DNA of 55,513 bases from Sphingomonadales bacterium (GTDB lineage: Bacteria; Pseudomonadota; Alphaproteobacteria; Sphingomonadales; Sphingomonadaceae), in assembly GCA_028870315.1 (NCBI GenBank), contig JAGWPW010000039.1, forward strand, positions 1-55,513. The letters are read 5' to 3'. Positions 1 through 55,513 of the stretch are shown here, one piece after another. The translations under genes were made by a program, and so were the position numbers. The notes under the pieces were generated by a model. That model was not told the DNA's origin. It saw only the letters and a program-made list of their open reading frames with translations, and searched no databases. The stretch's first letter is position 1. Every line of letters begins with the position of its first letter.

Positions 1-3
1 CAC

Positions 4-84
4 TTATTCCTGTTGTCGCCCATTGCCACGCCGCGTCACATGGCGGGCAATGCCGGGAATTACATATCGAGCCAGTCGCGCCAT
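4..84 (-). pseudogene. RAYT (REP-associated tyrosine transposase) N-terminal remnant
   Basis: An ATG at 84 opens a 26-codon frame reading MARLARYVIPGIARHV, then TRRGNGRQQE and a TAA. This matches the start of Y1/IS200-like REP-associated transposases (usual pattern MARLAR..PG.PHHVTQRGNGR). Intact members continue with the catalytic HUH and Tyr regions for well over 100 residues, so this is only a stub. A purine-rich GAAGGTG precedes the ATG. The same stub end recurs, more decayed and inverted, at 44119-44161. Confidence 0.75.
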
Positions 85-108
85 GACCGCACCTTCTCAT
101 GCACGAAA

Positions 109-194
109 CCCGCCGTCAATTAAGTGCAGTGTCACCGTAATCCCCGCCGTCAATTAAGTGCAGTGTCGCCGTAATCCCGTAATCCCGTAATCCG
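109..194 (+). repeat. Tandem REP-like repeats beside the RAYT remnant
   Basis: Two 33-bp units (109-141 and 143-175, period 34) differ at one base and share the core AAGTGCAGTGTC[A/G]CCGTAAT. Two further CCCGTAAT octamers follow (176-191). The core also follows the RAYT stub at 44155-44180. Read with the stub on the minus strand, these units lie upstream of its ATG in inverted orientation to the copy after its stop, the usual REP arrangement around a RAYT. The rest of 1-286 has no gene. Confidence 0.65.
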
Positions 195-286
195 GGCTCC
201 AACCACCCCGGCCAGAGAGCGCTCTTAAGCATTGCTTAGGCATTTTCCTTGAGAAGAGGGCAACGATCGAGACGGGGGATTGCGCC

Positions 287-2050
287 TTGGCCACGGCCGC
301 TTTCAGGAGATTGCCCGGCGCGCGCGCCATCGTGGCGATCTGGCTTGGCTGCGCGGCGGCGCTGATCGCCCTTGCCTGGCCCGATATCGCAAGGCTGCAT
401 GCCGGCGATTCGGATGATTACATGCGGCTTCTCGAAGTGCGCGACCTGCTTGCCGGCCAGCATTGGTTCGACCTCCACCAATACCGCATGAACCCGCCTT
501 TCGGGGCGAGCATGCATTGGTCGCGGCTCGTCGATCTGCCGATCGCTGCGGCGCTGCTCGTCGCCAGGGGATTTCTCGCCGAACCCTTCGCGTCGGCGGC
601 GGCGATGACCGTGGTGCCGCTTCTCGAACTGCTCGTCGCCATGCTGATGATGCGCCGCATGCTGCTGGCGCTGGGCGAAAGCGAAGCGGTTGCGCGCATC
701 GGCGCCGCGATCCTGCTGCTGTTTCCGATGCTGCTCAGCAATTTCCTGCCGCTGCGCATCGATCACCATGCCTGGCAGGCGATTGCGGCGCTAGCCTGCC
801 TGGCCGCATCACGCCGGCCGGGGTGGCGTGGGGCGGCGGCGACCGGGCTGCTCGCGGCGATCTGGCTGTCGATCTCGCTCGAGGGCGAACTGCTGGTCGT
901 CGCGCTCGCCGGGCTGATGGCGTTGCGCTATCTGCTCCGCCGCGAGAACGCGCTGGCGCCCTTCCTGCTCGGCTGCGGCGCGGCGCTGCTGGTGCTGTTC
1001 CTTGCGACGCGGGGGCCGGCGCTGCTGCTGCATCCAACCTGCGATACCGCCGGGCTGCCGCATATCGCCGCCTTCGCGGGCTGCGGGGCGCTGGCGCTGG
1101 GGCTGCCACGCCTGCGCTGGCAGGCGCATCCGATCGCGCGCGGGCTGGCGCTGGCGATCATCGGCGGCATCGGCATGGCGCTGATCGCGCTGCCGCTGGG
1201 CCCCTGTGCGATCGATCCCTATCACGGCATGGACGGGCTGATCCGTGCGGTGTGGTTCGCCAATATTCCCGAAGGGCTGCCGATCCCCCGCCAGGACCCG
1301 CAGACGGTGGCGATGCTGGTGTGGTCGCTCGCGCTGCTGCTCGCCGGATTTGCCATGGTCAGGCGCCGCGCGGCACACCCCGAGCGCTGGACCGAGCCGT
1401 TTCTCTTCGCGCTCGCCGCGGTGCTGCTGTCCTTCGCCATGCTGCGCGGCGCGGTGGCGGCGCAATTGCTCGCGGTGCCGTTCTCGGCGCTGCTGCTGGC
1501 GAATCTGTGGCCCAAGGCACGCGCCATTGCTCCGGCGCCACTGCGGATCGTCGCGACGTTGGCGGTGCTTTTGCTGCTCACCCCGACCTTTGCCTCGGCG
1601 GCGGGCAAGCTGGCCGAAGGCGCCGCCGCGCGCAGCGATGCGCCCGCGCGCGGCACGCCGCCGGCAACGGGCGGCGCCTGCGATTACGGAACGCTTGCCC
1701 GCCTGCCTGTCGCGCATCTCTTTGCCCCGCTCGATCCCGGACCCGAAATCCTCGTGCGGACCGCGCACAGCGTCGTTGCCGGCGATTACCACCGCAATTT
1801 CGCCAAGATCCACGAGGTGCTCGCCGCCTTCACCGGCGATCCGCGCGGTGCCGAGGCGATCGTGCGCGCCAACCACGCGCGCTATCTCGTGTTCTGCGCA
1901 AGCTCGGGCGAGAGCCGTATCCTTGCCGCGCAGCGCCCCGACAGCCTTGCCGCCACGCTCCGCGCCGGCCGCGCGCCTGACTGGCTGACGCCGCAGCCCG
2001 GCTTTGCCGGCGCGCTGCGCGTCTATGCGCTCAGGCCGGGACAAAGCTGA
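287..2050 (+). CDS. Multi-pass membrane protein, possibly GT-C glycosyltransferase-like
   Basis: This 587-residue protein has roughly ten hydrophobic segments and a periplasmic-looking C-terminal region from about residue 440. After the first membrane segment it has GDSDDYMRLLEVRDL and then NPPFGASMHWSRLVD. An acidic pair in the first external loop followed by such a segment resembles GT-C type enzymes that use lipid-linked sugars, but I cannot name a substrate. The start is a TTG with GGGGGA about nine bases upstream. Its last 20 bases overlap the convergent msrB gene. A plain 'membrane protein of unknown function' is the safe reading. Confidence 0.8.
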   Translation: MATAAFRRLPGARAIVAIWLGCAAALIALAWPDIARLHAGDSDDYMRLLEVRDLLAGQHWFDLHQYRMNPPFGASMHWSRLVDLPIAAALLVARGFLAEPFASAAAMTVVPLLELLVAMLMMRRMLLALGESEAVARIGAAILLLFPMLLSNFLPLRIDHHAWQAIAALACLAASRRPGWRGAAATGLLAAIWLSISLEGELLVVALAGLMALRYLLRRENALAPFLLGCGAALLVLFLATRGPALLLHPTCDTAGLPHIAAFAGCGALALGLPRLRWQAHPIARGLALAIIGGIGMALIALPLGPCAIDPYHGMDGLIRAVWFANIPEGLPIPRQDPQTVAMLVWSLALLLAGFAMVRRRAAHPERWTEPFLFALAAVLLSFAMLRGAVAAQLLAVPFSALLLANLWPKARAIAPAPLRIVATLAVLLLLTPTFASAAGKLAEGAAARSDAPARGTPPATGGACDYGTLARLPVAHLFAPLDPGPEILVRTAHSVVAGDYHRNFAKIHEVLAAFTGDPRGAEAIVRANHARYLVFCASSGESRILAAQRPDSLAATLRAGRAPDWLTPQPGFAGALRVYALRPGQS

Positions 2051-2519
2051 GCGCGACCCCGTCCATGCAATAGCGCTTGCCGGTGGGCGGCGGGCCATCA
2101 TCGAAGACATGGCCGAGATGGCCGCCGCAGCGCGCGCAATGGACCTCGGTGCGCGGGATGCCGCCCGAAAGATCGGTCATGGTGTCGATCGCATGCGGCA
2201 GCGGCTGCCAGAAGCTGGGCCAGCCGGTGCCGCTGTCGAACTTGGTCGCCGAACTGTAGAGCGGGTTGCCGTCGGCAACGCAGCAGAAGATGCCCTTGCG
2301 GTGCTCGTTGAGCAGCGGCGAACTGAACGGCTGCTCGGTCCCCTGCTCGCGCAGGATGTAATATTGCGCCGGGGTCAGCCGCTTCTTCCATTCGGCATCG
2401 GTGAAATGGACCGGATAGGCCATGGCATCGGCCGCGCCGCCACAGCCGGCGACAAGCGGCAGCACGGTGCCCACCCCAAGCCAGCCGAGGAATGCGCGGC
2501 GAGTCGAGCGATCGGTCAT
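2031..2519 (-). CDS. msrB: Peptide-methionine (R)-S-oxide reductase MsrB, exported
   Basis: MsrB reduces methionine-R-sulfoxide in proteins. The 162-residue protein starts at an ATG with GGAGG seven bases upstream. It opens with a Tat-like signal (TRRAFLGWLG) and a hydrophobic stretch ending LVAGC, which could also be a lipobox, so an envelope location is likely. Family signatures are KFDSGTGWPSFW, CARCGGHLGHVFDDGP and the catalytic RYCMDG near the C-terminus. The first CxxC of the zinc site is not intact: FCCVADG stands where most homologs have CxxC, while the second pair (CARC) is present. The enzyme may be a zinc-poor form. Confidence 0.93.
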   Translation of the reverse strand: MTDRSTRRAFLGWLGVGTVLPLVAGCGGAADAMAYPVHFTDAEWKKRLTPAQYYILREQGTEQPFSSPLLNEHRKGIFCCVADGNPLYSSATKFDSGTGWPSFWQPLPHAIDTMTDLSGGIPRTEVHCARCGGHLGHVFDDGPPPTGKRYCMDGVALSFVPA

Positions 2520-2644
2520 GCGAGCCTCCATCCTTGCCTTATACGGCAGAACGGGGCGGGCAGGTTACCGGTTTCGCGATTTTTTGGAGAGGCAGGGGAT
2601 TCCGGGACCAACAGGCCCCGGGGTCCATGCCGACTTGCCTCGCC

Positions 2645-2685
2645 AAGGGAAGCGCAAGGGGCCATATGCCCCTCGCGCTTCCCTT
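2645..2685 (-). terminator. Long hairpin downstream of rplT
   Basis: AAGGGAAGCGC (2645-2655) pairs with GCGCTTCCCTT (2675-2685), and GGGGC pairs with GCCCC inside, around a CATAT loop. There is no strong T-run. It sits between rplT and msrB, both leftward. Eighteen bases of it recur at 50151-50168, so it may be a dispersed palindrome used as a terminator. Confidence 0.55.
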
Positions 2686-2692
2686 GTCCGTC

Positions 2693-3049
2693 TCAGGCCA
2701 GCGCCTGCCTCGCCTGCGCGATCACCGCGGCGAACACGCCGCCTTCGTTCATCGCGAGATCGGCCATGACCTTGCGGTCAAGCGTGATGCCGGCAAGCTT
2801 GGCGCCGTGGATGAACTGCGAATAGGTCAGCCCCTCGGCGCGGACCGCGGCGTTGATCCGCTGGATCCACAGCGCGCGGAACGTCCGCTTCTTCACCTTG
2901 CGGTCGCGGTAGGCGTATTGCCCGGCCTTTTCGACCGCCTGGCGGGCGACGCGGATGGTGTTCTTGCGGCGGCCACGATAGCCCTTGGCTTCCTCGAGGA
3001 CCCGCTTGTGCCTGGCGTGAGTGGTCACACCCCGTTTGATACGTGACAT
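2693..3049 (-). CDS. rplT: 50S ribosomal protein L20
   Basis: L20 binds 23S rRNA early in large-subunit assembly. The 118-residue protein has the normal length and the expected opening ([16 protein letters not shown]), a basic N-terminal helix ([13 protein letters not shown]) and the conserved [19 protein letters not shown]. It lies 11 bases after rpmI, the universal L35-L20 pair. A strong hairpin follows directly, so phenylalanyl-tRNA synthetase genes, often next in alphaproteobacteria, are not here. Confidence 0.98.
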
Positions 3050-3060
3050 CGATCAGATCC

Positions 3061-3264
3061 TCAGTTCAGCCCGTAGGGCGCCCATTTCTTGATCACCTTG
3101 GCATCGGCGTCGGAGATGACGTCGGCGCCGCGGTGCTGGCGGATATATTTGGCGTTGTGGCTGATGAGGCGGTGACGCTTGCCCACCGCACCGTGCTTGA
3201 TCTTGCCGGTGGCGGTGAGCTTGAAGCGTTTCTTGACGCCGCTCTTGGTCTTGAGCTTGGGCAT
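3061..3264 (-). CDS. rpmI: 50S ribosomal protein L35
   Basis: The 67-residue basic protein MPKLKTKSGVKKRFKL shows the standard L35 opening and the LISHNAKYIRQHRG segment. The start is an ATG with AAGGAGACG just upstream. It is the first gene of the L35-L20 pair. No infC lies immediately upstream; the preceding gene is a gamma-glutamylcyclotransferase-like gene, 133 bases away. Confidence 0.97.
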   Translation of the reverse strand: MPKLKTKSGVKKRFKLTATGKIKHGAVGKRHRLISHNAKYIRQHRGADVISDADAKVIKKWAPYGLN

Positions 3265-3397
3265 TTTCGTCTCCTTGGGTGCGACGCGTCAGACCGGCCA
3301 TGGCAGCCCTTGATAGCCAGGCAGGTCATCGAAACCCACGTCGATGGAAGCGCGGGCGCATAGGAGGGAAGCGCAAGCAAGGCAAGCGAAACCCGCG

Positions 3398-3838
3398 CTA
3401 TGCGCCGTAGGCGGTGAAACCATGCGCGGCGAGCCATGCCGCGAAATCGCCTCCGGATATCCGCCGCGCCCCGCTGGGTAGCTTGCGGTTGTAGAGATAA
3501 AGCCCGGCGCGCCGCCGTGCCTTGCCGGCGAGGACGATCGCCGGCTGGCGCCAATAGGACGATTGCTTGCGGGCCTTGCGCCGGCACTCCTCCCAGCCGT
3601 CGAGACGCGCCTCGTCGCGCGCGTCGAAGCCGGAGGTTGTCTCGTAGAACCGGCCATGGACCCAGCCATTGCCGGGGCGCAGCGCCGGATACCAGCCCCT
3701 GGCATCGGGGATCGCCCAGAGCGTGCCGCGCGTGCGCGCCGGGCCGAGGCAGACGAGCCGGTCATGGACCGCGCGCGCGACCAGGTTGCCGCTGCCGGCG
3801 ATCAGCGTGCCGTAGAAGAAGAAGCGCAGCGCCGGCAC
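3398..3838 (-). CDS. Gamma-glutamylcyclotransferase-like (AIG2/GGCT fold) protein
   Basis: The protein begins with the fold's signature strand and turn (FFFYGTLIAGSGN) and continues with VHGRFYETTSG and an LDGWEEC segment typical of AIG2/GGCT-like proteins. I chose the GTG at 3838 (VPALRFFFYGTL, 146 residues). It lies four bases after the hisN stop, so translation is probably coupled. Members cleave gamma-glutamyl amines or have unknown substrates; the sequence does not say which. Confidence 0.8.
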   Translation of the reverse strand: MPALRFFFYGTLIAGSGNLVARAVHDRLVCLGPARTRGTLWAIPDARGWYPALRPGNGWVHGRFYETTSGFDARDEARLDGWEECRRKARKQSSYWRQPAIVLAGKARRRAGLYLYNRKLPSGARRISGGDFAAWLAAHGFTAYGA

Positions 3839-3842
3839 AGGC

Positions 3843-4625
3843 TCAATGCGCGCAGGCGAGCGCCTCGACCACATCTTCCAGCCGCGCCGGATCGCCGAGC
3901 GCGAGGACGTGGCCGTCGGAGCCCTGATGCAGCGGCTCGCCGTTCCAGTCGGCCATGGTGCCGCCCGCGCCCTCGACCACCGGCACCAGCGCCGCCCAGT
4001 CGTGGAGCTTGAGGTTCGCCTCGCAGACCACGTCGAGATGGCCCGAGGCGAGCATGGCGTAATTGTAGCAGTCGCCGCCCATCACCATGCGGCGGTAATC
4101 GGTCTTTGCCGCCAGCGCCATGAAGTGGTCGCCCTGGTGCTGGTCGAAATAATGCGGGCCGGTGGTGGCGATGGTCGCCTCGGCAAGCGCGCGGCAGGCG
4201 CGGGTGCGCGCGGGGCTGCCGTTGAGCGTGGTGGGGCGCCCGGTGACGCCCAGCCAGCGTTCGCCAAGGATCGGCTGGTCGATCAGCCCGAGCACCGGCC
4301 AGCCGTCGACGACCAGCGCGATCAGCGTGCCGAACAGTGGCCGCCCGGCCAGAAAGCCCGAGGTGCCGTCGATCGGATCGAGCACCCAGGCGCGGGTGGT
4401 GCTGCCGGCATCTTCGCCGAACTCCTCTCCGATAACCCCGTCACGGGGGACTTCGGCCTTGAGGATGCGGCGCATCGCTTCCTCGGCGGCGCGGTCGGCA
4501 AGGGTGACGGGGGTGGCGTCGGGCTTGCGCTCGCTGGCGAGCCCGGAACGGAAATGCGGCCGGATCGCGGCGCGGGCGGCGTCGGCGAGGCGATGGGCGA
4601 GAGCGATGTCGGATTCGAGGTTCAT
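3843..4625 (-). CDS. hisN: Histidinol-phosphatase, inositol monophosphatase family
   Basis: This 260-residue protein has the IMPase metal-site motifs: GEEFGED near residue 70, WVLDPIDGTSGF near 85 and LHDWAALVPVVEGAGG near 210. Length and motif spacing fit alphaproteobacterial HisN, which makes L-histidinol from its phosphate in histidine synthesis. Related IMPases act on myo-inositol phosphate or PAP, so the substrate is inferred. I took the ATG at 4625 (MNLESDIALAHRLAD); an in-frame start further upstream would add a low-complexity basic extension. Confidence 0.85.
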   Translation of the reverse strand: MNLESDIALAHRLADAARAAIRPHFRSGLASERKPDATPVTLADRAAEEAMRRILKAEVPRDGVIGEEFGEDAGSTTRAWVLDPIDGTSGFLAGRPLFGTLIALVVDGWPVLGLIDQPILGERWLGVTGRPTTLNGSPARTRACRALAEATIATTGPHYFDQHQGDHFMALAAKTDYRRMVMGGDCYNYAMLASGHLDVVCEANLKLHDWAALVPVVEGAGGTMADWNGEPLHQGSDGHVLALGDPARLEDVVEALACAH

Positions 4626-4693
4626 GGCGCCGCAGGCCTTATCCCGCTTCGCAGGATCGCGCGACCGTGACCTGCGCCGTACCGGGCGCAATT

Positions 4694-5629
4694 CTAGTCG
4701 AACAGGCTTGAAACCGAGCTTTCATCGGCGATCCGCCGTATCGCCTCGCCGATCAGGGAGGCGATCGGCAGGATGCGGATTTTATCCGAGGCTTGCGCGG
4801 CCTGGGTGGGGAGGATCGAATCGGTGATCACCAGTTCGGTGAGCGCCGAGCCGTTGACCCGCGCCACCGCGCCGCCCGACAGCACGCCGTGGGTGATATA
4901 GGCGGTGACGCTGGCGGCGCCTTCGTCGAGCAGCGCCTGCGCGGCGTTGCACAGCGTGCCGCCCGAATCGATGATATCGTCGATGAGGATGCAGGTGCGG
5001 CCCTTCACCGAGCCGATGATGTTCATCACCTCGGACTGGCCGGGCGCGTCGCGGCGCTTGTCGACGATGGCGAGCGGGGCGTTGTCGAGCCGCTTGGCGA
5101 GCGCGCGGGCACGCACGACACCGCCGACGTCGGGCGAGACGACCATCAGCCCGTCATCGGGATAGCGCGCCTGGATATCGGCGGCGATGACCGGCGCGGC
5201 ATAGAGGTTGTCGGTGGGGATATCGAAGAAGCCCTGGATCTGCCCGGCGTGGAGATCGACCGACAGCACGCGGTCGGCGCCGGCCTGGGTGATGAGATTG
5301 GCGACGAGCTTGGCCGAGATCGGGGTGCGCGAGCCCGATTTGCGGTCCTGCCGGGCATAGCCGAAATAGGGAATCACCGCGGTGATGCGTTTGGCCGAGG
5401 CGCGGCGCAGCGCATCGATGCAGATCAGCAGTTCCATGAGGTTGTCGTTGGTCGGAAAGCTGGTCGACTGGACGAGGAAGACATCCTCGCCGCGGACATT
5501 CTCGTGGATTTCGACGAACACCTCCTCGTCGGCGAAGCGGCGGACGCTGGCGTCGGTCAGCTTCAGTTCGAGATAGGCGGCGATCGCCTGCGCCAGCGGC
5601 AGGTTGCTGTTGCCGGCCATGAGTTTCAT
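4694..5629 (-). CDS. prs: Ribose-phosphate pyrophosphokinase
   Basis: The enzyme makes PRPP from ribose 5-phosphate and ATP for nucleotide, histidine and tryptophan synthesis. The 311-residue product has all class I features: the flexible-loop [18 protein letters not shown], the [18 protein letters not shown] region and the PRPP-binding loop [13 protein letters not shown]. It sits 68 bases upstream of hisN on the same strand, a pairing that makes metabolic sense because histidine synthesis begins with PRPP. Confidence 0.97.
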
Positions 5630-5742
5630 CGCTGCTGCCTCCCCCGCTGCGCCGCCCCGAATTCGCGCGGCTCTAAATCAGCGTCGTCGAAATGCAATAT
5701 TTGGCGGCGGCTTTGCCCCGGCTGGCTCCGGTGGCCCGGTTC

Positions 5743-5785
5743 TGACATTTGCATCCGCCATCGGCCGGGTCGTGTGCAAATGTCA
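5743..5785. other. 11-bp perfect inverted repeat between glpX and prs
   Basis: TGACATTTGCA (5743-5753) is perfectly inverted as TGCAAATGTCA (5775-5785) with a 21-base spacer. It lies just downstream of glpX and upstream of prs. On the minus strand the right arm yields TTGACA, a possible -35, so it could be an operator and promoter for prs or a weak hairpin after glpX. Confidence 0.4.
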
Positions 5786-5796
5786 AAATCAATCCA

Positions 5797-6777
5797 CTAG
5801 CGTTCCCTTCGGTGTTCGCCCTTCACCCAGCGCACGGTGCGCGAGCTGGCGCGCATGACCACGCTTTCGGTGGTCATCACCCCGTCCTTGCGGTGCTTGA
5901 CGCCGGCGAGCAGCGATCCGTCGGTGACCCCGGTCGCGGCGAAGATGCAGTCACCCTTCGCGAGATCCTGAAGGTCATAGATGCGGTTGAGATCGCTGAT
6001 CCCCCATTTGCGCGCGCGCGCCTTCTCGTCCTCGTTGCGGAACAGGAGCCGGCCCTTGAACTGGCCGCCGACGCAGCGCAGCGCCGCCGCCGCGAGCACG
6101 CCTTCGGGCGCGCCGCCCGAACCCATGTAGATATCGATGCCGGTGTCCTCGTTGGTGGTGGCGATCACGCCCGCGACATCGCCATCGGGGATGAGCTGGA
6201 TGCCGCAGCCGATCTTGCGCAGCTCGGCGATGAGATCGGCGTGGCGCGGGCGGTCGAGCACGCAGACGATGATCTCGTCGGGCCGGACGCCCTTGGCCTT
6301 CGCTACCGCCTCGACATTGGCGGCGGGCGACCTCGCAAGGTCGATCACCCCCTCGGGATAGCCCGGGCCGACCGCGAGCTTGTCCATATAGACGTCGGGC
6401 GCGTTCAACAGGCAGCCCTCCTCGGCGATCGCCAGCACCGCGAGCGCGTTGGGGCCGGCCTTGGCGGTGATGGTGGTGCCTTCGAGCGGATCGAGCGCGA
6501 TGTCGATCTTCGGCCCCTTGCCCTGGGCCGCGCCGACCTTCTCGCCGATATAGAGCATCGGCGCCTCGTCGCGCTCACCCTCGCCGATGACCACGGTGCC
6601 GTCCATGTAGAGTTCGTTGAGCGCGGCGCGCATCGCCTCGACCGCGGCGGCATCGGCGGCCTTTTCATCGCCGCGGCCGACCAGCCGCGCGGCGTGGATC
6701 GCCGCCGCCTCGGTCACGCGGACCATTTCGAGCACGAGCACGCGGTCGAGAATGTGGCTGGCAGGGGTCGAGCTCAT
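5797..6777 (-). CDS. glpX: Class II fructose-1,6-bisphosphatase GlpX
   Basis: GlpX removes the 1-phosphate of fructose 1,6-bisphosphate in gluconeogenesis. The 326-residue protein has the family metal-site motifs GTVVIGEGERDEAPML near residue 60 and IALDPLEGTTITAKAG near 95, plus YMGSGGAPEGVLAAAALRC near 220. Hom-glpX adjacency on one strand is common in alphaproteobacteria. The gap to hom is 115 bases, so it may have its own promoter. Confidence 0.96.
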   Translation of the reverse strand: MSSTPASHILDRVLVLEMVRVTEAAAIHAARLVGRGDEKAADAAAVEAMRAALNELYMDGTVVIGEGERDEAPMLYIGEKVGAAQGKGPKIDIALDPLEGTTITAKAGPNALAVLAIAEEGCLLNAPDVYMDKLAVGPGYPEGVIDLARSPAANVEAVAKAKGVRPDEIIVCVLDRPRHADLIAELRKIGCGIQLIPDGDVAGVIATTNEDTGIDIYMGSGGAPEGVLAAAALRCVGGQFKGRLLFRNEDEKARARKWGISDLNRIYDLQDLAKGDCIFAATGVTDGSLLAGVKHRKDGVMTTESVVMRASSRTVRWVKGEHRRER

Positions 6778-6892
6778 GCGGGGCGGATCCTGTTGCGGGG
6801 AGTCGCAGCGCGATTAGCCAGCGCGCGGGGGCTTGTCGAGGGAAGCGGGCGCGTGAAACGGCGCGCAGGCCGGGATTGCCGGGGACGGAAGG

Positions 6893-8275
6893 CTATTTTT
6901 CGATGAGATGCATGACCAGTGGCTTCGCCAGCAGGCTCGGCGAGCCGTCGAGCAGCCGCAGGGCCTCGGTCACCGCCGCCTCGGGCGCCTCATGCGTCAC
7001 CATCGCGACCAGCACCTCGCCCTCGCTGTCGGCGCGCCCCTTCTGCATCAGGCTTTCGATCGAGACGCCCGCGTCGCGCATCGCCGCGGTGATCTCGGCA
7101 AGCACGCCCGGACGGTCGGCGACGATGAAGCGCAGATAGGCGCGGGCGCGGCGGTGGCCCGAGGCGGCCGGCGGCAGCGCTTCGAGATTGGCGACCGGCA
7201 CCGAAAACGGCATGTCGGCCTCGAAGCCCTGGGCGATGCCGCGGGCGATGTCGATGATATCCGCCACCACCGCGCTCGCGGTCGGCCCGTCGCCCGCGCC
7301 CGCGCCCTGGAACAGCAGCCGGCCGGAGAAATTGCCTTCGACGACCACCGCGTTGGTCGGCCCGTCGACATGCGCGAGCGGATGATCGAAGGGCACGAGA
7401 CAGGGCTGCACCCGCTGGAACAGGCCGCGACCGCCTTCTCCTTCGAGCTCGGCCATGGCGATCAGCCGGATGACATGGCCCAGCGCCTCGGCCTCGGCGA
7501 TGTCGGCGGCAAGGATGCGGGTGATCCCGGTGGTCTCGACCGCGGTGAAGTCGATCTGCGTGCCATAGGCGAGCGCGGCGAGGATCGCGAGCTTGTGCGC
7601 GGCATCGGTGCCCTCGATGTCGAAGGCGGGATCGGCCTCGGCATAGCCGAGCGCCTGCGCTTCGGCGAGAACGTCGGCGAAATCGCGGCCGCTGTCCTCC
7701 ATGGTCGAGAGGATGTAATTGCAGGTGCCGTTGAGGATGCCATAGACCCGGTCGACGGCATTGGCGGCAGCGCCCTCGCGCAGCCCCTTGATCACCGGCA
7801 CGCCGCCGGCGACCGCGGCTTCGAAGCGCAAGGGCGCGCCGCTTTGCTCGCCCAGCGCGGCAAGCTCCATGCCATGATGCGCGATCATCGCCTTGTTGGC
7901 GGTGACCAGCGCGCGGCCGCTGCGCAGCGCCTGGCGCGCCAGCGTCAGCGCGGGGCCATCGGCGCCGCCGACCAGTTCGACGACGACATCGACATCCGCG
8001 CGCGCAGCCATGCGCGTCATGTCGTCTTCCCAGGCATAGCGCGTCATGTCGAGGCCGCGGTCCTTGTCGCGATCGCGCGCGCTGACGGCGGTAACGATGA
8101 TCGGCCGCCCCGCGCGCCGGGCGATCAGCGCGCCATTCGCCTCGATCAGCCGCAGCACGCCGCCGCCGACGGTGCCGAGCCCGGCCAGCGCGATGCGCAG
8201 CGGCGCCCCCGCCGCGGGCCGGCGCATGCGCGCGGGCGTTTGCGCTTGTGTTCCCGTTTGCGCGCCTTCGGCCAT
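6893..8275 (-). CDS. hom: Homoserine dehydrogenase with ACT domain
   Basis: The enzyme reduces aspartate semialdehyde to homoserine for threonine and methionine. The 460-residue protein has a Rossmann start (RIALAGLGTVGGGVLRL), the catalytic-domain NKAMIAHHG and YGILNGTCNYIL motifs, and a C-terminal ACT domain (DRPGVLAEITAAMRDAGVSI) that usually binds threonine for feedback control. I chose the ATG at 8275, with AAGGGGAT about six bases upstream, over a longer frame. Confidence 0.96.
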   Translation of the reverse strand: MAEGAQTGTQAQTPARMRRPAAGAPLRIALAGLGTVGGGVLRLIEANGALIARRAGRPIIVTAVSARDRDKDRGLDMTRYAWEDDMTRMAARADVDVVVELVGGADGPALTLARQALRSGRALVTANKAMIAHHGMELAALGEQSGAPLRFEAAVAGGVPVIKGLREGAAANAVDRVYGILNGTCNYILSTMEDSGRDFADVLAEAQALGYAEADPAFDIEGTDAAHKLAILAALAYGTQIDFTAVETTGITRILAADIAEAEALGHVIRLIAMAELEGEGGRGLFQRVQPCLVPFDHPLAHVDGPTNAVVVEGNFSGRLLFQGAGAGDGPTASAVVADIIDIARGIAQGFEADMPFSVPVANLEALPPAASGHRRARAYLRFIVADRPGVLAEITAAMRDAGVSIESLMQKGRADSEGEVLVAMVTHEAPEAAVTEALRLLDGSPSLLAKPLVMHLIEK

Positions 8276-8335
8276 GCTGATCCCCTTGGTTTCGCGCCGG
8301 GCCTCTAGACGATGGTTACGACAAGGCAAAGGGCC

Positions 8336-8367
8336 GGCTGGTCCCGGCGATTACCCGCCGGCCAGCC
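8336..8367 (-). terminator. GC-rich hairpin between SDR and hom
   Basis: GGCTGG (8336-8341) pairs with CCAGCC (8362-8367), with GGCG/CGCC pairing inside. It lies just downstream of the leftward SDR gene, and on the minus strand is followed by CCTTTGCCTTGTC, a weak T-rich stretch. A riboswitch for hom was considered, but no known fold is recognisable. Confidence 0.45.
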
Positions 8368-8379
8368 GCGCCGCCGCGC

Positions 8380-9192
8380 TCACCGCTTGCGCACCTGCAC
8401 GCCCGCCGACAACCCGCCGTCCACCGGCAAATTGACCCCGGTGATGTTCGAGGCAAGGTCGCTGGCGAGGAACAGCGCCGCATGGGCGCAATCGGCCGGA
8501 TCGACATAGCGGCCCAGCGGATGCGCTTGCCCCATGCTCGCCTTGGCGGCCTCGTTCTCGCCCATGCCGGGGATGAAATTGGTCGGCATCCCCGCCGGGC
8601 AGACCGAATTGATGCGGATCCCCTGTTCGGCAAGCTCGATGGCAAGGGTGCGGGTGAGGATGGTAACCGCGCCCTTGCTCGATCCATAGGCGGTCCCGCC
8701 ATAGCCGATCAGCCCGGCGACCGAGGCGGTATTGACGATCACTCCCTTCGGGTCGCCGGGGTCGGCTGCCGCCTGCCTTTCGAACTGGCGGATCGCCGAT
8801 TTGCAGCCGTTGATCACGCCGGTGACATTGACCCGATAGATGCGGTCGATCTCGGCCTGATCGGTATCGACGAAGCGCCGAAGCCCCTGGCCCGGCTTGG
8901 GCAGGATGGTGATCCCGGCGTTGTTGTACATGACGTCGAGCCGCCCGAAGGCCGCGACGGTCCTTGCCACCAGCGCCTCGACCGCGGTCTCGTCCCCGAC
9001 GTCGCAGGCGACCCCGATCGCCTCACCGCCGGCTTCGCGCACCAGCGTCGCGGTCCGTTCGGCATTGGCGCCATCGACATCGGCGGCCGCCACCTTTGCC
9101 CCATGTTGGGCAAAGACGAGGCAGGCGGCGCGGCCGACCCCCGACCCCGCGCCGGTGACGATCGCGATCTTCCCATCGAGCAGGCCTTGCAT
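8380..9192 (-). CDS. SDR-family oxidoreductase
   Basis: A 270-residue classical short-chain dehydrogenase: cofactor motif TGAGSGVGRAA, acidic AADVDG after strand 2 (favouring NAD(H)), NNAG, a serine in NTASVAG and the catalytic YGSSKGA, ending LPVDGGLS. I chose the ATG at 9192, which has AGGAG six bases upstream; the ATG at 9198 abuts that site. Divergent from the iclR gene, and one operator-like copy (9206-9221) lies in its leader. The substrate is unknown. Confidence 0.9.
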   Translation of the reverse strand: MQGLLDGKIAIVTGAGSGVGRAACLVFAQHGAKVAAADVDGANAERTATLVREAGGEAIGVACDVGDETAVEALVARTVAAFGRLDVMYNNAGITILPKPGQGLRRFVDTDQAEIDRIYRVNVTGVINGCKSAIRQFERQAAADPGDPKGVIVNTASVAGLIGYGGTAYGSSKGAVTILTRTLAIELAEQGIRINSVCPAGMPTNFIPGMGENEAAKASMGQAHPLGRYVDPADCAHAALFLASDLASNITGVNLPVDGGLSAGVQVRKR

Positions 9193-9205
9193 GCGCATCT
9201 CCTGT

Positions 9206-9221
9206 ATTCGAAATAGTGAAT
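9206..9221. promoter_or_regulatory. Candidate IclR operator, SDR side
   Basis: ATTCGAAATAGTGAAT is an imperfect palindrome just upstream of the SDR ribosome-binding site. Its 14-base core TTCGAAATAGTGAA is repeated exactly before the iclR gene at 9309-9322. Confidence 0.6.
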
Positions 9222-9307
9222 TTCTGTTCGCTATGACTAGCAATGCCGCGCCGCCCGGTCAACGCCGCCCGCGCTTGACGAAGCGGGGGCATGCAACTAC
9301 CCGAGCC

Positions 9308-9323
9308 GTTCGAAATAGTGAAA
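9308..9323. promoter_or_regulatory. Candidate IclR operator, iclR side
   Basis: GTTCGAAATAGTGAAA lies 8 bases before the iclR ATG and shares a perfect 14-base core with the copy at 9207-9220. A site this close to the start suggests autoregulation by steric block. Confidence 0.6.
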
Positions 9324-9331
9324 AATGGTTT

Positions 9332-10174
9332 ATGGCGCGCAGTTCCCCGGGTGTCCGCCGCATGGCCGCGGTGCTCGATTTCATGGCCGATCATCCCGGC
9401 GAGGCGTTTGCCCTCACCGATCTCGTGCGCGCGCTCAAGCTCAGCCGCGCGACCTGCCATGCGCTTCTGACCGGCCTTGTCGAGGTCGGATATCTCTACC
9501 GCGCCACCGACAAGACCTATGTGCTCGGCCCGGCGCTCGCCACCATCGGGCGGGTCGCTGCCGAGCATTTCTCGCCCTTGCAGATCGCCAAGCCCGAGAT
9601 GCGCCGGCTTGCCGATGATTTCGACGTCGTCTGCTCGGCGATGTTTCTTGAAGGCGAGTTCATCGTCAGCCGCGAACGCGCCGCCTCGGTCAGCCATGTC
9701 GGCTATTCGCTGCCGCTGGGCACGCGCATCCGGATGCGGCCGCGCTCGATCGCGATCTTCCTCGCCTGGTCTCCGGCCGAGGCACGCGCGGTGCTCGACA
9801 AGGCCGACCCGCCGCTCACCGCCGCGCAGCGCGGCGCGATCGAGGCGAATATCGCCTTCGTGCGCGAGCATGGCTTCAACGTCCATATCCGCAACCCCGC
9901 CTACCAGCCCGAGGAGTTCGCGCTCGAACCGCTCGCCGATGCCGAGGGCGATCCGCCCTTCGTCCTCATCGAGCGGCTCGAACCGGACGAGAGCTATTCG
10001 CTGTCCTCGATCGTCGCCCCGGTATTCGATGCGCGCGGCCGGGTCGAATTCGTCATCGGGCTGATGGGCTTCAACCGGGCGATCACCGGGCGCGAGATCG
10101 CCGCCGCGGGCGAGCAGTTGAAGGCCGCCTGCGCGCGGATCTCCGAGTTCAGCAAGGGCCGCGGCGCAGGCTGA
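9332..10174 (+). CDS. IclR-family transcriptional regulator
   Basis: A 280-residue protein with an N-terminal winged helix-turn-helix (residues ~5-70; FALTDLVRALKLSRATCHAL) and a C-terminal IclR effector domain. IclR proteins typically control small catabolic gene sets in response to an aromatic or organic acid. It is divergent from an SDR gene and followed by a phosphotransferase gene. Matching 16-bp sites lie before all three, so these are probably its targets. The effector is unknown. Confidence 0.92.
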   Translation: MARSSPGVRRMAAVLDFMADHPGEAFALTDLVRALKLSRATCHALLTGLVEVGYLYRATDKTYVLGPALATIGRVAAEHFSPLQIAKPEMRRLADDFDVVCSAMFLEGEFIVSRERAASVSHVGYSLPLGTRIRMRPRSIAIFLAWSPAEARAVLDKADPPLTAAQRGAIEANIAFVREHGFNVHIRNPAYQPEEFALEPLADAEGDPPFVLIERLEPDESYSLSSIVAPVFDARGRVEFVIGLMGFNRAITGREIAAAGEQLKAACARISEFSKGRGAG

Positions 10175-10294
10175 ATCCGCGCGGCCGCATGATGGGGGCT
10201 TGCTGCGGCGCATGGCGCGTTGCCGCAGCCCGGCGCCTGCCCGAATCCCCCTTTCCCTCGCCGTGCTTGTCCCCTAGTGAAACTGCAAACAAAC

Positions 10295-10310
10295 ATTCGC
10301 GATGGCGAAT
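10295..10310. promoter_or_regulatory. Candidate IclR operator before phosphotransferase
   Basis: ATTCGCGATGGCGAAT has perfect 6-bp arms around GATG and matches the site at 9206-9221 at 12 of 16 positions. It lies 21 bases before the phosphotransferase start. Confidence 0.5.
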
Positions 10311-10331
10311 TGATCTGCCGGAGAACGCACC

Positions 10332-11396
10332 ATGTCCGACGTCATCGTCGCCCCCGAAACCCGCGATCTCGACGATCTTTGTGCAAGGCTGACCGGCTGG
10401 CTGGAGGAACGGCTGCCGCAGGCCGAAGGGCTGGCGCTGGCCAATTTTGCCTATCCGCGCGGCGCCGGGCAAAGCCATGAGACGATCCTGTTCGACGCTT
10501 GCTGGCACGAAGGCGGCGCCGCGCGCCACCAGGGCTGCGTGGTGCGCATCCGGCCCGGGCGCTTCACCGTCTTTCCCGACACGCTGTTCGACGAACAATA
10601 TCGGGTGATGCGCGTGCTCCACGAAGGCGGCTGGGTGAAGGTGGCCGAACCCTTGTGGATCGAGCACGATCCGGCGGTGCTCGGGGCGCCGTTTTTCGTC
10701 ATGAAAAAGGTCGCGGGCCGCGTGCCGGTGAGCATTCCGCCCTACGCGCGCACCGGCTGGGTCGCCGAGGCGAGCAGCGACCAGCGCCGGCGGATGTGGG
10801 ATGGGGCGGTGCGCCAGCTGGCCGCGATCCAGCATGTCCCGCTCGACCGGGTGCAGTTCCTTGCCGGCCCGCCGCATGCCCGCGACGGGCTGGCGCAGGA
10901 GTGGGACAAATATACCCGCTTCGTCGCCTGGCTCGAAGCCGATGGCGCGCCTTCCGGCTTCACCCGCATCCTGCGTCGCGGGCTCGACCGGCTGGAGGCG
11001 CAATGGCCCCGGCATCAGCCCGAGGGGCTGGTCTGGGGCGATGCGCGCATGGGCAACATGATGTTCGACGAGCAGTTCGACGTTGCCGCGGTGATGGACT
11101 GGGAGCAGCCTTCGCTGGGCGGCGCGCTCCACGATCTTGCCTGGTTCACGGTGATTTGCGAGACGATGCACGGCGCGAGCCAGCTGCCGCCACCGCTGCC
11201 GGGGATGGGCACGCGCGCGCAAACCATCGCCTTGTGGGAAGCGGTTTCGGGCAAGAGCGCCGAAGGCCTCGCATGGTACGAGGACTTCGTCCATCTCAAG
11301 ATGAGCTGCACCGCGGTCCGCCTCGGAATGCTGCGCGGCACCTATATGATGGACGAGGCATCGATGGCGAAGCGGCTGCGCGTCGAGCCCGGCTGA
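10332..11396 (+). CDS. APH-family phosphotransferase (ACAD10-like)
   Basis: A 354-residue kinase-fold protein of the aminoglycoside phosphotransferase/choline kinase superfamily. The catalytic loop reads LVWGDARMGNMMFDEQ, with Trp where many members have His, and the metal site is VMDWEQPSLGG. ATG with GGAGAA eight bases upstream. Such proteins often occur with SDRs, acyl-CoA dehydrogenases and acyl-CoA ligases and may phosphorylate a hydroxyacyl substrate. An antibiotic-resistance role is not supported here. The neighbouring IclR site suggests inducible catabolism. Confidence 0.85.
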   Translation: MSDVIVAPETRDLDDLCARLTGWLEERLPQAEGLALANFAYPRGAGQSHETILFDACWHEGGAARHQGCVVRIRPGRFTVFPDTLFDEQYRVMRVLHEGGWVKVAEPLWIEHDPAVLGAPFFVMKKVAGRVPVSIPPYARTGWVAEASSDQRRRMWDGAVRQLAAIQHVPLDRVQFLAGPPHARDGLAQEWDKYTRFVAWLEADGAPSGFTRILRRGLDRLEAQWPRHQPEGLVWGDARMGNMMFDEQFDVAAVMDWEQPSLGGALHDLAWFTVICETMHGASQLPPPLPGMGTRAQTIALWEAVSGKSAEGLAWYEDFVHLKMSCTAVRLGMLRGTYMMDEASMAKRLRVEPG

Positions 11397-11442
11397 GGCC
11401 GATCGCCGCATCGCGCGTGCTGGCGCAGCGCCGGCGGCGCGG

Positions 11443-14100
11443 TCACCAGGACTTTTGCAGGCTGTTGCGCAGATCGTGGATGCTGAGCGAGGCGAGCCCC
11501 GCCTTGGTGCGCGCCGCATCCCAGCTGGCGAACACGCTCTTGAAGGGCTGGCGGGTGCGCGGATTGACGATCATATGCGCGACATCGGCAAAGCGCGGCA
11601 GCGCCTCGATGACCTGCCATGCGGCATGCGACAGCCGGAACGACCGCGCGGCGGTGTCCGGGGTTGCGGGCACGGTCCACAGCCGTGCCTTGCTGTCGAC
11701 GTCATCCCAGGTCGCGGCCAGAAGGTCCTGGAAGCGCGCGCCGGTCAACACGACCAGCGCAATGATGTATTTGAGCTGGGCATTGCCGCTTTCCTCGACC
11801 GCGGTCCTGAGCCGTTCCCATTCGGCACGGGTGAGATGCCGCGTGCCCTCGCCGCGATTGAGCAACGCGAGGTTCTGGAGCGGATTGAGCGCGGCGAATT
11901 TGCTTTTCACCCGCTGATGGCTGCTGTCGGCCGGCGTGGCCTCCGCGCTCGCCGCGGGTGCGCTGCCGCCAAGCTCGAGCTTTTCAAGCAGCGCGTCGAA
12001 GCCAAGCGTCTCCGAGGCATCCCACAAGGTCGGCTCGGCCTTCTGCCCAAGCTCGGACAGGCCGAGCGTTGCCAGCAGATAGGGCGCGACGCGCGACTGG
12101 GGGCCAAGGCCGCCTGCGTCGTCCTCGACCAGCGGATCGAAGAACTCGATACCGTGCCCGCGCGCATCGGCGCGCTGCACCAGCGCGAGCGCCAGCCGGC
12201 CCTGACCGAAATCGACAAGCAACTGCGCACCCGCGGGCACATCGAACAGGCCTTCGATATAGGCGCCGGTTTCGGAGAGGTTGCGCAGCAGCACCGGGTG
12301 ATAATAATTGCCCAGAAGGACGCCGACGCGCCGATAGACGCTCCTGCGCGAATTGCGATGGCGGGCGGGACCGGCCGGCGCGATCGTCCAGGTTCCGGCC
12401 GCGAGCTGGCCGCACAGGTCCTCGTTCGACAGCGCCTTGCTGTAGATGAAGCCCTGGATATAGCCGACGCCAAGCTCGCGCATGAGGTTGAGCTGGTCGA
12501 AGCTCTCGATCCCCTCGGCGGTGGTCTCCATGTCGAGCGCATCGGCAAGCGCGACGATCGCCGCGATGATCGCCCCGTTGCGCGAGCCGGGAAGCGTGGC
12601 GCCGCGCACGAAGCTCTGGTCGATCTTGATCTTGTCGAAGGGCGCGGTCTTCAGATAGCCGAGCGAGGAATAGCCGGTGCCGAAATCATCGAGCGCAAGG
12701 CGCACGCCGATCGCCTTGAGCGCCGCGAACTGGGCGTCGGTTGCCGAGGATTCGCCCAGAAACACGCCTTCGGTGATTTCGAGTTCGAGCCGATCTGGTG
12801 CGAGCCCGGACTGGGCGAGCGCGGAGATGACGATCGTCGGCAGCGCGGGATTGGCGAACTGGATCGGCGAGACGTTGACCGCGACCCGGATGGGCGCGGG
12901 CCAGGCGGCGGCTTCCATGCAGGCGCGGCGCAAGGTCCATTCGCCGATCGGTTCGATGAGATCGGCGCCTTCGGCGATCGGAATGAACACCGCCGGCGAG
13001 ACCGGCCCCTGCACCGGATGCTCCCAGCGCAGCAGCGCCTCGACGCTGGCGACGTCCCCGCTCGCGAGATTGACGCCGGGCTGATAATGGAGCGCGAATT
13101 CGCCGCGTGCGAGCGCATCGCGCATATCCTCTTCGAGCCGCCGCCGCCGCTCGGCGAGTTCGAGCATTTCGGGCGCGAAGAAGCGGTGACAGCCGCGGCC
13201 CTCGTCCTTGGCGGCATAAAGCGCGAAATCGGCCTTGCGGATCAGTTCCTCGCTGCTGCGCCCGTCGCGCGGGCCGATCGCGATCCCCGCCGAGGTGCCG
13301 ATGACGCAGCGCACCCCGTCAATGGTATAGGGCTGCGAAACATGGGCAACGACGTCCTGCATCAGTTCGGCAAGCTTGTCGGGCGCATCCCAGCCGGGCA
13401 ACAGCAGCTGGAATTCATCGCCGCCCAGGCGAAAGACCTTGCCCTTCGCGCCGACGATGCGCCGCAGCCGGTCGGATACCTGCCGCAGCAGCGCATCGCC
13501 CGCCGGATGGCCAAGCGTGTCATTGACCGCCTTGAAGCGGTCGAGGTCGAGCAGCACCACCGCGCAACTGCGCCCGGGTGCGCCGAGTGCCAGCACGAAT
13601 TCATCGAGGTGCTGCTGCATGCTCAGCCGGTTGGGCAGGCCGGTCAGCGCATCGACCAGCGCGAGTTGCGAGGCACTTTGCGAAACATGGAGCCGTTCGG
13701 TGATATCGGTGCCGAAGCCAAGGAAGCCGCGGAATTCGCCCGCGCTGTCGAATTGCGCCCGGCCCGAGATCTCCCACCAGCGCGGCTCGCCCGGATGATC
13801 GGTGCGATGGGCGATGCGATCGAAATTCGCCCGGCGGCTCAGCGCGAAGGACAAGCGCTGCCGCGGATTGGCATCAAGGCTTTCCGAGGTGAAGAATTCG
13901 GCGAATTTGCGGCCCGTCAGCGTCTCGCGCGGGGTGGCGAAAAGATCGGCGAACCCCGCCGAGACATAGGTGATCGATCCTTCCGCATCGACCACCCAGA
14001 ACCAGCCCCTTCCGCTGTCCTCGAAGCTTTTGCACAGCTGCGCCTCGATCCCGGCGGCAAGGACGGGCAGAACGGGGGCGGGCGCCGGCGCGCCCTGCAT
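11443..14100 (-). CDS. PAS-GGDEF-EAL-PilZ protein with degenerate tyrosine-recombinase-like C-terminus
   Basis: Domains in order: PAS (~residues 15-130; GRGWFWVVDAEGSITYVS), GGDEF (~150-315; intact FRLGGDEF but no RxxD inhibitory site just before it), EAL (~330-580) with catalytic EALLRWEHP, LEITE, LDDFGTGYSSLGY, KIDQSFV and AEGIES, a PilZ-like region (~590-700; RRVGVLLGNYYHPVLLRNLS) that could bind cyclic di-GMP, and a tail (~745-885) like the catalytic fold of phage-type integrases. The tail keeps LTGARFQDLLAATWDDVD (box I Arg) and SIHDLRNSL (His-x-x-Arg) but stops before the second His and the Tyr. The first part should make or break cyclic di-GMP; the tail cannot be an active recombinase. 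ATG at 14100 is preferred; a TTG at 14217 is the alternative. Confidence 0.88.
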   Translation of the reverse strand: MQGAPAPAPVLPVLAAGIEAQLCKSFEDSGRGWFWVVDAEGSITYVSAGFADLFATPRETLTGRKFAEFFTSESLDANPRQRLSFALSRRANFDRIAHRTDHPGEPRWWEISGRAQFDSAGEFRGFLGFGTDITERLHVSQSASQLALVDALTGLPNRLSMQQHLDEFVLALGAPGRSCAVVLLDLDRFKAVNDTLGHPAGDALLRQVSDRLRRIVGAKGKVFRLGGDEFQLLLPGWDAPDKLAELMQDVVAHVSQPYTIDGVRCVIGTSAGIAIGPRDGRSSEELIRKADFALYAAKDEGRGCHRFFAPEMLELAERRRRLEEDMRDALARGEFALHYQPGVNLASGDVASVEALLRWEHPVQGPVSPAVFIPIAEGADLIEPIGEWTLRRACMEAAAWPAPIRVAVNVSPIQFANPALPTIVISALAQSGLAPDRLELEITEGVFLGESSATDAQFAALKAIGVRLALDDFGTGYSSLGYLKTAPFDKIKIDQSFVRGATLPGSRNGAIIAAIVALADALDMETTAEGIESFDQLNLMRELGVGYIQGFIYSKALSNEDLCGQLAAGTWTIAPAGPARHRNSRRSVYRRVGVLLGNYYHPVLLRNLSETGAYIEGLFDVPAGAQLLVDFGQGRLALALVQRADARGHGIEFFDPLVEDDAGGLGPQSRVAPYLLATLGLSELGQKAEPTLWDASETLGFDALLEKLELGGSAPAASAEATPADSSHQRVKSKFAALNPLQNLALLNRGEGTRHLTRAEWERLRTAVEESGNAQLKYIIALVVLTGARFQDLLAATWDDVDSKARLWTVPATPDTAARSFRLSHAAWQVIEALPRFADVAHMIVNPRTRQPFKSVFASWDAARTKAGLASLSIHDLRNSLQKSW

Positions 14101-14385
14101 GAAGCTGCGGATGTTCAGGCGGGCCAAGGTGCCGCCCCCGCCCGCGCGTCGCCGGCCCGCAGGCCATGAAGAATCGAACTGCGCGCCACGTTCGGCTCCC
14201 TGCGTCCTGCACGCCAAGCCTTAGAGGCACAACAATTGCATTCGCGTAAATTTCGGGAGGGCCGCAGCGGCCATCGGGCCGGCTTCGAGGCGCGATCAAC
14301 CGGCTGGAACATCGCGCCGGAAACCGGGGCGCGGCTGTCATCCTCAATGACCCTGAATTCGCAAAAAAGATATTTTATAAAAAGG

Positions 14386-15861
14386 TTAGCCGGTGTGCCG
14401 CTCCAGTTCGTCGCCGGCCAGCGTCACCACATGGAGCAGGTTGGTTGCGCCCGGCGTGCCGAAAGGCACCCCCGCCAGCGTGATCAGCTTTGCGCCCGCG
14501 CCGCCGAACCCATGGCGCAGCGCCATGCGCTTGCCCTTGCCGATCATCTCCTCGAAGCTGCCGATGTCGCGGGTATGGACGGCATAGGCGCCCCACAGCA
14601 GCGCGACGCGCCGCGCCGTCCTGGACGATGGCGTCAGCACCAGCACCGGCACCGCCGGCCGTTCGCGCGCGACGCGGCGCGCGGTCGCGCCCGAGGCGGT
14701 GAAGCAGATGATCCCGGCGAGCGTGACGGTGCTCGCGATATGCGCCGATGCCAGCGCCAGCGCGTCGGCGGTGGTCGGATCGGGGTGGACATCGGTGAAA
14801 TGGACGCGCGCGTGATAGCCGGGATCGCGCTCGACCTGGGTGGCGATGCGGTCCATGATCGTCACCGCCTCGATCGGCCAGGCGCCGCTCGCCGTCTCGG
14901 CCGAGAGCATCACCGCATCGGCGCCGTCATAAACCGCGTTGGCGACGTCGGACACCTCGGCGCGGGTCGGCGCCGGGCTTTCGATCATCGATTCGAGCAT
15001 CTGCGTCGCGACGATCACCGGCTTGCCGCTGCGCCGCGTCTGTTCGACGATGCGCTTCTGGAGCGGCGGCACCTCCTCGGGGTTGAGCTCGACGCCGAGG
15101 TCGCCGCGCGCGACCATGATGCCGTCGGCCAGCTCGATGATCTCGTCCAGCCGCTCGACCGCGGCGGGTTTCTCGATCTTGGCGATCAGCGCAGCGCCCG
15201 AGGTGCCGCCGACCAGCCGCCGCGCCTCGGCGACATCCTCGGGGCGCTGCACGAAGCTGAGGGCGATGTAGTCGGCGCCCTGCTGCATGGCGAAGGCAAG
15301 GTCGCGCCGGTCCTTCTCGGTCAGCGCCGGGATCGGGATCACCGCATCGGGGACATTCACCCCCTTGCGGTCCGAAATCATCCCACCGACCTCGGCCGAG
15401 CACAGGATCGCTCCGGCTTCGGCGCGGATCACCCGCAGGCGCAGCTTGCCATCGTCGATCAGCAGCCGCTGGCCCTTCTGAAGAATGCCGAAGAGTTCGG
15501 GATGCGGCAGGCAGACCCGGCTCTCGTTACCGGGGGCGGGATCGCTGTCGAGCGTGAAATGGCTGCCATGGCGAATCACCGCGCGACCATTCTCGAAGAC
15601 GCCGACCCTGAGCTTGGGGCCTTGCAGGTCGCACAGCACCGCGATCGGCCGCGACACGCGCTTTTCCAGCGCGCGGATCGCGGCGATGGTTTCGGCGTGC
15701 GTCGCGTGATCGCCGTGGCTCATGTTGACGCGGAAGGTATCGGCGCCCGCGCGCAGCAGCCGCTCGATCATCTCGGGATCGCGGCTCGCCGGACCCAGCG
15801 TCGCGAGAATCTTGACCTTGCGCTCGCGGCGCAGGCCATGGTGCCGATCGGGCTTTGCCAC
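14386..15861 (-). CDS. pyk: Pyruvate kinase
   Basis: Converts phosphoenolpyruvate and ADP to pyruvate and ATP. The 491-residue protein shows ILATLGPASRDPEMIERL, the barrel motif ALIAKIEKPAAVERLDEI, MVARGDLGVELNPEEVP and ATQMLESMI, followed by the C-terminal domain. It is divergent from the DUF1244 gene. Immediately after the stop, the minus strand runs CCTTTTTATAAAATATC, an AT-rich stretch unlike its surroundings, with no clear hairpin before it. Confidence 0.97.
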   Translation of the reverse strand: MAKPDRHHGLRRERKVKILATLGPASRDPEMIERLLRAGADTFRVNMSHGDHATHAETIAAIRALEKRVSRPIAVLCDLQGPKLRVGVFENGRAVIRHGSHFTLDSDPAPGNESRVCLPHPELFGILQKGQRLLIDDGKLRLRVIRAEAGAILCSAEVGGMISDRKGVNVPDAVIPIPALTEKDRRDLAFAMQQGADYIALSFVQRPEDVAEARRLVGGTSGAALIAKIEKPAAVERLDEIIELADGIMVARGDLGVELNPEEVPPLQKRIVEQTRRSGKPVIVATQMLESMIESPAPTRAEVSDVANAVYDGADAVMLSAETASGAWPIEAVTIMDRIATQVERDPGYHARVHFTDVHPDPTTADALALASAHIASTVTLAGIICFTASGATARRVARERPAVPVLVLTPSSRTARRVALLWGAYAVHTRDIGSFEEMIGKGKRMALRHGFGGAGAKLITLAGVPFGTPGATNLLHVVTLAGDELERHTG

Positions 15862-15955
15862 GCGGGTTCACTCCTGTTGGCGCCGGCGCGTTCGCTCTGG
15901 CTTCGGCAGGCGTTCCTATGGCAAAGTCGCTCGCAAAGACCAAGGACCAAAACCC

Positions 15956-16270
15956 ATGAATTCTGTCGCAACCGATCCGCTCGATGCCATCTCCGATGCG
16001 GTCGCCGCCGCCGCCTTCCGCCGGCTCGTGCGCCATTTGCGTCGCCGCCACGATGCCGGGAACATCGAACTCATGGGGCTCGCGGGTTTCTGCCGCAACT
16101 GTCTTGCCGACTGGGTGATCGATGCCGGCGCGCCGCTCGACCGGCCGGCGGCGCGCGCGGCGATCCACGGCATGCCGGCCTCCGAATGGAAAACGCGCTT
16201 CCAGCAGGAAGCCACTCCCGAGCAATTGCGCAGGATGGACGAGAGCCTGAAGAAGAACAGCGAGATGTAG
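15956..16270 (+). CDS. DUF1244 family protein
   Basis: A 104-residue soluble protein typical of the DUF1244 family of alphaproteobacteria and relatives. The hallmark is GFCRNCLADWV (a Cys pair near residue 40) followed by HGMPASEWKTRFQQEATPEQ. The function is not established. ATG with a purine-rich AAGGACC nine bases upstream. It diverges from pyk and converges on the cation transporter. Confidence 0.88.
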   Translation: MNSVATDPLDAISDAVAAAAFRRLVRHLRRRHDAGNIELMGLAGFCRNCLADWVIDAGAPLDRPAARAAIHGMPASEWKTRFQQEATPEQLRRMDESLKKNSEM

Positions 16271-16323
16271 ATATCCCGGCGCGGAAATCCGACGGTCCGG
16301 CTTCACGGCGGGCGGTTGTGCAA

Positions 16324-16343
16324 AACGCGCCGTTTCGCGCGTT
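16324..16343. terminator. Hairpin between convergent DUF1244 and cation-efflux genes
   Basis: AACGCGC (16324-16330) pairs with GCGCGTT (16337-16343) around CGTTTC, between two convergent genes. No clear T-run. Confidence 0.35.
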
Positions 16344-16356
16344 CCGAAGCCGACCC

Positions 16357-17343
16357 TTACACCACGTCGTCGGGGTGGAGCGCGCAGGCCACGCCCTCGG
16401 TTTCGACCTGGATCGTCGCGTGGCCGATCGCGAAGCGGCGCGAAAGCTGCGCGGCGATGTCATGAAGTGCGGTATCACCCGGATGGCCCGCGGGCATCAC
16501 CAGATGCGCGGTCAGCGCGGTTTCGGTGGTGCTCATCGGCCAGATGTGGAAGTCGTGGACCGCCGCGACCCCCTCGCGCCCCGCAAGCCAGGCGCGCACC
16601 GCATGGACGTCGATCTGCGAGGGCGCGGCCTGCAGCCCGAGCTTGACCGCATCGCGCAGCAGCGCCCAGCTTCCCGCGCCGATGATGGCAAGCACGACAA
16701 GGCTGGTGAGCGGGTCGATCCAGCTGCGCCGGGTCAGCACGATCAGCACCGCCGCCAGCACCACCCCCGCCGACACCGCCGCATCGGCAAGCATGTGCTG
16801 GAAGGCGGCACGCAGATTGAGGTCGTCACGGTTGCCGCGGGCAAACAGCAGCGCCGAGGCGCCGTTGACGAGGATGCCCGCGCCCGCGACCAGCATCACC
16901 ATCCGCCCCGAAACCATGGCCGGCGCGGCGAAGCGGTGCAGCGTCTCGATGAGGATAGCCCCCAGCGCCACCCAGAGCAGCGCCGCATTGGCGAGCGCGG
17001 CGAGAATCGAGGAACTCTTGAGCCCGTAGGTGAAGCGCGCCGAGGGCGGACGAGCCGACAGCAGTTGCGCCCCCCAGGCCATCAGCAGCGCGAGCACGTC
17101 GGAGAAATTATGCCCGGCATCGGCAAGCAGCGCCATCGAGCCGCCCCAGATCCCCGCGCCCGCCTCGATGACGACGAAGCCGAGGTTGAGCGCCACCGCG
17201 ATCGCGAAGGCGCGCCCGGCGAGCGCGTGATGGTGGTGGTGATGCCCGTGCCCGTGCCCGTGCCCGTGACCATGCGCATGATCATGGTCGTGAGTGTGCG
17301 GGTGCGGGTGCGGGTGCGGCAGGGAATCGGGGGCGGGGCTCAT
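16357..17343 (-). CDS. CDF-family cation efflux transporter, His-rich N-terminus
   Basis: A ~328-residue zinc/cobalt/cadmium-type exporter working by metal/proton exchange in the inner membrane. Six membrane segments, with the metal-site pairs ADAGHNFSD (TM2) and HMLADAAVS (TM5), and a C-terminal cytoplasmic domain (IDVHAVRAWL, HDFHIWPMS). The first ~40 residues are almost pure His alternating with Pro, Asp and Gly and end in a run of six His, a metal buffer seen in some ZitB/CzcD proteins. Twenty-five bases after mtgA, same strand. Zn(II) is the likeliest substrate. Confidence 0.93.
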   Translation of the reverse strand: MSPAPDSLPHPHPHPHTHDHDHAHGHGHGHGHGHHHHHHALAGRAFAIAVALNLGFVVIEAGAGIWGGSMALLADAGHNFSDVLALLMAWGAQLLSARPPSARFTYGLKSSSILAALANAALLWVALGAILIETLHRFAAPAMVSGRMVMLVAGAGILVNGASALLFARGNRDDLNLRAAFQHMLADAAVSAGVVLAAVLIVLTRRSWIDPLTSLVVLAIIGAGSWALLRDAVKLGLQAAPSQIDVHAVRAWLAGREGVAAVHDFHIWPMSTTETALTAHLVMPAGHPGDTALHDIAAQLSRRFAIGHATIQVETEGVACALHPDDVV

Positions 17344-17368
17344 CGCTGGCGGGTTGGCACAGAACGGG

Positions 17369-18103
17369 TCAATCGTAAACGCAGGCGTCAAGGTCGCCGC
17401 GGCGCACCACCCCGCTGCGCGCGGCGATGGCGTTGCCGTGGCGGCGCACGAAACCATGCGGCGCGATCACCGGGCGCTTGACCGGGCTGGGCAGGGCGGC
17501 CGCGATCCGCGCCGCCTCGACCGGCGTCAGCTGCGCGGCGCCATGGCCGAAATAATGCTCGGCCGCAGCCTCGACGCCATAAATCCCCGGGCCGGTCTGG
17601 GCGAGGTTGAGATAGACCTCCATGATCCGCCGCTTGCCCCACAGATGTTCGATGAGCACGGTGAACCAGGCCTCCAGCCCCTTGCGCAGATAGCGATCCC
17701 AGCCGCTGCCCTGCCACAGGAAGGCGTTCTTGGCGGTCTGCTGGCTGATCGTCGAGCCGCCGCGCAACCGCTTGCCCGCCTCGTCATGCGCGAGCGCGCG
17801 TTCGATCGCGCGGCTGTCGAAGCCGTGATGCTCGCAAAAGCGCGAATCCTCGCCGGCGATCACCGCATCGACCATGCTGCGGTCGATGCGCGCGAGCGGT
17901 GTCCATTGGCTGGTGAAACCATGCGGATCGGCGATCATCGTCCAGGTGACCGGCGGCGGGACGAGGCTGTAGATCGCCGCCATCGCCACCGACAGCAGAA
18001 GGAAGCCGAGGATCGCCACCGCCAGCCGCCACAGCATGCCAAAGATTATGCCGTGGCCGGAAGGCGGTCGGGGAATGAAGCGCATGGCTGCGCGAATAGC
18101 CAA
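17369..18103 (-). CDS. mtgA: Monofunctional biosynthetic peptidoglycan transglycosylase
   Basis: Polymerises lipid II into glycan strands. One N-terminal membrane anchor (~residues 20-45) is followed by a GT51 domain with the motifs EDSRFCEHHGFD, RGGSTISQQTAKNAFLW and RRIMEVYLNLAQTGPGIYG. No transpeptidase domain follows, as expected for MtgA. The listed start is a TTG preceded by AGGGGTGGCGGA; ATGs at 18085 and 18037 are alternatives. It follows the diguanylate cyclase gene by 27 bases. Confidence 0.94.
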   Translation of the reverse strand: MAIRAAMRFIPRPPSGHGIIFGMLWRLAVAILGFLLLSVAMAAIYSLVPPPVTWTMIADPHGFTSQWTPLARIDRSMVDAVIAGEDSRFCEHHGFDSRAIERALAHDEAGKRLRGGSTISQQTAKNAFLWQGSGWDRYLRKGLEAWFTVLIEHLWGKRRIMEVYLNLAQTGPGIYGVEAAAEHYFGHGAAQLTPVEAARIAAALPSPVKRPVIAPHGFVRRHGNAIAARSGVVRRGDLDACVYD

Positions 18104-18130
18104 TCCGCCACCCCTGTGGCAATCGCCGGG

Positions 18131-19426
18131 TCACCCGCCGCCTGCGGCCCGGCGCCTTGGCACCGCCAGCCGCAAGGCTGGGGCATTGCGGCTTTCCGCG
18201 GCGTTGACCCGGTTCTTGCCGTCACGCTTCGCCCGAAAGAGCGCGGCATCGGCCATCGGCACCAGTTCGCCCAGCGTCGTTGCCGTCTCGGGAATGGCCG
18301 CAACCCCGAAGCTGGCGCTGATCTCGGCGCCATGCGTCTCGGAAAGCTGCTCGATGCGCAGGCGCAGCGCCTCGGCGCGACCGACCGCATCGGCCAGCGG
18401 GCAATCGGGAAGGATCACCAGCAGTTCCTCGCCGCCATAGCGGCAGACGATGTCCGAGGGGCGCAGCCCGCCGACCAGCTGCGCCGCAACGTCGCGCAGC
18501 ACCGCATCGCCCTTGGCATGGCCGTGGCTGTCGTTGAGCCGCTTGAAATTGTCGAGATCGATCATCACCACCGCGGTCGGCGAGGCGTTGCGTTCGGCAA
18601 GGCTGACATAGCGTTCGAGCGCATCCTCCATGTAGCGGCGGTTGTAGAGCCCGGTCAGCGGATCGCGCAGCGACTGGGTGCGCAGCTTCTCGCGCAGCGA
18701 AATGTTCGACAGCGCCAGCGACATCGAATCGGCGAGCGCCTGCGCCAACCGCCGCGAATCGAGCATCACCCGAAACGAATCGCCCGCCTCGGTGACGAAC
18801 AGCAGCAGGCCATAGACCTTGCCGCGTGCCATCATCGGCACCTCGAGCGTGCCAAGGCTGCTCGCGTGATGCGCGCAGCACAGCGTGCCGGTCACGGGAT
18901 CGTTGACATGGCGCTTGCCGCGCTTGAGCGCCCAGCAATTGGCGGGTGCCAGCGTCGCGGCCGGCTCGTAACCGTCCGGAAGCCGCCAGCCGCCGGTGTA
19001 ATCGAGCCGGTCGCGCGAATTGTTGAAGATATAAAGCGCGCCGCCGAGCCCGGGCAGCAGGCGCAGCGAGGTGGCGGTGAGCACCGCCATCGCGTCCTCA
19101 TAGCCATCGGCGCTCTGCAGCATCTCGGTCATCATGAACAATTCGTCGGTCTGGGTCAGCGCGCGCCGGGCATCGTCGATCAGCCCGCCCTGCGCCGAAA
19201 GCTCGCGCCGGCCGACCGCGGCGCTGGCCAGCTGGAGCAGCAGCGAGACGCTGGCGCCGGCGAGCGCAATTGCCGCGACGTTGGCGTGCACCAGCCCGGG
19301 CGTGGCGATCTGCACGCCAAGGACCGCGATCACAACCACGAGCGCGCCGATCCCGGCGAGCCATCCCGCCGCGGTTGACACCTTGCTCCCCTGCAATTCT
19401 ATTGCCTCTTTCTGCACTTCGGACAT
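18131..19426 (-). CDS. Diguanylate cyclase (two TM segments, GAF-like region, GGDEF)
   Basis: A 431-residue membrane protein: two adjacent membrane segments near the N-terminus (~20-75), a GAF-like sensor region (~110-250) and a C-terminal GGDEF domain. The active site CRYGGEELLVILP is intact, and RPSD five residues ahead of GGEEL is a proper RxxD product-inhibition site, so it should make cyclic di-GMP under feedback. No EAL domain. I chose the ATG at 19426 over an upstream TTG. Confidence 0.93.
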   Translation of the reverse strand: MSEVQKEAIELQGSKVSTAAGWLAGIGALVVVIAVLGVQIATPGLVHANVAAIALAGASVSLLLQLASAAVGRRELSAQGGLIDDARRALTQTDELFMMTEMLQSADGYEDAMAVLTATSLRLLPGLGGALYIFNNSRDRLDYTGGWRLPDGYEPAATLAPANCWALKRGKRHVNDPVTGTLCCAHHASSLGTLEVPMMARGKVYGLLLFVTEAGDSFRVMLDSRRLAQALADSMSLALSNISLREKLRTQSLRDPLTGLYNRRYMEDALERYVSLAERNASPTAVVMIDLDNFKRLNDSHGHAKGDAVLRDVAAQLVGGLRPSDIVCRYGGEELLVILPDCPLADAVGRAEALRLRIEQLSETHGAEISASFGVAAIPETATTLGELVPMADAALFRAKRDGKNRVNAAESRNAPALRLAVPRRRAAGGG

Positions 19427-19511
19427 CCGGCCGCCGTCCACAGTGGTATCCGGCGCACCCTCGTAAATGCGCAGGGTAAACAAATCGAGAAGGATGGCCG
19501 GGGCGTTCTTG

Positions 19512-20780
19512 CTATACGGCTACCCGTGCGAGGGCGCGGCCGAAATCGCGGCCTTCCCAGAGCATGAGCCAGTTGCGGAACACATGGAGAAAGCCGCGCG
19601 CGACCTCGTCGGTGAACAGCATCGGGTCGCGCGGCCCGGTCGCCTCGCGCCAGCGCGGCAGGCGCCGGCGCACCAGCGCCGGGCCATCGAGCAGCAGCGC
19701 CATGCCCACCGTCATCACCGCGAGGTCGAAATGGAGCGCCAGCCGCGCCGGCGCGATCGGCGCCCCGCCCGCCGCCGCCAGCGCTTGCCCGAAATGCGCG
19801 AGCAGCGCATCGCAGTGCTCGGCCAGCAGCGCCGGCTCCATTCCCGACAGCGAGCCCCAGATCGCGACGCCGAGATTCATCCGTCGCGCCATGCCCCAGT
19901 CCATGAGCCCGCAGGCAAGCTCGCCGCCGGCATCGCGGAAGAACCACGCATTGTCGATGTGGCAGTTCCAATGCGCCAGCGCGGTGAGCGCCGGGTCTGC
20001 GGCAAGAAAGCGGCGGACCGCCGGTTGTGCGGCAAGAAAGGCGCGCGCGTCAGCCTCGAAGCGGGCAAGGAAGCGCGACGTGGTGATCGCGGGCAGCAGC
20101 AGCCGCGGGGCTTCGTGCGCGAAGTCCGCGTAATCGGCAACCGCCTTGTGCAGCGCCGCCCGGTCATGCGCGACCGGCAGGTCGGCGGCCAGCGCCGCGC
20201 GGTCCTCGGGGAACAGGCGCAGCGCATCGGGGGCGAGCCGTCCCGCCTGGTCGGCGGCGGCGAGGCGCGCAAGCGCGGTGAGCAGCGCCCGGTAGTGATC
20301 GAGCGGGTCGGCGAGCAGATGGTCCATGCATTTGTGATGGAGCGGCTCGATGCCGGCCTCGCCGAACGCGATCCTTTCGGTGATGACAAGGCCGGTCCCG
20401 CTTTCGGGGTCGAAATCGGCGAAGAACGGGCGCGGGATCGCGATCGGGAAACCGGGATGCCGCGAAAGCCGGGCGATGTGCACTTCGGCCTCCAGCTCGA
20501 AGCGCCGCCGGTCGCGGAAAGGATCGGTGAAATCGCGCGAGAATTTGACGAACAGCGCGCGCGCCGCCGGCTCACCGGCGACCTGTGCCGAAAGCAGCAG
20601 CTTGTGCCCGGAATTGCCACCCGAAAAGGGCACGGCGGCGATGGCGGCAACCCGCTCGCCTTGCGAAAGCGTGCCATAGGCGCGGGCCGCGCCGGTCAGC
20701 CACTGCGCCCCGGCCGCGACCAGCGCTGCCGCGTCCGCAGGCAGCGCGAGCCCGGTCCCGGCGCCGAACGCCGCGCTCAA
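19512..20780 (-). CDS. APH-like phosphotransferase with altered catalytic loop
   Basis: A 422-residue kinase-fold protein (COG0510/ecdysteroid-kinase-like). The catalytic loop reads LAHWNCHIDNAWFF: His is present, but the usual HGD is HWN, so the catalytic Asp is replaced by Asn. The metal-binding Asp is kept in GLMDWGMARRMNLG. The nucleotide-binding N-lobe is recognisable (FSGGNSGHKLLLS). The TTG start overlaps the stop of the upstream SDR gene by three bases, so the two are coupled. Activity and substrate are open. Confidence 0.82.
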   Translation of the reverse strand: MSAAFGAGTGLALPADAAALVAAGAQWLTGAARAYGTLSQGERVAAIAAVPFSGGNSGHKLLLSAQVAGEPAARALFVKFSRDFTDPFRDRRRFELEAEVHIARLSRHPGFPIAIPRPFFADFDPESGTGLVITERIAFGEAGIEPLHHKCMDHLLADPLDHYRALLTALARLAAADQAGRLAPDALRLFPEDRAALAADLPVAHDRAALHKAVADYADFAHEAPRLLLPAITTSRFLARFEADARAFLAAQPAVRRFLAADPALTALAHWNCHIDNAWFFRDAGGELACGLMDWGMARRMNLGVAIWGSLSGMEPALLAEHCDALLAHFGQALAAAGGAPIAPARLALHFDLAVMTVGMALLLDGPALVRRRLPRWREATGPRDPMLFTDEVARGFLHVFRNWLMLWEGRDFGRALARVAV

Positions 20781-21667
20781 TCGCGCAGCGCCGCGCCGGT
20801 CGGGTTGGCGGCGGGGCGGCCATGCGCCGCCTCCCAGGCGTCGATATCATCGTAGCAGGCCTCGACGACGTCGGCATAGGTTTCGCGGAAGAAGCGGCGC
20901 TGTTCGGCGTGGTCGAAGACGAAGGGGCGGTTGCGGCGGACCGCGTCGAGCACGATCGGCGCGATCGCCTCGGGGCGGTAGAACCGCAGCTCGCTGTGGG
21001 TGGTGTCGGTCGATGCGAACTGCACCCCGGCCACCGGCTCCGGCCCGCCGAAGCGCGCCGGCCGGTAGCGCCCGTTGTTGTCCTTCATCCCCGAGGCGAC
21101 CGCGCCCGGGCAATAGCTGGTGGTGAAGATATTGTGCGGCTTCAGTTCGAGCGCGAGGTTCATCATCAGCCCGATGATCCCCGCCTTCGCCGCCGAATAG
21201 GGCGCATGCACCGGAATCCAGCCGGGCAGCAGCCCCGCCATCGAGGCGGTGGCGCAGATATGGCCGCCGCCCGCGGCGATCATGCCGGGCAGGAAGGCGC
21301 GGGTGGTGCGCATCACCCCCATGAGGTTGACGTCGATCACCCATTCGACATCGGCATCGCTCATGCTGGCCAGATCGGTGAAGCTCGTCGCCCCGGCATT
21401 GGCGAAGACCAGGCTCACCGGCCCGAGCGCCGCGACCGCCGCCGCCTGCATCGCCCTGACCGAGGCCGGATCGCAGACATCGCAGGCCAGCGCGACCGCA
21501 TGGCCCCCCGCCGCGCGGATCGCCGCGGCGACGTCCTCGGCCTTGTCGGGCTGGATATCGGCGATCGCGACCGCGGCGCCCTGCCGCGCGAGTTCGCCCG
21601 CCAGCCCCTTGCCGATGCCGCTGCCGCCGCCGGTGACAACCGCGGCCCTGCCGGTGATCTCGGTCAT
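20777..21667 (-). CDS. SDR-family oxidoreductase
   Basis: A 296-residue short-chain dehydrogenase with TGGGSGIGKGLA, AIADIQPDKAED (acidic, NAD-type), FANAGATSF, CATASMAG and YSAAKAGIIGL. The C-terminus (residues ~190-296) is longer than in minimal SDRs. ATG at 21667 with GAAGGA eight bases upstream. Coupled to the phosphotransferase downstream, this repeats the SDR/phosphotransferase pairing at 8380-11396. The substrate is unknown. Confidence 0.9.
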   Translation of the reverse strand: MTEITGRAAVVTGGGSGIGKGLAGELARQGAAVAIADIQPDKAEDVAAAIRAAGGHAVALACDVCDPASVRAMQAAAVAALGPVSLVFANAGATSFTDLASMSDADVEWVIDVNLMGVMRTTRAFLPGMIAAGGGHICATASMAGLLPGWIPVHAPYSAAKAGIIGLMMNLALELKPHNIFTTSYCPGAVASGMKDNNGRYRPARFGGPEPVAGVQFASTDTTHSELRFYRPEAIAPIVLDAVRRNRPFVFDHAEQRRFFRETYADVVEACYDDIDAWEAAHGRPAANPTGAALRD

Positions 21668-21754
21668 GGATGGTCCTTCGGATCGAAAGGTGGCGGCCCG
21701 CGCCACGACGCGGCTGCCGGCGAATCGGCAACCCGCCCGCGCGATCGCACGCGT

Positions 21755-23278
21755 CTATTTCGCCAGCAAGCCTTCGCGCGCGATCTTCTCCTGCCATACC
21801 GCCGGGGCGAGCTTGTGGACGTTGTGGCCCTGGGAATCGACCGCGACCGTCACCGGCATGTCCGCGACGGTGAATTCGTAGATCGCCTCCATTCCAAGAT
21901 CGGCAAAACCGACGACCTTGGCCGCCTTGATCGCCCGCGCGACGAGATAGGCCGCCCCGCCCACCGCCATCAGATAGGCCGATTTGTGCCCGGCGATCAC
22001 CGCGGTGGCGGCGGGGCCGCGCTCGGCCTTGCCGACGCAGGCGAGCAGCCCGAGACCGAGCATCATCTCCATGAAGCCGTCCATCCGCGTCGCGGTGGTC
22101 GGGCCGGCCGGGCCGACCACCTCGTCGCGCACCGGATCGACCGGGCCGACATAATAGATCACCCGCCCGCGGAAATCGACCGGCAGCGGCTCGCCCTTCG
22201 CCAGCATGTCCCTGATCCGCTTGTGCGCGGCATCGCGGCCGGTGAGCATCCGGCCCGAGAGCAGCAGCCGGTCGCCCTGCTTCCAGCCTTGCACCTCCTC
22301 GGCGGTCAGCGTGTCGAGATCGACCCTGCGCGCCGCGGCATCGGGGGTCCAATGGACATCCGGCCATTCGTCGAGCCGGGGGGGTTCGAGAAAGGCCGGG
22401 CCCGAGCCGTCGAGCGTGAAATGCGCATGGCGGGTGGCGGCGCAATTGGGGATCATCGCCACCGGCTTGTTGGCGGCGTGGCAGGGGTAATCGAGGATCT
22501 TGACGTCGAGCACGGTCGAAAGCCCGCCGAGCCCCTGCGCGCCGATGCCGAGCGCGTTCACCTTGTCGAAGATCTCGATGCGCAGCGCCTCGATGTCGTT
22601 TTGCGGCCCGCGCTGCTTGAGCTGGCCCATGTCGATCGGCTCCATCAGGCTCTGCTTGGCGAGCAGCATGGAGTGCTCGGCGGTGCCGCCGATGCCGATG
22701 CCGAGCATCCCCGGCGGGCACCAGCCGGCGCCCATCTGCGGCAGCATTTCGAGCACCCAGTCGACGATCGAATCGGCGGGGTTCATCATCTTGAACTTCG
22801 ACTTCGCTTCGCTGCCGCCACCCTTGGCGGCGACATCGACGCCAACCTTGCGCCCGGGCACCATGGCGAGATGAACCACCGCCGGGGTGTTGTCCTTCGT
22901 GTTGCGGCGGGTGAAGGCGGGATCGGCGAGCACGCTCGCGCGCAGGCGGTTGTCGGCGTTTAGATAGGCCCGGCGCACGCCGTCATCGACCACCTCCTGG
23001 AGCGCGCGCGTCGATTCGAGCCGGCATTCCTGCCCCCATTCGAGGAAGACATTGACGATGCCGGTGTCCTGGCAGATCGGGCGATGGCCCTCGGCGCACA
23101 TCCGGCTGTTGGTGAGGATCTGCGCGATCGCGTCCTTCGCCGCCGGCCCCTGCTCGGCCTTGTAGGCTTCGCCGAGCGCGCGGATGTAATCCATCGGATG
23201 ATAGTAGCTGATGTATTGCAGCGCATCGGCGATGCTTTCGATCAGGTCGTCCTCGCGGATGGTCACCATGCCGGTCAT
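21755..23278 (-). CDS. fumA: Class I (Fe-S) fumarate hydratase
   Basis: Interconverts fumarate and malate in the TCA cycle. The 507-residue protein is a full-length class I enzyme: CQDTGIVNVFLEWGQ near residue 70, GWCPPGMLGIGIGGTAEHS near 195 and IPNCAATRHAHF near 290, together supplying cluster Cys residues. The C-terminal beta-type domain (VGPAGPTTATRMDGFMEMM) is fused in the same chain. ATG with AAAGGAGCG directly upstream. Whether it is the only fumarase in the genome cannot be told. Confidence 0.95.
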   Translation of the reverse strand: MTGMVTIREDDLIESIADALQYISYYHPMDYIRALGEAYKAEQGPAAKDAIAQILTNSRMCAEGHRPICQDTGIVNVFLEWGQECRLESTRALQEVVDDGVRRAYLNADNRLRASVLADPAFTRRNTKDNTPAVVHLAMVPGRKVGVDVAAKGGGSEAKSKFKMMNPADSIVDWVLEMLPQMGAGWCPPGMLGIGIGGTAEHSMLLAKQSLMEPIDMGQLKQRGPQNDIEALRIEIFDKVNALGIGAQGLGGLSTVLDVKILDYPCHAANKPVAMIPNCAATRHAHFTLDGSGPAFLEPPRLDEWPDVHWTPDAAARRVDLDTLTAEEVQGWKQGDRLLLSGRMLTGRDAAHKRIRDMLAKGEPLPVDFRGRVIYYVGPVDPVRDEVVGPAGPTTATRMDGFMEMMLGLGLLACVGKAERGPAATAVIAGHKSAYLMAVGGAAYLVARAIKAAKVVGFADLGMEAIYEFTVADMPVTVAVDSQGHNVHKLAPAVWQEKIAREGLLAK

Positions 23279-23404
23279 CGCTCGCTCCTTTCGCTGCCGA
23301 TGGCGCGCCATAGCGCGAGGCACGGGTCTCGCAAAGCGCCGCCATTGCCTCGCCCATGGGCTTGCCGTAAAGCGCGGGGCGCGGCTCCGAGGGATCCTTT
23401 GAAG

Positions 23405-24007
23405 ATGACGACTGTGACCGCGCCGCGCGCGCCCGACCACGAGGCGGCGCGCCGCGCCATGATTGACGGCCAGCTGCGCACCAGCGGGGTCAACGAAGGC
23501 TGGGTGCTGGCGGCGATGGCATCGCTGCCGCGCGAAGGCTTCGTGCCCGCCGCCTGGCGCGAGGCGGCCTATATCGACCGCGCGATCCCGCTTGGCGAGG
23601 GGCGCTGGCTCGCGCCGCCGCTGGTCCATGCGCGGATGCTGGCCGAGGCGGCGCCCGCCGGCACCGACCGGGCGCTGCTGGTCGGCGATGCGGACGGCTA
23701 TCTCGCCGCGCTGCTGCGGCCGCGGGTGGGCAGGCTTGAGGTTGCCGCGCCGGCCGGGGCCGTCGATCATCCGCCCGCCGGTCCGTTCACGCTCATCGTG
23801 ATCGACGGCGCGGTCGAAAGCCTGCCCGATGCGCTCGCCGATGCGCTGGCCGATACCGGCCGGCTGGTCACCGGGGTCGTCGCGCGCGGGGTGACGCGGC
23901 TGGCGCTGGGGCGCAAGGCGGCGGGCAAGGTGGCGCTGCTGCCGCTCGCGGAAATCGGGATTCCCGTACTCGCCGCCTTTGCCGCGCCGCCGCGCTGGCG
24001 TTTCTGA
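23405..24007 (+). CDS. PCMT-like protein, methyltransferase fold partly lost
   Basis: The N-terminus matches protein-L-isoaspartate O-methyltransferase-like proteins (AARRAMIDGQLRTSGV...VLAAMASLPREGFVP). The S-adenosylmethionine loop, usually EIGTGSGY, reads LLVGDADGYLAALL, and the whole protein is only 200 residues. It probably no longer methylates isoaspartate. The TolC gene starts about 30 bases downstream, an association common in sphingomonads and related groups, so the protein may be linked to outer-membrane export. Confidence 0.82.
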   Translation: MTTVTAPRAPDHEAARRAMIDGQLRTSGVNEGWVLAAMASLPREGFVPAAWREAAYIDRAIPLGEGRWLAPPLVHARMLAEAAPAGTDRALLVGDADGYLAALLRPRVGRLEVAAPAGAVDHPPAGPFTLIVIDGAVESLPDALADALADTGRLVTGVVARGVTRLALGRKAAGKVALLPLAEIGIPVLAAFAAPPRWRF

Positions 24008-24037
24008 CCGCATCCGCACGGCGGGCAGGTGGCGGCG

Positions 24038-25504
24038 ATGATCCCGGCTTCGCGGCGGCGGCGGGCGGCGGTGCTGCTATGCGCCGCAGCGCTTTTTGCC
24101 ACAGAGGCGCGCGCCGACGATCTGCGCGGCGCGCTGCTGACCGCCTATGCCACCAATCCGACGCTCCTGTCGGCGCGCGACAGCCAGCGCGCCACCGATG
24201 AGGGGGTGCCGATCGCCGCAGCCGACGGCAGGCCATCGGCGAGCGTCAGCGCCAGCGAGACCGAATATGTCAAGCAGAGCCTGCTGCTGAGCCCGAGTGC
24301 GGCGCAGCGTTTCGTCAGCGTCAGCGGCACGCTCACCGTGCCGCTCTATTCGGGCGGGGCGGTGCGCAACGCGGTGCGCGCCGCCGATCGCCGCACGCGC
24401 GCCGGGGAAGCGGACCTGCGCGGCAGCGAAAGCGCGCTGTTCAGCCAGGTGGTCGGCGCCTATATGGACGTCATCCTCGATGAATCGGTGCTGCGCCTCA
24501 ACCAGGTCCAGGTCCAGACGCTGCGCGCCAACCTCCAGTCGACCAACGACCGCTTCCAGATCGGCGACGTCACCCGCACCGATGTCGCGCAGTCGCAATC
24601 GCGGCTGGCGCTGGCCGAAGGCGATCTGCGCAACGCCGAGGCCAATCTCGCCGCCGCGCGCGAGCATTACATCCAGATCGTCGGCAAGCCGCCCGCCGCG
24701 CTCGAACCGCCACCGCCGCTGCCGGGCCTGCCCGCCGATGCCGAAGACGCGGTCGCCTATGCGCTCGACCACAATCCCGATATCTTCTCCGCGCGCGAGC
24801 GCAGCACCGCCGCGCGCTACGACACGAAGGCGGCCGGTGCCTCGCGGCTGCCCAAGCTCAGCCTGTTCGCCGACGGGCAGTATGGCGATTATCTCGGCAC
24901 CTTTGCGATCAGCGGGCTTTATTTTCCGATAGGGGTGCTGCCGCAATCGGGAACCACCGGCGATGTCGGGGTGCGCGCCAGCATCCCGCTCTACCAGGGC
25001 GGGCGTCCGTCCGCGCAGATCAGCCAGGCCGAGGCGCGCGAAAGCGCCAGTTTCGAGGACGAGATCGCCTCGGAGCGTTCGGTGATCGCGCAGGTGCGCT
25101 CGGCGTTCAGCGCCTGGCAGGCGGCCAATGCGGTGATCGGCTCGACCACCACCGCGGTCGATGCCGCCCGGCTCAGCCTTGAAGGCGTGCGCGCCGAAAA
25201 CAGCGTCGGCAACCGCACCGTGCTCGACGTGCTCAACGCCGAGCAGGAGCTGGTGAGCGCACAGGAGCAGCTGGCGACCGCGAGGCGCAACGCCTATGTC
25301 GCCGGCTTCACCCTGCTTGCCGCGATGGGCCGCGCCGAGGCCCGCGACCTCGGGCTCGATGGCGGCGCGCTTTACGACCCCGACGTGCATGCCAGATCGG
25401 CGCGCGACACCTTGTGGGACTGGGGCGCCGATCGCTCGCGCCCGGCGCAGGCGACACGCACCGTTGACACGCCGGTGCAGAACGGGGCAATCCTGCCGCC
25501 ATGA
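24038..25504 (+). CDS. tolC: TolC-family outer-membrane efflux protein
   Basis: A secreted outer-membrane channel for type I secretion or multidrug efflux. After a signal peptide (cleavage near EARADD) come two repeats of the family's helical and beta pattern, with TVPLYSGGAVRNAVRAA in the first and SIPLYQGGRPSAQISQAEA in the second, and VGNRTVLDVLNAEQELV near the end. About 488 residues, normal length. No inner-membrane or adaptor partner lies nearby. ATG at 24038 is preferred; a GTG at 24029 is possible. Confidence 0.94.
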   Translation: MIPASRRRRAAVLLCAAALFATEARADDLRGALLTAYATNPTLLSARDSQRATDEGVPIAAADGRPSASVSASETEYVKQSLLLSPSAAQRFVSVSGTLTVPLYSGGAVRNAVRAADRRTRAGEADLRGSESALFSQVVGAYMDVILDESVLRLNQVQVQTLRANLQSTNDRFQIGDVTRTDVAQSQSRLALAEGDLRNAEANLAAAREHYIQIVGKPPAALEPPPPLPGLPADAEDAVAYALDHNPDIFSARERSTAARYDTKAAGASRLPKLSLFADGQYGDYLGTFAISGLYFPIGVLPQSGTTGDVGVRASIPLYQGGRPSAQISQAEARESASFEDEIASERSVIAQVRSAFSAWQAANAVIGSTTTAVDAARLSLEGVRAENSVGNRTVLDVLNAEQELVSAQEQLATARRNAYVAGFTLLAAMGRAEARDLGLDGGALYDPDVHARSARDTLWDWGADRSRPAQATRTVDTPVQNGAILPP

Positions 25505-25542
25505 CAGGGCTGCTGCTTCCGGACAGCCTTCGCGGAGGGACC

Positions 25543-25995
25543 ATGCGTCAGCCGGGCGAACCATCGGTCGAGGACATCCTCGTTTCGATCAAGAAAGTGA
25601 TCGCGCGCGACGCGCCCGCCGATCCGCCGTCCGACGCCGCCGCCGCTGAGGACGAGGTGCTCGATCTCGCGACCTCGGCCCACATGGTCGAGGAGGCCGA
25701 CGTGCCAGACGAAGCGGACGCGCCAGACGAAGCCGACGACGCGGCGATGGACGCGCCACCGCTGCTCGCGCCCGAACGGCGTGAGGGGATGCGCGAATCG
25801 CTCGCGGCACTGGCTATCCTGGCGCAGCCCGGTGCCGCGCCGCGGATCGTGCGCTCGGGCGAAACCTCGCTCGAAGGGCTGGCGCGCGAGCTGCTGCGTC
25901 CGGCGCTCGCCGAATGGCTCGATCAAAACCTGCCGGCGATGGTCGAACGGCTGGTGTCCGCCGAAATCGCCCGCATCGTCGGCAAGAAGCGCTGA
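25543..25995 (+). CDS. popZ: PopZ-like (DUF2497) polar organising protein
   Basis: A 150-residue protein with the PopZ/DUF2497 pattern: a short N-terminal helix (PSVEDILVSIKKVIARD), a Pro/Asp/Glu-rich disordered middle and a C-terminal oligomerisation part (ETSLEGLARELLRPALAEWL...MVERLVSAEIARI). PopZ scaffolds bind ParB and cell-cycle proteins at the poles. ATG at 25543 with GGAGGGACC directly before. In many relatives valS follows tolC-DUF2497; here a thioesterase gene follows instead. Confidence 0.9.
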   Translation: MRQPGEPSVEDILVSIKKVIARDAPADPPSDAAAAEDEVLDLATSAHMVEEADVPDEADAPDEADDAAMDAPPLLAPERREGMRESLAALAILAQPGAAPRIVRSGETSLEGLARELLRPALAEWLDQNLPAMVERLVSAEIARIVGKKR

Positions 25996-26008
25996 CCGCC
26001 GGCGATTG

Positions 26009-26440
26009 ATGGCCAGGCCCGATCCGCGGGCGCTCGATCCGGCGCGCTACCCCTTCCAATGCCCGGTGCCGCCGCGCTTCGGCGATCTCGACGTCAACAT
26101 GCACCTCAACAATGTCGCGCTCGCCGGCATTCTCGAGGATGCGCGGGTGCGCTTCCACCATGCCTCGGGCTATCACGCCGCGATCGCCGGGGTTTCGTCG
26201 ATGGTCGTCAGCCTGGCGATGGAATTCATCGGCCAGGCCTTTTATCCCGCCGCGCTCGACGTGCATGGCGGCATCGCCCGGATCGGCCGGACAAGCTATG
26301 AGGTGCAGCAGCTGATCGCGCAGGACAAGCGGCCGGTGGTGCTGGCGCGATCGGTGATGGTCACCGTCGCCGAGGGCCGCGCGGTGCCGCTCCCCGCCGC
26401 CTTCCTCGCCGGCGCCGATCGCTGGATGCTGCGCGGCTGA
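26009..26440 (+). CDS. Hotdog-fold acyl-CoA thioesterase (4HBT/FadM-like)
   Basis: A 143-residue single hotdog domain with FGDLDVNMHLNNVALAGILEDARVRF in outline (Asp-x-Asp-x-N-x-H-x-N at residues ~27-35), the 4-hydroxybenzoyl-CoA thioesterase signature. It probably hydrolyses an acyl- or aryl-CoA in the cytoplasm. The 13-base gap after popZ suggests co-transcription. Its 3' end overlaps the convergent membrane-protein gene by 80 bases. Confidence 0.88.
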   Translation: MARPDPRALDPARYPFQCPVPPRFGDLDVNMHLNNVALAGILEDARVRFHHASGYHAAIAGVSSMVVSLAMEFIGQAFYPAALDVHGGIARIGRTSYEVQQLIAQDKRPVVLARSVMVTVAEGRAVPLPAAFLAGADRWMLRG

Positions 26441-26768
26441 GCCACCTGCCCCGGCGCGGAGTGTCCGATGCGTGGCGGCCCCGCGCAAGGCGCAGCGCCA
26501 GCAGCGTCGCGCCCGCCAGCATCGTCCCGGCCACCAGCACCGCGGCGATCACCAGCGCGCGGATCGTCGCCTCTCTGCCATGGTGCAGCGCCAGCCGCAG
26601 CGCCGCCGCGAGCAGCATCACCAGCGTCGCGAACAGCCAGCCCAGCAGCCGGCGCAATCGCGCCCAGCTCCGCGCGGCGGCGGCGGTGGACGGGTTGGCA
26701 TCGGCCGGCATGCGAAGGCCATGCGCGGGTGGGCGCGCGCTGGCAAGGCTTGCCGCCAACCCGCTCAT
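26361..26768 (-). CDS. Small two-TM membrane protein, unknown function
   Basis: A frame of about 135 codons with two hydrophobic helices (LLGWLFATLVMLLAAALRL and ALVIAAVLVAGTMLAGATLL) and a basic C-terminus. It fills the otherwise empty interval 26441-26768, with G/C strongly preferred at third codon positions. It overlaps the convergent thioesterase gene by 80 bases. The ribosome site at ATG 26768 is weak. No family recognised; a spurious frame in GC-rich DNA is possible. Confidence 0.5.
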   Translation of the reverse strand: MSGLAASLASARPPAHGLRMPADANPSTAAAARSWARLRRLLGWLFATLVMLLAAALRLALHHGREATIRALVIAAVLVAGTMLAGATLLALRLARGRHASDTPRRGRWLSRAASSDRRRRGRRRGAAPRGPRRR

Positions 26769-26834
26769 CCCGGCTGGAAAAGTCTCGGCAAATGTGTCAT
26801 ATTGTCGCAAACTCGTTCAGGAGGAGATGGTGCG

Positions 26835-27263
26835 ATGACCATGGCGCGTCTGATCAGGACCCGATCCGTCACCATGATCAGCTGCACCGGCACCATGCCG
26901 GTGCGCGAGGCGGTGGCGCTGCTCGCCGACAAGCGCATCGGCGCGCTGCCGGTGTTCGATGGCGATACGCTGCGCGGCGTGTTTTCCGAGCGCGACGTCA
27001 TCCAGCAACTGCGCGAGCTTGGCCCTTCGATGCTCGACCGGACGGTGAGCGAGGCGATGTCGACGCCCGCGATCACCGTGACCCCCGAGGTCGAGGTGCT
27101 CGAAGCGCTCGCGCTCATGACCCACCGCCGCATCCGCCACCTGCCGGTGGTCGAGGATGGCCGGGTGATCGCCTTCGTTTCGATCGGCGATCTCGTGAAA
27201 TATCGCCTCGACCATCTCCAGTCCGAAACCGAGGCGATGCGCGAATTCATCCAGATGGGGTGA
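26835..27263 (+). CDS. CBS-domain-pair protein
   Basis: A 142-residue protein made of two CBS motifs (~residues 10-65 and 75-130; GALPVFDGDTLRGVFSERD and RHLPVVEDGRVIAFVSIGD). Such stand-alone pairs bind adenine nucleotides and act as energy sensors or IMPDH-like regulators. GGAGGAG lies ten bases before the ATG. The last 26 bases around its stop are duplicated 41 bases downstream. Confidence 0.9.
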   Translation: MTMARLIRTRSVTMISCTGTMPVREAVALLADKRIGALPVFDGDTLRGVFSERDVIQQLRELGPSMLDRTVSEAMSTPAITVTPEVEVLEALALMTHRRIRHLPVVEDGRVIAFVSIGDLVKYRLDHLQSETEAMREFIQMG

Positions 27264-27306
27264 CGGGCGAAGGTTCGGGGCGCGAATTCATCCAGATGGG
27301 GTGACG
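27240..27306 (+). repeat. 26-bp direct duplication of the CBS gene end
   Basis: The stretch beginning CGCGAATTCATCCAGATGGG occurs at 27240-27265 and again, base for base for 26 bases, at 27281-27306. Copy 1 encodes the CBS protein end (REFIQMG, stop). Copy 2 lies across the 3' end of the convergent ModE-like gene and supplies its last codons and stop. Confidence 0.85.
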
Positions 27307-27701
27307 CCGGGCCCCGGTTCGGGCTCTGGCCCCTCGCGCCGCTGCGCGGAAAGCGGCGCCTCGCGCAGCGCCGCTTGCAGGGTTCCGCGGGTCCGCGCCT
27401 CGGTTGCCGCGAGGCGCTGCTGAAGCCCGCGATAGTCGGCAAGCACCCTTTCGCCCAGCCCGGTCACCCGCGCGCCGGCATGGGCGGCGCCGGGCACCGT
27501 CTCGATCAGCGGCTCGCGCCAGCAGCGGTTCATGGTATCGACAAGCAGCCAGGCGCGCCTGTAGCTCATCCCCATCGCCCGCGCCGCCGCCGAGATCGAT
27601 CCCTGCGCGCGAATCGCCTCGATCAGATCGGCCTTGCCCGGACCCATCGCGATCTCTTCGCCGCAGAAAAGCTGGACCTTGAGCTTGATCGGGGACGTCA
27701 T
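27288..27701 (-). CDS. ModE-like winged-helix regulator
   Basis: A 137-residue protein with the ModE/LysR-type N-terminal helix-turn-helix (GSISAAARAMGMSYRRAWLL) and no molbindin (MOP) domain, so it is the short ModE type. Such proteins control molybdate transport or molybdoenzyme genes, but none lie nearby and the target is unknown. The C-terminal tail is Glu/Pro/Gly-rich and its final residues come from the duplicated 26-bp segment. Confidence 0.85.
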   Translation of the reverse strand: MTSPIKLKVQLFCGEEIAMGPGKADLIEAIRAQGSISAAARAMGMSYRRAWLLVDTMNRCWREPLIETVPGAAHAGARVTGLGERVLADYRGLQQRLAATEARTRGTLQAALREAPLSAQRREGPEPEPGPGVTPSG

Positions 27702-27787
27702 GGCCGCATTCTACCGCTGCGCGCGCAGCCCGCCAAGCGCGCGCGCAGCCTCTTGCGTCCCGGCGGTTGTGGGCCGATAGCGCTGCC

Positions 27788-28465
27788 ATGCGCGAGATCA
27801 TCTTCGATACCGAAACCACCGGGCTCGATCCGGTCAACGGGGATCGCATGGTCGAGATCGGCTGCGTCGAAATGGTGAACCGGATCACCACCGGCGAGAC
27901 CTTCCACACCTATTTCAACCCCGAGCGCGACATGCCCGCCGAGGCCGAGGCGGTGCACGGCCTGTCGGCCACCTTCCTCGCCGACAAGCCGCGCTTCGCC
28001 GAGCGGGCGGACGATCTCCTCGCCTTCCTCGGCGATGCGCCGCTGGTTGCGCATAACGCCGGCTTCGACTTTGCCTTTCTCAATCGCGAGCTTGCGAATT
28101 GCGGGCGCGAACCGATCGACAGGAGCCGGATGGTCGATACCATCGCGCTCGCCAGGGTCCGCCATCCGGGCGCCAAGCTGTCGCTCGATGCGCTTTGCGT
28201 GCGTTACGGGATCGACCGCAGCCATCGCACCCGGCACGGCGCGCTGCTCGATTCAGAGCTGCTCGCGCAGGTCTATGTGGAGCTGACCGGCGGGCGCCAG
28301 ATCGGGCTCGAACTCGCCGCCGGGCGCGAGGAGGGGCACCGCCCGGTGATCGCCGCCCGCAGCCGGCGCTTCCGTCCGGCGCGCAGCTTTGCCGCAAGCG
28401 AGGCGGAGCGCGCCGCGCATGCCGCCTTTGTCGCGACGCTGAAGGATCCCTTGTGGCTCAGTTGA
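27788..28465 (+). CDS. dnaQ: DNA polymerase III subunit epsilon
   Basis: The 3'-5' proofreading exonuclease of the replicative polymerase. The 225-residue protein has the DEDDh motifs FDTETTGLDP (Asp7, Glu9), HNAGFDFAFLN and HGALLDSELLAQVY, then a short C-terminal tail that would contact DnaE. I start at MREIIFDTE (27788); an earlier in-frame start adds only seven residues. Length and motif order fit DnaQ better than other exonucleases. Confidence 0.94.
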   Translation: MREIIFDTETTGLDPVNGDRMVEIGCVEMVNRITTGETFHTYFNPERDMPAEAEAVHGLSATFLADKPRFAERADDLLAFLGDAPLVAHNAGFDFAFLNRELANCGREPIDRSRMVDTIALARVRHPGAKLSLDALCVRYGIDRSHRTRHGALLDSELLAQVYVELTGGRQIGLELAAGREEGHRPVIAARSRRFRPARSFAASEAERAAHAAFVATLKDPLWLS

Positions 28466-28574
28466 CCCGGCGGTGGCCGCGCTCGCCCTTCGCTCTTTGA
28501 ACCCCGTGGGCCCGGATATCGCCGCGCCCCGGGCAAACCCCACCAGACGCCTGCCAGGAGGAGTAGCCGCAATT

Positions 28575-29144
28575 ATGGACATTCGCATTTCGGGCCATCA
28601 GATCGAAACCGGTGAGGCGCTGCGCGGCCATGCCGAAGCGCGCCTGTCGGCGCTGGTCGAGAAATATTTCAGCCGCGCGCTGTCGAGCGACGTCACCTTC
28701 GGCAAGGCGCCGGCGGGTTTCTTCCGCTGCGATATCGTCACCCATGTCCGCCACGGCCTGATCCTCAAGGCGGCGGGGCTTGCCGCCGATGCGCATCAGG
28801 CGCTCGACCAGGCGCTCGACAAGATCGAGACCCAGCTGCGGCGCCACCACCGCCGCCTCAAGGGCCATCACGAGCAGTCGGTGCATGCGGTGCGCGAGGA
28901 AGATGCCGCCTATACGATCTTCGCCGAGCCCGAGGCCGAGGATGCCGGCGAAGTGACCGCCGATGCGCCGCTGGTGATCGCCGAGATGCGTGTCGATGTG
29001 CCCGAGGCGACGGTGTCGCATGCGGTGATCATGCTCGATCTGCGCAACACCAACGCGCTGTTGTTCAAGAACGCCGGCACCGGCAAGCACAACATGGTCT
29101 ATCGCCGCGGCGACGGCTCGATCGGCTGGGTCGAACCGGGCTGA
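28575..29144 (+). CDS. hpf: Ribosome hibernation-promoting factor, long form
   Basis: The 189-residue protein pairs an N-terminal S30AE/YfiA domain (MDIRISGHQIETGEAL, residues 1-100) with the C-terminal dimerisation domain of long HPF (VSHAVIMLDLRNTNALLFKN...YRRGDGSIGWVEP). It dimerises 70S ribosomes into inactive 100S particles in stationary phase. GGAGGAG lies about 11 bases upstream of the ATG. PtsN follows, as in rpoN-hpf-ptsN operons, but rpoN is not in this window. Confidence 0.95.
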   Translation: MDIRISGHQIETGEALRGHAEARLSALVEKYFSRALSSDVTFGKAPAGFFRCDIVTHVRHGLILKAAGLAADAHQALDQALDKIETQLRRHHRRLKGHHEQSVHAVREEDAAYTIFAEPEAEDAGEVTADAPLVIAEMRVDVPEATVSHAVIMLDLRNTNALLFKNAGTGKHNMVYRRGDGSIGWVEPG

Positions 29145-29149
29145 ACCCG

Positions 29150-29165
29150 AGGCGCTGGAGCGCCT
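29150..29165 (+). terminator. Short hairpin after hpf
   Basis: AGGCGCT and AGCGCCT face each other across GG (or GGCGC/GCGCC across TGGA) five bases after the hpf stop. A second inverted pair, GCCCTGCC/GGCAGGGC, lies at 29242-29270 just before ptsN. No T-run, so termination is uncertain. Confidence 0.3.
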
Positions 29166-29290
29166 GCCGATCCGCCGCTGCCGCGGCCATCGCCCCGCCG
29201 GTCGCATCGAAGGCTTGCGATTCGGCGCATACAGTCTAACTGCCCTGCCGCAGGGCGCGACGGGCAGGGCGGAAAAGGCAATCGGGCGGC

Positions 29291-29752
29291 ATGGCAGCGC
29301 TTTTCACTCTCCTTCCCGAAGCCGTCGGCACCACTGTCGCCGACGGCAAGCCGGCGATCATCGACCAGCTCGCCGCGCGCTTCGCCGCGGTCTACGGGCT
29401 CGATCGCAACACCGTGCGCGAGCGGATCGAGGCGCGCGAGGCGCTGGGCAGCACCGGCTTCGGGCGCGGGGTCGCCATTCCCCATGCCCGCATGCCCGCG
29501 CTCGACCGGCCGGTGGCGGGGTTTCTGCGCCTTGCCTCGCCGGTGGTGTTCGATGCCGCGGACGACATGCCGGTGGACCTCGTCTTTGGCCTGCTGTCGC
29601 CCGAGCAGGCGGGCGCTGTGCATCTTCACGCGCTGGCGGCGATCTCGCGGATGATGCGCGACGAGCGGATGCATGCCGCGCTGACGCAGGCGCCCAGCGA
29701 CGAGGCGCTGTTCGCGCTGCTCGCCAATGTCATCGACCGCGATGCCGCGTGA
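29291..29752 (+). CDS. ptsN: PTS IIA-like nitrogen regulatory protein PtsN
   Basis: A 153-residue EIIA-Ntr protein, the phosphoryl acceptor of the nitrogen PTS branch that adjusts nitrogen and potassium responses. The phosphorylated His is His65 in GRGVAIPHARMP. The EIIA fold continues with DLVFGLLSPEQAGAVHLHAL. It follows hpf by ~150 bases, the canonical order. No ptsP or ptsO (NPr) gene is in the window. Confidence 0.95.
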   Translation: MAALFTLLPEAVGTTVADGKPAIIDQLAARFAAVYGLDRNTVRERIEAREALGSTGFGRGVAIPHARMPALDRPVAGFLRLASPVVFDAADDMPVDLVFGLLSPEQAGAVHLHALAAISRMMRDERMHAALTQAPSDEALFALLANVIDRDAA

Positions 29753-30251
29753 ACCCGCCCCGCAGGCGGGCGCGGCGGCAGAAACGCTCGGCGGCGCCCG
29801 GCTGCACTGGCGGGCGCTGGAAAGCCTGTATGATTCGGCGCCGGTCAATCGCCTGTTCGATTCCACGCTCGCCATTCTCGACGAGGGGCGCGCCTGCATC
29901 ACTTTCACGGTGACCGAAAGCTGCTTCCACGCGGCCGGCGCTGCGCATGGCACGATCTATTTCAAGATGCTCGACGATGCCGCCTTCTACGCGGCCAACA
30001 CGCTCGTCACCGATCGCTTCCTTTTGACCACCGCGTTCAATCTCCATTTCGCGCGGCCGATCCGCAGCGGCCGCATCCGGGCCGAAGGGCGCTGGATCAG
30101 CGGCCGGCGGCGGGTGCTCGTCGCCGAATCGCGGCTGGTCGATGACAGCGGCGAGGAGGTCGGGCGCGGCACCGGCACCTTCATGCGCTCGCATATCGCG
30201 CTGTCGGGGCTGGCCGGCTATGCCCGCGCCTTCGCCCGGCCGGAGCGGTGA
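29742..30251 (+). CDS. PaaI-like hotdog thioesterase
   Basis: A 169-residue protein with the PaaI-type hotdog motif HGTIYFKMLDDAAFYAAN and FNLHFARPIRSGRIRAEG. Likely a cytoplasmic acyl-CoA thioesterase; the substrate is unknown. The gene overlaps the 3' end of ptsN by 11 bases when begun at ATG 29742 (an ATG at 29727 would extend it five codons), and its stop overlaps the next gene. Confidence 0.88.
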   Translation: MPREPAPQAGAAAETLGGARLHWRALESLYDSAPVNRLFDSTLAILDEGRACITFTVTESCFHAAGAAHGTIYFKMLDDAAFYAANTLVTDRFLLTTAFNLHFARPIRSGRIRAEGRWISGRRRVLVAESRLVDDSGEEVGRGTGTFMRSHIALSGLAGYARAFARPER

Positions 30252-30589
30252 GCGCGCGGCTTCCCGCCGCGCTGGAGGTTGCCGCGCTGATCCGCCAGGT
30301 CCAGACAGCCGGCGGCTTCGCGGCGGTGCTTGCCAAAGGCGAGCCCGATTCGGGCGCAATCCTGCTGATTCTGACCGGGCCGGGACGCGCGCCCGCAGCC
30401 TGCGAGCGCATGCCGCGCCCCGATGGTGAACGGATATGGCGAATCACCCGGAATCAAGACCCTGAAAATGCGCAGGATTTCGTTAACTATCTTGAACGCC
30501 GCCGCGCGCAGGACGGTGATCTGTGGATCGTCGAACTGGACATCGCGGCTGCGGAACGATTCGTCGGATTGCCGGTGTCGCAGAATTGA
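30248..30589 (+). CDS. DUF1491 family protein
   Basis: A 113-residue soluble protein matching DUF1491 of alphaproteobacteria: VAALIRQVQTAGGFAAVLAKG, then RNQDPENAQDFVNYLERRR and DLWIVELDIAAAERFV. The function is not known. The GTG start overlaps the preceding stop (GTGA). Nothing else is recognisable in the 190 bases after it. Confidence 0.85.
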   Translation: MSARLPAALEVAALIRQVQTAGGFAAVLAKGEPDSGAILLILTGPGRAPAACERMPRPDGERIWRITRNQDPENAQDFVNYLERRRAQDGDLWIVELDIAAAERFVGLPVSQN

Positions 30590-30779
30590 CATGCTGCACT
30601 GCATCATGAATTAGCGCGACGTCACCAGCGCGTAGGCCGCCCCCGCGACACCAAGGTCGCCGGGCCGGCACGCAGACGGGGGGCAGCCGGCAGGTCGTTC
30701 GGCGGGGTTTTGCACCCGGTTCCCGGGAAGAAATTCTGCAACCTGCGCGGGCGCGCTCACCGCCCAAGAAACATGATGC

Positions 30780-31475
30780 ATGAACCGCAAGTCAAATTTG
30801 GTCAGCCCGAATATTTTCAGCAGGGGCACGCTGACCGCGATCGTTCTCGCCGCGCTGACGGCCACCGCCGGTTCCGGCGCCGCCGCACAGAACGGTGTGT
30901 TCTCGCAAGCGCCCGATCGCTCCGCCGCCACGCGGACCGCCGCCGATACAGCGGCCTATCCCTCGACCCAGCCGCTGGCTGCCGACACACGGCCCGCGGT
31001 CGAAGCCGACCCGGCCATCCAGCCGCTCACGCCCGATCAGGCCCTGCCCGCCGCCGTTGCCGCCGCCTCGCTTGAGGAACTGGTCGCTGCGCAGGATGTC
31101 GTCACCCCCGTTTCCGCCGAGATGCGCTGCCTTGCCGGCGCGATCTATTACGAAGCGCGCAGCGAAACGCTGCGCGGCCAGCTTGCGGTCGGCCGGGTGG
31201 TTGTCGCGCGTACGCGCTCGGGCCGCTTTCCCGCCAGTTATTGCGGGGTGATCCACCAGCGCGCGCAATTCCCCTGGGCTCGGCGCGTCCATCTTGATGA
31301 CCTCGACGGGCAAAGCCCGATGTGGCAGCGCGCGGTTGCCGTCGCCCGCATCGCCGATGCCGGCAGCTGGCAGAGCCCAGCCGAAGGCGCGCTGTTCTTC
31401 CACGCCGGCCACACCGTCCCGCGCGCGAACGCGACCGGGGTGATGCAGGTCGATCACCAGGTGTTCTACCGGTAA
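30780..31475 (+). CDS. Secreted cell-wall hydrolase, SleB family
   Basis: A 231-residue exported protein: signal peptide (~1-37, ending SGAAAQ), a Pro/Ala/Thr-rich linker, then a hydrolase_2 (SleB) domain from ~115 with CLAGAIYYEARSETLRGQLA, which carries the putative catalytic Glu, and FPWARRVHLDD, ending FFHAGHTVPRANATGVM. Probably trims peptidoglycan in the periplasm, perhaps in growth or division, since these bacteria do not sporulate. Confidence 0.9.
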   Translation: MNRKSNLVSPNIFSRGTLTAIVLAALTATAGSGAAAQNGVFSQAPDRSAATRTAADTAAYPSTQPLAADTRPAVEADPAIQPLTPDQALPAAVAAASLEELVAAQDVVTPVSAEMRCLAGAIYYEARSETLRGQLAVGRVVVARTRSGRFPASYCGVIHQRAQFPWARRVHLDDLDGQSPMWQRAVAVARIADAGSWQSPAEGALFFHAGHTVPRANATGVMQVDHQVFYR

Positions 31476-31482
31476 ACCGGTG

Positions 31483-31509
31483 CCGCGGGTGCGCGCCGCG
31501 CGCCCGCGG
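31483..31509. terminator. Strong hairpin between convergent cell-wall hydrolase and xth
   Basis: CCGCGGGTGCGC (31483-31494) pairs with GCGCGCCCGCGG (31498-31509) with one G-T pair and a three-base loop. It could act for both converging genes, though without a T-run. Confidence 0.5.
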
Positions 31510-31526
31510 CCGCTTGCCCCCGCCGG

Positions 31527-32297
31527 TTACCGCAATTCCACCCAGACCGGCGCGTGATCGCTCGCCTTGTCGCGCCCGCGCGTGTCCTTGTCGACCCCGC
31601 AGGCGAGCAGCCGGTCCGCCAGTTCGGGCGACAGCAGCGCGTGGTCGATGCGGAAGCCATGGTCGCGCTGCCAGGCGCCGGCCTGGTAATCCCAGAACGT
31701 CCACACCCCGCCGCGCGGGTTGTGGGTGAGCAGCGCATCGGTCCAGCCATCGGCCATGAGCCGCGCATAGGCATCGCGCGCGGCGGGCTGCATCAGCGCG
31801 TCGTCGGCCATCGCCGCGGGCGACCAGACGTCGGCATCGCGCGGGATGACGTTGAAATCGCCGGTGACGATCGCCGGAACTTCCTCGGCGGCGATCTCGG
31901 CCATGCGGCGGCGCAAGCGCTCGAACCAGCGCAGCTTGTAGTCGAATTTGGGGCCGGGCTGCGGGTTGCCATTGGGAAGATAGATGCAGGCGACGCGCAG
32001 GCCGGCGACATCGGCTTCGAGATAACGGCTGTGCTCGTCCTCGGGCTCGCCGCCAAGCCCGCGCCGCACCTCTCGCGGGGGCTCGCCGCGCGCGAGGATC
32101 GCCACCCCATTGAAGCCCTTCTGGCCGTGCCAGAGCGCGCGATAGCCCGCCGCGCCGATTTCGGCCGCGGGGAAGCTTTCGTCCTGGCATTTGATTTCCT
32201 GAAGGCAGGCGATGTCGGGGCGGGTTTCCTCCAGCCATTCGAGCAGGCGCGGCAACCGTGCCCTGATGCCGTTGATGTTGAAGGTGGCGATCTTCAT
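31527..32297 (-). CDS. xth: Exodeoxyribonuclease III
   Basis: An abasic-site endonuclease and 3' exonuclease of base-excision repair. The 256-residue enzyme shows MKIATFNINGIRARL, Glu34 in CLQEIKCQ, VTGDFNVIP and a terminal SDHAPVW, the full EEP-fold active site. Its ATG follows the erpA stop directly (TGAATG), so translation is coupled. Confidence 0.96.
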   Translation of the reverse strand: MKIATFNINGIRARLPRLLEWLEETRPDIACLQEIKCQDESFPAAEIGAAGYRALWHGQKGFNGVAILARGEPPREVRRGLGGEPEDEHSRYLEADVAGLRVACIYLPNGNPQPGPKFDYKLRWFERLRRRMAEIAAEEVPAIVTGDFNVIPRDADVWSPAAMADDALMQPAARDAYARLMADGWTDALLTHNPRGGVWTFWDYQAGAWQRDHGFRIDHALLSPELADRLLACGVDKDTRGRDKASDHAPVWVELR

Positions 32298-32624
32298 TCA
32301 GACCGCGAAGCTGGCGCCGCAGCCGCAGCCCGCGCTCGCCTGCGGGTTGGTCACGCGGAAGGCGGCGCCGCCCAGCGACTCGACGTAATCCACGGTCGCG
32401 CCGGCGACGAGATCGAGGCTGACCGGATCGACCACCAGCCGCACGCCGTCGGTCTCGCTCACCGCATCGTCGGGCGCGGGGCCGTCATCGAGCCCGAAGC
32501 GGTACTGGAAGCCCGAACAGCCTCCGCCCTCGACCGCGAGGCGCAGGATCGCCGGCTTGTTCTGGCGCGCGGCGATCGCGGCGATGCGCGCGGCGGCGGC
32601 GGGGCTGAGGGTGAGCTGGTCCAT
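32298..32624 (-). CDS. erpA: A-type Fe-S cluster carrier (ErpA/HesB-like)
   Basis: A 108-residue A-type carrier delivering Fe-S clusters to target proteins. The three ligand Cys are in GGGCSGFQYRF and GCGCGASF. I start at MDQLTLSPAAA (32624). ErpA, IscA and SufA differ little; the lone setting outside isc/suf operons favours ErpA, a guess from context. Confidence 0.88.
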   Translation of the reverse strand: MDQLTLSPAAAARIAAIAARQNKPAILRLAVEGGGCSGFQYRFGLDDGPAPDDAVSETDGVRLVVDPVSLDLVAGATVDYVESLGGAAFRVTNPQASAGCGCGASFAV

Positions 32625-32667
32625 GCCCGCCGATGTAGGCATCGCCGCGCCCGGCGGCAAGCGGCGC

Positions 32668-33855
32668 TCAGAGCGGCAGCGAAACCGTCGCCGTGCCCTT
32701 GAGGATGGTATCGCCGTCCTGGGTGGTCATCCGGGTCGCGACCTTCACCACCGGCAGGCCCCAGGGCGAATCCTTGCTCACCTCGATCACCTCGCCATCG
32801 ACATAGGTGACATCGCCCTCGAAGGCGGGTTTGCGGAACTGGGTCTTCGAATGCCAGATATAACCCTGTTCGCCCGCCCAATAGGCAACCGTGTCGGTGT
32901 GCCAGGCGTTCATCGACGAACCATAGCCATAGACCCCGCCCATGCCGACCTTCTCGCCCTTTTCGGCGTTGATATGCCCCGAGGACGGGCCATGGTGCAG
33001 CCCGTCGCCCTGGCGCGGGTCGATCTTGCGCGCCTCGAAATCATAGCTCATGTCGGCGGCGAAACCGGCATCGTCGAGCGCTGGATCGGTGACGCCCGCA
33101 GGCGCGTTCCAGCGCCATGTCCCCCAGATGTTCTGGCGATGCGCGCGGCATTCGAGCGCGAAGCTGACCCGGCTGTGCGGGCCGATGACCCGGCGCGGCA
33201 GCGTGTCGCCAACCCTGACGCTCTCGAAGCGCGGCGAGATTCCCTCGCGGTTGGACAGGATCCAGGCGAGCCGCAGCCGGGCGACTTCGTCGAGTTCGGC
33301 CTGGCTCCACTGCCTGGGCGCACGGTTCTGCTTGCCATAGACCGCCCGTTTCGCCGCCTCCTCGACAAGATAGCGGATCGAGGTGGCGCGCTCCCTGGCG
33401 ACCAGCGCGCCGTGCTGGTTGCGATGCAGCGTATCGCCGTCGGCGAACATCGTCGGCCCGGCGAAGGCGGTGTCTGCCAGCTTGTAGCCGGCGAAGCTGC
33501 GTTCCTGCACCAGCTTGTCGCCGGGACGGATCGGCGTGCCGTAATACCACCATTCCTCGCCGGCGAAGATCAGGTGGCTGCCCGGGATCTTGCCGACGCA
33601 GGAGGGATGGCAGCCATGGCCATAGTCCATCGCCACGGTGAAGCTTTGCGGCGCGACGATGCCGCCGTGGCTGGAGGCGCGGGCGAACCCTTCGTCCCAA
33701 TGCAGCGGGTTGGGATAATCCATCGCCTGCACCCAGCGGCGGATATCGGTCGCGTTGCAGGGATCCCAGAACTCGGCATAGACGAGGCGCTGGCCGACGT
33801 AGCGATCGACGTCGCGCACATCCATGCCGAAATTGCTGCCGGGGGGGCTGGTCAT
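32668..33855 (-). CDS. FAS1-like/MaoC-type acyl dehydratase
   Basis: A 395-residue protein with an N-terminal FAS1-like dehydratase (hotdog) half (YVGQRLVYAEFWDPCNATDIRRW; SFAGYKLADTAF) and a C-terminal MaoC-type half (MGGVYGYGSSMNAWHTDTVAYW). Such double-hotdog proteins hydrate enoyl-CoA esters in degradation of fatty acids, sterols or aromatics. It is divergent from an acyl-CoA ligase gene with 168 bases between, and the two may serve one pathway. The exact substrate cannot be read. Confidence 0.85.
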   Translation of the reverse strand: MTSPPGSNFGMDVRDVDRYVGQRLVYAEFWDPCNATDIRRWVQAMDYPNPLHWDEGFARASSHGGIVAPQSFTVAMDYGHGCHPSCVGKIPGSHLIFAGEEWWYYGTPIRPGDKLVQERSFAGYKLADTAFAGPTMFADGDTLHRNQHGALVARERATSIRYLVEEAAKRAVYGKQNRAPRQWSQAELDEVARLRLAWILSNREGISPRFESVRVGDTLPRRVIGPHSRVSFALECRAHRQNIWGTWRWNAPAGVTDPALDDAGFAADMSYDFEARKIDPRQGDGLHHGPSSGHINAEKGEKVGMGGVYGYGSSMNAWHTDTVAYWAGEQGYIWHSKTQFRKPAFEGDVTYVDGEVIEVSKDSPWGLPVVKVATRMTTQDGDTILKGTATVSLPL

Positions 33856-34023
33856 GGGGTCCTCTCCATTTGCGCGGCGTTGCTGCTCGGTGCTGCCGTT
33901 CCATGGCGCAAGCCGGCTGTCGCGTCACTTCACGCAGGGTCATCCGCAGTTTCCGCAAGGGCCTGCGCGCGCGCTTGCCAGCGCCGTCGCGCTTGCCGAC
34001 AAGCCCGGCAAGGAGAAGGCCCG

Positions 34024-35790
34024 ATGACCGATTGCATCCCGCGCATCGCCGATCTTGTCGGGTTTGCGCCGGGCGAAGGCGGCGCCTCGCTCGCCCGCGG
34101 CATCGCGCTGGCCGACGAGCCCGGGATCGGCGCGCAGACCATCCCGGGCTATCTTGCCGAACTGGTCGCGCGGCATGGCCCGGCCGAGGCGGTGGTGCTC
34201 AACGCCGGCGGCGCGCGTATCGCCTGGAGCTATGACGACCTGGGCGCGCGCGCCGCCGAAGTCGCCCGCGCGCTGATCGCCACCGGCCACGGCAAGGGCG
34301 AGCGCGTCGGGCTGTTGATGACCAACCGGCCCGAATTCCTTTCCGGGCTGTTCGGCATTGCGCTGGCCGGCGGGGTGGCGGTGGCGCTGTCCACCTTCTC
34401 GACGCCGGGCGAACTGGCCTATCTGCTCGAAGCCTCGGCGGTCTCGACGCTGCTGTTCGAGGCGCGAGTGGCAAAGACCGATTTCGCAGCGATGCTCGTC
34501 GATCTTGAACCCGCGATCGCCACTGCGCGCGCCGGCGCGCTGCGCAGCCTGCGCTTTCCGTTTCTCACCCGCCTGGTTGCGCTCGATGCGGTCGCGCCCG
34601 GCGGGGTGGCGGGCGCGCCGCACAGGGTGGACACAGGTGGCGCGATCGAAGGCTGGGAGGCATTCGTCGGCCATGGCCGCGATGTCGCACAGGCGCTGGT
34701 CGAGGCCCGGCGCGCCACGGTTGTGCCCGGCGATCCGGGCGGCATCTTCTTCTCCTCGGGCACGACCGGCAATCCCAAGGGCATCGTCCACGAACAGCGC
34801 AGCTTCGCCATCCAGTGGTGGCGCTGGCCGCGGGTCTTTGCGATGCGCGAGCCGGTGCGCGCCTGGACCGGCAACGGCTTCTTCTGGTCGGGCAATGTCT
34901 CGATGGTGGTGGGCAGCGCGCTGTCGACCGGCGGCACGGTGGTGCTCCAGCGCTTCTTCGAGCCCGACGAGGCGCTGCGGCTGATCGCCGGGGAACGGGT
35001 CAGCTTCGCCAATGGCCGCCCGCATCAATGGGCGCGGCTGCGCAGCGCCGCGGGCTGGGCGGCGGCCGATCTGTCGAGCCTGCGCCATGCGACCTACAAC
35101 GAGCTGCTGCGCGACCATCCAGGCTTTTCGAGCGACTGGCACCTGCCGATGTCCTTCGGCACCACCGAGACGATGTCGATCTGCACCTCGCTTTCGGCCG
35201 ATTACCCGCCCGAGGCCTATCAGGGCAGCTTCGGCGTGCCGCTGCCCGGCAACACGCTCAAGATCGTCGATCCCGAAACCCGCGCCATTCTCCCTGTCGG
35301 CGCGATCGGCGAGACCTGCATCAAGGGGCCGACGCTGATGTCGGGCTATCTGGGCAAGACCAGCGAGCAATGCTTCGATGCCGAGGGCTTTTATGCCACC
35401 GGCGATGGCGGCAGCCTCGATGCGCAGGGCCGCTATTTCTGGGCCGGCCGGCTTACCGACATGATCAAGACCGGCGGCGCCAATGTCGCGCCCGAGGAGA
35501 TCGACCGTCTCGTCGCCAACTGGCCGGGGGTGAAGCGCTGCCAGACGGTCGGCGTGGCCGATGCGCTGCTCGGCGAGAAGGTCGTCACCTGCATCGTCCC
35601 GGTCGATGGCCATGCGATCGACACCGCGGCGCTGGGCGAATTTCTCAAAAGCCGGCTCGCCTCGTTCAAGCAGCCGCGCCGCATCCTTGTATGCAGCGAG
35701 GCGGATTTCGCGCTGACCGGCAATGAAAAGATCAAATCCGCCGCGATCCGCGCCCTGGCCGAACGCAGGCTCGCGGGCGCGGCCGACTGA
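34024..35790 (+). CDS. AMP-dependent acyl-CoA synthetase/ligase
   Basis: A 588-residue ANL-superfamily adenylating enzyme that joins a carboxylic acid to CoA via an acyl-AMP. Signatures are the P-loop-like FFSSGTTGNPKGIVHEQ near residue 245, SFGTTETMS near 380, YATGDGGSLDAQGRYFWAGR near 460 and the terminal Lys in LTGNEKIKSAAIR. ATG with AAGGAGAAG nine bases upstream. It converges on the FAH-family gene. With the divergent dehydratase it suggests CoA-linked catabolism of an unknown acid. Confidence 0.92.
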   Translation: MTDCIPRIADLVGFAPGEGGASLARGIALADEPGIGAQTIPGYLAELVARHGPAEAVVLNAGGARIAWSYDDLGARAAEVARALIATGHGKGERVGLLMTNRPEFLSGLFGIALAGGVAVALSTFSTPGELAYLLEASAVSTLLFEARVAKTDFAAMLVDLEPAIATARAGALRSLRFPFLTRLVALDAVAPGGVAGAPHRVDTGGAIEGWEAFVGHGRDVAQALVEARRATVVPGDPGGIFFSSGTTGNPKGIVHEQRSFAIQWWRWPRVFAMREPVRAWTGNGFFWSGNVSMVVGSALSTGGTVVLQRFFEPDEALRLIAGERVSFANGRPHQWARLRSAAGWAAADLSSLRHATYNELLRDHPGFSSDWHLPMSFGTTETMSICTSLSADYPPEAYQGSFGVPLPGNTLKIVDPETRAILPVGAIGETCIKGPTLMSGYLGKTSEQCFDAEGFYATGDGGSLDAQGRYFWAGRLTDMIKTGGANVAPEEIDRLVANWPGVKRCQTVGVADALLGEKVVTCIVPVDGHAIDTAALGEFLKSRLASFKQPRRILVCSEADFALTGNEKIKSAAIRALAERRLAGAAD

Positions 35791-35793
35791 CCC

Positions 35794-36639
35794 TCAGCCG
35801 GCGCGGGCGTGCGGCGACAGCACCACCGGCACGCGCATCTCGCCCAGCGTGTCGATGGCGATGCGCATGACATCGCCGACCCGCAGCGGCCCGACGTCCG
35901 CCGCCCCCGACATCACGACATCGCCGGGATGGAGCGTCATCGCACTCGAGGCGAAGGCGATCATCTGCGCCGGGCTGCCGGTCAGATCGGCGAAGCTGCG
36001 TTCGCCGCGCAGCTCGTCATTGACCCAGAAGCGATAGGAGAGCGCCGAGGGATCGGGCACCTCGTCGGCGGTGACCAGCGCCGGGCCGAGCGTGCCATAG
36101 CTGTCGAAGCTCTTGCAGAAGGCGTAATCCTCGTGCTCGCGCTGAAGCGTGCTGTCGAGCCCGCAGCAATAGCCCGCGACATGATCCAGCGCGTCGGCCT
36201 CGGCGACGTTGCGGCAGGTCGTGCCGATGATGATCGCGAGTTCCGGCTCGTGCAGCGTGACCCGGTCGGGCCAGGCGATCTGCAACCCGTCGCCTTCGCC
36301 GGCAGCGGCGCTCGCCGCCTTGCCCATGAAGCCCATCATCCCGAAGGGCGCGCCGTGGTGCTTCCAATTGCCCGCGCCGCAGACGAACTTGCCCGGATTG
36401 GCCACCGGCGAGAGCAGGCGCACCTGCGCCCGGCTGATGGTTTCGGCGCCGGCGGCGATCGCCGCGATCCGCGCGCGCACCGCGGGCAGGCCGGCGATCA
36501 GCTGGTCGCCGGGCGGCAGCGGCCAGCGCTGCGGCGCCAGCACTTCGGTGGCGGCGGTGACATCGCGCACCGTCCCGCCTTCGAGCAGCCCCAGCCGCGG
36601 CGTGCTGTCGCCATGGCGCGTGAACCGGCAGATATGCAT
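35794..36639 (-). CDS. Fumarylacetoacetate hydrolase-family protein
   Basis: A 281-residue FAH-superfamily enzyme. The metal-binding core is HEPELAIIIGTTCRNV with DSYGTLGPALVTADEVPDP and LHPGDVVMSGAADVGPL. Family members cleave C-C bonds or isomerise and decarboxylate ring-fission products. The gene lies 12 bases after the transglutaminase-like gene on the same strand. Confidence 0.88.
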   Translation of the reverse strand: MHICRFTRHGDSTPRLGLLEGGTVRDVTAATEVLAPQRWPLPPGDQLIAGLPAVRARIAAIAAGAETISRAQVRLLSPVANPGKFVCGAGNWKHHGAPFGMMGFMGKAASAAAGEGDGLQIAWPDRVTLHEPELAIIIGTTCRNVAEADALDHVAGYCCGLDSTLQREHEDYAFCKSFDSYGTLGPALVTADEVPDPSALSYRFWVNDELRGERSFADLTGSPAQMIAFASSAMTLHPGDVVMSGAADVGPLRVGDVMRIAIDTLGEMRVPVVLSPHARAG

Positions 36640-36651
36640 CGCCTCTCTCCG

Positions 36652-37719
36652 TCAGGCCGGGATTTCGCGCGAATCGATCCGATAGGCAAAACGCGGGGGA
36701 TCGAGGCAATCGCAGACCATGCCATCGTGTTCGCCCGCGGGATACATCAGGAAATGGGCATCGGGCTTGTGGCTCGCGCCCGGCAGCGCCAGCCCGGTTG
36801 CCGAATTATATGCCCCCCAATTGCTTTCCCAGGCGCCGAACAGCCGTTCGCCCAGAGCCCTGACCGGTGCGCTGTCGGGGGCGAGCCCTTCTTCGAGAAT
36901 TGCCTTGCGCACATCGGCGGGATCGACCGCCAGCCAGCCCGCGCCGTCGATCCATGCCTCGGCGCGACAGTGCTGCGCGCCCGTCACGTCGCCACCGCGG
37001 CCAAGCGAGGGGAACAGCGCCGAGGGCGCCAGCCGCAAGCCATAGACATCGCGCGCCGGCAGCCCGGCGGCGCGGCACAGCGCGACCATCAGGCTGCTGA
37101 TGTCGGCGCATTTCCCGCCCAGCCTCCCGCTTGTCAGCATGGCTGCGACATCGCCGGTGCCGCAGCCGCGCACGGCCGGATCGCGCCAGCTCTGCGCCAC
37201 CACCCAGTCGTAGATCGCGCGCAGCTGTTCCTTCGGATCGCGCCGCGCGCCGATGATCGCCCGCGCGGTGTCACGGACGATGCCATCGGTCGGGATGCCG
37301 GGCGCAGGCGCGGTCCACAGCGCGCGCGCGGCGGGCGGGAGCGGCCCTGCGGCGCGGACGGGGGGGCTGCGCTCCCAGGTTGCCAGCCGCTGGCTCAGCA
37401 CCAGCCGCCGCGCGCCGGGCTGGCGCGCATCCCAGCGCGCGTGGAGCAGCGCCGCGCCGGTCCGCGGGTCCCGCCACAGCGTGACCGCGGCATCGCCCTG
37501 CCATTGCGGCACATCGGCGCGCTGGCAGGCGGGATCGGTTTCGAACAGCGGCAACCACAGCTGCACCGCCCGCGCATCGGGGCCAAGGTCGACGGTGGTG
37601 GTGACGACGAACTGCCGGGCCGGCGCCGCCCCTGCCATCGCCATCACCGGCGCCGGTGCCGCAAGCCCCGCCGCGAGCGCTGCGCCATGCCCCAGAAACC
37701 CGCGCCGACCGATCGCCAT
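36652..37719 (-). CDS. Exported transglutaminase-like protein (Tat signal)
   Basis: A 355-residue protein with a twin-arginine signal (GRRGFLGHGAALAAGLA) and a transglutaminase-like domain carrying the Cys in LGGKCADISSLMVALCRAAG, the His/Arg region QHCRAEAWIDGAGW and the Asp in VDPADVRK, a likely Cys-His-Asp triad. Bacterial members usually act as proteases or amidases. ATG at 37719 with GGGAGAG directly before. Co-directional with the FAH gene, but a shared role is unclear. Confidence 0.85.
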   Translation of the reverse strand: MAIGRRGFLGHGAALAAGLAAPAPVMAMAGAAPARQFVVTTTVDLGPDARAVQLWLPLFETDPACQRADVPQWQGDAAVTLWRDPRTGAALLHARWDARQPGARRLVLSQRLATWERSPPVRAAGPLPPAARALWTAPAPGIPTDGIVRDTARAIIGARRDPKEQLRAIYDWVVAQSWRDPAVRGCGTGDVAAMLTSGRLGGKCADISSLMVALCRAAGLPARDVYGLRLAPSALFPSLGRGGDVTGAQHCRAEAWIDGAGWLAVDPADVRKAILEEGLAPDSAPVRALGERLFGAWESNWGAYNSATGLALPGASHKPDAHFLMYPAGEHDGMVCDCLDPPRFAYRIDSREIPA

Positions 37720-37861
37720 GCCATACTCTCCCACGCCGTTGCTGTACGCTAGTTCAACATGCAGGGGCGATGCAAGCCGGCGCCTCTTGCATCCTGGGGC
37801 GAAACGCGCTTGGACAGGCGCAAGCAGCGCTGACCCCGTGGTTCAGCAACGGAGAGCGCCG

Positions 37862-38782
37862 GTGCGGCCATTGAAGAATCCAGGCGAAATCACGGTCATC
37901 GGCGGCGGGCTCGCCGGGCTCGCCGCGGCCCGACACGCCGCGCGGCTGGGCCGGCTGGTCACGCTGTTCGAGGGCAGCGGGCTTTATGGCGGCCTCACCG
38001 CGACGCTGGGCGAGGTCGAGGGGCTGGTCACAGCCGGCCATATTTCAGGCCAGGACCTTGCCATCCCGATGCTCGAGGAGGCGCGCAAGGTGGGCGTGCA
38101 GGTGATCGAGACGGGGATTGCCGCGCTCGATCCGGGCGAGCGGCTGGTGCTCACCGACGAGGCGGGAACGCAGCATCATCCCGGCGCGGTGATCATCGCC
38201 AGCGGCGGCAGCCTGCGCAAGCTCGGGGTTCCGGGCGAGGAGGCGTTCACCGGCCGCGGCGTCTCGCGCTGCGCGACCTGCGATGGCGGCTTCTACCGGG
38301 GGCGCGACGTCGCGGTGATCGGTGGCGGCGACGGCGCGGTCCATGAGGCGCTCACCCTCACGCGGTCGAGCCGCAAGGTGTTCATGGTCTGCCGCAGCCC
38401 GATGAAGGCGATGCGCGAGCCGCTCGACCGGCTGGCGGCCTGCGACAATGTCGAATTCGTCTGGGACAGCGAAGTGACAGCGGTGCTGGGCGAGGCTGCG
38501 GTCACCGGTCTCAGGCTGCGCGACCTTCGCCATGGCGGCGAGACGACGCTGGCCTGTTCGGGGGTGTTTCCGTTCATCGGCCTCGTGCCGAACAGCGGCT
38601 TTGTGCCACAGGCGTGGCTGGAGCCGGACCACAAGGTGCGCAGCGATGCGGCGCTTGCCACCGCCGATCCGCGGGTCTTTGCGGCGGGCGCGGTGCGCGC
38701 CGGCTGCGGCGGCACCGCCATCGAGGCGATCGCCGAAGGCATGCGCGCGGCGCTGGCCGCCGCGCGCTACGTGCAGGGGTGA
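37862..38782 (+). CDS. Thioredoxin-reductase-like FAD oxidoreductase
   Basis: A 306-residue two-dinucleotide-domain flavoprotein: FAD motif TVIGGGLAGLAAARHA, redox-active Cys137-Ala-Thr-Cys140-Asp as in thioredoxin reductase, NAD(P) motif VAVIGGGDGAVHEALTL, and the FAD-binding end VFAAGAVRAGCGGTAIEA. It starts at GTG 37862 with GGAGAG nine bases upstream. No thioredoxin gene is adjacent, and divergence from TrxB in the C-terminal GD box (VFAAGAVR in place of VFAAGD) suggests a related reductase with a different partner. Confidence 0.87.
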   Translation: MRPLKNPGEITVIGGGLAGLAAARHAARLGRLVTLFEGSGLYGGLTATLGEVEGLVTAGHISGQDLAIPMLEEARKVGVQVIETGIAALDPGERLVLTDEAGTQHHPGAVIIASGGSLRKLGVPGEEAFTGRGVSRCATCDGGFYRGRDVAVIGGGDGAVHEALTLTRSSRKVFMVCRSPMKAMREPLDRLAACDNVEFVWDSEVTAVLGEAAVTGLRLRDLRHGGETTLACSGVFPFIGLVPNSGFVPQAWLEPDHKVRSDAALATADPRVFAAGAVRAGCGGTAIEAIAEGMRAALAAARYVQG

Positions 38783-38829
38783 ATCGGAAACCGCAGCGCC
38801 GCCGCCGATGAGCCAGCCCCGGGCCGGGG

Positions 38830-39972
38830 TCAGCCGGGCTTTCTGAACGGGGTGCGCTCGCCCAGCATCATCTGCTCGGCGGCGACGCCTGCACGCTCGC
38901 GGGCGAGGAAGTCGGACACCGCCTCGCGAAACCCGTCATGGACGATGTGATGCGCCGAATGCGTCGCCACCGGCGCATAGCCGCGCGCCAGCTTGTGCCC
39001 GCCCTGTGCGCCCGCCTCGACGCGGCTGAGCCCCAGCGCGATCGCCGCGTCGATCGCCTGATAATAGCACAGTTCGAAATGGAGGAACGGCTTGTCGACC
39101 ACCGCCCCCCAGTAGCGCCCGTAAAGCGCGTCCGGACCGATGAAATTGAGCGCGCCGGCGATCGGGGTCTCGTTTGCGAAGGCAAGGACAAGCAGGATCT
39201 GCTCGGCCATCCGCTCGCCGAGAAGGGTGAAGGCCTCGCGCGTCAGATAGGGCCGGCCCCATTTGCGCGATCCGGTGTCCTGGTAGAAGCGCCAGAAGGC
39301 ATCCCAGTGACAGGGGCGCAGTGCATCGCCGGTCAGCGCGCGGATGGTGACGCCATCCTGCGCGGCGGCGCGTTCCTTGCGCAGCGTCTTGCGCTTCGCC
39401 GAGGACAGCGCCGCGAGGAAATCGTCGAAGCATTGGTAGCCGCGGTTTTCCCAGTGGAACTGGAGGTCGCTGCGCAGCAGCCAGCCCGCGTCCTCGAAAT
39501 GCGCGCATTCGTCGGAAGCGATGAAGGTCGCATGCGCCGAGGACAGCCGCTGCTGTTCGCACAGCGCCTCGGCGGCGCGCAGCAACGGCAGTGCCAGCGC
39601 CGGCTCGCGGGTGAGCAGGCGCGGCCCGGTCGCGGGGGTGAAGGGCACGGCGATCTGCAACTTGGGGTAATAGCGCCCGCCGGCGCGCTGCCAGGCATCG
39701 GCCCAGGCGTGATCGAAGACATATTCGCCCTGGCTGTGCTGCTTGAGATAGGCCGGCAGCGCCGCGGCGAGCCGTCCGTCGGCCCCGGCAATGGTGATCG
39801 GCGCCGGGATCCAGCCGGTGCCTTCGCCGACGCTGCCCGAATCTTCCAGCGCAGTGAGGAAGGCATGCGAAACGAAGGGATTGCCCGCCGCCAGCGCGTC
39901 CCATTCCGCCGCCGGCAGCGCGCCGACCGAGTCGGCGATCCGGGCGGTGATCGCCTGCCCGCTGCCGCTCAT
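38830..39972 (-). CDS. GNAT-type N-acyltransferase, COG3146/FemAB-like
   Basis: A 380-residue protein of the COG3146 (DUF482) group: an N-terminal region with NPFVSHAFLTALEDSGSV and a GNAT-like second half (LGLSRVEAGAQGGHKLARGY). These are annotated as peptidoglycan-linked or unknown N-acyltransferases. Its ATG overlaps the stop of the upstream GDPD gene by four bases; the order is RidA, GDPD, GNAT. Confidence 0.85.
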   Translation of the reverse strand: MSGSGQAITARIADSVGALPAAEWDALAAGNPFVSHAFLTALEDSGSVGEGTGWIPAPITIAGADGRLAAALPAYLKQHSQGEYVFDHAWADAWQRAGGRYYPKLQIAVPFTPATGPRLLTREPALALPLLRAAEALCEQQRLSSAHATFIASDECAHFEDAGWLLRSDLQFHWENRGYQCFDDFLAALSSAKRKTLRKERAAAQDGVTIRALTGDALRPCHWDAFWRFYQDTGSRKWGRPYLTREAFTLLGERMAEQILLVLAFANETPIAGALNFIGPDALYGRYWGAVVDKPFLHFELCYYQAIDAAIALGLSRVEAGAQGGHKLARGYAPVATHSAHHIVHDGFREAVSDFLARERAGVAAEQMMLGERTPFRKPG

Positions 39973-40739
39973 GGCAGGCCCGCGCCTTCGGCGATCGGCG
40001 CGTCCGCCAGCGCCAGCGCGCGCGCGCGCAATTCGGGCGAGCGCACCGTCCAGCTCACGAGCGGCAGCCCGCGCGCGCGTTGCGCCGCCGCGAAGGCGCT
40101 CGGCAGGTCGCGGATGTCATAGGCAAGGAAATCGGCGCGCGCGCGCCACAAGGCGAGGTGGCGCGCAATGTCGCCGCCGCGCCCGCTTGCCTCCTCGGTG
40201 ACCACCAGCCCGCGCGCCAACGCCGGCGCGTGGCGCGCGAACCAGCCGGGCGCGCGCGGATCGAAGCTCATCACCGCCACCTGCCCGCGATAGGCGGCGA
40301 GCGCGCGCCGCACCGCCGCGCACAGCCGCGCGATCGGCCAGCGCCGGCGCGATTTCAGCTCGATCAGCAGCGGCACCTGCCCGGCGACCTGGTCGAGAAG
40401 CGCGGCAAGCGTCTGGATGCGATCGCCGCCGCCGGCCAGCGCCAGCGCGGTCAACGCCGCCGCCGGGCGGTCGATCACCGCGCCGCTGTTGCCGGTCATG
40501 CGTTCGAGCGTGAAATCATGGAACACCACCGCGTCATCGTCCGCGCTCAGCTGGACATCGCATTCGATCCCCAGCCCACCGGCGATGGCGCGGGCAAAGG
40601 CGGTGGCCGAATTTTCCGCCGCGCCCGGTCCGTGCCGCCCGCGATGCGCGAAGCAGGCGCCGCGCAGCCAGCCGATGCGCGCACCCGCGGGCGGCGGCGC
40701 CAGCCAGCGGTCAAGCGGGGCGAATGGCGACAAGCGCAT
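39969..40739 (-). CDS. ugpQ: Glycerophosphodiester phosphodiesterase
   Basis: Hydrolyses glycerophosphodiesters to glycerol 3-phosphate and an alcohol. The 256-residue protein has FAHRGRHGPGAAENS, the metal motif ECDVQLSADDDAVVFHD and LLIELKS. No signal peptide, so cytoplasmic UgpQ-type. ATG at 40739 with GGAGG three bases ahead, inside the 3' end of ridA (29-base overlap). Confidence 0.9.
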   Translation of the reverse strand: MRLSPFAPLDRWLAPPPAGARIGWLRGACFAHRGRHGPGAAENSATAFARAIAGGLGIECDVQLSADDDAVVFHDFTLERMTGNSGAVIDRPAAALTALALAGGGDRIQTLAALLDQVAGQVPLLIELKSRRRWPIARLCAAVRRALAAYRGQVAVMSFDPRAPGWFARHAPALARGLVVTEEASGRGGDIARHLALWRARADFLAYDIRDLPSAFAAAQRARGLPLVSWTVRSPELRARALALADAPIAEGAGLP

Positions 40740-41169
40740 CGACCTCCACCGCCGCGCCCAGCGGCAGCACCGGCACCCCGACCGCGCTGCGCGCATGCTT
40801 GCCGGCCTCGCCGAACACCGCCTGCATCAGCTCGGACGCGCCGTTCGCGACCCGGGGCTGATCGGTGAAGCCCGCGCTGCTGCTGACGAAGACGCCAAGC
40901 TTCACCACCTGCTCCACCCGGTCGAGCGAGCCCAGCGCCGCCTTGAGCTGGGCGAGCAGCATGATGGCCGAAGCGCGCGCCGCCGCCGCGCCGGCTTCGA
41001 GCCCGACATCCTCGCCCAGCCGGCCGGTGACGAGCGCGCCGTCGATGAACGGCAATTGCCCCGAGACATGCGCAAACCCGCCGGCGATGACCACCGGCAC
41101 ATAGGCGGCCACCGGCGCGGCGGGTGCGGGCAGGGTGATGCCGAGTTGGGCGAGGCGGGCTTCGATCAT
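40711..41169 (-). CDS. RidA/YjgF-family protein
   Basis: A 152-residue Rid protein that would hydrolyse reactive enamines and imines formed by PLP enzymes. The conserved end HARSAVGVPVLPLGAAVEVD includes the Arg of the active site, and the N-terminal region (VPVVIAGGFAHVSGQLPF) fits the family. Longer than the archetype (~130), matching COG0251 subgroups of alphaproteobacteria. Confidence 0.9.
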   Translation of the reverse strand: MIEARLAQLGITLPAPAAPVAAYVPVVIAGGFAHVSGQLPFIDGALVTGRLGEDVGLEAGAAAARASAIMLLAQLKAALGSLDRVEQVVKLGVFVSSSAGFTDQPRVANGASELMQAVFGEAGKHARSAVGVPVLPLGAAVEVDALVAIRPA

Positions 41170-41227
41170 GCAAATCCCCGAAGAGAGAGTGAAAAATCAT
41201 AGACGCCCGGCGGCTGGGGCCTTTGCA

Positions 41228-41842
41228 TCAAATCCGTTCCAGCACCCAGGGCAAGGCGGTTTGCCAATCATCGATCCTTGCATGCGCATGGCCGGCGCGA
41301 TGCGCGCAGGCGATATGCGGCGCGATCAGCGGCTCGCCGCACAGATGCAGCCGCGTTACCTCGGGCGTCTCGCTTGCGGCGCTGCCGTGATGCTGCGCGA
41401 GATCGTCGATGAAGATCGTCCGGCTCGGCGCATATTCGCCGATGATCGCCCTGATCTTCGGCCCTTTCGGCCCCTGGTTGGTGAAGACGCGCAGCGGCAG
41501 CCCATGGGTTTCGAGCTGGCGGCTGCGCTCGGCCTGATGATGATCGAGCAGATTGGTGAGGACGACGACATCGGCGTGGCAGGCAAGCTCGCCGATCGCC
41601 GCGACCGCGCCGGCGATCGGCGACTGGCGGTGCATCGCGTCGTCGAAGAAGCGGTTGAGAAGCCGCCAGACCTCCTCGCGCTCGACAAGCGCGCCGCTCT
41701 CGCGGTGGCGTAGCGCATGGGTGAAATCGGCGCTGCCCAGTTCGAAAAGCACGCCATGCTGCTCGGCGAGCCAGTCGCGAAACGGCACCACCATATGCAG
41801 CAGCACCTCGTCGCAATCGCTGATGATGAGCGGCCGGTTCAT
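41228..41842 (-). CDS. HAD-superfamily hydrolase
   Basis: A 204-residue HAD protein with motif I ISDCDEVLLHMV (Asp9 nucleophile, Asp11; Glu-Val in place of Gly-Thr), motif II VVLTNL, motif III Lys in GPKGPKIRAI and motif IV TIFIDDLAQH. Probably a phosphatase of unknown substrate. Its ATG overlaps the stop of the DUF3572 gene. Confidence 0.88.
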   Translation of the reverse strand: MNRPLIISDCDEVLLHMVVPFRDWLAEQHGVLFELGSADFTHALRHRESGALVEREEVWRLLNRFFDDAMHRQSPIAGAVAAIGELACHADVVVLTNLLDHHQAERSRQLETHGLPLRVFTNQGPKGPKIRAIIGEYAPSRTIFIDDLAQHHGSAASETPEVTRLHLCGEPLIAPHIACAHRAGHAHARIDDWQTALPWVLERI

Positions 41843-42108
41843 GCCAGCGCCTCGCCGGCGCGGACGAGCGCCATCGGGCTCACCCCCAGCGCTTGCGCCG
41901 CCGCGACGAGATCGGGCTCATGCGCGGCGAGAAAGTCGAGCACCGCCGCCTGCACCGCGCGCGTGCCGAGGGCGGCGCGCAAGCCATCGGGGTCAAGCCC
42001 GGTCAGCGCGAGGAAGCGGTCGGCACGCGGCTCCTCGCCCAGCAGCCAGCCGAGCGCGGCAAGCGCGAGCGCGCCGGGGTCAGGATCGGGATGTCGATCG
42101 CGCAGCAT
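41839..42108 (-). CDS. DUF3572 family protein
   Basis: An 89-residue helical protein (DPGALALAALGWLLGEEPRA...FLALTGLDPDGLRAAL) of the DUF3572 family of alphaproteobacteria; the function is unknown. ATG at 42108. It diverges from the DivK gene by 38 bases and overlaps the HAD gene downstream. Confidence 0.85.
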   Translation of the reverse strand: MLRDRHPDPDPGALALAALGWLLGEEPRADRFLALTGLDPDGLRAALGTRAVQAAVLDFLAAHEPDLVAAAQALGVSPMALVRAGEALA

Positions 42109-42146
42109 GTTCAAGACTTTTGGCGGCAGGGGCGATAGGAGGGGCC

Positions 42147-42518
42147 ATGGCAAAGCGTATCCTGGTTGTCGAGGACAACGATCTCAACCGCAAGCTGTTC
42201 TGCGAGGTCCTCAAGAGCCAGGGCTTCGCGGTAGAGCCGGTGGCCGATGGCGCCGAGGCGCTCGAACGCGCGCGCCAGTTCGTCCCCAATCTCATCATCA
42301 TGGACATCCAGATGCCCAATGTCTCGGGGCTCGACCTCATCGAGGCGGCGAAGGGTGATGCGATGCTGCGCGCGATCCCGGTGCTGGCGGTGACCGCCTA
42401 TGCCGGCAAGGGCGACGAGGAACGCATCCGCGACGCCGGCGCCGAGGGCTATCTTGCGAAACCGGTGTCGATCGGCCCGTTCATGGCGGCGGTGAAGGCG
42501 CTGCTCAGGGCCGAATAG
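42147..42518 (+). CDS. divK: Single-domain response regulator, DivK-like
   Basis: A 123-residue CheY-like receiver without an output domain. Acidic pocket VVEDND, phosphorylated Asp53 in LIIMDIQMPN, Thr in VTAYAG and Lys in YLAKPVS. The sequence closely follows DivK, which relays cell-cycle polarity signals through DivJ and PleC in Caulobacter. AGGAGG lies four bases before the ATG. No pleD follows; the next genes make sphingolipid. Confidence 0.9.
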   Translation: MAKRILVVEDNDLNRKLFCEVLKSQGFAVEPVADGAEALERARQFVPNLIIMDIQMPNVSGLDLIEAAKGDAMLRAIPVLAVTAYAGKGDEERIRDAGAEGYLAKPVSIGPFMAAVKALLRAE

Positions 42519-42635
42519 CAGCGCGCCGGCCGCCTTCGCGCCGGGTCGCGGGGGCGCGGCGCTTGACAAGTGCCGCCCGCGCCCCTTTTGCGCCGCAATC
42601 GCCGGCAATAGCGCCGGCAGCAACAGGAGCTCATC

Positions 42636-42881
42636 ATGGACCGCGCCGCAACCGAGGCGAGGATCGCCACGCTGGTCACCCCCTTCAACAAGAAGGGCGC
42701 CGTCATCACCGATGCCTCGACCTTCGCGGGCGATCTCGAATTCGACAGCCTCACCGTCATGGATTTCGTCGCCGCGATCGAGGATGAATTCGACATCATC
42801 ATCAGCATGAACCAGCAGGCCGAGATCGAGACCTGGGGCCAGCTTGTCGATGCCGTCGTGAAGCTGACGCACACCGCATGA
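42636..42881 (+). CDS. Acyl carrier protein for serine palmitoyltransferase
   Basis: An 81-residue type II acyl carrier protein with the phosphopantetheine Ser38 in LEFDSLTVMDFVAAIEDEFD. Its stop overlaps the start of the serine palmitoyltransferase gene (ATGA), the arrangement known from sphingomonads where this dedicated carrier presents the fatty acyl chain to SPT. AGGAGCTC lies just before the ATG. Confidence 0.93.
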   Translation: MDRAATEARIATLVTPFNKKGAVITDASTFAGDLEFDSLTVMDFVAAIEDEFDIIISMNQQAEIETWGQLVDAVVKLTHTA

Positions 42882-44077
42882 TCGACCTTTTCTCCCGCTT
42901 CGACGAGATGATCGCGCTGCGCGAGACGGTGCGCGGGGCGGGGCGCGAGGATCCCTTCGGCCTTGTCATGGAGCGCGTGCTCTCGCCCACCGAGGCGATC
43001 TGCAACGGCCGCGAGACGATCCTGCTTGGCACCTACAACTACATGGGGATGACCTTCGATCCCGATGTCATCGCCGCGGGCAAGGACGCGCTCGACCGTT
43101 TCGGCGCGGGCACCACCGGCAGCCGGGTGCTCAACGGCACCTATGCCGGGCACAAGGACGTCGAGGCGGCGCTGTGCGAATTCTATGCCATGGACCACGC
43201 CATGGTGTTCTCGACCGGCTATCAGGCCAATCTCGGGATCATCAGCACCGTTGCCGGCAAGGGCGACTATATCGTGCTCGACATCGACAGCCACGCCTCG
43301 ATCTGGGACGGCTGCAAGATGGGCGATGCCGAGGTCGTGCCCTTCCGGCACAACGATATCGAGGCGATGGAAAAGCGCCTCAAGCGCATCCCCGAAGGCG
43401 CCGGCAAGCTCGTCGTGCTCGAAGGCGTCTATTCGATGCTCGGCGACATCGCCCCCTTGAAGCAGATGATCGCGGTCGCCAGGGCGCAGGGCGCGATGGT
43501 GCTGGTCGATGAGGCGCATTCGATGGGCTTCATCGGCCCCAATGGCCGCGGCGTCGCCGAGGATCAGGGCTGCCTTGAAGACGTCGATTTCGTCATCGGC
43601 ACCTTTTCGAAATCGGTCGGCACGGTCGGTGGCTTCTGTGTTTCGAACCATCCCAAGTTCGAGATCCTGCGTATGGCCTGCCGGCCCTATGTCTTCACCG
43701 CCAGCCTGCCGCCCTCGGTGGTCGCGACCGCCGCGACCTCGATCCGCAAGCTGATGCACGCCGGCGCCAAGCGCGCGCATCTGTGGGAAAATTCGCGGGC
43801 GCTGCATGGCGAACTGAAGGCGCTCGGCTTCCGGCTCGGCACCCAAAGCCCGCAAAGCGCGATCATCGCGGTCATCATGCCCGATCTCGAGCGCGGCGCG
43901 GCGATGTGGGAGGCGCTGCTGCGCGAGGGGCTCTACGTCAATCTCGCCCGCCCGCCCGCGACGCCCGCCGGCATGACGCTGCTGCGCTGCTCGCTCTGCG
44001 CCGAGCATACCGCCGGGCAGGTGCAGCGGATCATCGGCATGTTCGAGCGAGCAGGCAAGGCGACGGGAATAATCTGA
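42878..44077 (+). CDS. spt: Serine palmitoyltransferase
   Basis: The PLP enzyme condensing L-serine with an acyl thioester to 3-ketodihydrosphingosine, the first step of sphingolipid synthesis. The 399-residue alpha-oxoamine synthase has TYNYMGMTFDPDVIAAGK, SHAS (His139 stacking on PLP), DEAHSMGF and the Schiff-base Lys245 in GTFSKSVGTVGGF. It closely resembles the soluble Sphingomonas enzyme and lacks the longer N-terminus. Related KBL and BioF lack this ACP neighbour. Confidence 0.94.
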   Translation: MIDLFSRFDEMIALRETVRGAGREDPFGLVMERVLSPTEAICNGRETILLGTYNYMGMTFDPDVIAAGKDALDRFGAGTTGSRVLNGTYAGHKDVEAALCEFYAMDHAMVFSTGYQANLGIISTVAGKGDYIVLDIDSHASIWDGCKMGDAEVVPFRHNDIEAMEKRLKRIPEGAGKLVVLEGVYSMLGDIAPLKQMIAVARAQGAMVLVDEAHSMGFIGPNGRGVAEDQGCLEDVDFVIGTFSKSVGTVGGFCVSNHPKFEILRMACRPYVFTASLPPSVVATAATSIRKLMHAGAKRAHLWENSRALHGELKALGFRLGTQSPQSAIIAVIMPDLERGAAMWEALLREGLYVNLARPPATPAGMTLLRCSLCAEHTAGQVQRIIGMFERAGKATGII

Positions 44078-44080
44078 AAT

Positions 44081-44161
44081 GCGAGGGCCAGCGGCCCTCG
44101 CGCTCCCGGGATCCCCCACCATGCGACGCAGCGTGGCAATGGGCGACAACAGGAATAAGTG
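44081..44161 (+). pseudogene. Second, more decayed RAYT remnant
   Basis: Bases 44119-44161 match the reverse complement of 1-43 at 41 of 43 positions. In frame they read PGIPHHATQRGNGRQQE then TAA (starting ~44108), the conserved start of REP-associated transposases. The upstream 27 bases from an ATG at 44079 are out of frame, so the stub is dead. A perfect hairpin, GCGAGGGCC/GGCCCTCGC (44081-44101), overlaps its 5' part and sits directly after spt, where it may serve as terminator. Confidence 0.65.
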
Positions 44162-44192
44162 CAGCGTCACCGTAATCCCACCGTAATCCCGG
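44155..44192 (+). repeat. REP-like repeat after RAYT remnant
   Basis: AATAAGTGCAGCGTCACCGT followed by AATCCCACCGTAATCCC carries the same core as the repeats at 120-183. On the minus strand it replaces the rest of a truncated SDR gene. Confidence 0.65.
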
Positions 44193-44194
44193 CG

Positions 44195-44320
44195 GGTTAT
44201 GCACACAGCCATGCCTTCGGTCGCGAAAGCGCGGGCAATCGCGCCGCCCACGCCATCGCCGGCCCCGATTACGAGGCAGACTGGCTTGCGGCCCGGCTGC
44301 TTGCGGTCGCCCTGTTCCAA
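44195..44320 (-). pseudogene. SDR gene fragment truncated by the REP/RAYT element
   Basis: A TTG at 44320 with AGGAGA six bases upstream starts a frame reading KPVCLVIGAGDGVGGAIARA and then FATEGMAVCITRR, the nucleotide-binding start of a short-chain dehydrogenase. At about 44195 the frame enters REP sequence (DYGGITVTLHLF) and homology ends after ~42 residues of an expected ~250. Divergent from the intact SDR gene at 44436, with the 48-bp palindrome between them. Confidence 0.7.
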
Positions 44321-44347
44321 CGGCCTCTCCTTGATCCACGTGGATTT

Positions 44348-44395
44348 CTTCCTTGACCATCTGTATGATAATTGTCATGCAGATGGTCAAGGAAG
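44348..44395. promoter_or_regulatory. 48-bp near-perfect palindrome, candidate TetR operator
   Basis: CTTCCTTGACCATCTG (44348-44363) is perfectly inverted at 44380-44395; the 16 bases between are themselves palindromic around ATGATAATTGTCAT (44365-44378). Only the two central positions break the symmetry. It lies between the truncated leftward SDR and the rightward SDR. The core ATGAT-N4-GTCAT recurs before tetR. Confidence 0.7.
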
Positions 44396-44435
44396 TTGAT
44401 CTGCCACCAGCACTTTTTCAAAAGGAAACCAGACC

Positions 44436-45236
44436 ATGCCGATCGCCATCGTCACCGGCGCCTCCACCGGCATTGGCCGGATCACGGCAGAAGCGCTGGC
44501 AAGGGCCGGCACCCGCGTCTTCGGCACGAGCCGCAGCGTCAGGACCGATGGCCCGGCAGGCGTCGAGATGGTGGCTTGCAACGTCACCGACCAGGCCTCG
44601 GTGGAACGGCTTGTCGCGCATGTCCTGGCGACCGCCGGGCAGATCGACCTGCTGGTCAACAATGCCGGGCTAGGCCTTGTAGGCGCTGCCGAAGAATCCT
44701 CGATTGGCCAGGTCCAGGCGCTGTTCGACGTCAATCTGTTCGGGGTCATGCGCGTGACCAACGCGGTACTGCCCGCGATGCGCCAGCGCGGTTCGGGCCG
44801 GATCATCAACATCAGTTCGGCGCTTGGGCTGATCCCCGCGCCCTATCTGGCGCACTATGCGGCGACGAAGCACGCGGTTGAAGGCTATTCGCAATCGCTC
44901 GATCACGAATTGCGCGAGTTCGGGATCCGTGTGCTGCTGATCGAGCCCGCCTACACACGCACCGACATGGAGAGCAACAGCCTCGAGGCCGATGCACCGC
45001 TGCAAGTCTATGCCGCAAACCGGCAGAAGATGTTTGCGATGAATGCGCAAATGCTGGCGACCGGCGACGATCCGGCGGTTGTGGCTGAGGCGGTGCGCCG
45101 CGCCGCCACCGACAGCGCGCCGCAGCTGCGCTATCCTGCGGGCAAGACCGCCAGGCAGATCAGCCTGCTGCGCCGCTTCGTCCCCGCCCGGATGTTCGAC
45201 AAGAGCCTGCGCAAGCAGATGGGCCTGCCCGCCTGA
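44436..45236 (+). CDS. SDR-family oxidoreductase
   Basis: A 266-residue classical SDR with TGASTGIGRITAEALARAG, VNNAGLGLVG, the Ser in INISSALG and YAATKHAVEGYSQ. Arg residues in GTSRSVRTD after strand 2 favour NADP(H). AAAGGAAA lies before the ATG. First gene of a three-gene SDR/medium-chain reductase/TetR cassette that appears acquired: remnants of mobile elements lie on both sides. Confidence 0.9.
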   Translation: MPIAIVTGASTGIGRITAEALARAGTRVFGTSRSVRTDGPAGVEMVACNVTDQASVERLVAHVLATAGQIDLLVNNAGLGLVGAAEESSIGQVQALFDVNLFGVMRVTNAVLPAMRQRGSGRIINISSALGLIPAPYLAHYAATKHAVEGYSQSLDHELREFGIRVLLIEPAYTRTDMESNSLEADAPLQVYAANRQKMFAMNAQMLATGDDPAVVAEAVRRAATDSAPQLRYPAGKTARQISLLRRFVPARMFDKSLRKQMGLPA

Positions 45237-45280
45237 CGCCGCGCAAGCAGCTCACCCACCTTCAAAGGAAAGCACGGCCG

Positions 45281-46282
45281 ATGAAAGCCTTCATTCTCGA
45301 CAGCTACGGGCGCGGCAAACCGCTGCGCTTTGGTGATATGCCGATGCCGGAACTCGGGGACCACGATGTTCTGGTGGAAATCCATGCCGCCGGCGTCAAC
45401 CCGATCGACACCAAGATCCGGAGCGGCGAGTTCAAGCTTGTCCTGCCGTTCAAGCTGCCCATGGCGCTCGGCAGCGATCTGGCCGGGATCGTGGTGAAGG
45501 TTGGTGCAAAAGTCACCGCGTTCAAGCCGGGTGACGCGGTTTTCGGCCACCCGGATTCCAGCGTCGTCGGCACCTTTGCCGAATACATCGCGGTTGCCGA
45601 GGCCGATCTGGCGCTGAAGCCGCAGTCGCTTCCGATGGAAGAAGCAGCATCCGTTCCGCTGGTTGCGCTCACCGCATGGCAGGCGCTTTTCGAGCAGGCC
45701 AGTGTCAAGGCTGGCGACAAGGTGTTCATTCAGGCGGGCTCCGGCGGGGTCGGCGTGTTTGCGATCCAGTTGGCCAAACAGGCCGGGGCGAGTGTGGCAA
45801 CAACGGCCGGCGCGGCGAGTGCCGAACTTGTGCGGAGCCTCGGCGCCGACGTTGTTATCGACTATCGCCGGCATGATTTCACCAAGGTGCTGAGCGGCTT
45901 TGATTTCGTGCTCAACAGTCAGGATGCAAAGACGCTGGAGCAATCCATCGGCATTCTGAAGCCGGGCGGACAGGTCATCTCGATTTCCGGGCCGCCTGAC
46001 CCCGCTTTTGCCGAAGCCATCGGTGCCAACTGGTTCGTGCGGCAGGTTATGCGGCTGCTCAGTGCGAAAGCCAGAAGGCAGGCGAAGCGTCAGGGCGTGC
46101 ACTATTCCTTTTTGTTCATGCAGGCCAGCGGCGCACAGCTCGCCAAACTTGCCGCGATGATCGACGCGGGAACGGTCCGCACGGTCGTTGACCGCATCTA
46201 TCCCTTTGCTGAAACGAACGACGCACTGGCCTACGTCGAATCCGGCCGCGCCAAAGGCAAAGTGGTCATCAAGATAAAGTGA
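45281..46282 (+). CDS. NADP-dependent medium-chain oxidoreductase (quinone-reductase type)
   Basis: A 333-residue zinc-free MDR-family protein: GroES-like N-terminal half (GVNPIDTKIRSGEF, LGSDLAGIVVKVG) and a Rossmann half with IQAGSGGVGVFAIQLAK, LGADVVIDYR and the family end GKVVIKIK. It probably reduces enones or quinones. AAAGGAAA 9-12 bases upstream. With the preceding SDR and following TetR it looks like an electrophile-detoxification unit, which is an inference. Confidence 0.9.
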   Translation: MKAFILDSYGRGKPLRFGDMPMPELGDHDVLVEIHAAGVNPIDTKIRSGEFKLVLPFKLPMALGSDLAGIVVKVGAKVTAFKPGDAVFGHPDSSVVGTFAEYIAVAEADLALKPQSLPMEEAASVPLVALTAWQALFEQASVKAGDKVFIQAGSGGVGVFAIQLAKQAGASVATTAGAASAELVRSLGADVVIDYRRHDFTKVLSGFDFVLNSQDAKTLEQSIGILKPGGQVISISGPPDPAFAEAIGANWFVRQVMRLLSAKARRQAKRQGVHYSFLFMQASGAQLAKLAAMIDAGTVRTVVDRIYPFAETNDALAYVESGRAKGKVVIKIK

Positions 46283-46347
46283 ACCTGCGCGCGGGGACTG
46301 CTGGCATTTCGGGCTGCCGGGCTGCAACTGGCCAACCTTCATTCAGC

Positions 46348-46361
46348 ATGATATAGGTCAT
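46348..46361. promoter_or_regulatory. Candidate TetR operator before tetR
   Basis: ATGATATAGGTCAT matches the core of the 44348-44395 palindrome at 11 of 14 positions, with identical ATGAT and GTCAT halves and the same 4-base spacing; CAG/CTG triplets flank both at the same distance. It lies 37 bases before the tetR start. Confidence 0.6.
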
Positions 46362-46397
46362 TCTGAGTGGCGATTTCGCTGCAGATGGAGACCACAA

Positions 46398-46991
46398 TTG
46401 GGTCATTCGAAGGCCGAGAAGGCATTGAGTCGCAAGCGCATTCTGGCAGCCGCAGCGACGCGTATCCGCGAAGCCGGGCTCGACGGGATCAGCGTGGGCG
46501 AACTCATGAAGTCGGTCAATCTCACGCACGGGGGGTTCTATGGCCACTTTGAATCGCGCGCGCATCTGATCGCAGCCGCACTGGAACAGGCGCTGGCTGA
46601 TGGGGACAAGGCTGTTGTCGCTCATCTCGATGAACAGGGTGGCGCTACGATCAAATCCATTGTGAACAGCTACCTCAGCTCGGCACATCGCGATCATCCC
46701 AGCAGTGGCTGCGCTATTCCGACGCTGGCAGGAGAGGTTGGCCGGGCCGATCCTGAAGTGCGCGCCATAATGGCCCGGCAACTCGCCAAGGGCTTTGCGA
46801 TCCTGAGCGAAACTCTCGGCGAAGCCGGCGAGGAAACAGAGCAGTTTGCGGTTTCTGCCTGGTCGATGATGGTTGGAGCGATGATGATTTCGCGGATACT
46901 GGTGGATGATCCGATGGCCGACCGGGTTCTGGCCCTCGCCCGGAAATCGATCCTCGAACTTGCCGAGCGCCATGGACCTGGCAAAGGCTGA
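46398..46991 (+). CDS. TetR/AcrR-family regulator
   Basis: A 197-residue TetR protein with the N-terminal helix-turn-helix (AREAGLDGISVGELMKSVNL in outline, then THGGFYGHFESRAHL) and a larger ligand-binding C-terminal domain. The start is TTG with GGAG about nine bases upstream. Codon choice and base composition are less GC-biased than the flanking core genes. It likely represses the SDR/oxidoreductase genes and itself through the ATGAT-N4-GTCAT sites. Confidence 0.9.
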   Translation: MGHSKAEKALSRKRILAAAATRIREAGLDGISVGELMKSVNLTHGGFYGHFESRAHLIAAALEQALADGDKAVVAHLDEQGGATIKSIVNSYLSSAHRDHPSSGCAIPTLAGEVGRADPEVRAIMARQLAKGFAILSETLGEAGEETEQFAVSAWSMMVGAMMISRILVDDPMADRVLALARKSILELAERHGPGKG

Positions 46992-47022
46992 ATGGCGTGT
47001 GCACCATGATCCAGCGCCACAT

Positions 47023-47215
47023 TCAGCCTTGATCGCGATGCCCGGTTGCATGAGCCAGGGCATCACGAAAATGGCAGCGCCGGATTACGCTCAATAACGC
47101 CATGTCGATCACTCCAGAATCCCCCGACCAGGCAGCCAGGGGGAAGGTCAGAACATGGGTCACTTCTCAGTGGAAATTGCGCCCCTCCCGGGTCAGCTCT
47201 CAGTGGAAATCAACA
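47023..47215 (-). mobile_element. Left-end remnant of an IS21-family element with istA stub
   Basis: Reading leftward, the element begins TGTTGATTTCCACTGAGAG at 47215. It contains a 21-bp repeat twice, GGGTCAGCTCTCAGTGGAAA (47190-47210) and GGGTCACTTCTCAGTGGAAA (47157-47177), as IS21-type ends do. An ATG at 47103 then starts MALLSVIRRCHFRDAL, the typical opening of IstA transposases, which breaks off after ~16 residues (stop at 47023). istB and the right end are absent. A 9-bp inverted repeat (GGCTGAATG, 46986-47028) at the inner edge may belong to the tetR terminator. Confidence 0.6.
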
Positions 47216-47394
47216 GTCGGCCAATCACCCTCGATCGGGCGATCCAGGAAGGCGTGGACGCGCTCGTCGAGTTCCTCGCACAGCCGGCTGACCTGGCTCT
47301 TGGAGATGCCGTCCATGCCGAGCGCCTTTACCAGATCATCAACAGAGCGCGTCGAGATCCCCTGGATAGCCCATAAACTATATCGACGCGCCAT
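47216..47394 (-). pseudogene. IS256-family transposase fragment
   Basis: The minus-strand frame reads IQGISTRSVDDLVKALGM, then SGISKSQVSRL-like (DGISKSQVSRLCEELDERV) and RPIEGDWP, a conserved internal segment of Mutator/IS256 transposases. About 50 of ~400 residues remain. It is cut at 47215/47216 exactly where the IS21-type end begins, so that element probably inserted here. The 85 bases to the right, before marR, hold nothing recognisable. Confidence 0.75.
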
Positions 47395-47479
47395 CCTCTA
47401 CAGCGCGAAATAGCCTGATCAAGGCGTATCCACCATTTCTCTCCCGTAAATCATCTGGATCAGACCGCCCGAACCCCGC

Positions 47480-47977
47480 TCAGGTGTCGGTGAAGCGCGA
47501 TTTGCGGCCGGGGCCGGCGAGATCGTTGAGCATGCGGATACACAGCGCAATGTCTTCGGGGCGATAGCCGGCCAGCCGGTCGTTGATGCGATCGGCAAAC
47601 AGGTGCCCCAACTCCTGGTTGAACGCCAGTCCGGCCGCGGTGAGTTCGAGCCGGATTTGCCGGCGGTCGCTGGTATCGGGATACGAAGTCACCAGCCCGG
47701 CGCGGGTGAGCGGCGCGATCTCTTCGGCAACGGTGCTGCGCCCGATCCGCCACAGCCGGGCGATGTCCGACTGGACGCGGACGCGACCAGTAGCGACGAG
47801 CCCGATGATCCACACACCGCGCGGACCAAGCGCGAAACGCTTGCGAAACGCCTCGACCGGTGCGAACAATTCCTTGCGCGCGACGCTGATCGCTTCGGCA
47901 AAGCGGCCGATGTCGGCCCAGTCGATCTCGAAGCCGGGGTTGGCGTTGGCGGCGGGCGCGATGCCGGTGCGGGGCAT
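47480..47977 (-). CDS. MarR-family transcriptional regulator
   Basis: A 165-residue winged-helix protein with the MarR core: VQSDIARLWRIGRSTVAEEI (recognition helix), LTRAGLVTSYPDTSDRRQIR (wing) and helical ends for dimerisation. It is the last gene of an eight-gene operon, six bases after the HiPIP-like gene. MarR proteins usually repress neighbouring genes and release DNA on ligand or oxidant binding. The tandem palindromes in the operon promoter at 54390-54427 are its likely sites. Confidence 0.88.
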   Translation of the reverse strand: MPRTGIAPAANANPGFEIDWADIGRFAEAISVARKELFAPVEAFRKRFALGPRGVWIIGLVATGRVRVQSDIARLWRIGRSTVAEEIAPLTRAGLVTSYPDTSDRRQIRLELTAAGLAFNQELGHLFADRINDRLAGYRPEDIALCIRMLNDLAGPGRKSRFTDT

Positions 47978-47982
47978 GACGA

Positions 47983-48291
47983 CTAGCCCGGTTTCGCGGA
48001 TTTGGCCGCGAAGGAATCGCAAAGCCCGGTCGCCGCAACCGGGCCGCCGAGCAGCGCGCAGGTGCCGCAGCCCTCGCTTGACGCGGCGAAGAAATTGCAC
48101 AGCCCGCAATGCTTCGCCGGATCGGCCGAGACATCGGCATAGCCGACCGCGCGGCGGCGCGATTTCTGGCTCAGCGACAGGCTGGCGGGATCGTAGCATG
48201 CGGCGGGAGGTGCGGCGGCGAGCCGGGCGGCGACGAGCCCCGCGCCAAGCGCCGAGGCAAGACCCAGGAAATGGCGGCGATCACCGGTCAT
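47983..48291 (-). CDS. High-potential iron-sulfur-like protein, Tat-exported
   Basis: A 102-residue protein with a twin-arginine signal (DRRHFLGLASALGAG) and a Cys-rich C-terminal half: HCGLCNFF, then GCGTCALLGGPVAATG and LCDSF. This CxxC...C...C spacing matches small HiPIPs, periplasmic 4Fe-4S electron carriers, with one extra Cys (GCGTC). Its ATG overlaps the VOC gene stop. In this operon it could pass electrons to or from the c-type haem proteins. Confidence 0.82.
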   Translation of the reverse strand: MTGDRRHFLGLASALGAGLVAARLAAAPPAACYDPASLSLSQKSRRRAVGYADVSADPAKHCGLCNFFAASSEGCGTCALLGGPVAATGLCDSFAAKSAKPG

Positions 48292-48767
48292 GGGGCCTTC
48301 TCCGCCGGGGCGTGGCGCTCGACCATTTCATAGCGATAACCGTCAGGATCGGTCGCGGTCATCATGCGATAGCCCATGGCAACGTCGCGGATCGCGCCGG
48401 GCGTGAAGCCCGCCGCGCGCAACCGCGCGGCGGTTTCCGCGAGATCGGGGATGCGCAGCACGGTGCGGTCATAGCCATGCGCCTGCACTACCGCCAGCGG
48501 TGCGGCCCCGGGCCGCGTATCGGCAAGGAGGATGATCCCCGGGCTCGACGGATCGCCACCGGCGGTGAGGATCGTCTCGCGCCGCTCGGGCGGCCCCATT
48601 CGCATGCCGACCTTGAAACCCAGCCCATCGACATAGAAGCGCAGCGACCGTGCGACATCTCCCACCCACAGCGCCGGGCCGATGAGCGAGGGCGCCGCGG
48701 GTGCCTGCGCCGCCACTGGCGAGGCAAGCGCAAGCGCGGCGGCGATGGCGAGCAGCGCGGCCCTCAT
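48288..48767 (-). CDS. Secreted VOC (glyoxalase/dioxygenase-fold) protein
   Basis: A 159-residue protein with a Sec signal (AALLAIAAALALASPVAAQ) and a single VOC domain (SLRFYVDGLGFKVGMRMG...TATDPDGYRYEMVER). The terminal Glu in YRYEMVE is a typical metal ligand. Export is unusual, since most VOC proteins are cytoplasmic. Four-base overlaps join it to the genes on both sides. Its role could be binding or isomerising a small periplasmic substrate. Confidence 0.87.
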   Translation of the reverse strand: MRAALLAIAAALALASPVAAQAPAAPSLIGPALWVGDVARSLRFYVDGLGFKVGMRMGPPERRETILTAGGDPSSPGIILLADTRPGAAPLAVVQAHGYDRTVLRIPDLAETAARLRAAGFTPGAIRDVAMGYRMMTATDPDGYRYEMVERHAPAEKAP

Positions 48768-50107
48768 ACCAGGATCTCGGTCAGCGCCTTGTTCGTCTCC
48801 ATGCTTTTCGTTCCCCAGCGATCGACCGAAACCCCCATCGCCTGCTGCATCGTCAGCCCCACCCGGCTGACCGGCGTGCCCTGCCCATCGACATAAAGCC
48901 CGGTCCGGACCCGGCCGCCACCGCTGCCCGCGGTCATTATCGGGATGTTGTCGATGGTATGGAACTTGGCGAATTCGGTTTCCGAATGGGCGATGACCAG
49001 CGTGTTGTCGAGCAGCGTGCGATCGCCCTCCTTCACGCTGTCGAGCGCCTTCACGAAGGACACCCAGGCCTCCATGATCCGCGTCAGGAAATAGGTCGCC
49101 TGCGGCTGATAGCCGAGCTTGTTGTCGAGCACTTCCTCGTGGGTCAGCTGGTGATGCGTCACCGTGCTGCCGATCCGGGTGAGCGAGGAGGCGCCGTTGT
49201 TGAACATCATGTTGAACACCCGCGTCTGGTCGCAGGCCAGCGCCATGACCAGCAGGTCGGTCATCAACTGGTGGTTGAGCATCACCGTCTCGATCTCGCC
49301 GTTGACCGGCAGGTCGGCCGAGACCTTGTGCGGCACCACGCAGGCCTTGAGCGGCTCGGGCTTGGTCAGCTCGACATCGAGCTGGTTTTCGAGCTGGCGG
49401 ATCGCGGTGTAATATTGATCGAGCTTCTGCTTGTCCGCCGCGCCCACCGCGGCATCGAGCGCGTGGCGCTGCTCGGTCACCGCCGACAGCACCGAGCGGC
49501 GCGCCATCGTCACCGGATCGGGGGTGAAGCTGGCGCTGTTCGGGTCCTGGAAGCCGGCGCCGAACACGCGGGTATAAAGCCCGGCGGGCGTCGCCTCGGA
49601 GGAATTGAGATTGCCGCCACCGCGCCCCGACAGCGAATTGCGCGCATCGCCGATCGCCGAAACCTCAAGGCTGCGAAAGCGCGTGCGCGTACCGATGCGA
49701 TCGCCGATCGTCACATCGAAGCTCTCGCCCGGCAGGCCGCGGTCGGCGGTCAGCGCGATCCCGGTGCGCACCGCCGCGCCGCCCGAAATATGCGGCAGGT
49801 TGGGCGCACCATCGAGCAGCACGTTGAAATTGCCCAGGATATTGATCTTCTTCTGGAAATCCTTGATCGGCGCGAGTTCGGGCTTCAATTCGTAATCAGC
49901 GCCGGCCGCGCTCGGGAACCAGCGGTTGGGATTGACCCCCAGCCCCCAGAACCAGGTACCGAAACGCACCGGCGGCGCCGCGCCCGTTGCCGCCATGGCG
50001 GTGCCGTTGCCGTCGAGGAAGACGTCGAGCAAGGGCACGCCGACGGTGATCGCGCTGCCCTTGAGAAAGCCGGTGAGCGCGGTTCTGCGGCTGAGATCAA
50101 AGGCCAT
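48764..50107 (-). CDS. DUF1552 family protein, Tat-type signal
   Basis: A 447-residue protein beginning MAFDLSRRTALTGFLKG, a twin-arginine-like signal, followed by the DUF1552 domain (FGTWFWGLGVNPNRWFP; HHQLTHEEVLDNK; LVIAHSETEFAKFHTIDNIP). DUF1552 proteins almost always accompany DUF1592 proteins, best known in Planctomycetes, Verrucomicrobia and Myxobacteria. Their activity is undefined; the C-terminal part recalls the alkaline-phosphatase-like DUF1501 group. 86 bases separate it from the DUF1592 gene. Confidence 0.88.
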   Translation of the reverse strand: MAFDLSRRTALTGFLKGSAITVGVPLLDVFLDGNGTAMAATGAAPPVRFGTWFWGLGVNPNRWFPSAAGADYELKPELAPIKDFQKKINILGNFNVLLDGAPNLPHISGGAAVRTGIALTADRGLPGESFDVTIGDRIGTRTRFRSLEVSAIGDARNSLSGRGGGNLNSSEATPAGLYTRVFGAGFQDPNSASFTPDPVTMARRSVLSAVTEQRHALDAAVGAADKQKLDQYYTAIRQLENQLDVELTKPEPLKACVVPHKVSADLPVNGEIETVMLNHQLMTDLLVMALACDQTRVFNMMFNNGASSLTRIGSTVTHHQLTHEEVLDNKLGYQPQATYFLTRIMEAWVSFVKALDSVKEGDRTLLDNTLVIAHSETEFAKFHTIDNIPIMTAGSGGGRVRTGLYVDGQGTPVSRVGLTMQQAMGVSVDRWGTKSMETNKALTEILV

Positions 50108-50150
50108 GGTCGTTTCCCTTCGCTGGAATGAGTGGGAACATTCGCGGGGC

Positions 50151-50168
50151 ATGGCCCCTTGCGCTTCC
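50151..50168 (-). repeat. Copy of the rplT-terminator motif in the DUF1592-DUF1552 gap
   Basis: On the minus strand GGAAGCGCAAGGGGCCAT is identical to 2648-2665, and GCCCC follows to make a small hairpin. Inside the operon it may cause partial termination or RNA processing. Confidence 0.5.
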
Positions 50169-50193
50169 GTTGCTGTCGTCGTGGCGCGCCATC

Positions 50194-51888
50194 TCACCGC
50201 TCCAGCAGGCTGAGATGCGTCGGCGCGCCCAATGGCGGCTCCTTCACCTCCCACACCTGCGGCTGGGTCACGGCATCGAGGAACAGCGCCCGGATGCGAT
50301 AGCCGCTGGCGGCGAAATGCGAATCGAGGCTTTCGACCATGGCGTCGGCATCGTCGCTCGGCTGGCCGCGGACATATTCGAGCGCGCGCGAAGCGACGCA
50401 CTGGCTGGCATCGGGGCTGGCGGCAAGCAGCTTGCCGAGCCCCTCGGCACCGCTGAAGTCCTGCTTGTCGAGCTTGCCGGCAGGGTCGATCACCGCGCCA
50501 TTCTCGGTCGTGCGCCACCCGCCGATGCCGTCGAAGCGTTCGAGGCTGAGCCCGAGCGGATCGGTGAGCCGGTGGCAGCCCGCGCAATTCTCGTCGGTCA
50601 TATGCGCGGCAAGCCGCACGCGCGCGGTCGGCATGGCACGATTTTTGACGTCCTGCACGGCGGTGAAATTGACGTTGCCGGGCGGGTTGGGCACCGGCTG
50701 GCAGAGCAGCAGCTCGCGGATCGCGCGGCCGCGCAGCGTCGGCGAGCTGCGCCCGGTCTGCGAATAGATGGCAAGGAAGCCCGCCTGGCCGAGCAACCCC
50801 GCGCGATCCGCACCGGGAGCGAACTGATAGGGCTCCCAGCCTTTGTCCTTGTGCACCGGCACCTGGTAAAGCCCGCCGAGCGCGCGGGTCATGAAGGTGT
50901 GGCCGGTGAGGAACAGCTGGCGGTAGTCGCCGTCGCGGGTCAACAGGTGGTCGGTGATCGTGCGCAGCATCTGCTCGGGCATCGCCGCTGCGACTTCGCT
51001 GTTGAAATAGGGGAAGATGATCGGATCCTTCGACAGCGAATCGAAGCGTTCGAACAGCAGCATGTCGGCGAAGAAGGCGCGGATTCCGTCCTCGAAGCGC
51101 GGCGATTTCACCATTTTCGCCGCGGTCGCGGCCAGCACCGCGGGATCGTGGAGCCTGCCCGATGCCGCGCTGGCGAGCAGCGCCGCATCAGGGGTGGTGT
51201 TCCACAAGGTGTAGCTGAGCCGGCTGGCGCGGCTGTAATCATCGAGCACCAGCACCCCGGGATGCTGCGGGTCGGGCTGCGCGGTCTCGACGATATAGAG
51301 GAATTGCGGGCTTTCCAGCATCGCCGCCAGGCCCAGTTCGAGGCCCTTGTCGAAGCTGTGCGCGGTCCGCGCCGCGGCGCCCGCCATGGCGACATAACCA
51401 TTGCCCTCGGCATCGGTCAGCGGCCGGCGGAACAGATAGCGGCCGAGCGGCAGCAGCGCCGCGCGCGCGCAGCTTTCGTCGGGCGCGGCCTCGTCGTGCG
51501 GCTGGCAGGGGAGGAACAGCGCGCGGTGCTTGTCGTCGAAGACCTGCGCGGCGACGCCGCGGCCGATCGCGTCGAGTTGTTCGAGCCCCGACGGCGAGAC
51601 CGAGGAATCGCGCGCGCCGCTGGCGATAAGTTCATGCACCGGGCGCACGATCGGCTCGAAGCGCCCCGCGACCCTGATGTCCGGCCCGAAGATGTCGGCG
51701 ATGGTGTTGCGATACTGCGCCTCGGTCAGCCGGCGCAGCCCGGTGATGCGCGGGCCGGCAAAGCGCGCGGCGGTCGATGCGACATCCCCGCCGGCACCAG
51801 CGGCGCCGTGCGCGGACAGCGCCGCTACCAGCACCGCGCCTGCACCCAGCGCGACAAGGCCGCGCGGCAAAAGGCCGGATCGTGTCAT
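50194..51888 (-). CDS. DUF1592-family haem-binding protein (DUF1595/1592/1588/1585)
   Basis: A 564-residue exported protein: N-terminal signal, then RRLTEAQYRNTIADIFG, a DUF1595/1592 middle (FRRPLTDAEGNGYV; SRLSYTLWNTTPD), DUF1588 with NCAGCHRLTDPLGLSLERFD, a CxxCH c-type haem site, and a DUF1585 end (ALEYVRGQPSDDADAMV). Elsewhere this family is paired with DUF1552 and annotated as cytochrome-like with unknown substrate. Its ATG overlaps the upstream stop by four bases. It lacks the separate N-terminal cytochrome domain seen in some planctomycete proteins. Confidence 0.88.
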   Translation of the reverse strand: MTRSGLLPRGLVALGAGAVLVAALSAHGAAGAGGDVASTAARFAGPRITGLRRLTEAQYRNTIADIFGPDIRVAGRFEPIVRPVHELIASGARDSSVSPSGLEQLDAIGRGVAAQVFDDKHRALFLPCQPHDEAAPDESCARAALLPLGRYLFRRPLTDAEGNGYVAMAGAAARTAHSFDKGLELGLAAMLESPQFLYIVETAQPDPQHPGVLVLDDYSRASRLSYTLWNTTPDAALLASAASGRLHDPAVLAATAAKMVKSPRFEDGIRAFFADMLLFERFDSLSKDPIIFPYFNSEVAAAMPEQMLRTITDHLLTRDGDYRQLFLTGHTFMTRALGGLYQVPVHKDKGWEPYQFAPGADRAGLLGQAGFLAIYSQTGRSSPTLRGRAIRELLLCQPVPNPPGNVNFTAVQDVKNRAMPTARVRLAAHMTDENCAGCHRLTDPLGLSLERFDGIGGWRTTENGAVIDPAGKLDKQDFSGAEGLGKLLAASPDASQCVASRALEYVRGQPSDDADAMVESLDSHFAASGYRIRALFLDAVTQPQVWEVKEPPLGAPTHLSLLER

Positions 51889-53093
51889 TTGAGCGCGGTC
51901 TCCGTGCTGGTTGGCAGGTCGTTGATGAAGGCGGGCACCGCCTCGATTCGCATCGCGCTCGAAATCGCGGTGCATTGCCCGGTTCTGGGATCGCGCGCGC
52001 CATCGGCGTATTTCCTGAGCCCGGCGAGCTGCGCCGAGCAGTCGATCCCCGCGACCAGCGCCGATCCCGCCCCGCCGAGCGAGGTGCTGACGATGACGTC
52101 GAACAGCGGGCGATAGCCGCCGACGAGCCCGCGCAGGCTGCCATCGGGCTCGAAGGCGAGCCGCAGCCGGCCCTTGAGGTAATGATATTGGGTGCGGTTG
52201 CCGCGAATGTCGCGCGCCCCGCCCTGCCCCCAGGTTTCGGCAAGACGGATATCGGCGGGATCGGTGGTCAGCACGCCATCGCGGATATGGCCCTTGAGCA
52301 CATTGCGATGGCGCGCACCCTTGTCGGCGACGGTGAAGCTGAGCCCGCGCAGGAAATTGCCCTTGTTGTCGATTTCCGGGCGATCGGCGGTGTTGGCGTA
52401 GATCACCTCGACATCATCGTCCTTCACCAGGCTGTGGACGTTCTTCAGCAGGATCACCTGCGTCCATTCGCCCGAAGTGTGGAACTGCTTCATGCCGGTG
52501 AGCGAGTCGCCGCCACTGCCATCGTTGCCGCGCAGTTCAAGCTCGCAGCCCATTGCGCGGTATTCCTGGTTGTCGATGCCCGAAAGCCCGTCGGGCGAGA
52601 CGAACTTGCCATGCGCGCAGCCGTCCTTGCCGCCGCCGCCGCTGGCATCGCCATCGAGATCGAGCCCATAGGCGAACTTGCTTTCGACCGGCGGGAACAG
52701 CGCGTGCTGGAAGCGATCGGGCTGCGAGCAGATATTGGTGCCGCCGGCGCCGAAGGCATAGGCGTGCCACAGATTGGTCAGTTCCTTCTCGTTCTCCTTG
52801 CGCCGCAGCCGTGCAGCCTCGTCGGCGGTGAGCGTGCGCAGATATTCCTCGCGCAGCCGCGGCGCGGTGCCGTGCGGGCAGCTGTCCATGCCCGGAACGA
52901 TCGTCGGCACGAAATTCTCGACGACAAAGCCCATCACCCCCGAGGGCGGCGGCGCGGGCAATCGCGCCGGGGGCAGACCCTGCGCGCGCGCCGGGCTCGC
53001 CCCCGCGTGCCCGCGCAGAAGGCCCGCGCCGCTCAGCGCGAGCGCGCCGGCGATCACGACACCGCCAAGGCCCAGCCTGCCCGGTCTGATCAT
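51885..53093 (-). CDS. Secreted protein of unknown function in the redox operon
   Basis: A 402-residue exported protein (signal ~1-37, ending SPARAQG) I cannot assign. Visible features are a Pro-rich linker, five or more conserved-looking Cys (SCPHG, NICSQPD, GCAHGKF, MGCELEL, GIDCSAQ, GQCTAIS) that could form disulfides, and DGDASGGGGKDG, possibly a Ca-binding or flexible loop. There is no CxxCH. Overlaps on both sides (ATGA) tie it to the cytochrome genes, so it is probably a structural or substrate-binding partner. Confidence 0.8.
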   Translation of the reverse strand: MIRPGRLGLGGVVIAGALALSGAGLLRGHAGASPARAQGLPPARLPAPPPSGVMGFVVENFVPTIVPGMDSCPHGTAPRLREEYLRTLTADEAARLRRKENEKELTNLWHAYAFGAGGTNICSQPDRFQHALFPPVESKFAYGLDLDGDASGGGGKDGCAHGKFVSPDGLSGIDNQEYRAMGCELELRGNDGSGGDSLTGMKQFHTSGEWTQVILLKNVHSLVKDDDVEVIYANTADRPEIDNKGNFLRGLSFTVADKGARHRNVLKGHIRDGVLTTDPADIRLAETWGQGGARDIRGNRTQYHYLKGRLRLAFEPDGSLRGLVGGYRPLFDVIVSTSLGGAGSALVAGIDCSAQLAGLRKYADGARDPRTGQCTAISSAMRIEAVPAFINDLPTSTETALK

Positions 53094-53905
53094 GGTTTCA
53101 TCGTCCTTGCATGCGGCGGGATCGCCTCGGGCGTATCGGCATCGGCGATGAACACCGGCCGGCCCTGATAGGTCCATTGCGCGACGTCGCCGCCCGCAGC
53201 GACGCGCCAGGGGCCGATCGCGGCGGCCGCCATGCCGGCGCGATAGGGCCGCCAGCCGGCGCAATCCTTGCCGCAATCGCCGGTGAACAGCACCCGCCCC
53301 TTCGCATCGGCAAGCACATAGTCGCCGTCGATGACGATCGGGCGGACATCGGGCGGCGCCACCGGCTGCGGCGGCGGCGCGATGAATTTGAGCGTGTTCC
53401 AGATCTTGCCGTCGGCGCCCTCGTAGCGGGTGGAGCGCGCATCGCCGCGCCGCACGAACACCATGTGCCAGCCCTTGTAGACCCATTGCGGCCCCTGCGG
53501 CCCGGCGATGATCGTCCAGTCGGGCGCGTCCTGCGGCTGGCTGTAGAAGCCCGCGGGCACCGCCTGCGGCAGGCTGCGTCCCTCATAGCCGTGTGGGAAG
53601 GCGATGTTGGGCTTCGCGTCCTTGCCGGCGAGCACCGGCTCCCACGCCTTCGCGCAGTCGCCCTGGCAGTAGAGCGCGGGATCGGGGCCGGCGCGCAGCA
53701 GGATCCGCATGTCCATGCCATAGAGCAGGCGCCCCTTCGCATCGACGTAATAGGCCCTGCCGTCGATCCGGGCGACATGGATGCCGTCAGGAAATTGCAG
53801 GGTGCGTGCCGCCGGGATCGGCAGATCGGCGGGCTGCGCCCAGGCGCCATGCGGCAGGGCAAGCGCGAGCGCCGCGGTCCAGCGCCAGATGCGGTGCGCG
53901 GTCAT
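53090..53905 (-). CDS. COG4315-type secreted repeat protein
   Basis: A 271-residue exported protein (signal ending HGAWAQ) with two copies of the repeat found in COG4315 lipoproteins: YYVDAKGRLLYGMD with CQGDCAKAWEPV, and YVLADAKGRVLFTGD with CGKDCAGWRPY. Each repeat has a CxxxC pair. Related proteins occur with cytochromes and are proposed to assist redox or metal chemistry, but no activity is proven. Joined by four-base overlaps to its neighbours. Confidence 0.83.
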   Translation of the reverse strand: MTAHRIWRWTAALALALPHGAWAQPADLPIPAARTLQFPDGIHVARIDGRAYYVDAKGRLLYGMDMRILLRAGPDPALYCQGDCAKAWEPVLAGKDAKPNIAFPHGYEGRSLPQAVPAGFYSQPQDAPDWTIIAGPQGPQWVYKGWHMVFVRRGDARSTRYEGADGKIWNTLKFIAPPPQPVAPPDVRPIVIDGDYVLADAKGRVLFTGDCGKDCAGWRPYRAGMAAAAIGPWRVAAGGDVAQWTYQGRPVFIADADTPEAIPPHARTMKP

Positions 53906-54348
53906 GATGTCCGCGGCACGCGGAAGCTGTCGTGGCAGCCCTTGCAGGTGCCGCCCAGATCGGCCATCGCCGCGCGCATCGCCGCGCCATCGCCACCGGC
54001 CGCAACCTTCTGGAACCTGGCGGCGGCGGCAACAAAGCTGTCCATGTCCGCCTTGAACCGGGCGGGCTGCGTCCAGATTTCGGCTTTCGCCGAGGTTTTC
54101 GCGCCCGATTCCGCGCCGCTCCCCGCAGGGAACCAGCCGGACATCTGGCTCGCGGCATTCCTGACTTGCCGCGCCGACTGCTGGATGAGGATCGTCTGCG
54201 GCTCATCGCCGGCAAGCCCGTCGCGGATCGCCTTGAACGCCGCGCCGAGTTCGCGCAGCCCGTCGATGCGTGTCTTGACCGCATCCGCCGGCGCCGCCAC
54301 GACCGCGCTCGCCCACAACAGACAGGCCAAGCCTACCAGCTTTCGCAC
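53902..54348 (-). CDS. Cytochrome c556/c'-like protein
   Basis: First gene of the operon: a 148-residue four-helix cytochrome with a signal peptide (KLVGLACLLWASAVVAAPA) and the haem site CKGCHDSFR at the C-terminus, as in cytochrome c' and c556. The start is GTG 54348, preceded by GGGGGAG. These proteins carry electrons or bind small gases in the periplasm. The putative promoter and two palindromic operators lie about 50 bases upstream. Confidence 0.9.
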   Translation of the reverse strand: MRKLVGLACLLWASAVVAAPADAVKTRIDGLRELGAAFKAIRDGLAGDEPQTILIQQSARQVRNAASQMSGWFPAGSGAESGAKTSAKAEIWTQPARFKADMDSFVAAAARFQKVAAGGDGAAMRAAMADLGGTCKGCHDSFRVPRTS

Positions 54349-54389
54349 CCTTTTCTCCCCCGGAAAATCGTCACCGACAAGGCAAACTC

Positions 54390-54434
54390 GTTCGAGTCTC
54401 GAACGTATAATAGTTCGTGACTCGAACGTGTCAA
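54390..54434 (-). promoter_or_regulatory. Operon promoter with two tandem 15-bp palindromic operators
   Basis: On the minus strand TTGACA (54434-54429), a 16-base spacer and TATTAT (54412-54407) form a good sigma-70-type promoter. GTTCGAGTCTCGAAC (54390-54404), a perfect 7-bp inverted repeat, overlaps the expected start point. GTTCGTGACTCGAAC (54413-54427) fills the spacer. Their centres are 23 bases apart. This arrangement strongly suggests repression, most simply by the operon's own MarR protein. Confidence 0.75.
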
Positions 54435-54508
54435 TCTGACAGACAGCCGGCCGCAAAGCCGGGCCACGATGGTACAAGGCGCTTTCCGCACGTCGGTTTT
54501 GCAAATTC

Positions 54509-54522
54509 TATCGTAATCGATA
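54509..54522. promoter_or_regulatory. Small palindrome before cytochrome b561 gene
   Basis: TATCGTAATCGATA has perfect 5-bp arms and lies in a locally AT-rich stretch 66 bases before the b561 gene. It may be an operator or part of that gene's promoter. Confidence 0.3.
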
Positions 54523-54587
54523 AAACAATTCCGGGAAAATTAAGAAACCATCGGTCATTCTCACCTCGGCGATCCAGGACATAAGTT

Positions 54588-55247
54588 GTGACAGCAAAAC
54601 ATGGAATCAGGGTTTGGGATGGACCGACACGTCTGTTTCATTGGTTGCTTGTCGGGCTGTTCGCCATCTGCTGGTGGACCGCCCGGAACGACGAGATGGC
54701 ACCGCACCTTATTTCCGGGATGCTGCTTCTGGCGCTGCTCGTCTTCCGGTTGATCTGGGGGTTGATCGGCGGCAGCACAGCGCGCTTCCATCATTTTCTC
54801 GCGCCGCCGCGCGCGGTGCTCGCCTATCTCGGTGGCAGGGGCAAGCCGGCGCGCGCCGGGCATAATCCGCTCGGCGGCTACAGCGTCGTTGCGATCCTTG
54901 GCCTGCTTGCCCTTCAGGTCGCGAGCGGAACCGTGGCGGTCGATGTCGACGGGATCGAATCGGGACCACTCAGCGCTTTCGTCAGCTTCGATCACGGACG
55001 CCTCGCGGCCGCGGCGCATCACCAGCTGTTCAACCTGCTGCTCGTACTGATCGCGCTGCACATCGCCGCGATTCTTTTCTATCTGGCGCGCGGCCGCGAT
55101 CTGCTGTCGCCGATGATAACCGGCCGCGACCGCCAGCTTCCGCCCGACAGCGCCGCGCTCGCATCAGTGCCGCGCTGGCGCTTTGTGCTGGCAGCGGTGC
55201 TCGCGGGCGGGCTCGGCTGGTGGATCGGCCATGGCCTGCGGTTCTGA
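54588..55247 (+). CDS. Cytochrome b561-type membrane protein
   Basis: A 219-residue di-haem b-type cytochrome with four or five membrane helices and His residues in RLFHWLLVGLFA, APHLISGMLLL, HHQLFNLLLVLIALHIAAIL. It belongs to the b561/Ni-Fe-hydrogenase b-subunit family that moves electrons between quinol and periplasmic c-type partners. GTG start with AGGA upstream. Diverging from the cytochrome c556 operon, it is a natural membrane link for that module, though this is inference. Confidence 0.9.
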   Translation: MTAKHGIRVWDGPTRLFHWLLVGLFAICWWTARNDEMAPHLISGMLLLALLVFRLIWGLIGGSTARFHHFLAPPRAVLAYLGGRGKPARAGHNPLGGYSVVAILGLLALQVASGTVAVDVDGIESGPLSAFVSFDHGRLAAAAHHQLFNLLLVLIALHIAAILFYLARGRDLLSPMITGRDRQLPPDSAALASVPRWRFVLAAVLAGGLGWWIGHGLRF

Positions 55248-55255
55248 GGCCGCGC

Positions 55256-55513
55256 TCAGACTAGAAGCTCGCGACTGTTGACCAGCAGCGAGACGGCATC
55301 GCCGCCGGCCAATCCGCGGCGCTGCCGCCATTCGCCGGTCGGGCGGAAACCCAGCTTTTCGACGAAGCGGCGGGCGGCGGGCATTTCGGCTGAATGCAGC
55401 GCATCGAGCGCGCGGTGCCCAAGCGTGCGGGCAAGCCGCAGCACCGCACGTCCCGCCTCGGTGGCAAAGCCCTGGCCCGCATGTTCAGGGGCGATCCAGG
55501 CGACGAGCTCGGC
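55256..55513 (-). CDS. GNAT-family N-acetyltransferase, C-terminal part
   Basis: The frame is open to the window edge; the 5' part of the gene lies beyond 55513. The 85 visible residues include the acetyl-CoA loop (EHAGQGFATEAGRAVL) and ALHSAEMPAARRFVEKLGFR, the usual GNAT ending (RimJ/RimL-like). The substrate is unknown. It converges on the cytochrome b561 gene with eight bases between. Confidence 0.85.
   Translation of the reverse strand, partial: AELVAWIAPEHAGQGFATEAGRAVLRLARTLGHRALDALHSAEMPAARRFVEKLGFRPTGEWRQRRGLAGGDAVSLLVNSRELLV

What the first reader, a model, noticed from the sequence alone, without database searches (positions are those of the whole stretch)
47480..54348. Eight-gene MarR-ended envelope redox operon with DUF1552/DUF1592 core
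Cytochrome c556-like, COG4315 repeat protein, unknown secreted protein, CxxCH DUF1592, Tat DUF1552, secreted VOC, HiPIP-like and MarR genes are packed on one strand; five junctions are four-base overlaps and only one gap exceeds 10 bases. Seven products carry export signals and at least three carry haem or Fe-S motifs. DUF1552/DUF1592 pairs are known mainly from Planctomycetes and similar groups and have no settled activity. Combining them with a HiPIP, VOC protein and MarR regulator in a sphingomonad suggests an uncharacterised periplasmic redox pathway.
Basis: partly seen in the sequence, partly recalled or inferred. Interest (0 to 1): 0.78.

Follow-up and report, generated by a model that had tools for sequence, protein, structure and literature searches.

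The report
Conserved envelope electron-transfer operon, function unknown
Eight tightly packed bacterial genes, plus a ninth beside them, form a conserved and jointly controlled set of exported electron-carrying proteins that probably oxidises some compound just outside the cell membrane; nobody knows which compound, but the control switch and the partner genes found here make it testable.

Summary
Observation confirmed: eight minus-strand genes (47480-54348), five 4-base overlaps, gaps of 86 and 5 bases. The only sigma70-like promoter found in 8.5 kb precedes the first gene, with a palindrome exactly between -35 and -10. In the 3.13 Mb genome GTTCGNNNNNCGAAC occurs at two places, both in this promoter. 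The genes are neighbours in relatives: in 47 of 47 usable loci (46 chosen by the unknown protein) it lies near DUF1592 and DUF1552; 9 of 47 hold all eight families. The set survives reordering, and MarR lineage matches operator half-site. A ninth gene, cytochrome b561 (54588-55247, divergent), recurs. The unknown protein (no Pfam, no PDB relative) accompanies a DUF1552 branch whose name motif HxxSHH has become Hxx[TS]H[ED]E (45 of 47); one Sphingobium plasmid keeps the two about 200 kb apart. Canonical DUF1552 loci lack it but 9 of 12 carry the same cytochrome c'/b561 pair. Best reading: a MarR-repressed periplasmic oxidation module passing electrons to b561. Substrate unknown: Sphingobium relatives lie by steroid-saponin hydrolase genes, but a 40-genome test found no steroid link. 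New variant of an uncharacterised kind.

The parts
54429..54434 (-). -35 box TTGACA
   Evidence: the only sigma70-like site found in 47000-55513, 11 of 12 matches, 16-base spacer (shuffles give 0.9 sites of the minimum quality, 9 of 12)
54413..54427 (.). operator palindrome GTTCGTGACTCGAAC, filling the -35/-10 spacer
   Evidence: one of the only two GTTCGNNNNNCGAAC places in the 3.13 Mb assembly; a similar repeat is seen in the same position in the 7 loci first inspected, weaker in two (L025, L026)
54407..54412 (-). -10 box TATTAT
54390..54404 (.). second operator palindrome GTTCGAGTCTCGAAC, 23 bases downstream
   Evidence: L023 also has two palindromes, 25 bases apart
53902..54348 (-). cytochrome c' (c556-like), exported, haem site CKGCH, GTG start
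   Evidence: Pfam Cytochrom_C_2 97.9 bits; CxxCH in all 37 rows compared, window twice
53090..53905 (-). secreted COG4315-like protein
   Evidence: Lipoprotein_15 14.3 bits, below cut-off; the family HMM also finds the L016 protein that scores 83.9 bits
51885..53093 (-). unknown secreted protein, usual third member of the core
   Evidence: no Pfam/NCBIfam match, no PDB relative; 16-sequence family alignment A1
50194..51888 (-). DUF1587-1595-1592-1588-1585 mono-haem protein, CAGCH
   Evidence: five Pfam domains above cut-off; CxxCH, H429, C128, C140 invariant in 13 sequences of both branches
48764..50107 (-). DUF1552 protein, Tat-like leader, motif HQLTHEE in place of HxxSHH
   Evidence: PF07586 169.4 bits; motif comparison; H106 H319 H323 H383 invariant in 15 sequences
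48288..48767 (-). secreted VOC-fold protein
   Evidence: Glyoxalase 44.5 bits; no histidine conserved at 90% in 29 rows
47983..48291 (-). HiPIP-like [4Fe-4S] carrier with Tat-like leader
   Evidence: PF01355 21.3 bits, cut-off 22; C62 C65 C75 C78 C91 in all 26 rows, window twice
47480..47977 (-). MarR-type regulator
   Evidence: HTH_27 35.2 bits; lineage-matched operators
54588..55247 (+). cytochrome b561, divergent gene; recurrent ninth member of the set
   Evidence: Ni_hydr_CYTB 73.4 bits; within 8 kb of DUF1552 in 12 of 47 loci; 5 His conserved in 13 rows; follows c' in 9 of 12 canonical DUF1552 loci

Best explanation
The eight genes are one MarR-controlled transcription unit for a periplasmic oxidation module, with the divergent cytochrome b561 gene as its membrane end. 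Shown by comparison: the set travels together, shares one operator-bearing promoter, and has a usual three-protein core (unknown protein, DUF1592 mono-haem protein, DUF1552). Inferred: the Tat-exported DUF1552, probably metal-binding through four invariant histidines, acts with the unknown protein on the substrate; electrons pass to the DUF1592 haem, then through HiPIP and/or cytochrome c' to cytochrome b561 and the quinone pool; the VOC and COG4315-like proteins bind substrate or intermediates. MarR represses the promoter by sitting between -35 and -10 and lets go when it binds a small ligand derived from the substrate. The substrate is not known; a hydrophobic ring compound of plant or aromatic origin is the best guess.
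For: Neighbourhood: 47 of 47 usable loci have unknown protein, DUF1592 and DUF1552 within 8 kb (46 of them chosen by the unknown protein); 23 of 23 close loci keep the COG4315-like gene (c' 19, VOC 17, HiPIP 16, MarR 16, b561 9); 9 of 47 hold all eight families, 4 of 47 all nine, in changing order. In the other direction, 10 of 10 variant DUF1552 loci of the order sample have the unknown protein beside them (partial in L057). Regulation: one promoter; operator pattern at 2 places in 3.13 Mb, both here; a related pattern in 19 genomes gives 8 places in 8 genomes, all at this operon by coordinates, reversed control 0; where a second gene group stands before the COG4315-like gene (L025, L026, L112) a palindrome of this kind precedes both groups; the MarR branch of window, L023 and L024 pairs with TTCG/CGAA half-sites, the 9 other MarR proteins with a strict site with TTCA or TTCT. 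Electron path: CxxCH in c' and DUF1592, invariant Cys in the HiPIP-like protein, five His in b561; 9 of 12 canonical DUF1592-DUF1552 loci run on to ankyrin-c'-b561; PQQ dehydrogenases with a cytochrome domain beside L014 and L015. Ligand-type MarR: no cysteine conserved at 90% or more in 17 rows.
Against: No activity, transcript or protein data. Two structure predictions failed (mean pLDDT 43 and 34), so the DUF1552 fold and metal site are untested here. The unknown protein is not an obligate neighbour: on the TomTYG65 plasmid DUF1592-DUF1552-c'-b561 stands without it and a lone copy lies about 200 kb away. 31 of 47 loci have no MarR within 8 kb, and 4 of those (L102, L117, and before the COG4315-like gene in L025, L026) still carry the site; four MarR loci (L100, L101, L104, L115) lack the strict site. 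The pattern was first drawn by eye from seven loci; in the 40 others it is upstream of the first gene in 7 of 11 with MarR and 2 of 29 without, unadjusted for relatedness. The reversed control pattern in the own genome has 4 places against 2, so it is the position, not the number, that speaks. 11 of 19 genomes, the own one included, have no match to the pattern. b561 is absent near DUF1552 in 35 of 47 loci. The order of electron carriers is guesswork.
Confidence: 0.55

Rival explanations
1. A stress-defence operon: c', HiPIP and b561 scavenge electrons or reactive species in the envelope, and MarR senses oxidants.
For: Cytochromes c' and b561 have such roles elsewhere (recalled); RND efflux genes lie within about 10 kb of the Sphingobium modules; MarR regulators often answer oxidants (recalled).
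Against: No cysteine conserved at 90% or more in 17 MarR rows, so no OhrR-like thiol switch; patchy distribution (29 of 195 genus genomes) fits a catabolic trait better; TonB receptors within 8 kb of DUF1552 in 12 of 47 loci.
Confidence: 0.15
2. Carbohydrate oxidation, as suggested for planctomycete-type PSCyt/PSD genes in Verrucomicrobia: the module oxidises sugars or oligosaccharides in the periplasm.
For: PMC5615132 (passages read) reports carbohydrate-binding modules in some PSCyt genes and sulfatase neighbours; saponin glycosidases near Sphingobium modules; glycerate and hydroxypyruvate genes near L165.
Against: No carbohydrate-binding domain matched in the nine window proteins scanned; neighbours in four close loci are Rieske oxygenases, F420-type enzymes and SDRs.
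Confidence: 0.15
3. Steroid or triterpenoid (saponin-derived) oxidation in the envelope.
For: In the plasmid collection the 12 Sphingobium records with the unknown protein are the same 12 Sphingobium records that carry the GH106 saponin-rhamnosidase homologue; in TomTYG72 the module is about 12 kb from a GH3-GH106-hydrolase-GH78 cluster whose order matches SpGH3-1, SpGH106-1, SpGH78-1 of PMC10653915, and about 8 kb on the other side lies a KshA-like Rieske gene; in TomTYG65 the lone unknown protein is next to a GH39 gene and close to a 3-beta-HSD-like gene.
Against: Those strains are mostly close relatives, so this is few independent events; the main text of PMC10653915 has no word beginning 'cytochrome' (its supplements were not seen); across 40 hand-chosen genomes KshA_C is as common without the module (12 of 19) as with it (13 of 21).
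Confidence: 0.15
4. Hitch-hiking genes: an operon-like cluster held together by selection on parts only, with no common pathway.
For: Accessory members come and go; MarR is absent from all 24 distant loci, b561 from 21 and HiPIP from 15 of them; the unknown protein can stand alone.
Against: Retention through reordering, a shared operator in front of separated parts, and its rarity elsewhere in the genomes searched.
Confidence: 0.05

Closest known systems
PSCyt3/PSD genes beside an unknown-gene partner in Verrucomicrobia and Planctomycetes (PMC5615132 and PMC2754498, passages read; that the partner is DUF1552 is recalled)
   Same: Same DUF1592/1588/1585/1587/1595 domains with one CxxCH, next to a Tat-exported DUF1552 protein; no activity known
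   Different: Here the DUF1552 motif is HxxTHEE, a third family nearly always accompanies it, and dedicated carriers (c', HiPIP-like, b561), VOC, COG4315-like protein and a MarR regulator are added
Canonical sphingomonad cluster DUF1592-DUF1552-ankyrin-c'-b561 (L059, L061, L140-L146)
   Same: DUF1592-DUF1552 pair with the same cytochrome c' and b561 families downstream
   Different: DUF1552 keeps HxxSHH; ankyrin protein instead of the unknown protein; no HiPIP, COG4315-like protein or MarR of this set found in those stretches
Cytochrome c556/cytochrome b561 pairs of proteobacteria (recalled)
   Same: Periplasmic four-helix c-type cytochrome with a b561 membrane partner
   Different: Here tied to a DUF1552/DUF1592 core
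MarR-repressed catabolic operons with a palindrome over the promoter (recalled)
   Same: MarR gene inside the operon, inverted repeat between -35 and -10
   Different: Target is an envelope electron-transfer set; ligand unknown

Membership tests
DUF1552 (PF07586, 'HXXSHH') | Profile score above the curated cut-off | tested here: met
   169.4 bits against 30
DUF1552 (PF07586, 'HXXSHH') | HxxSHH motif that names the family | tested here: not met
   Window HQLTHEE. Of 26 matches listed: HxxSHH in 12 (L031-L042), Hxx[TS]H[ED]E in 10 (L046-L055), and of the other 4 L044 has HxxTHD, L043 HxxSHN (seen in L148), L045 none, L056 is a fragment. Over the 47 loci the variant motif is in 45; L122 and L123 lack it. 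Filed as a variant branch
PSD/PSCyt3 mono-haem proteins (DUF1587/1595/1592/1588/1585) | All five domains and a CxxCH haem site | tested here: met
High-potential iron-sulfur proteins (PF01355) | Profile score above cut-off | tested here: not met
   21.3 bits, cut-off 22; own-genome PF01355 search finds nothing at E 0.001; hence 'HiPIP-like'
High-potential iron-sulfur proteins (PF01355) | Four cluster cysteines | tested here: met
   C62, C65, C78, C91 (and C75) in all 26 rows, window twice; the cluster itself is not testable here
COG4315 / Lipoprotein_15 | Profile score above cut-off | tested here: not met
   14.3 bits against 24.4 in the window; 83.9 for the L016 relative
Cytochrome c' (PF01322) | Profile score and C-terminal CxxCH | tested here: met
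   97.9 bits; C135, C138, H139 in all 37 rows, window twice
MarR regulators | Winged helix profile | tested here: inconclusive
   HTH_27 35.2 (cut-off 22.2) met, MarR PF01047 22.1 (cut-off 24.6) not met
MarR regulators | Binds an inverted repeat at its own operon | not testable with these tools
   Only indirect: operator position and lineage matching
Metal-dependent VOC enzymes (glyoxalase I, extradiol dioxygenase) | Conserved His/Glu metal ligands | tested here: not met
   Only Y45, D140 and E147 reach 90% among the C/H/M/Y/W/D/E positions scored, 29 rows

The most novel reading that the evidence does not exclude
A previously undescribed class of periplasmic oxidoreductase: the variant DUF1552 with the unknown secreted protein forms a catalytic pair that oxidises hydrophobic ring compounds (aromatic, terpenoid or steroid) outside the cytoplasm, feeding electrons through the planctomycete-type haem protein, HiPIP and c' to b561, under a substrate-sensing MarR switch dedicated to this one promoter.
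Probability: 0.25. Interest if true: 0.82.

Novelty: new variant of a known kind. Interest (0 to 1): 0.62.

Why it matters
DUF1552/DUF1592 genes occur in several phyla with no activity that I could find. This operon gives them an electron-exit route, a third partner protein and a regulator that seems to serve one promoter. A MarR ligand screen on this promoter could reveal the inducer and hence the substrate class. The window's genome assembly has one DUF1552 match, so a deletion should not be masked by a paralogue.

Tried and rejected
Structure: AlphaFold2 of the unknown protein (6 sequences) gave pLDDT 43.4 and of DUF1552 (7 sequences) 33.6; no fold search was made because such models would give meaningless matches. 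PDB sequence and profile searches found no credible relative of DUF1552, DUF1592, the unknown or the COG4315-like protein; what was listed had E 0.31 or worse.

Steroid reading tested and weakened: KshA_C in 13 of 21 module genomes and 12 of 19 others; GH106 of any kind in 16 of 21 and 10 of 19, but most GH106 hits score near 1000 bits against 227 for the saponin type. The 40 handles were chosen by hand from those seen.

A TTCGG-CCGAA palindrome inside DUF1552 (48974; also L023, L024, L028) was set aside: it lies in the stretch that encodes the conserved SETE. An OhrR-like redox switch was rejected (no conserved cysteine). A metal-dependent VOC enzyme was rejected. In the 86-base gap the scan listed no promoter and no terminator on the operon's strand.

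A mended claim: I first took the unknown protein for an obligate neighbour of variant DUF1552; the late check of TomTYG65 showed an exception, and L122/L123 lack the variant motif.

Dropped or excluded before counts: L019, L109 and L132 (no DUF1552 in a cut or short contig) left out of the 47; L095-L099 and L116 are the same contigs as L025, L026, L023, L024, L027 and L028 and were not counted twice; fragments in G816 and G927 were not fetched; the G385 hit (with stops, L022) was not counted; the plasmid loci L164-L171 are not among the 47. 'Close' and 'distant' (23 and 24) is my own grouping, by score to the unknown-protein profile.
Full report
Observation. The window holds eight minus-strand genes at 47480-54348 with the spacing described. 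Pfam confirms cytochrome c', the five PSD/PSCyt3 domains, DUF1552 and VOC; HiPIP and COG4315 labels fall below cut-off, and the unknown product matches nothing. A cytochrome b561 gene lies divergently at 54588-55247.

Is it one system? The unknown protein was used as a marker. In an even sample of the order 8 of 396 genomes match it (one of these, G385, is weak and holds stops); in the genus 29 of 195 (one, G927, weak); in the phylum 2 of 398 including the own genome. A genome-contig scan gave 6 loci, five titled Novosphingobium and one Sphingomonadales. Neighbourhoods were read with family HMMs. Of 50 loci, three had no DUF1552 in a short or cut contig; in the other 47 the unknown protein, DUF1592 and DUF1552 are within 8 kb. 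That is partly by design: 46 were taken because they hold the unknown protein (L057 came through DUF1552). Within 8 kb: COG4315-like 29, c' 32, VOC 28, HiPIP 25, MarR 16, b561 12, TonB receptor 12 of 47. Of the 23 close loci, 20 have at least three of the five accessory families, against 6 of 24 distant ones. The order differs, for example c'-HiPIP-b561-MarR-COG4315-core in L112, yet the genes remain together. One complete nine-gene set (L103) has the length and coordinates of the Novosphingobium sp. RL4 plasmid NZ_CP141945.1. The own genome has two cytochrome c' matches, one of them here.

Two branches of DUF1552. A PF07586 search of 396 genomes of the order found 23 with a match and listed 26 matches. 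Twelve loci have HxxSHH; ten, including the window, have Hxx[TS]H[ED]E; of the remaining four, L044 has HxxTHD, L043 HxxSHN, L045 gave no motif and L056 is a fragment. Over the 47 loci the variant motif is present in 45, not in L122 and L123. H319 and H323 of the motif, and H106 and H383, are invariant in 15 sequences of both branches. The unknown protein was found beside all ten variant loci of that search (in L057 only a partial match) and in none of the 12 canonical loci, read as stretches of 18-20 kb. Nine of those 12 instead run DUF1592-DUF1552-ankyrin-c'-b561. Thus c'/b561 is a shared electron exit of both branches; this is the main ground for the electron path. Outside the order, G469 (L094) has the variant motif with HiPIP, unknown protein, c' and VOC; five other matches of the phylum sample (398 genomes, 8 with a match) show other motifs or none and no unknown protein. 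One exception to the pairing was found: on the Sphingobium TomTYG65 plasmid DUF1592-DUF1552-c'-b561 has no unknown protein beside it, and a single copy lies about 200 kb away.

Regulation. Only one sigma70-like promoter was found in 47000-55513: TTGACA-16-TATTAT at 54434-54407, with a palindrome filling the spacer and a second 23 bases on. The seven close loci whose upstream region was first inspected have such a repeat in the same position, two of them (L025, L026) in a weaker form. In the own genome GTTCGNNNNNCGAAC occurs at two places, both here; the pattern read backwards has four, so the position and not the number is telling. The related pattern TTGANNNNTTCNANNNTTGAA in 19 genomes gave 8 places in 8 genomes (none in the own one), and by coordinates all eight lie at the operon; the reversed control gave none. 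A strict site regex is upstream of the first gene in 12 of 16 loci with MarR and 2 of 31 without; it was drawn by eye from seven loci, and in the 40 others the counts are 7 of 11 and 2 of 29. In L025, L026 and L112, where another gene group stands before the COG4315-like gene, a site of this kind precedes both groups. The MarR proteins of window, L023 and L024 form a branch with support 1.000 and have TTCG/CGAA half-sites; the nine others with a strict site have A or T at that position. This is indirect evidence that this MarR reads this operator.

Cofactors. In one search, where the window protein is counted twice in each family, CxxCH is in all 37 cytochrome c' and all 47 DUF1592 rows, five HiPIP cysteines in all 26, five b561 histidines in all 13. 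VOC metal ligands are not conserved.

Substrate. In L013, L028, L110 and L111 the operon lies between an F420-type LLM oxidoreductase and a cofD homologue on one side and a Rieske oxygenase on the other. L014 and L015 adjoin PQQ dehydrogenases with a cytochrome domain. In PLSDB the unknown protein is found in 12 Sphingobium plasmid records and one Novosphingobium record. The same 12 Sphingobium records hold a homologue of the GH106 steroid-saponin rhamnosidase (that search also found one Sphingomonas and one other Novosphingobium record without the unknown protein). In TomTYG72 TonB-unknown-DUF1592-DUF1552-c'-b561 is about 12 kb from GH3-GH106-hydrolase-GH78, an order that matches SpGH3-1, SpGH106-1 and SpGH78-1 of PMC10653915 by locus-tag number (outline, sections 6, 9 and 12 and search passages read). 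A KshA-like Rieske gene is about 8 kb beyond b561. In TomTYG65 the lone unknown-protein gene is next to a GH39 gene and about 3 kb from a 3-beta-HSD-like gene. I saw no mention of the module in the parts of that paper read. S. herbicidovorans pMSHV has the same layout, with the unknown gene annotated as two overlapping frames. Against a general steroid role, KshA_C is no commoner with the module (13 of 21) than without (12 of 19). I therefore leave the substrate open.

Literature. Searches for DUF1552 with DUF1592 (none), DUF1552 (2 papers), DUF1592/1588/1585 (2), DUF1501/1553/1549/PSCyt (2), PSCyt phrases and HXXSHH (8, several of them unrelated), COG4315/SCO0930 (13, mostly unrelated), HiPIP with b561, MarR and Novosphingobium (none) and Novosphingobium with F420 and Rieske (2) showed no function for the pair; apart from PMC10653915, only listings and the passages were seen. 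The library holds open-licence papers only.

Verdict. A real, conserved, jointly regulated module; a new variant of an uncharacterised kind. Shown: anatomy, conservation, branch-linked partner, operator. Inferred: catalysis, electron order, ligand, substrate.

Noticed in passing
window 47050-47440: Just beyond the operon's 3' end the minus strand encodes a fragment that reads like a transposase end (MDGISKSQVSRLCEELDERV...; IS256-like is recalled, not tested), so the operon may border a mobile element scar.
   Followed up: no
L013 1258-8449; L028 4628-7689: L013 holds F420 cofactor genes (cofGH, cofD, cofC) and an F420-type LLM oxidoreductase directly upstream of the operon; L028, L110 and L111 have cofD and LLM homologues in the same place; unusual for sphingomonads as far as I recall.
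   Followed up: partly
L059, L061, L140-L146: Canonical DUF1592-DUF1552 clusters in this order carry an ankyrin-repeat protein followed by cytochrome c' and b561 in 9 of 12 loci.
   Followed up: partly
L171 12193-13443 (Sphingobium TomTYG65 plasmid): A lone copy of the unknown protein away from any DUF1552, between a LysR-type regulator and a GH39 beta-xylosidase gene, near a GMC oxidoreductase and a 3-beta-HSD-like gene.
   Followed up: partly
L166 11980-13325 (S. herbicidovorans pMSHV): The unknown protein's gene is annotated as two overlapping frames, in a strain that PMC10653915 reports to give putative alpha-tomatine intermediates; that paper links this to another missing gene.
   Followed up: no
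L028 9890-12761: Both the unknown gene and the DUF1592 gene are interrupted by frame changes in this assembly; could be assembly error or decay.
   Followed up: no
L102 (G926), L015 (G192): Tandem or paired copies of the unknown protein; G849 and G926 have four and five matches genome-wide.
   Followed up: no
window 50108-50193: The only long intergenic gap (86 bases) contains a GGGGCATGGCCCC hairpin seen by eye, without a T run; it may tune DUF1592/DUF1552 levels.
   Followed up: no
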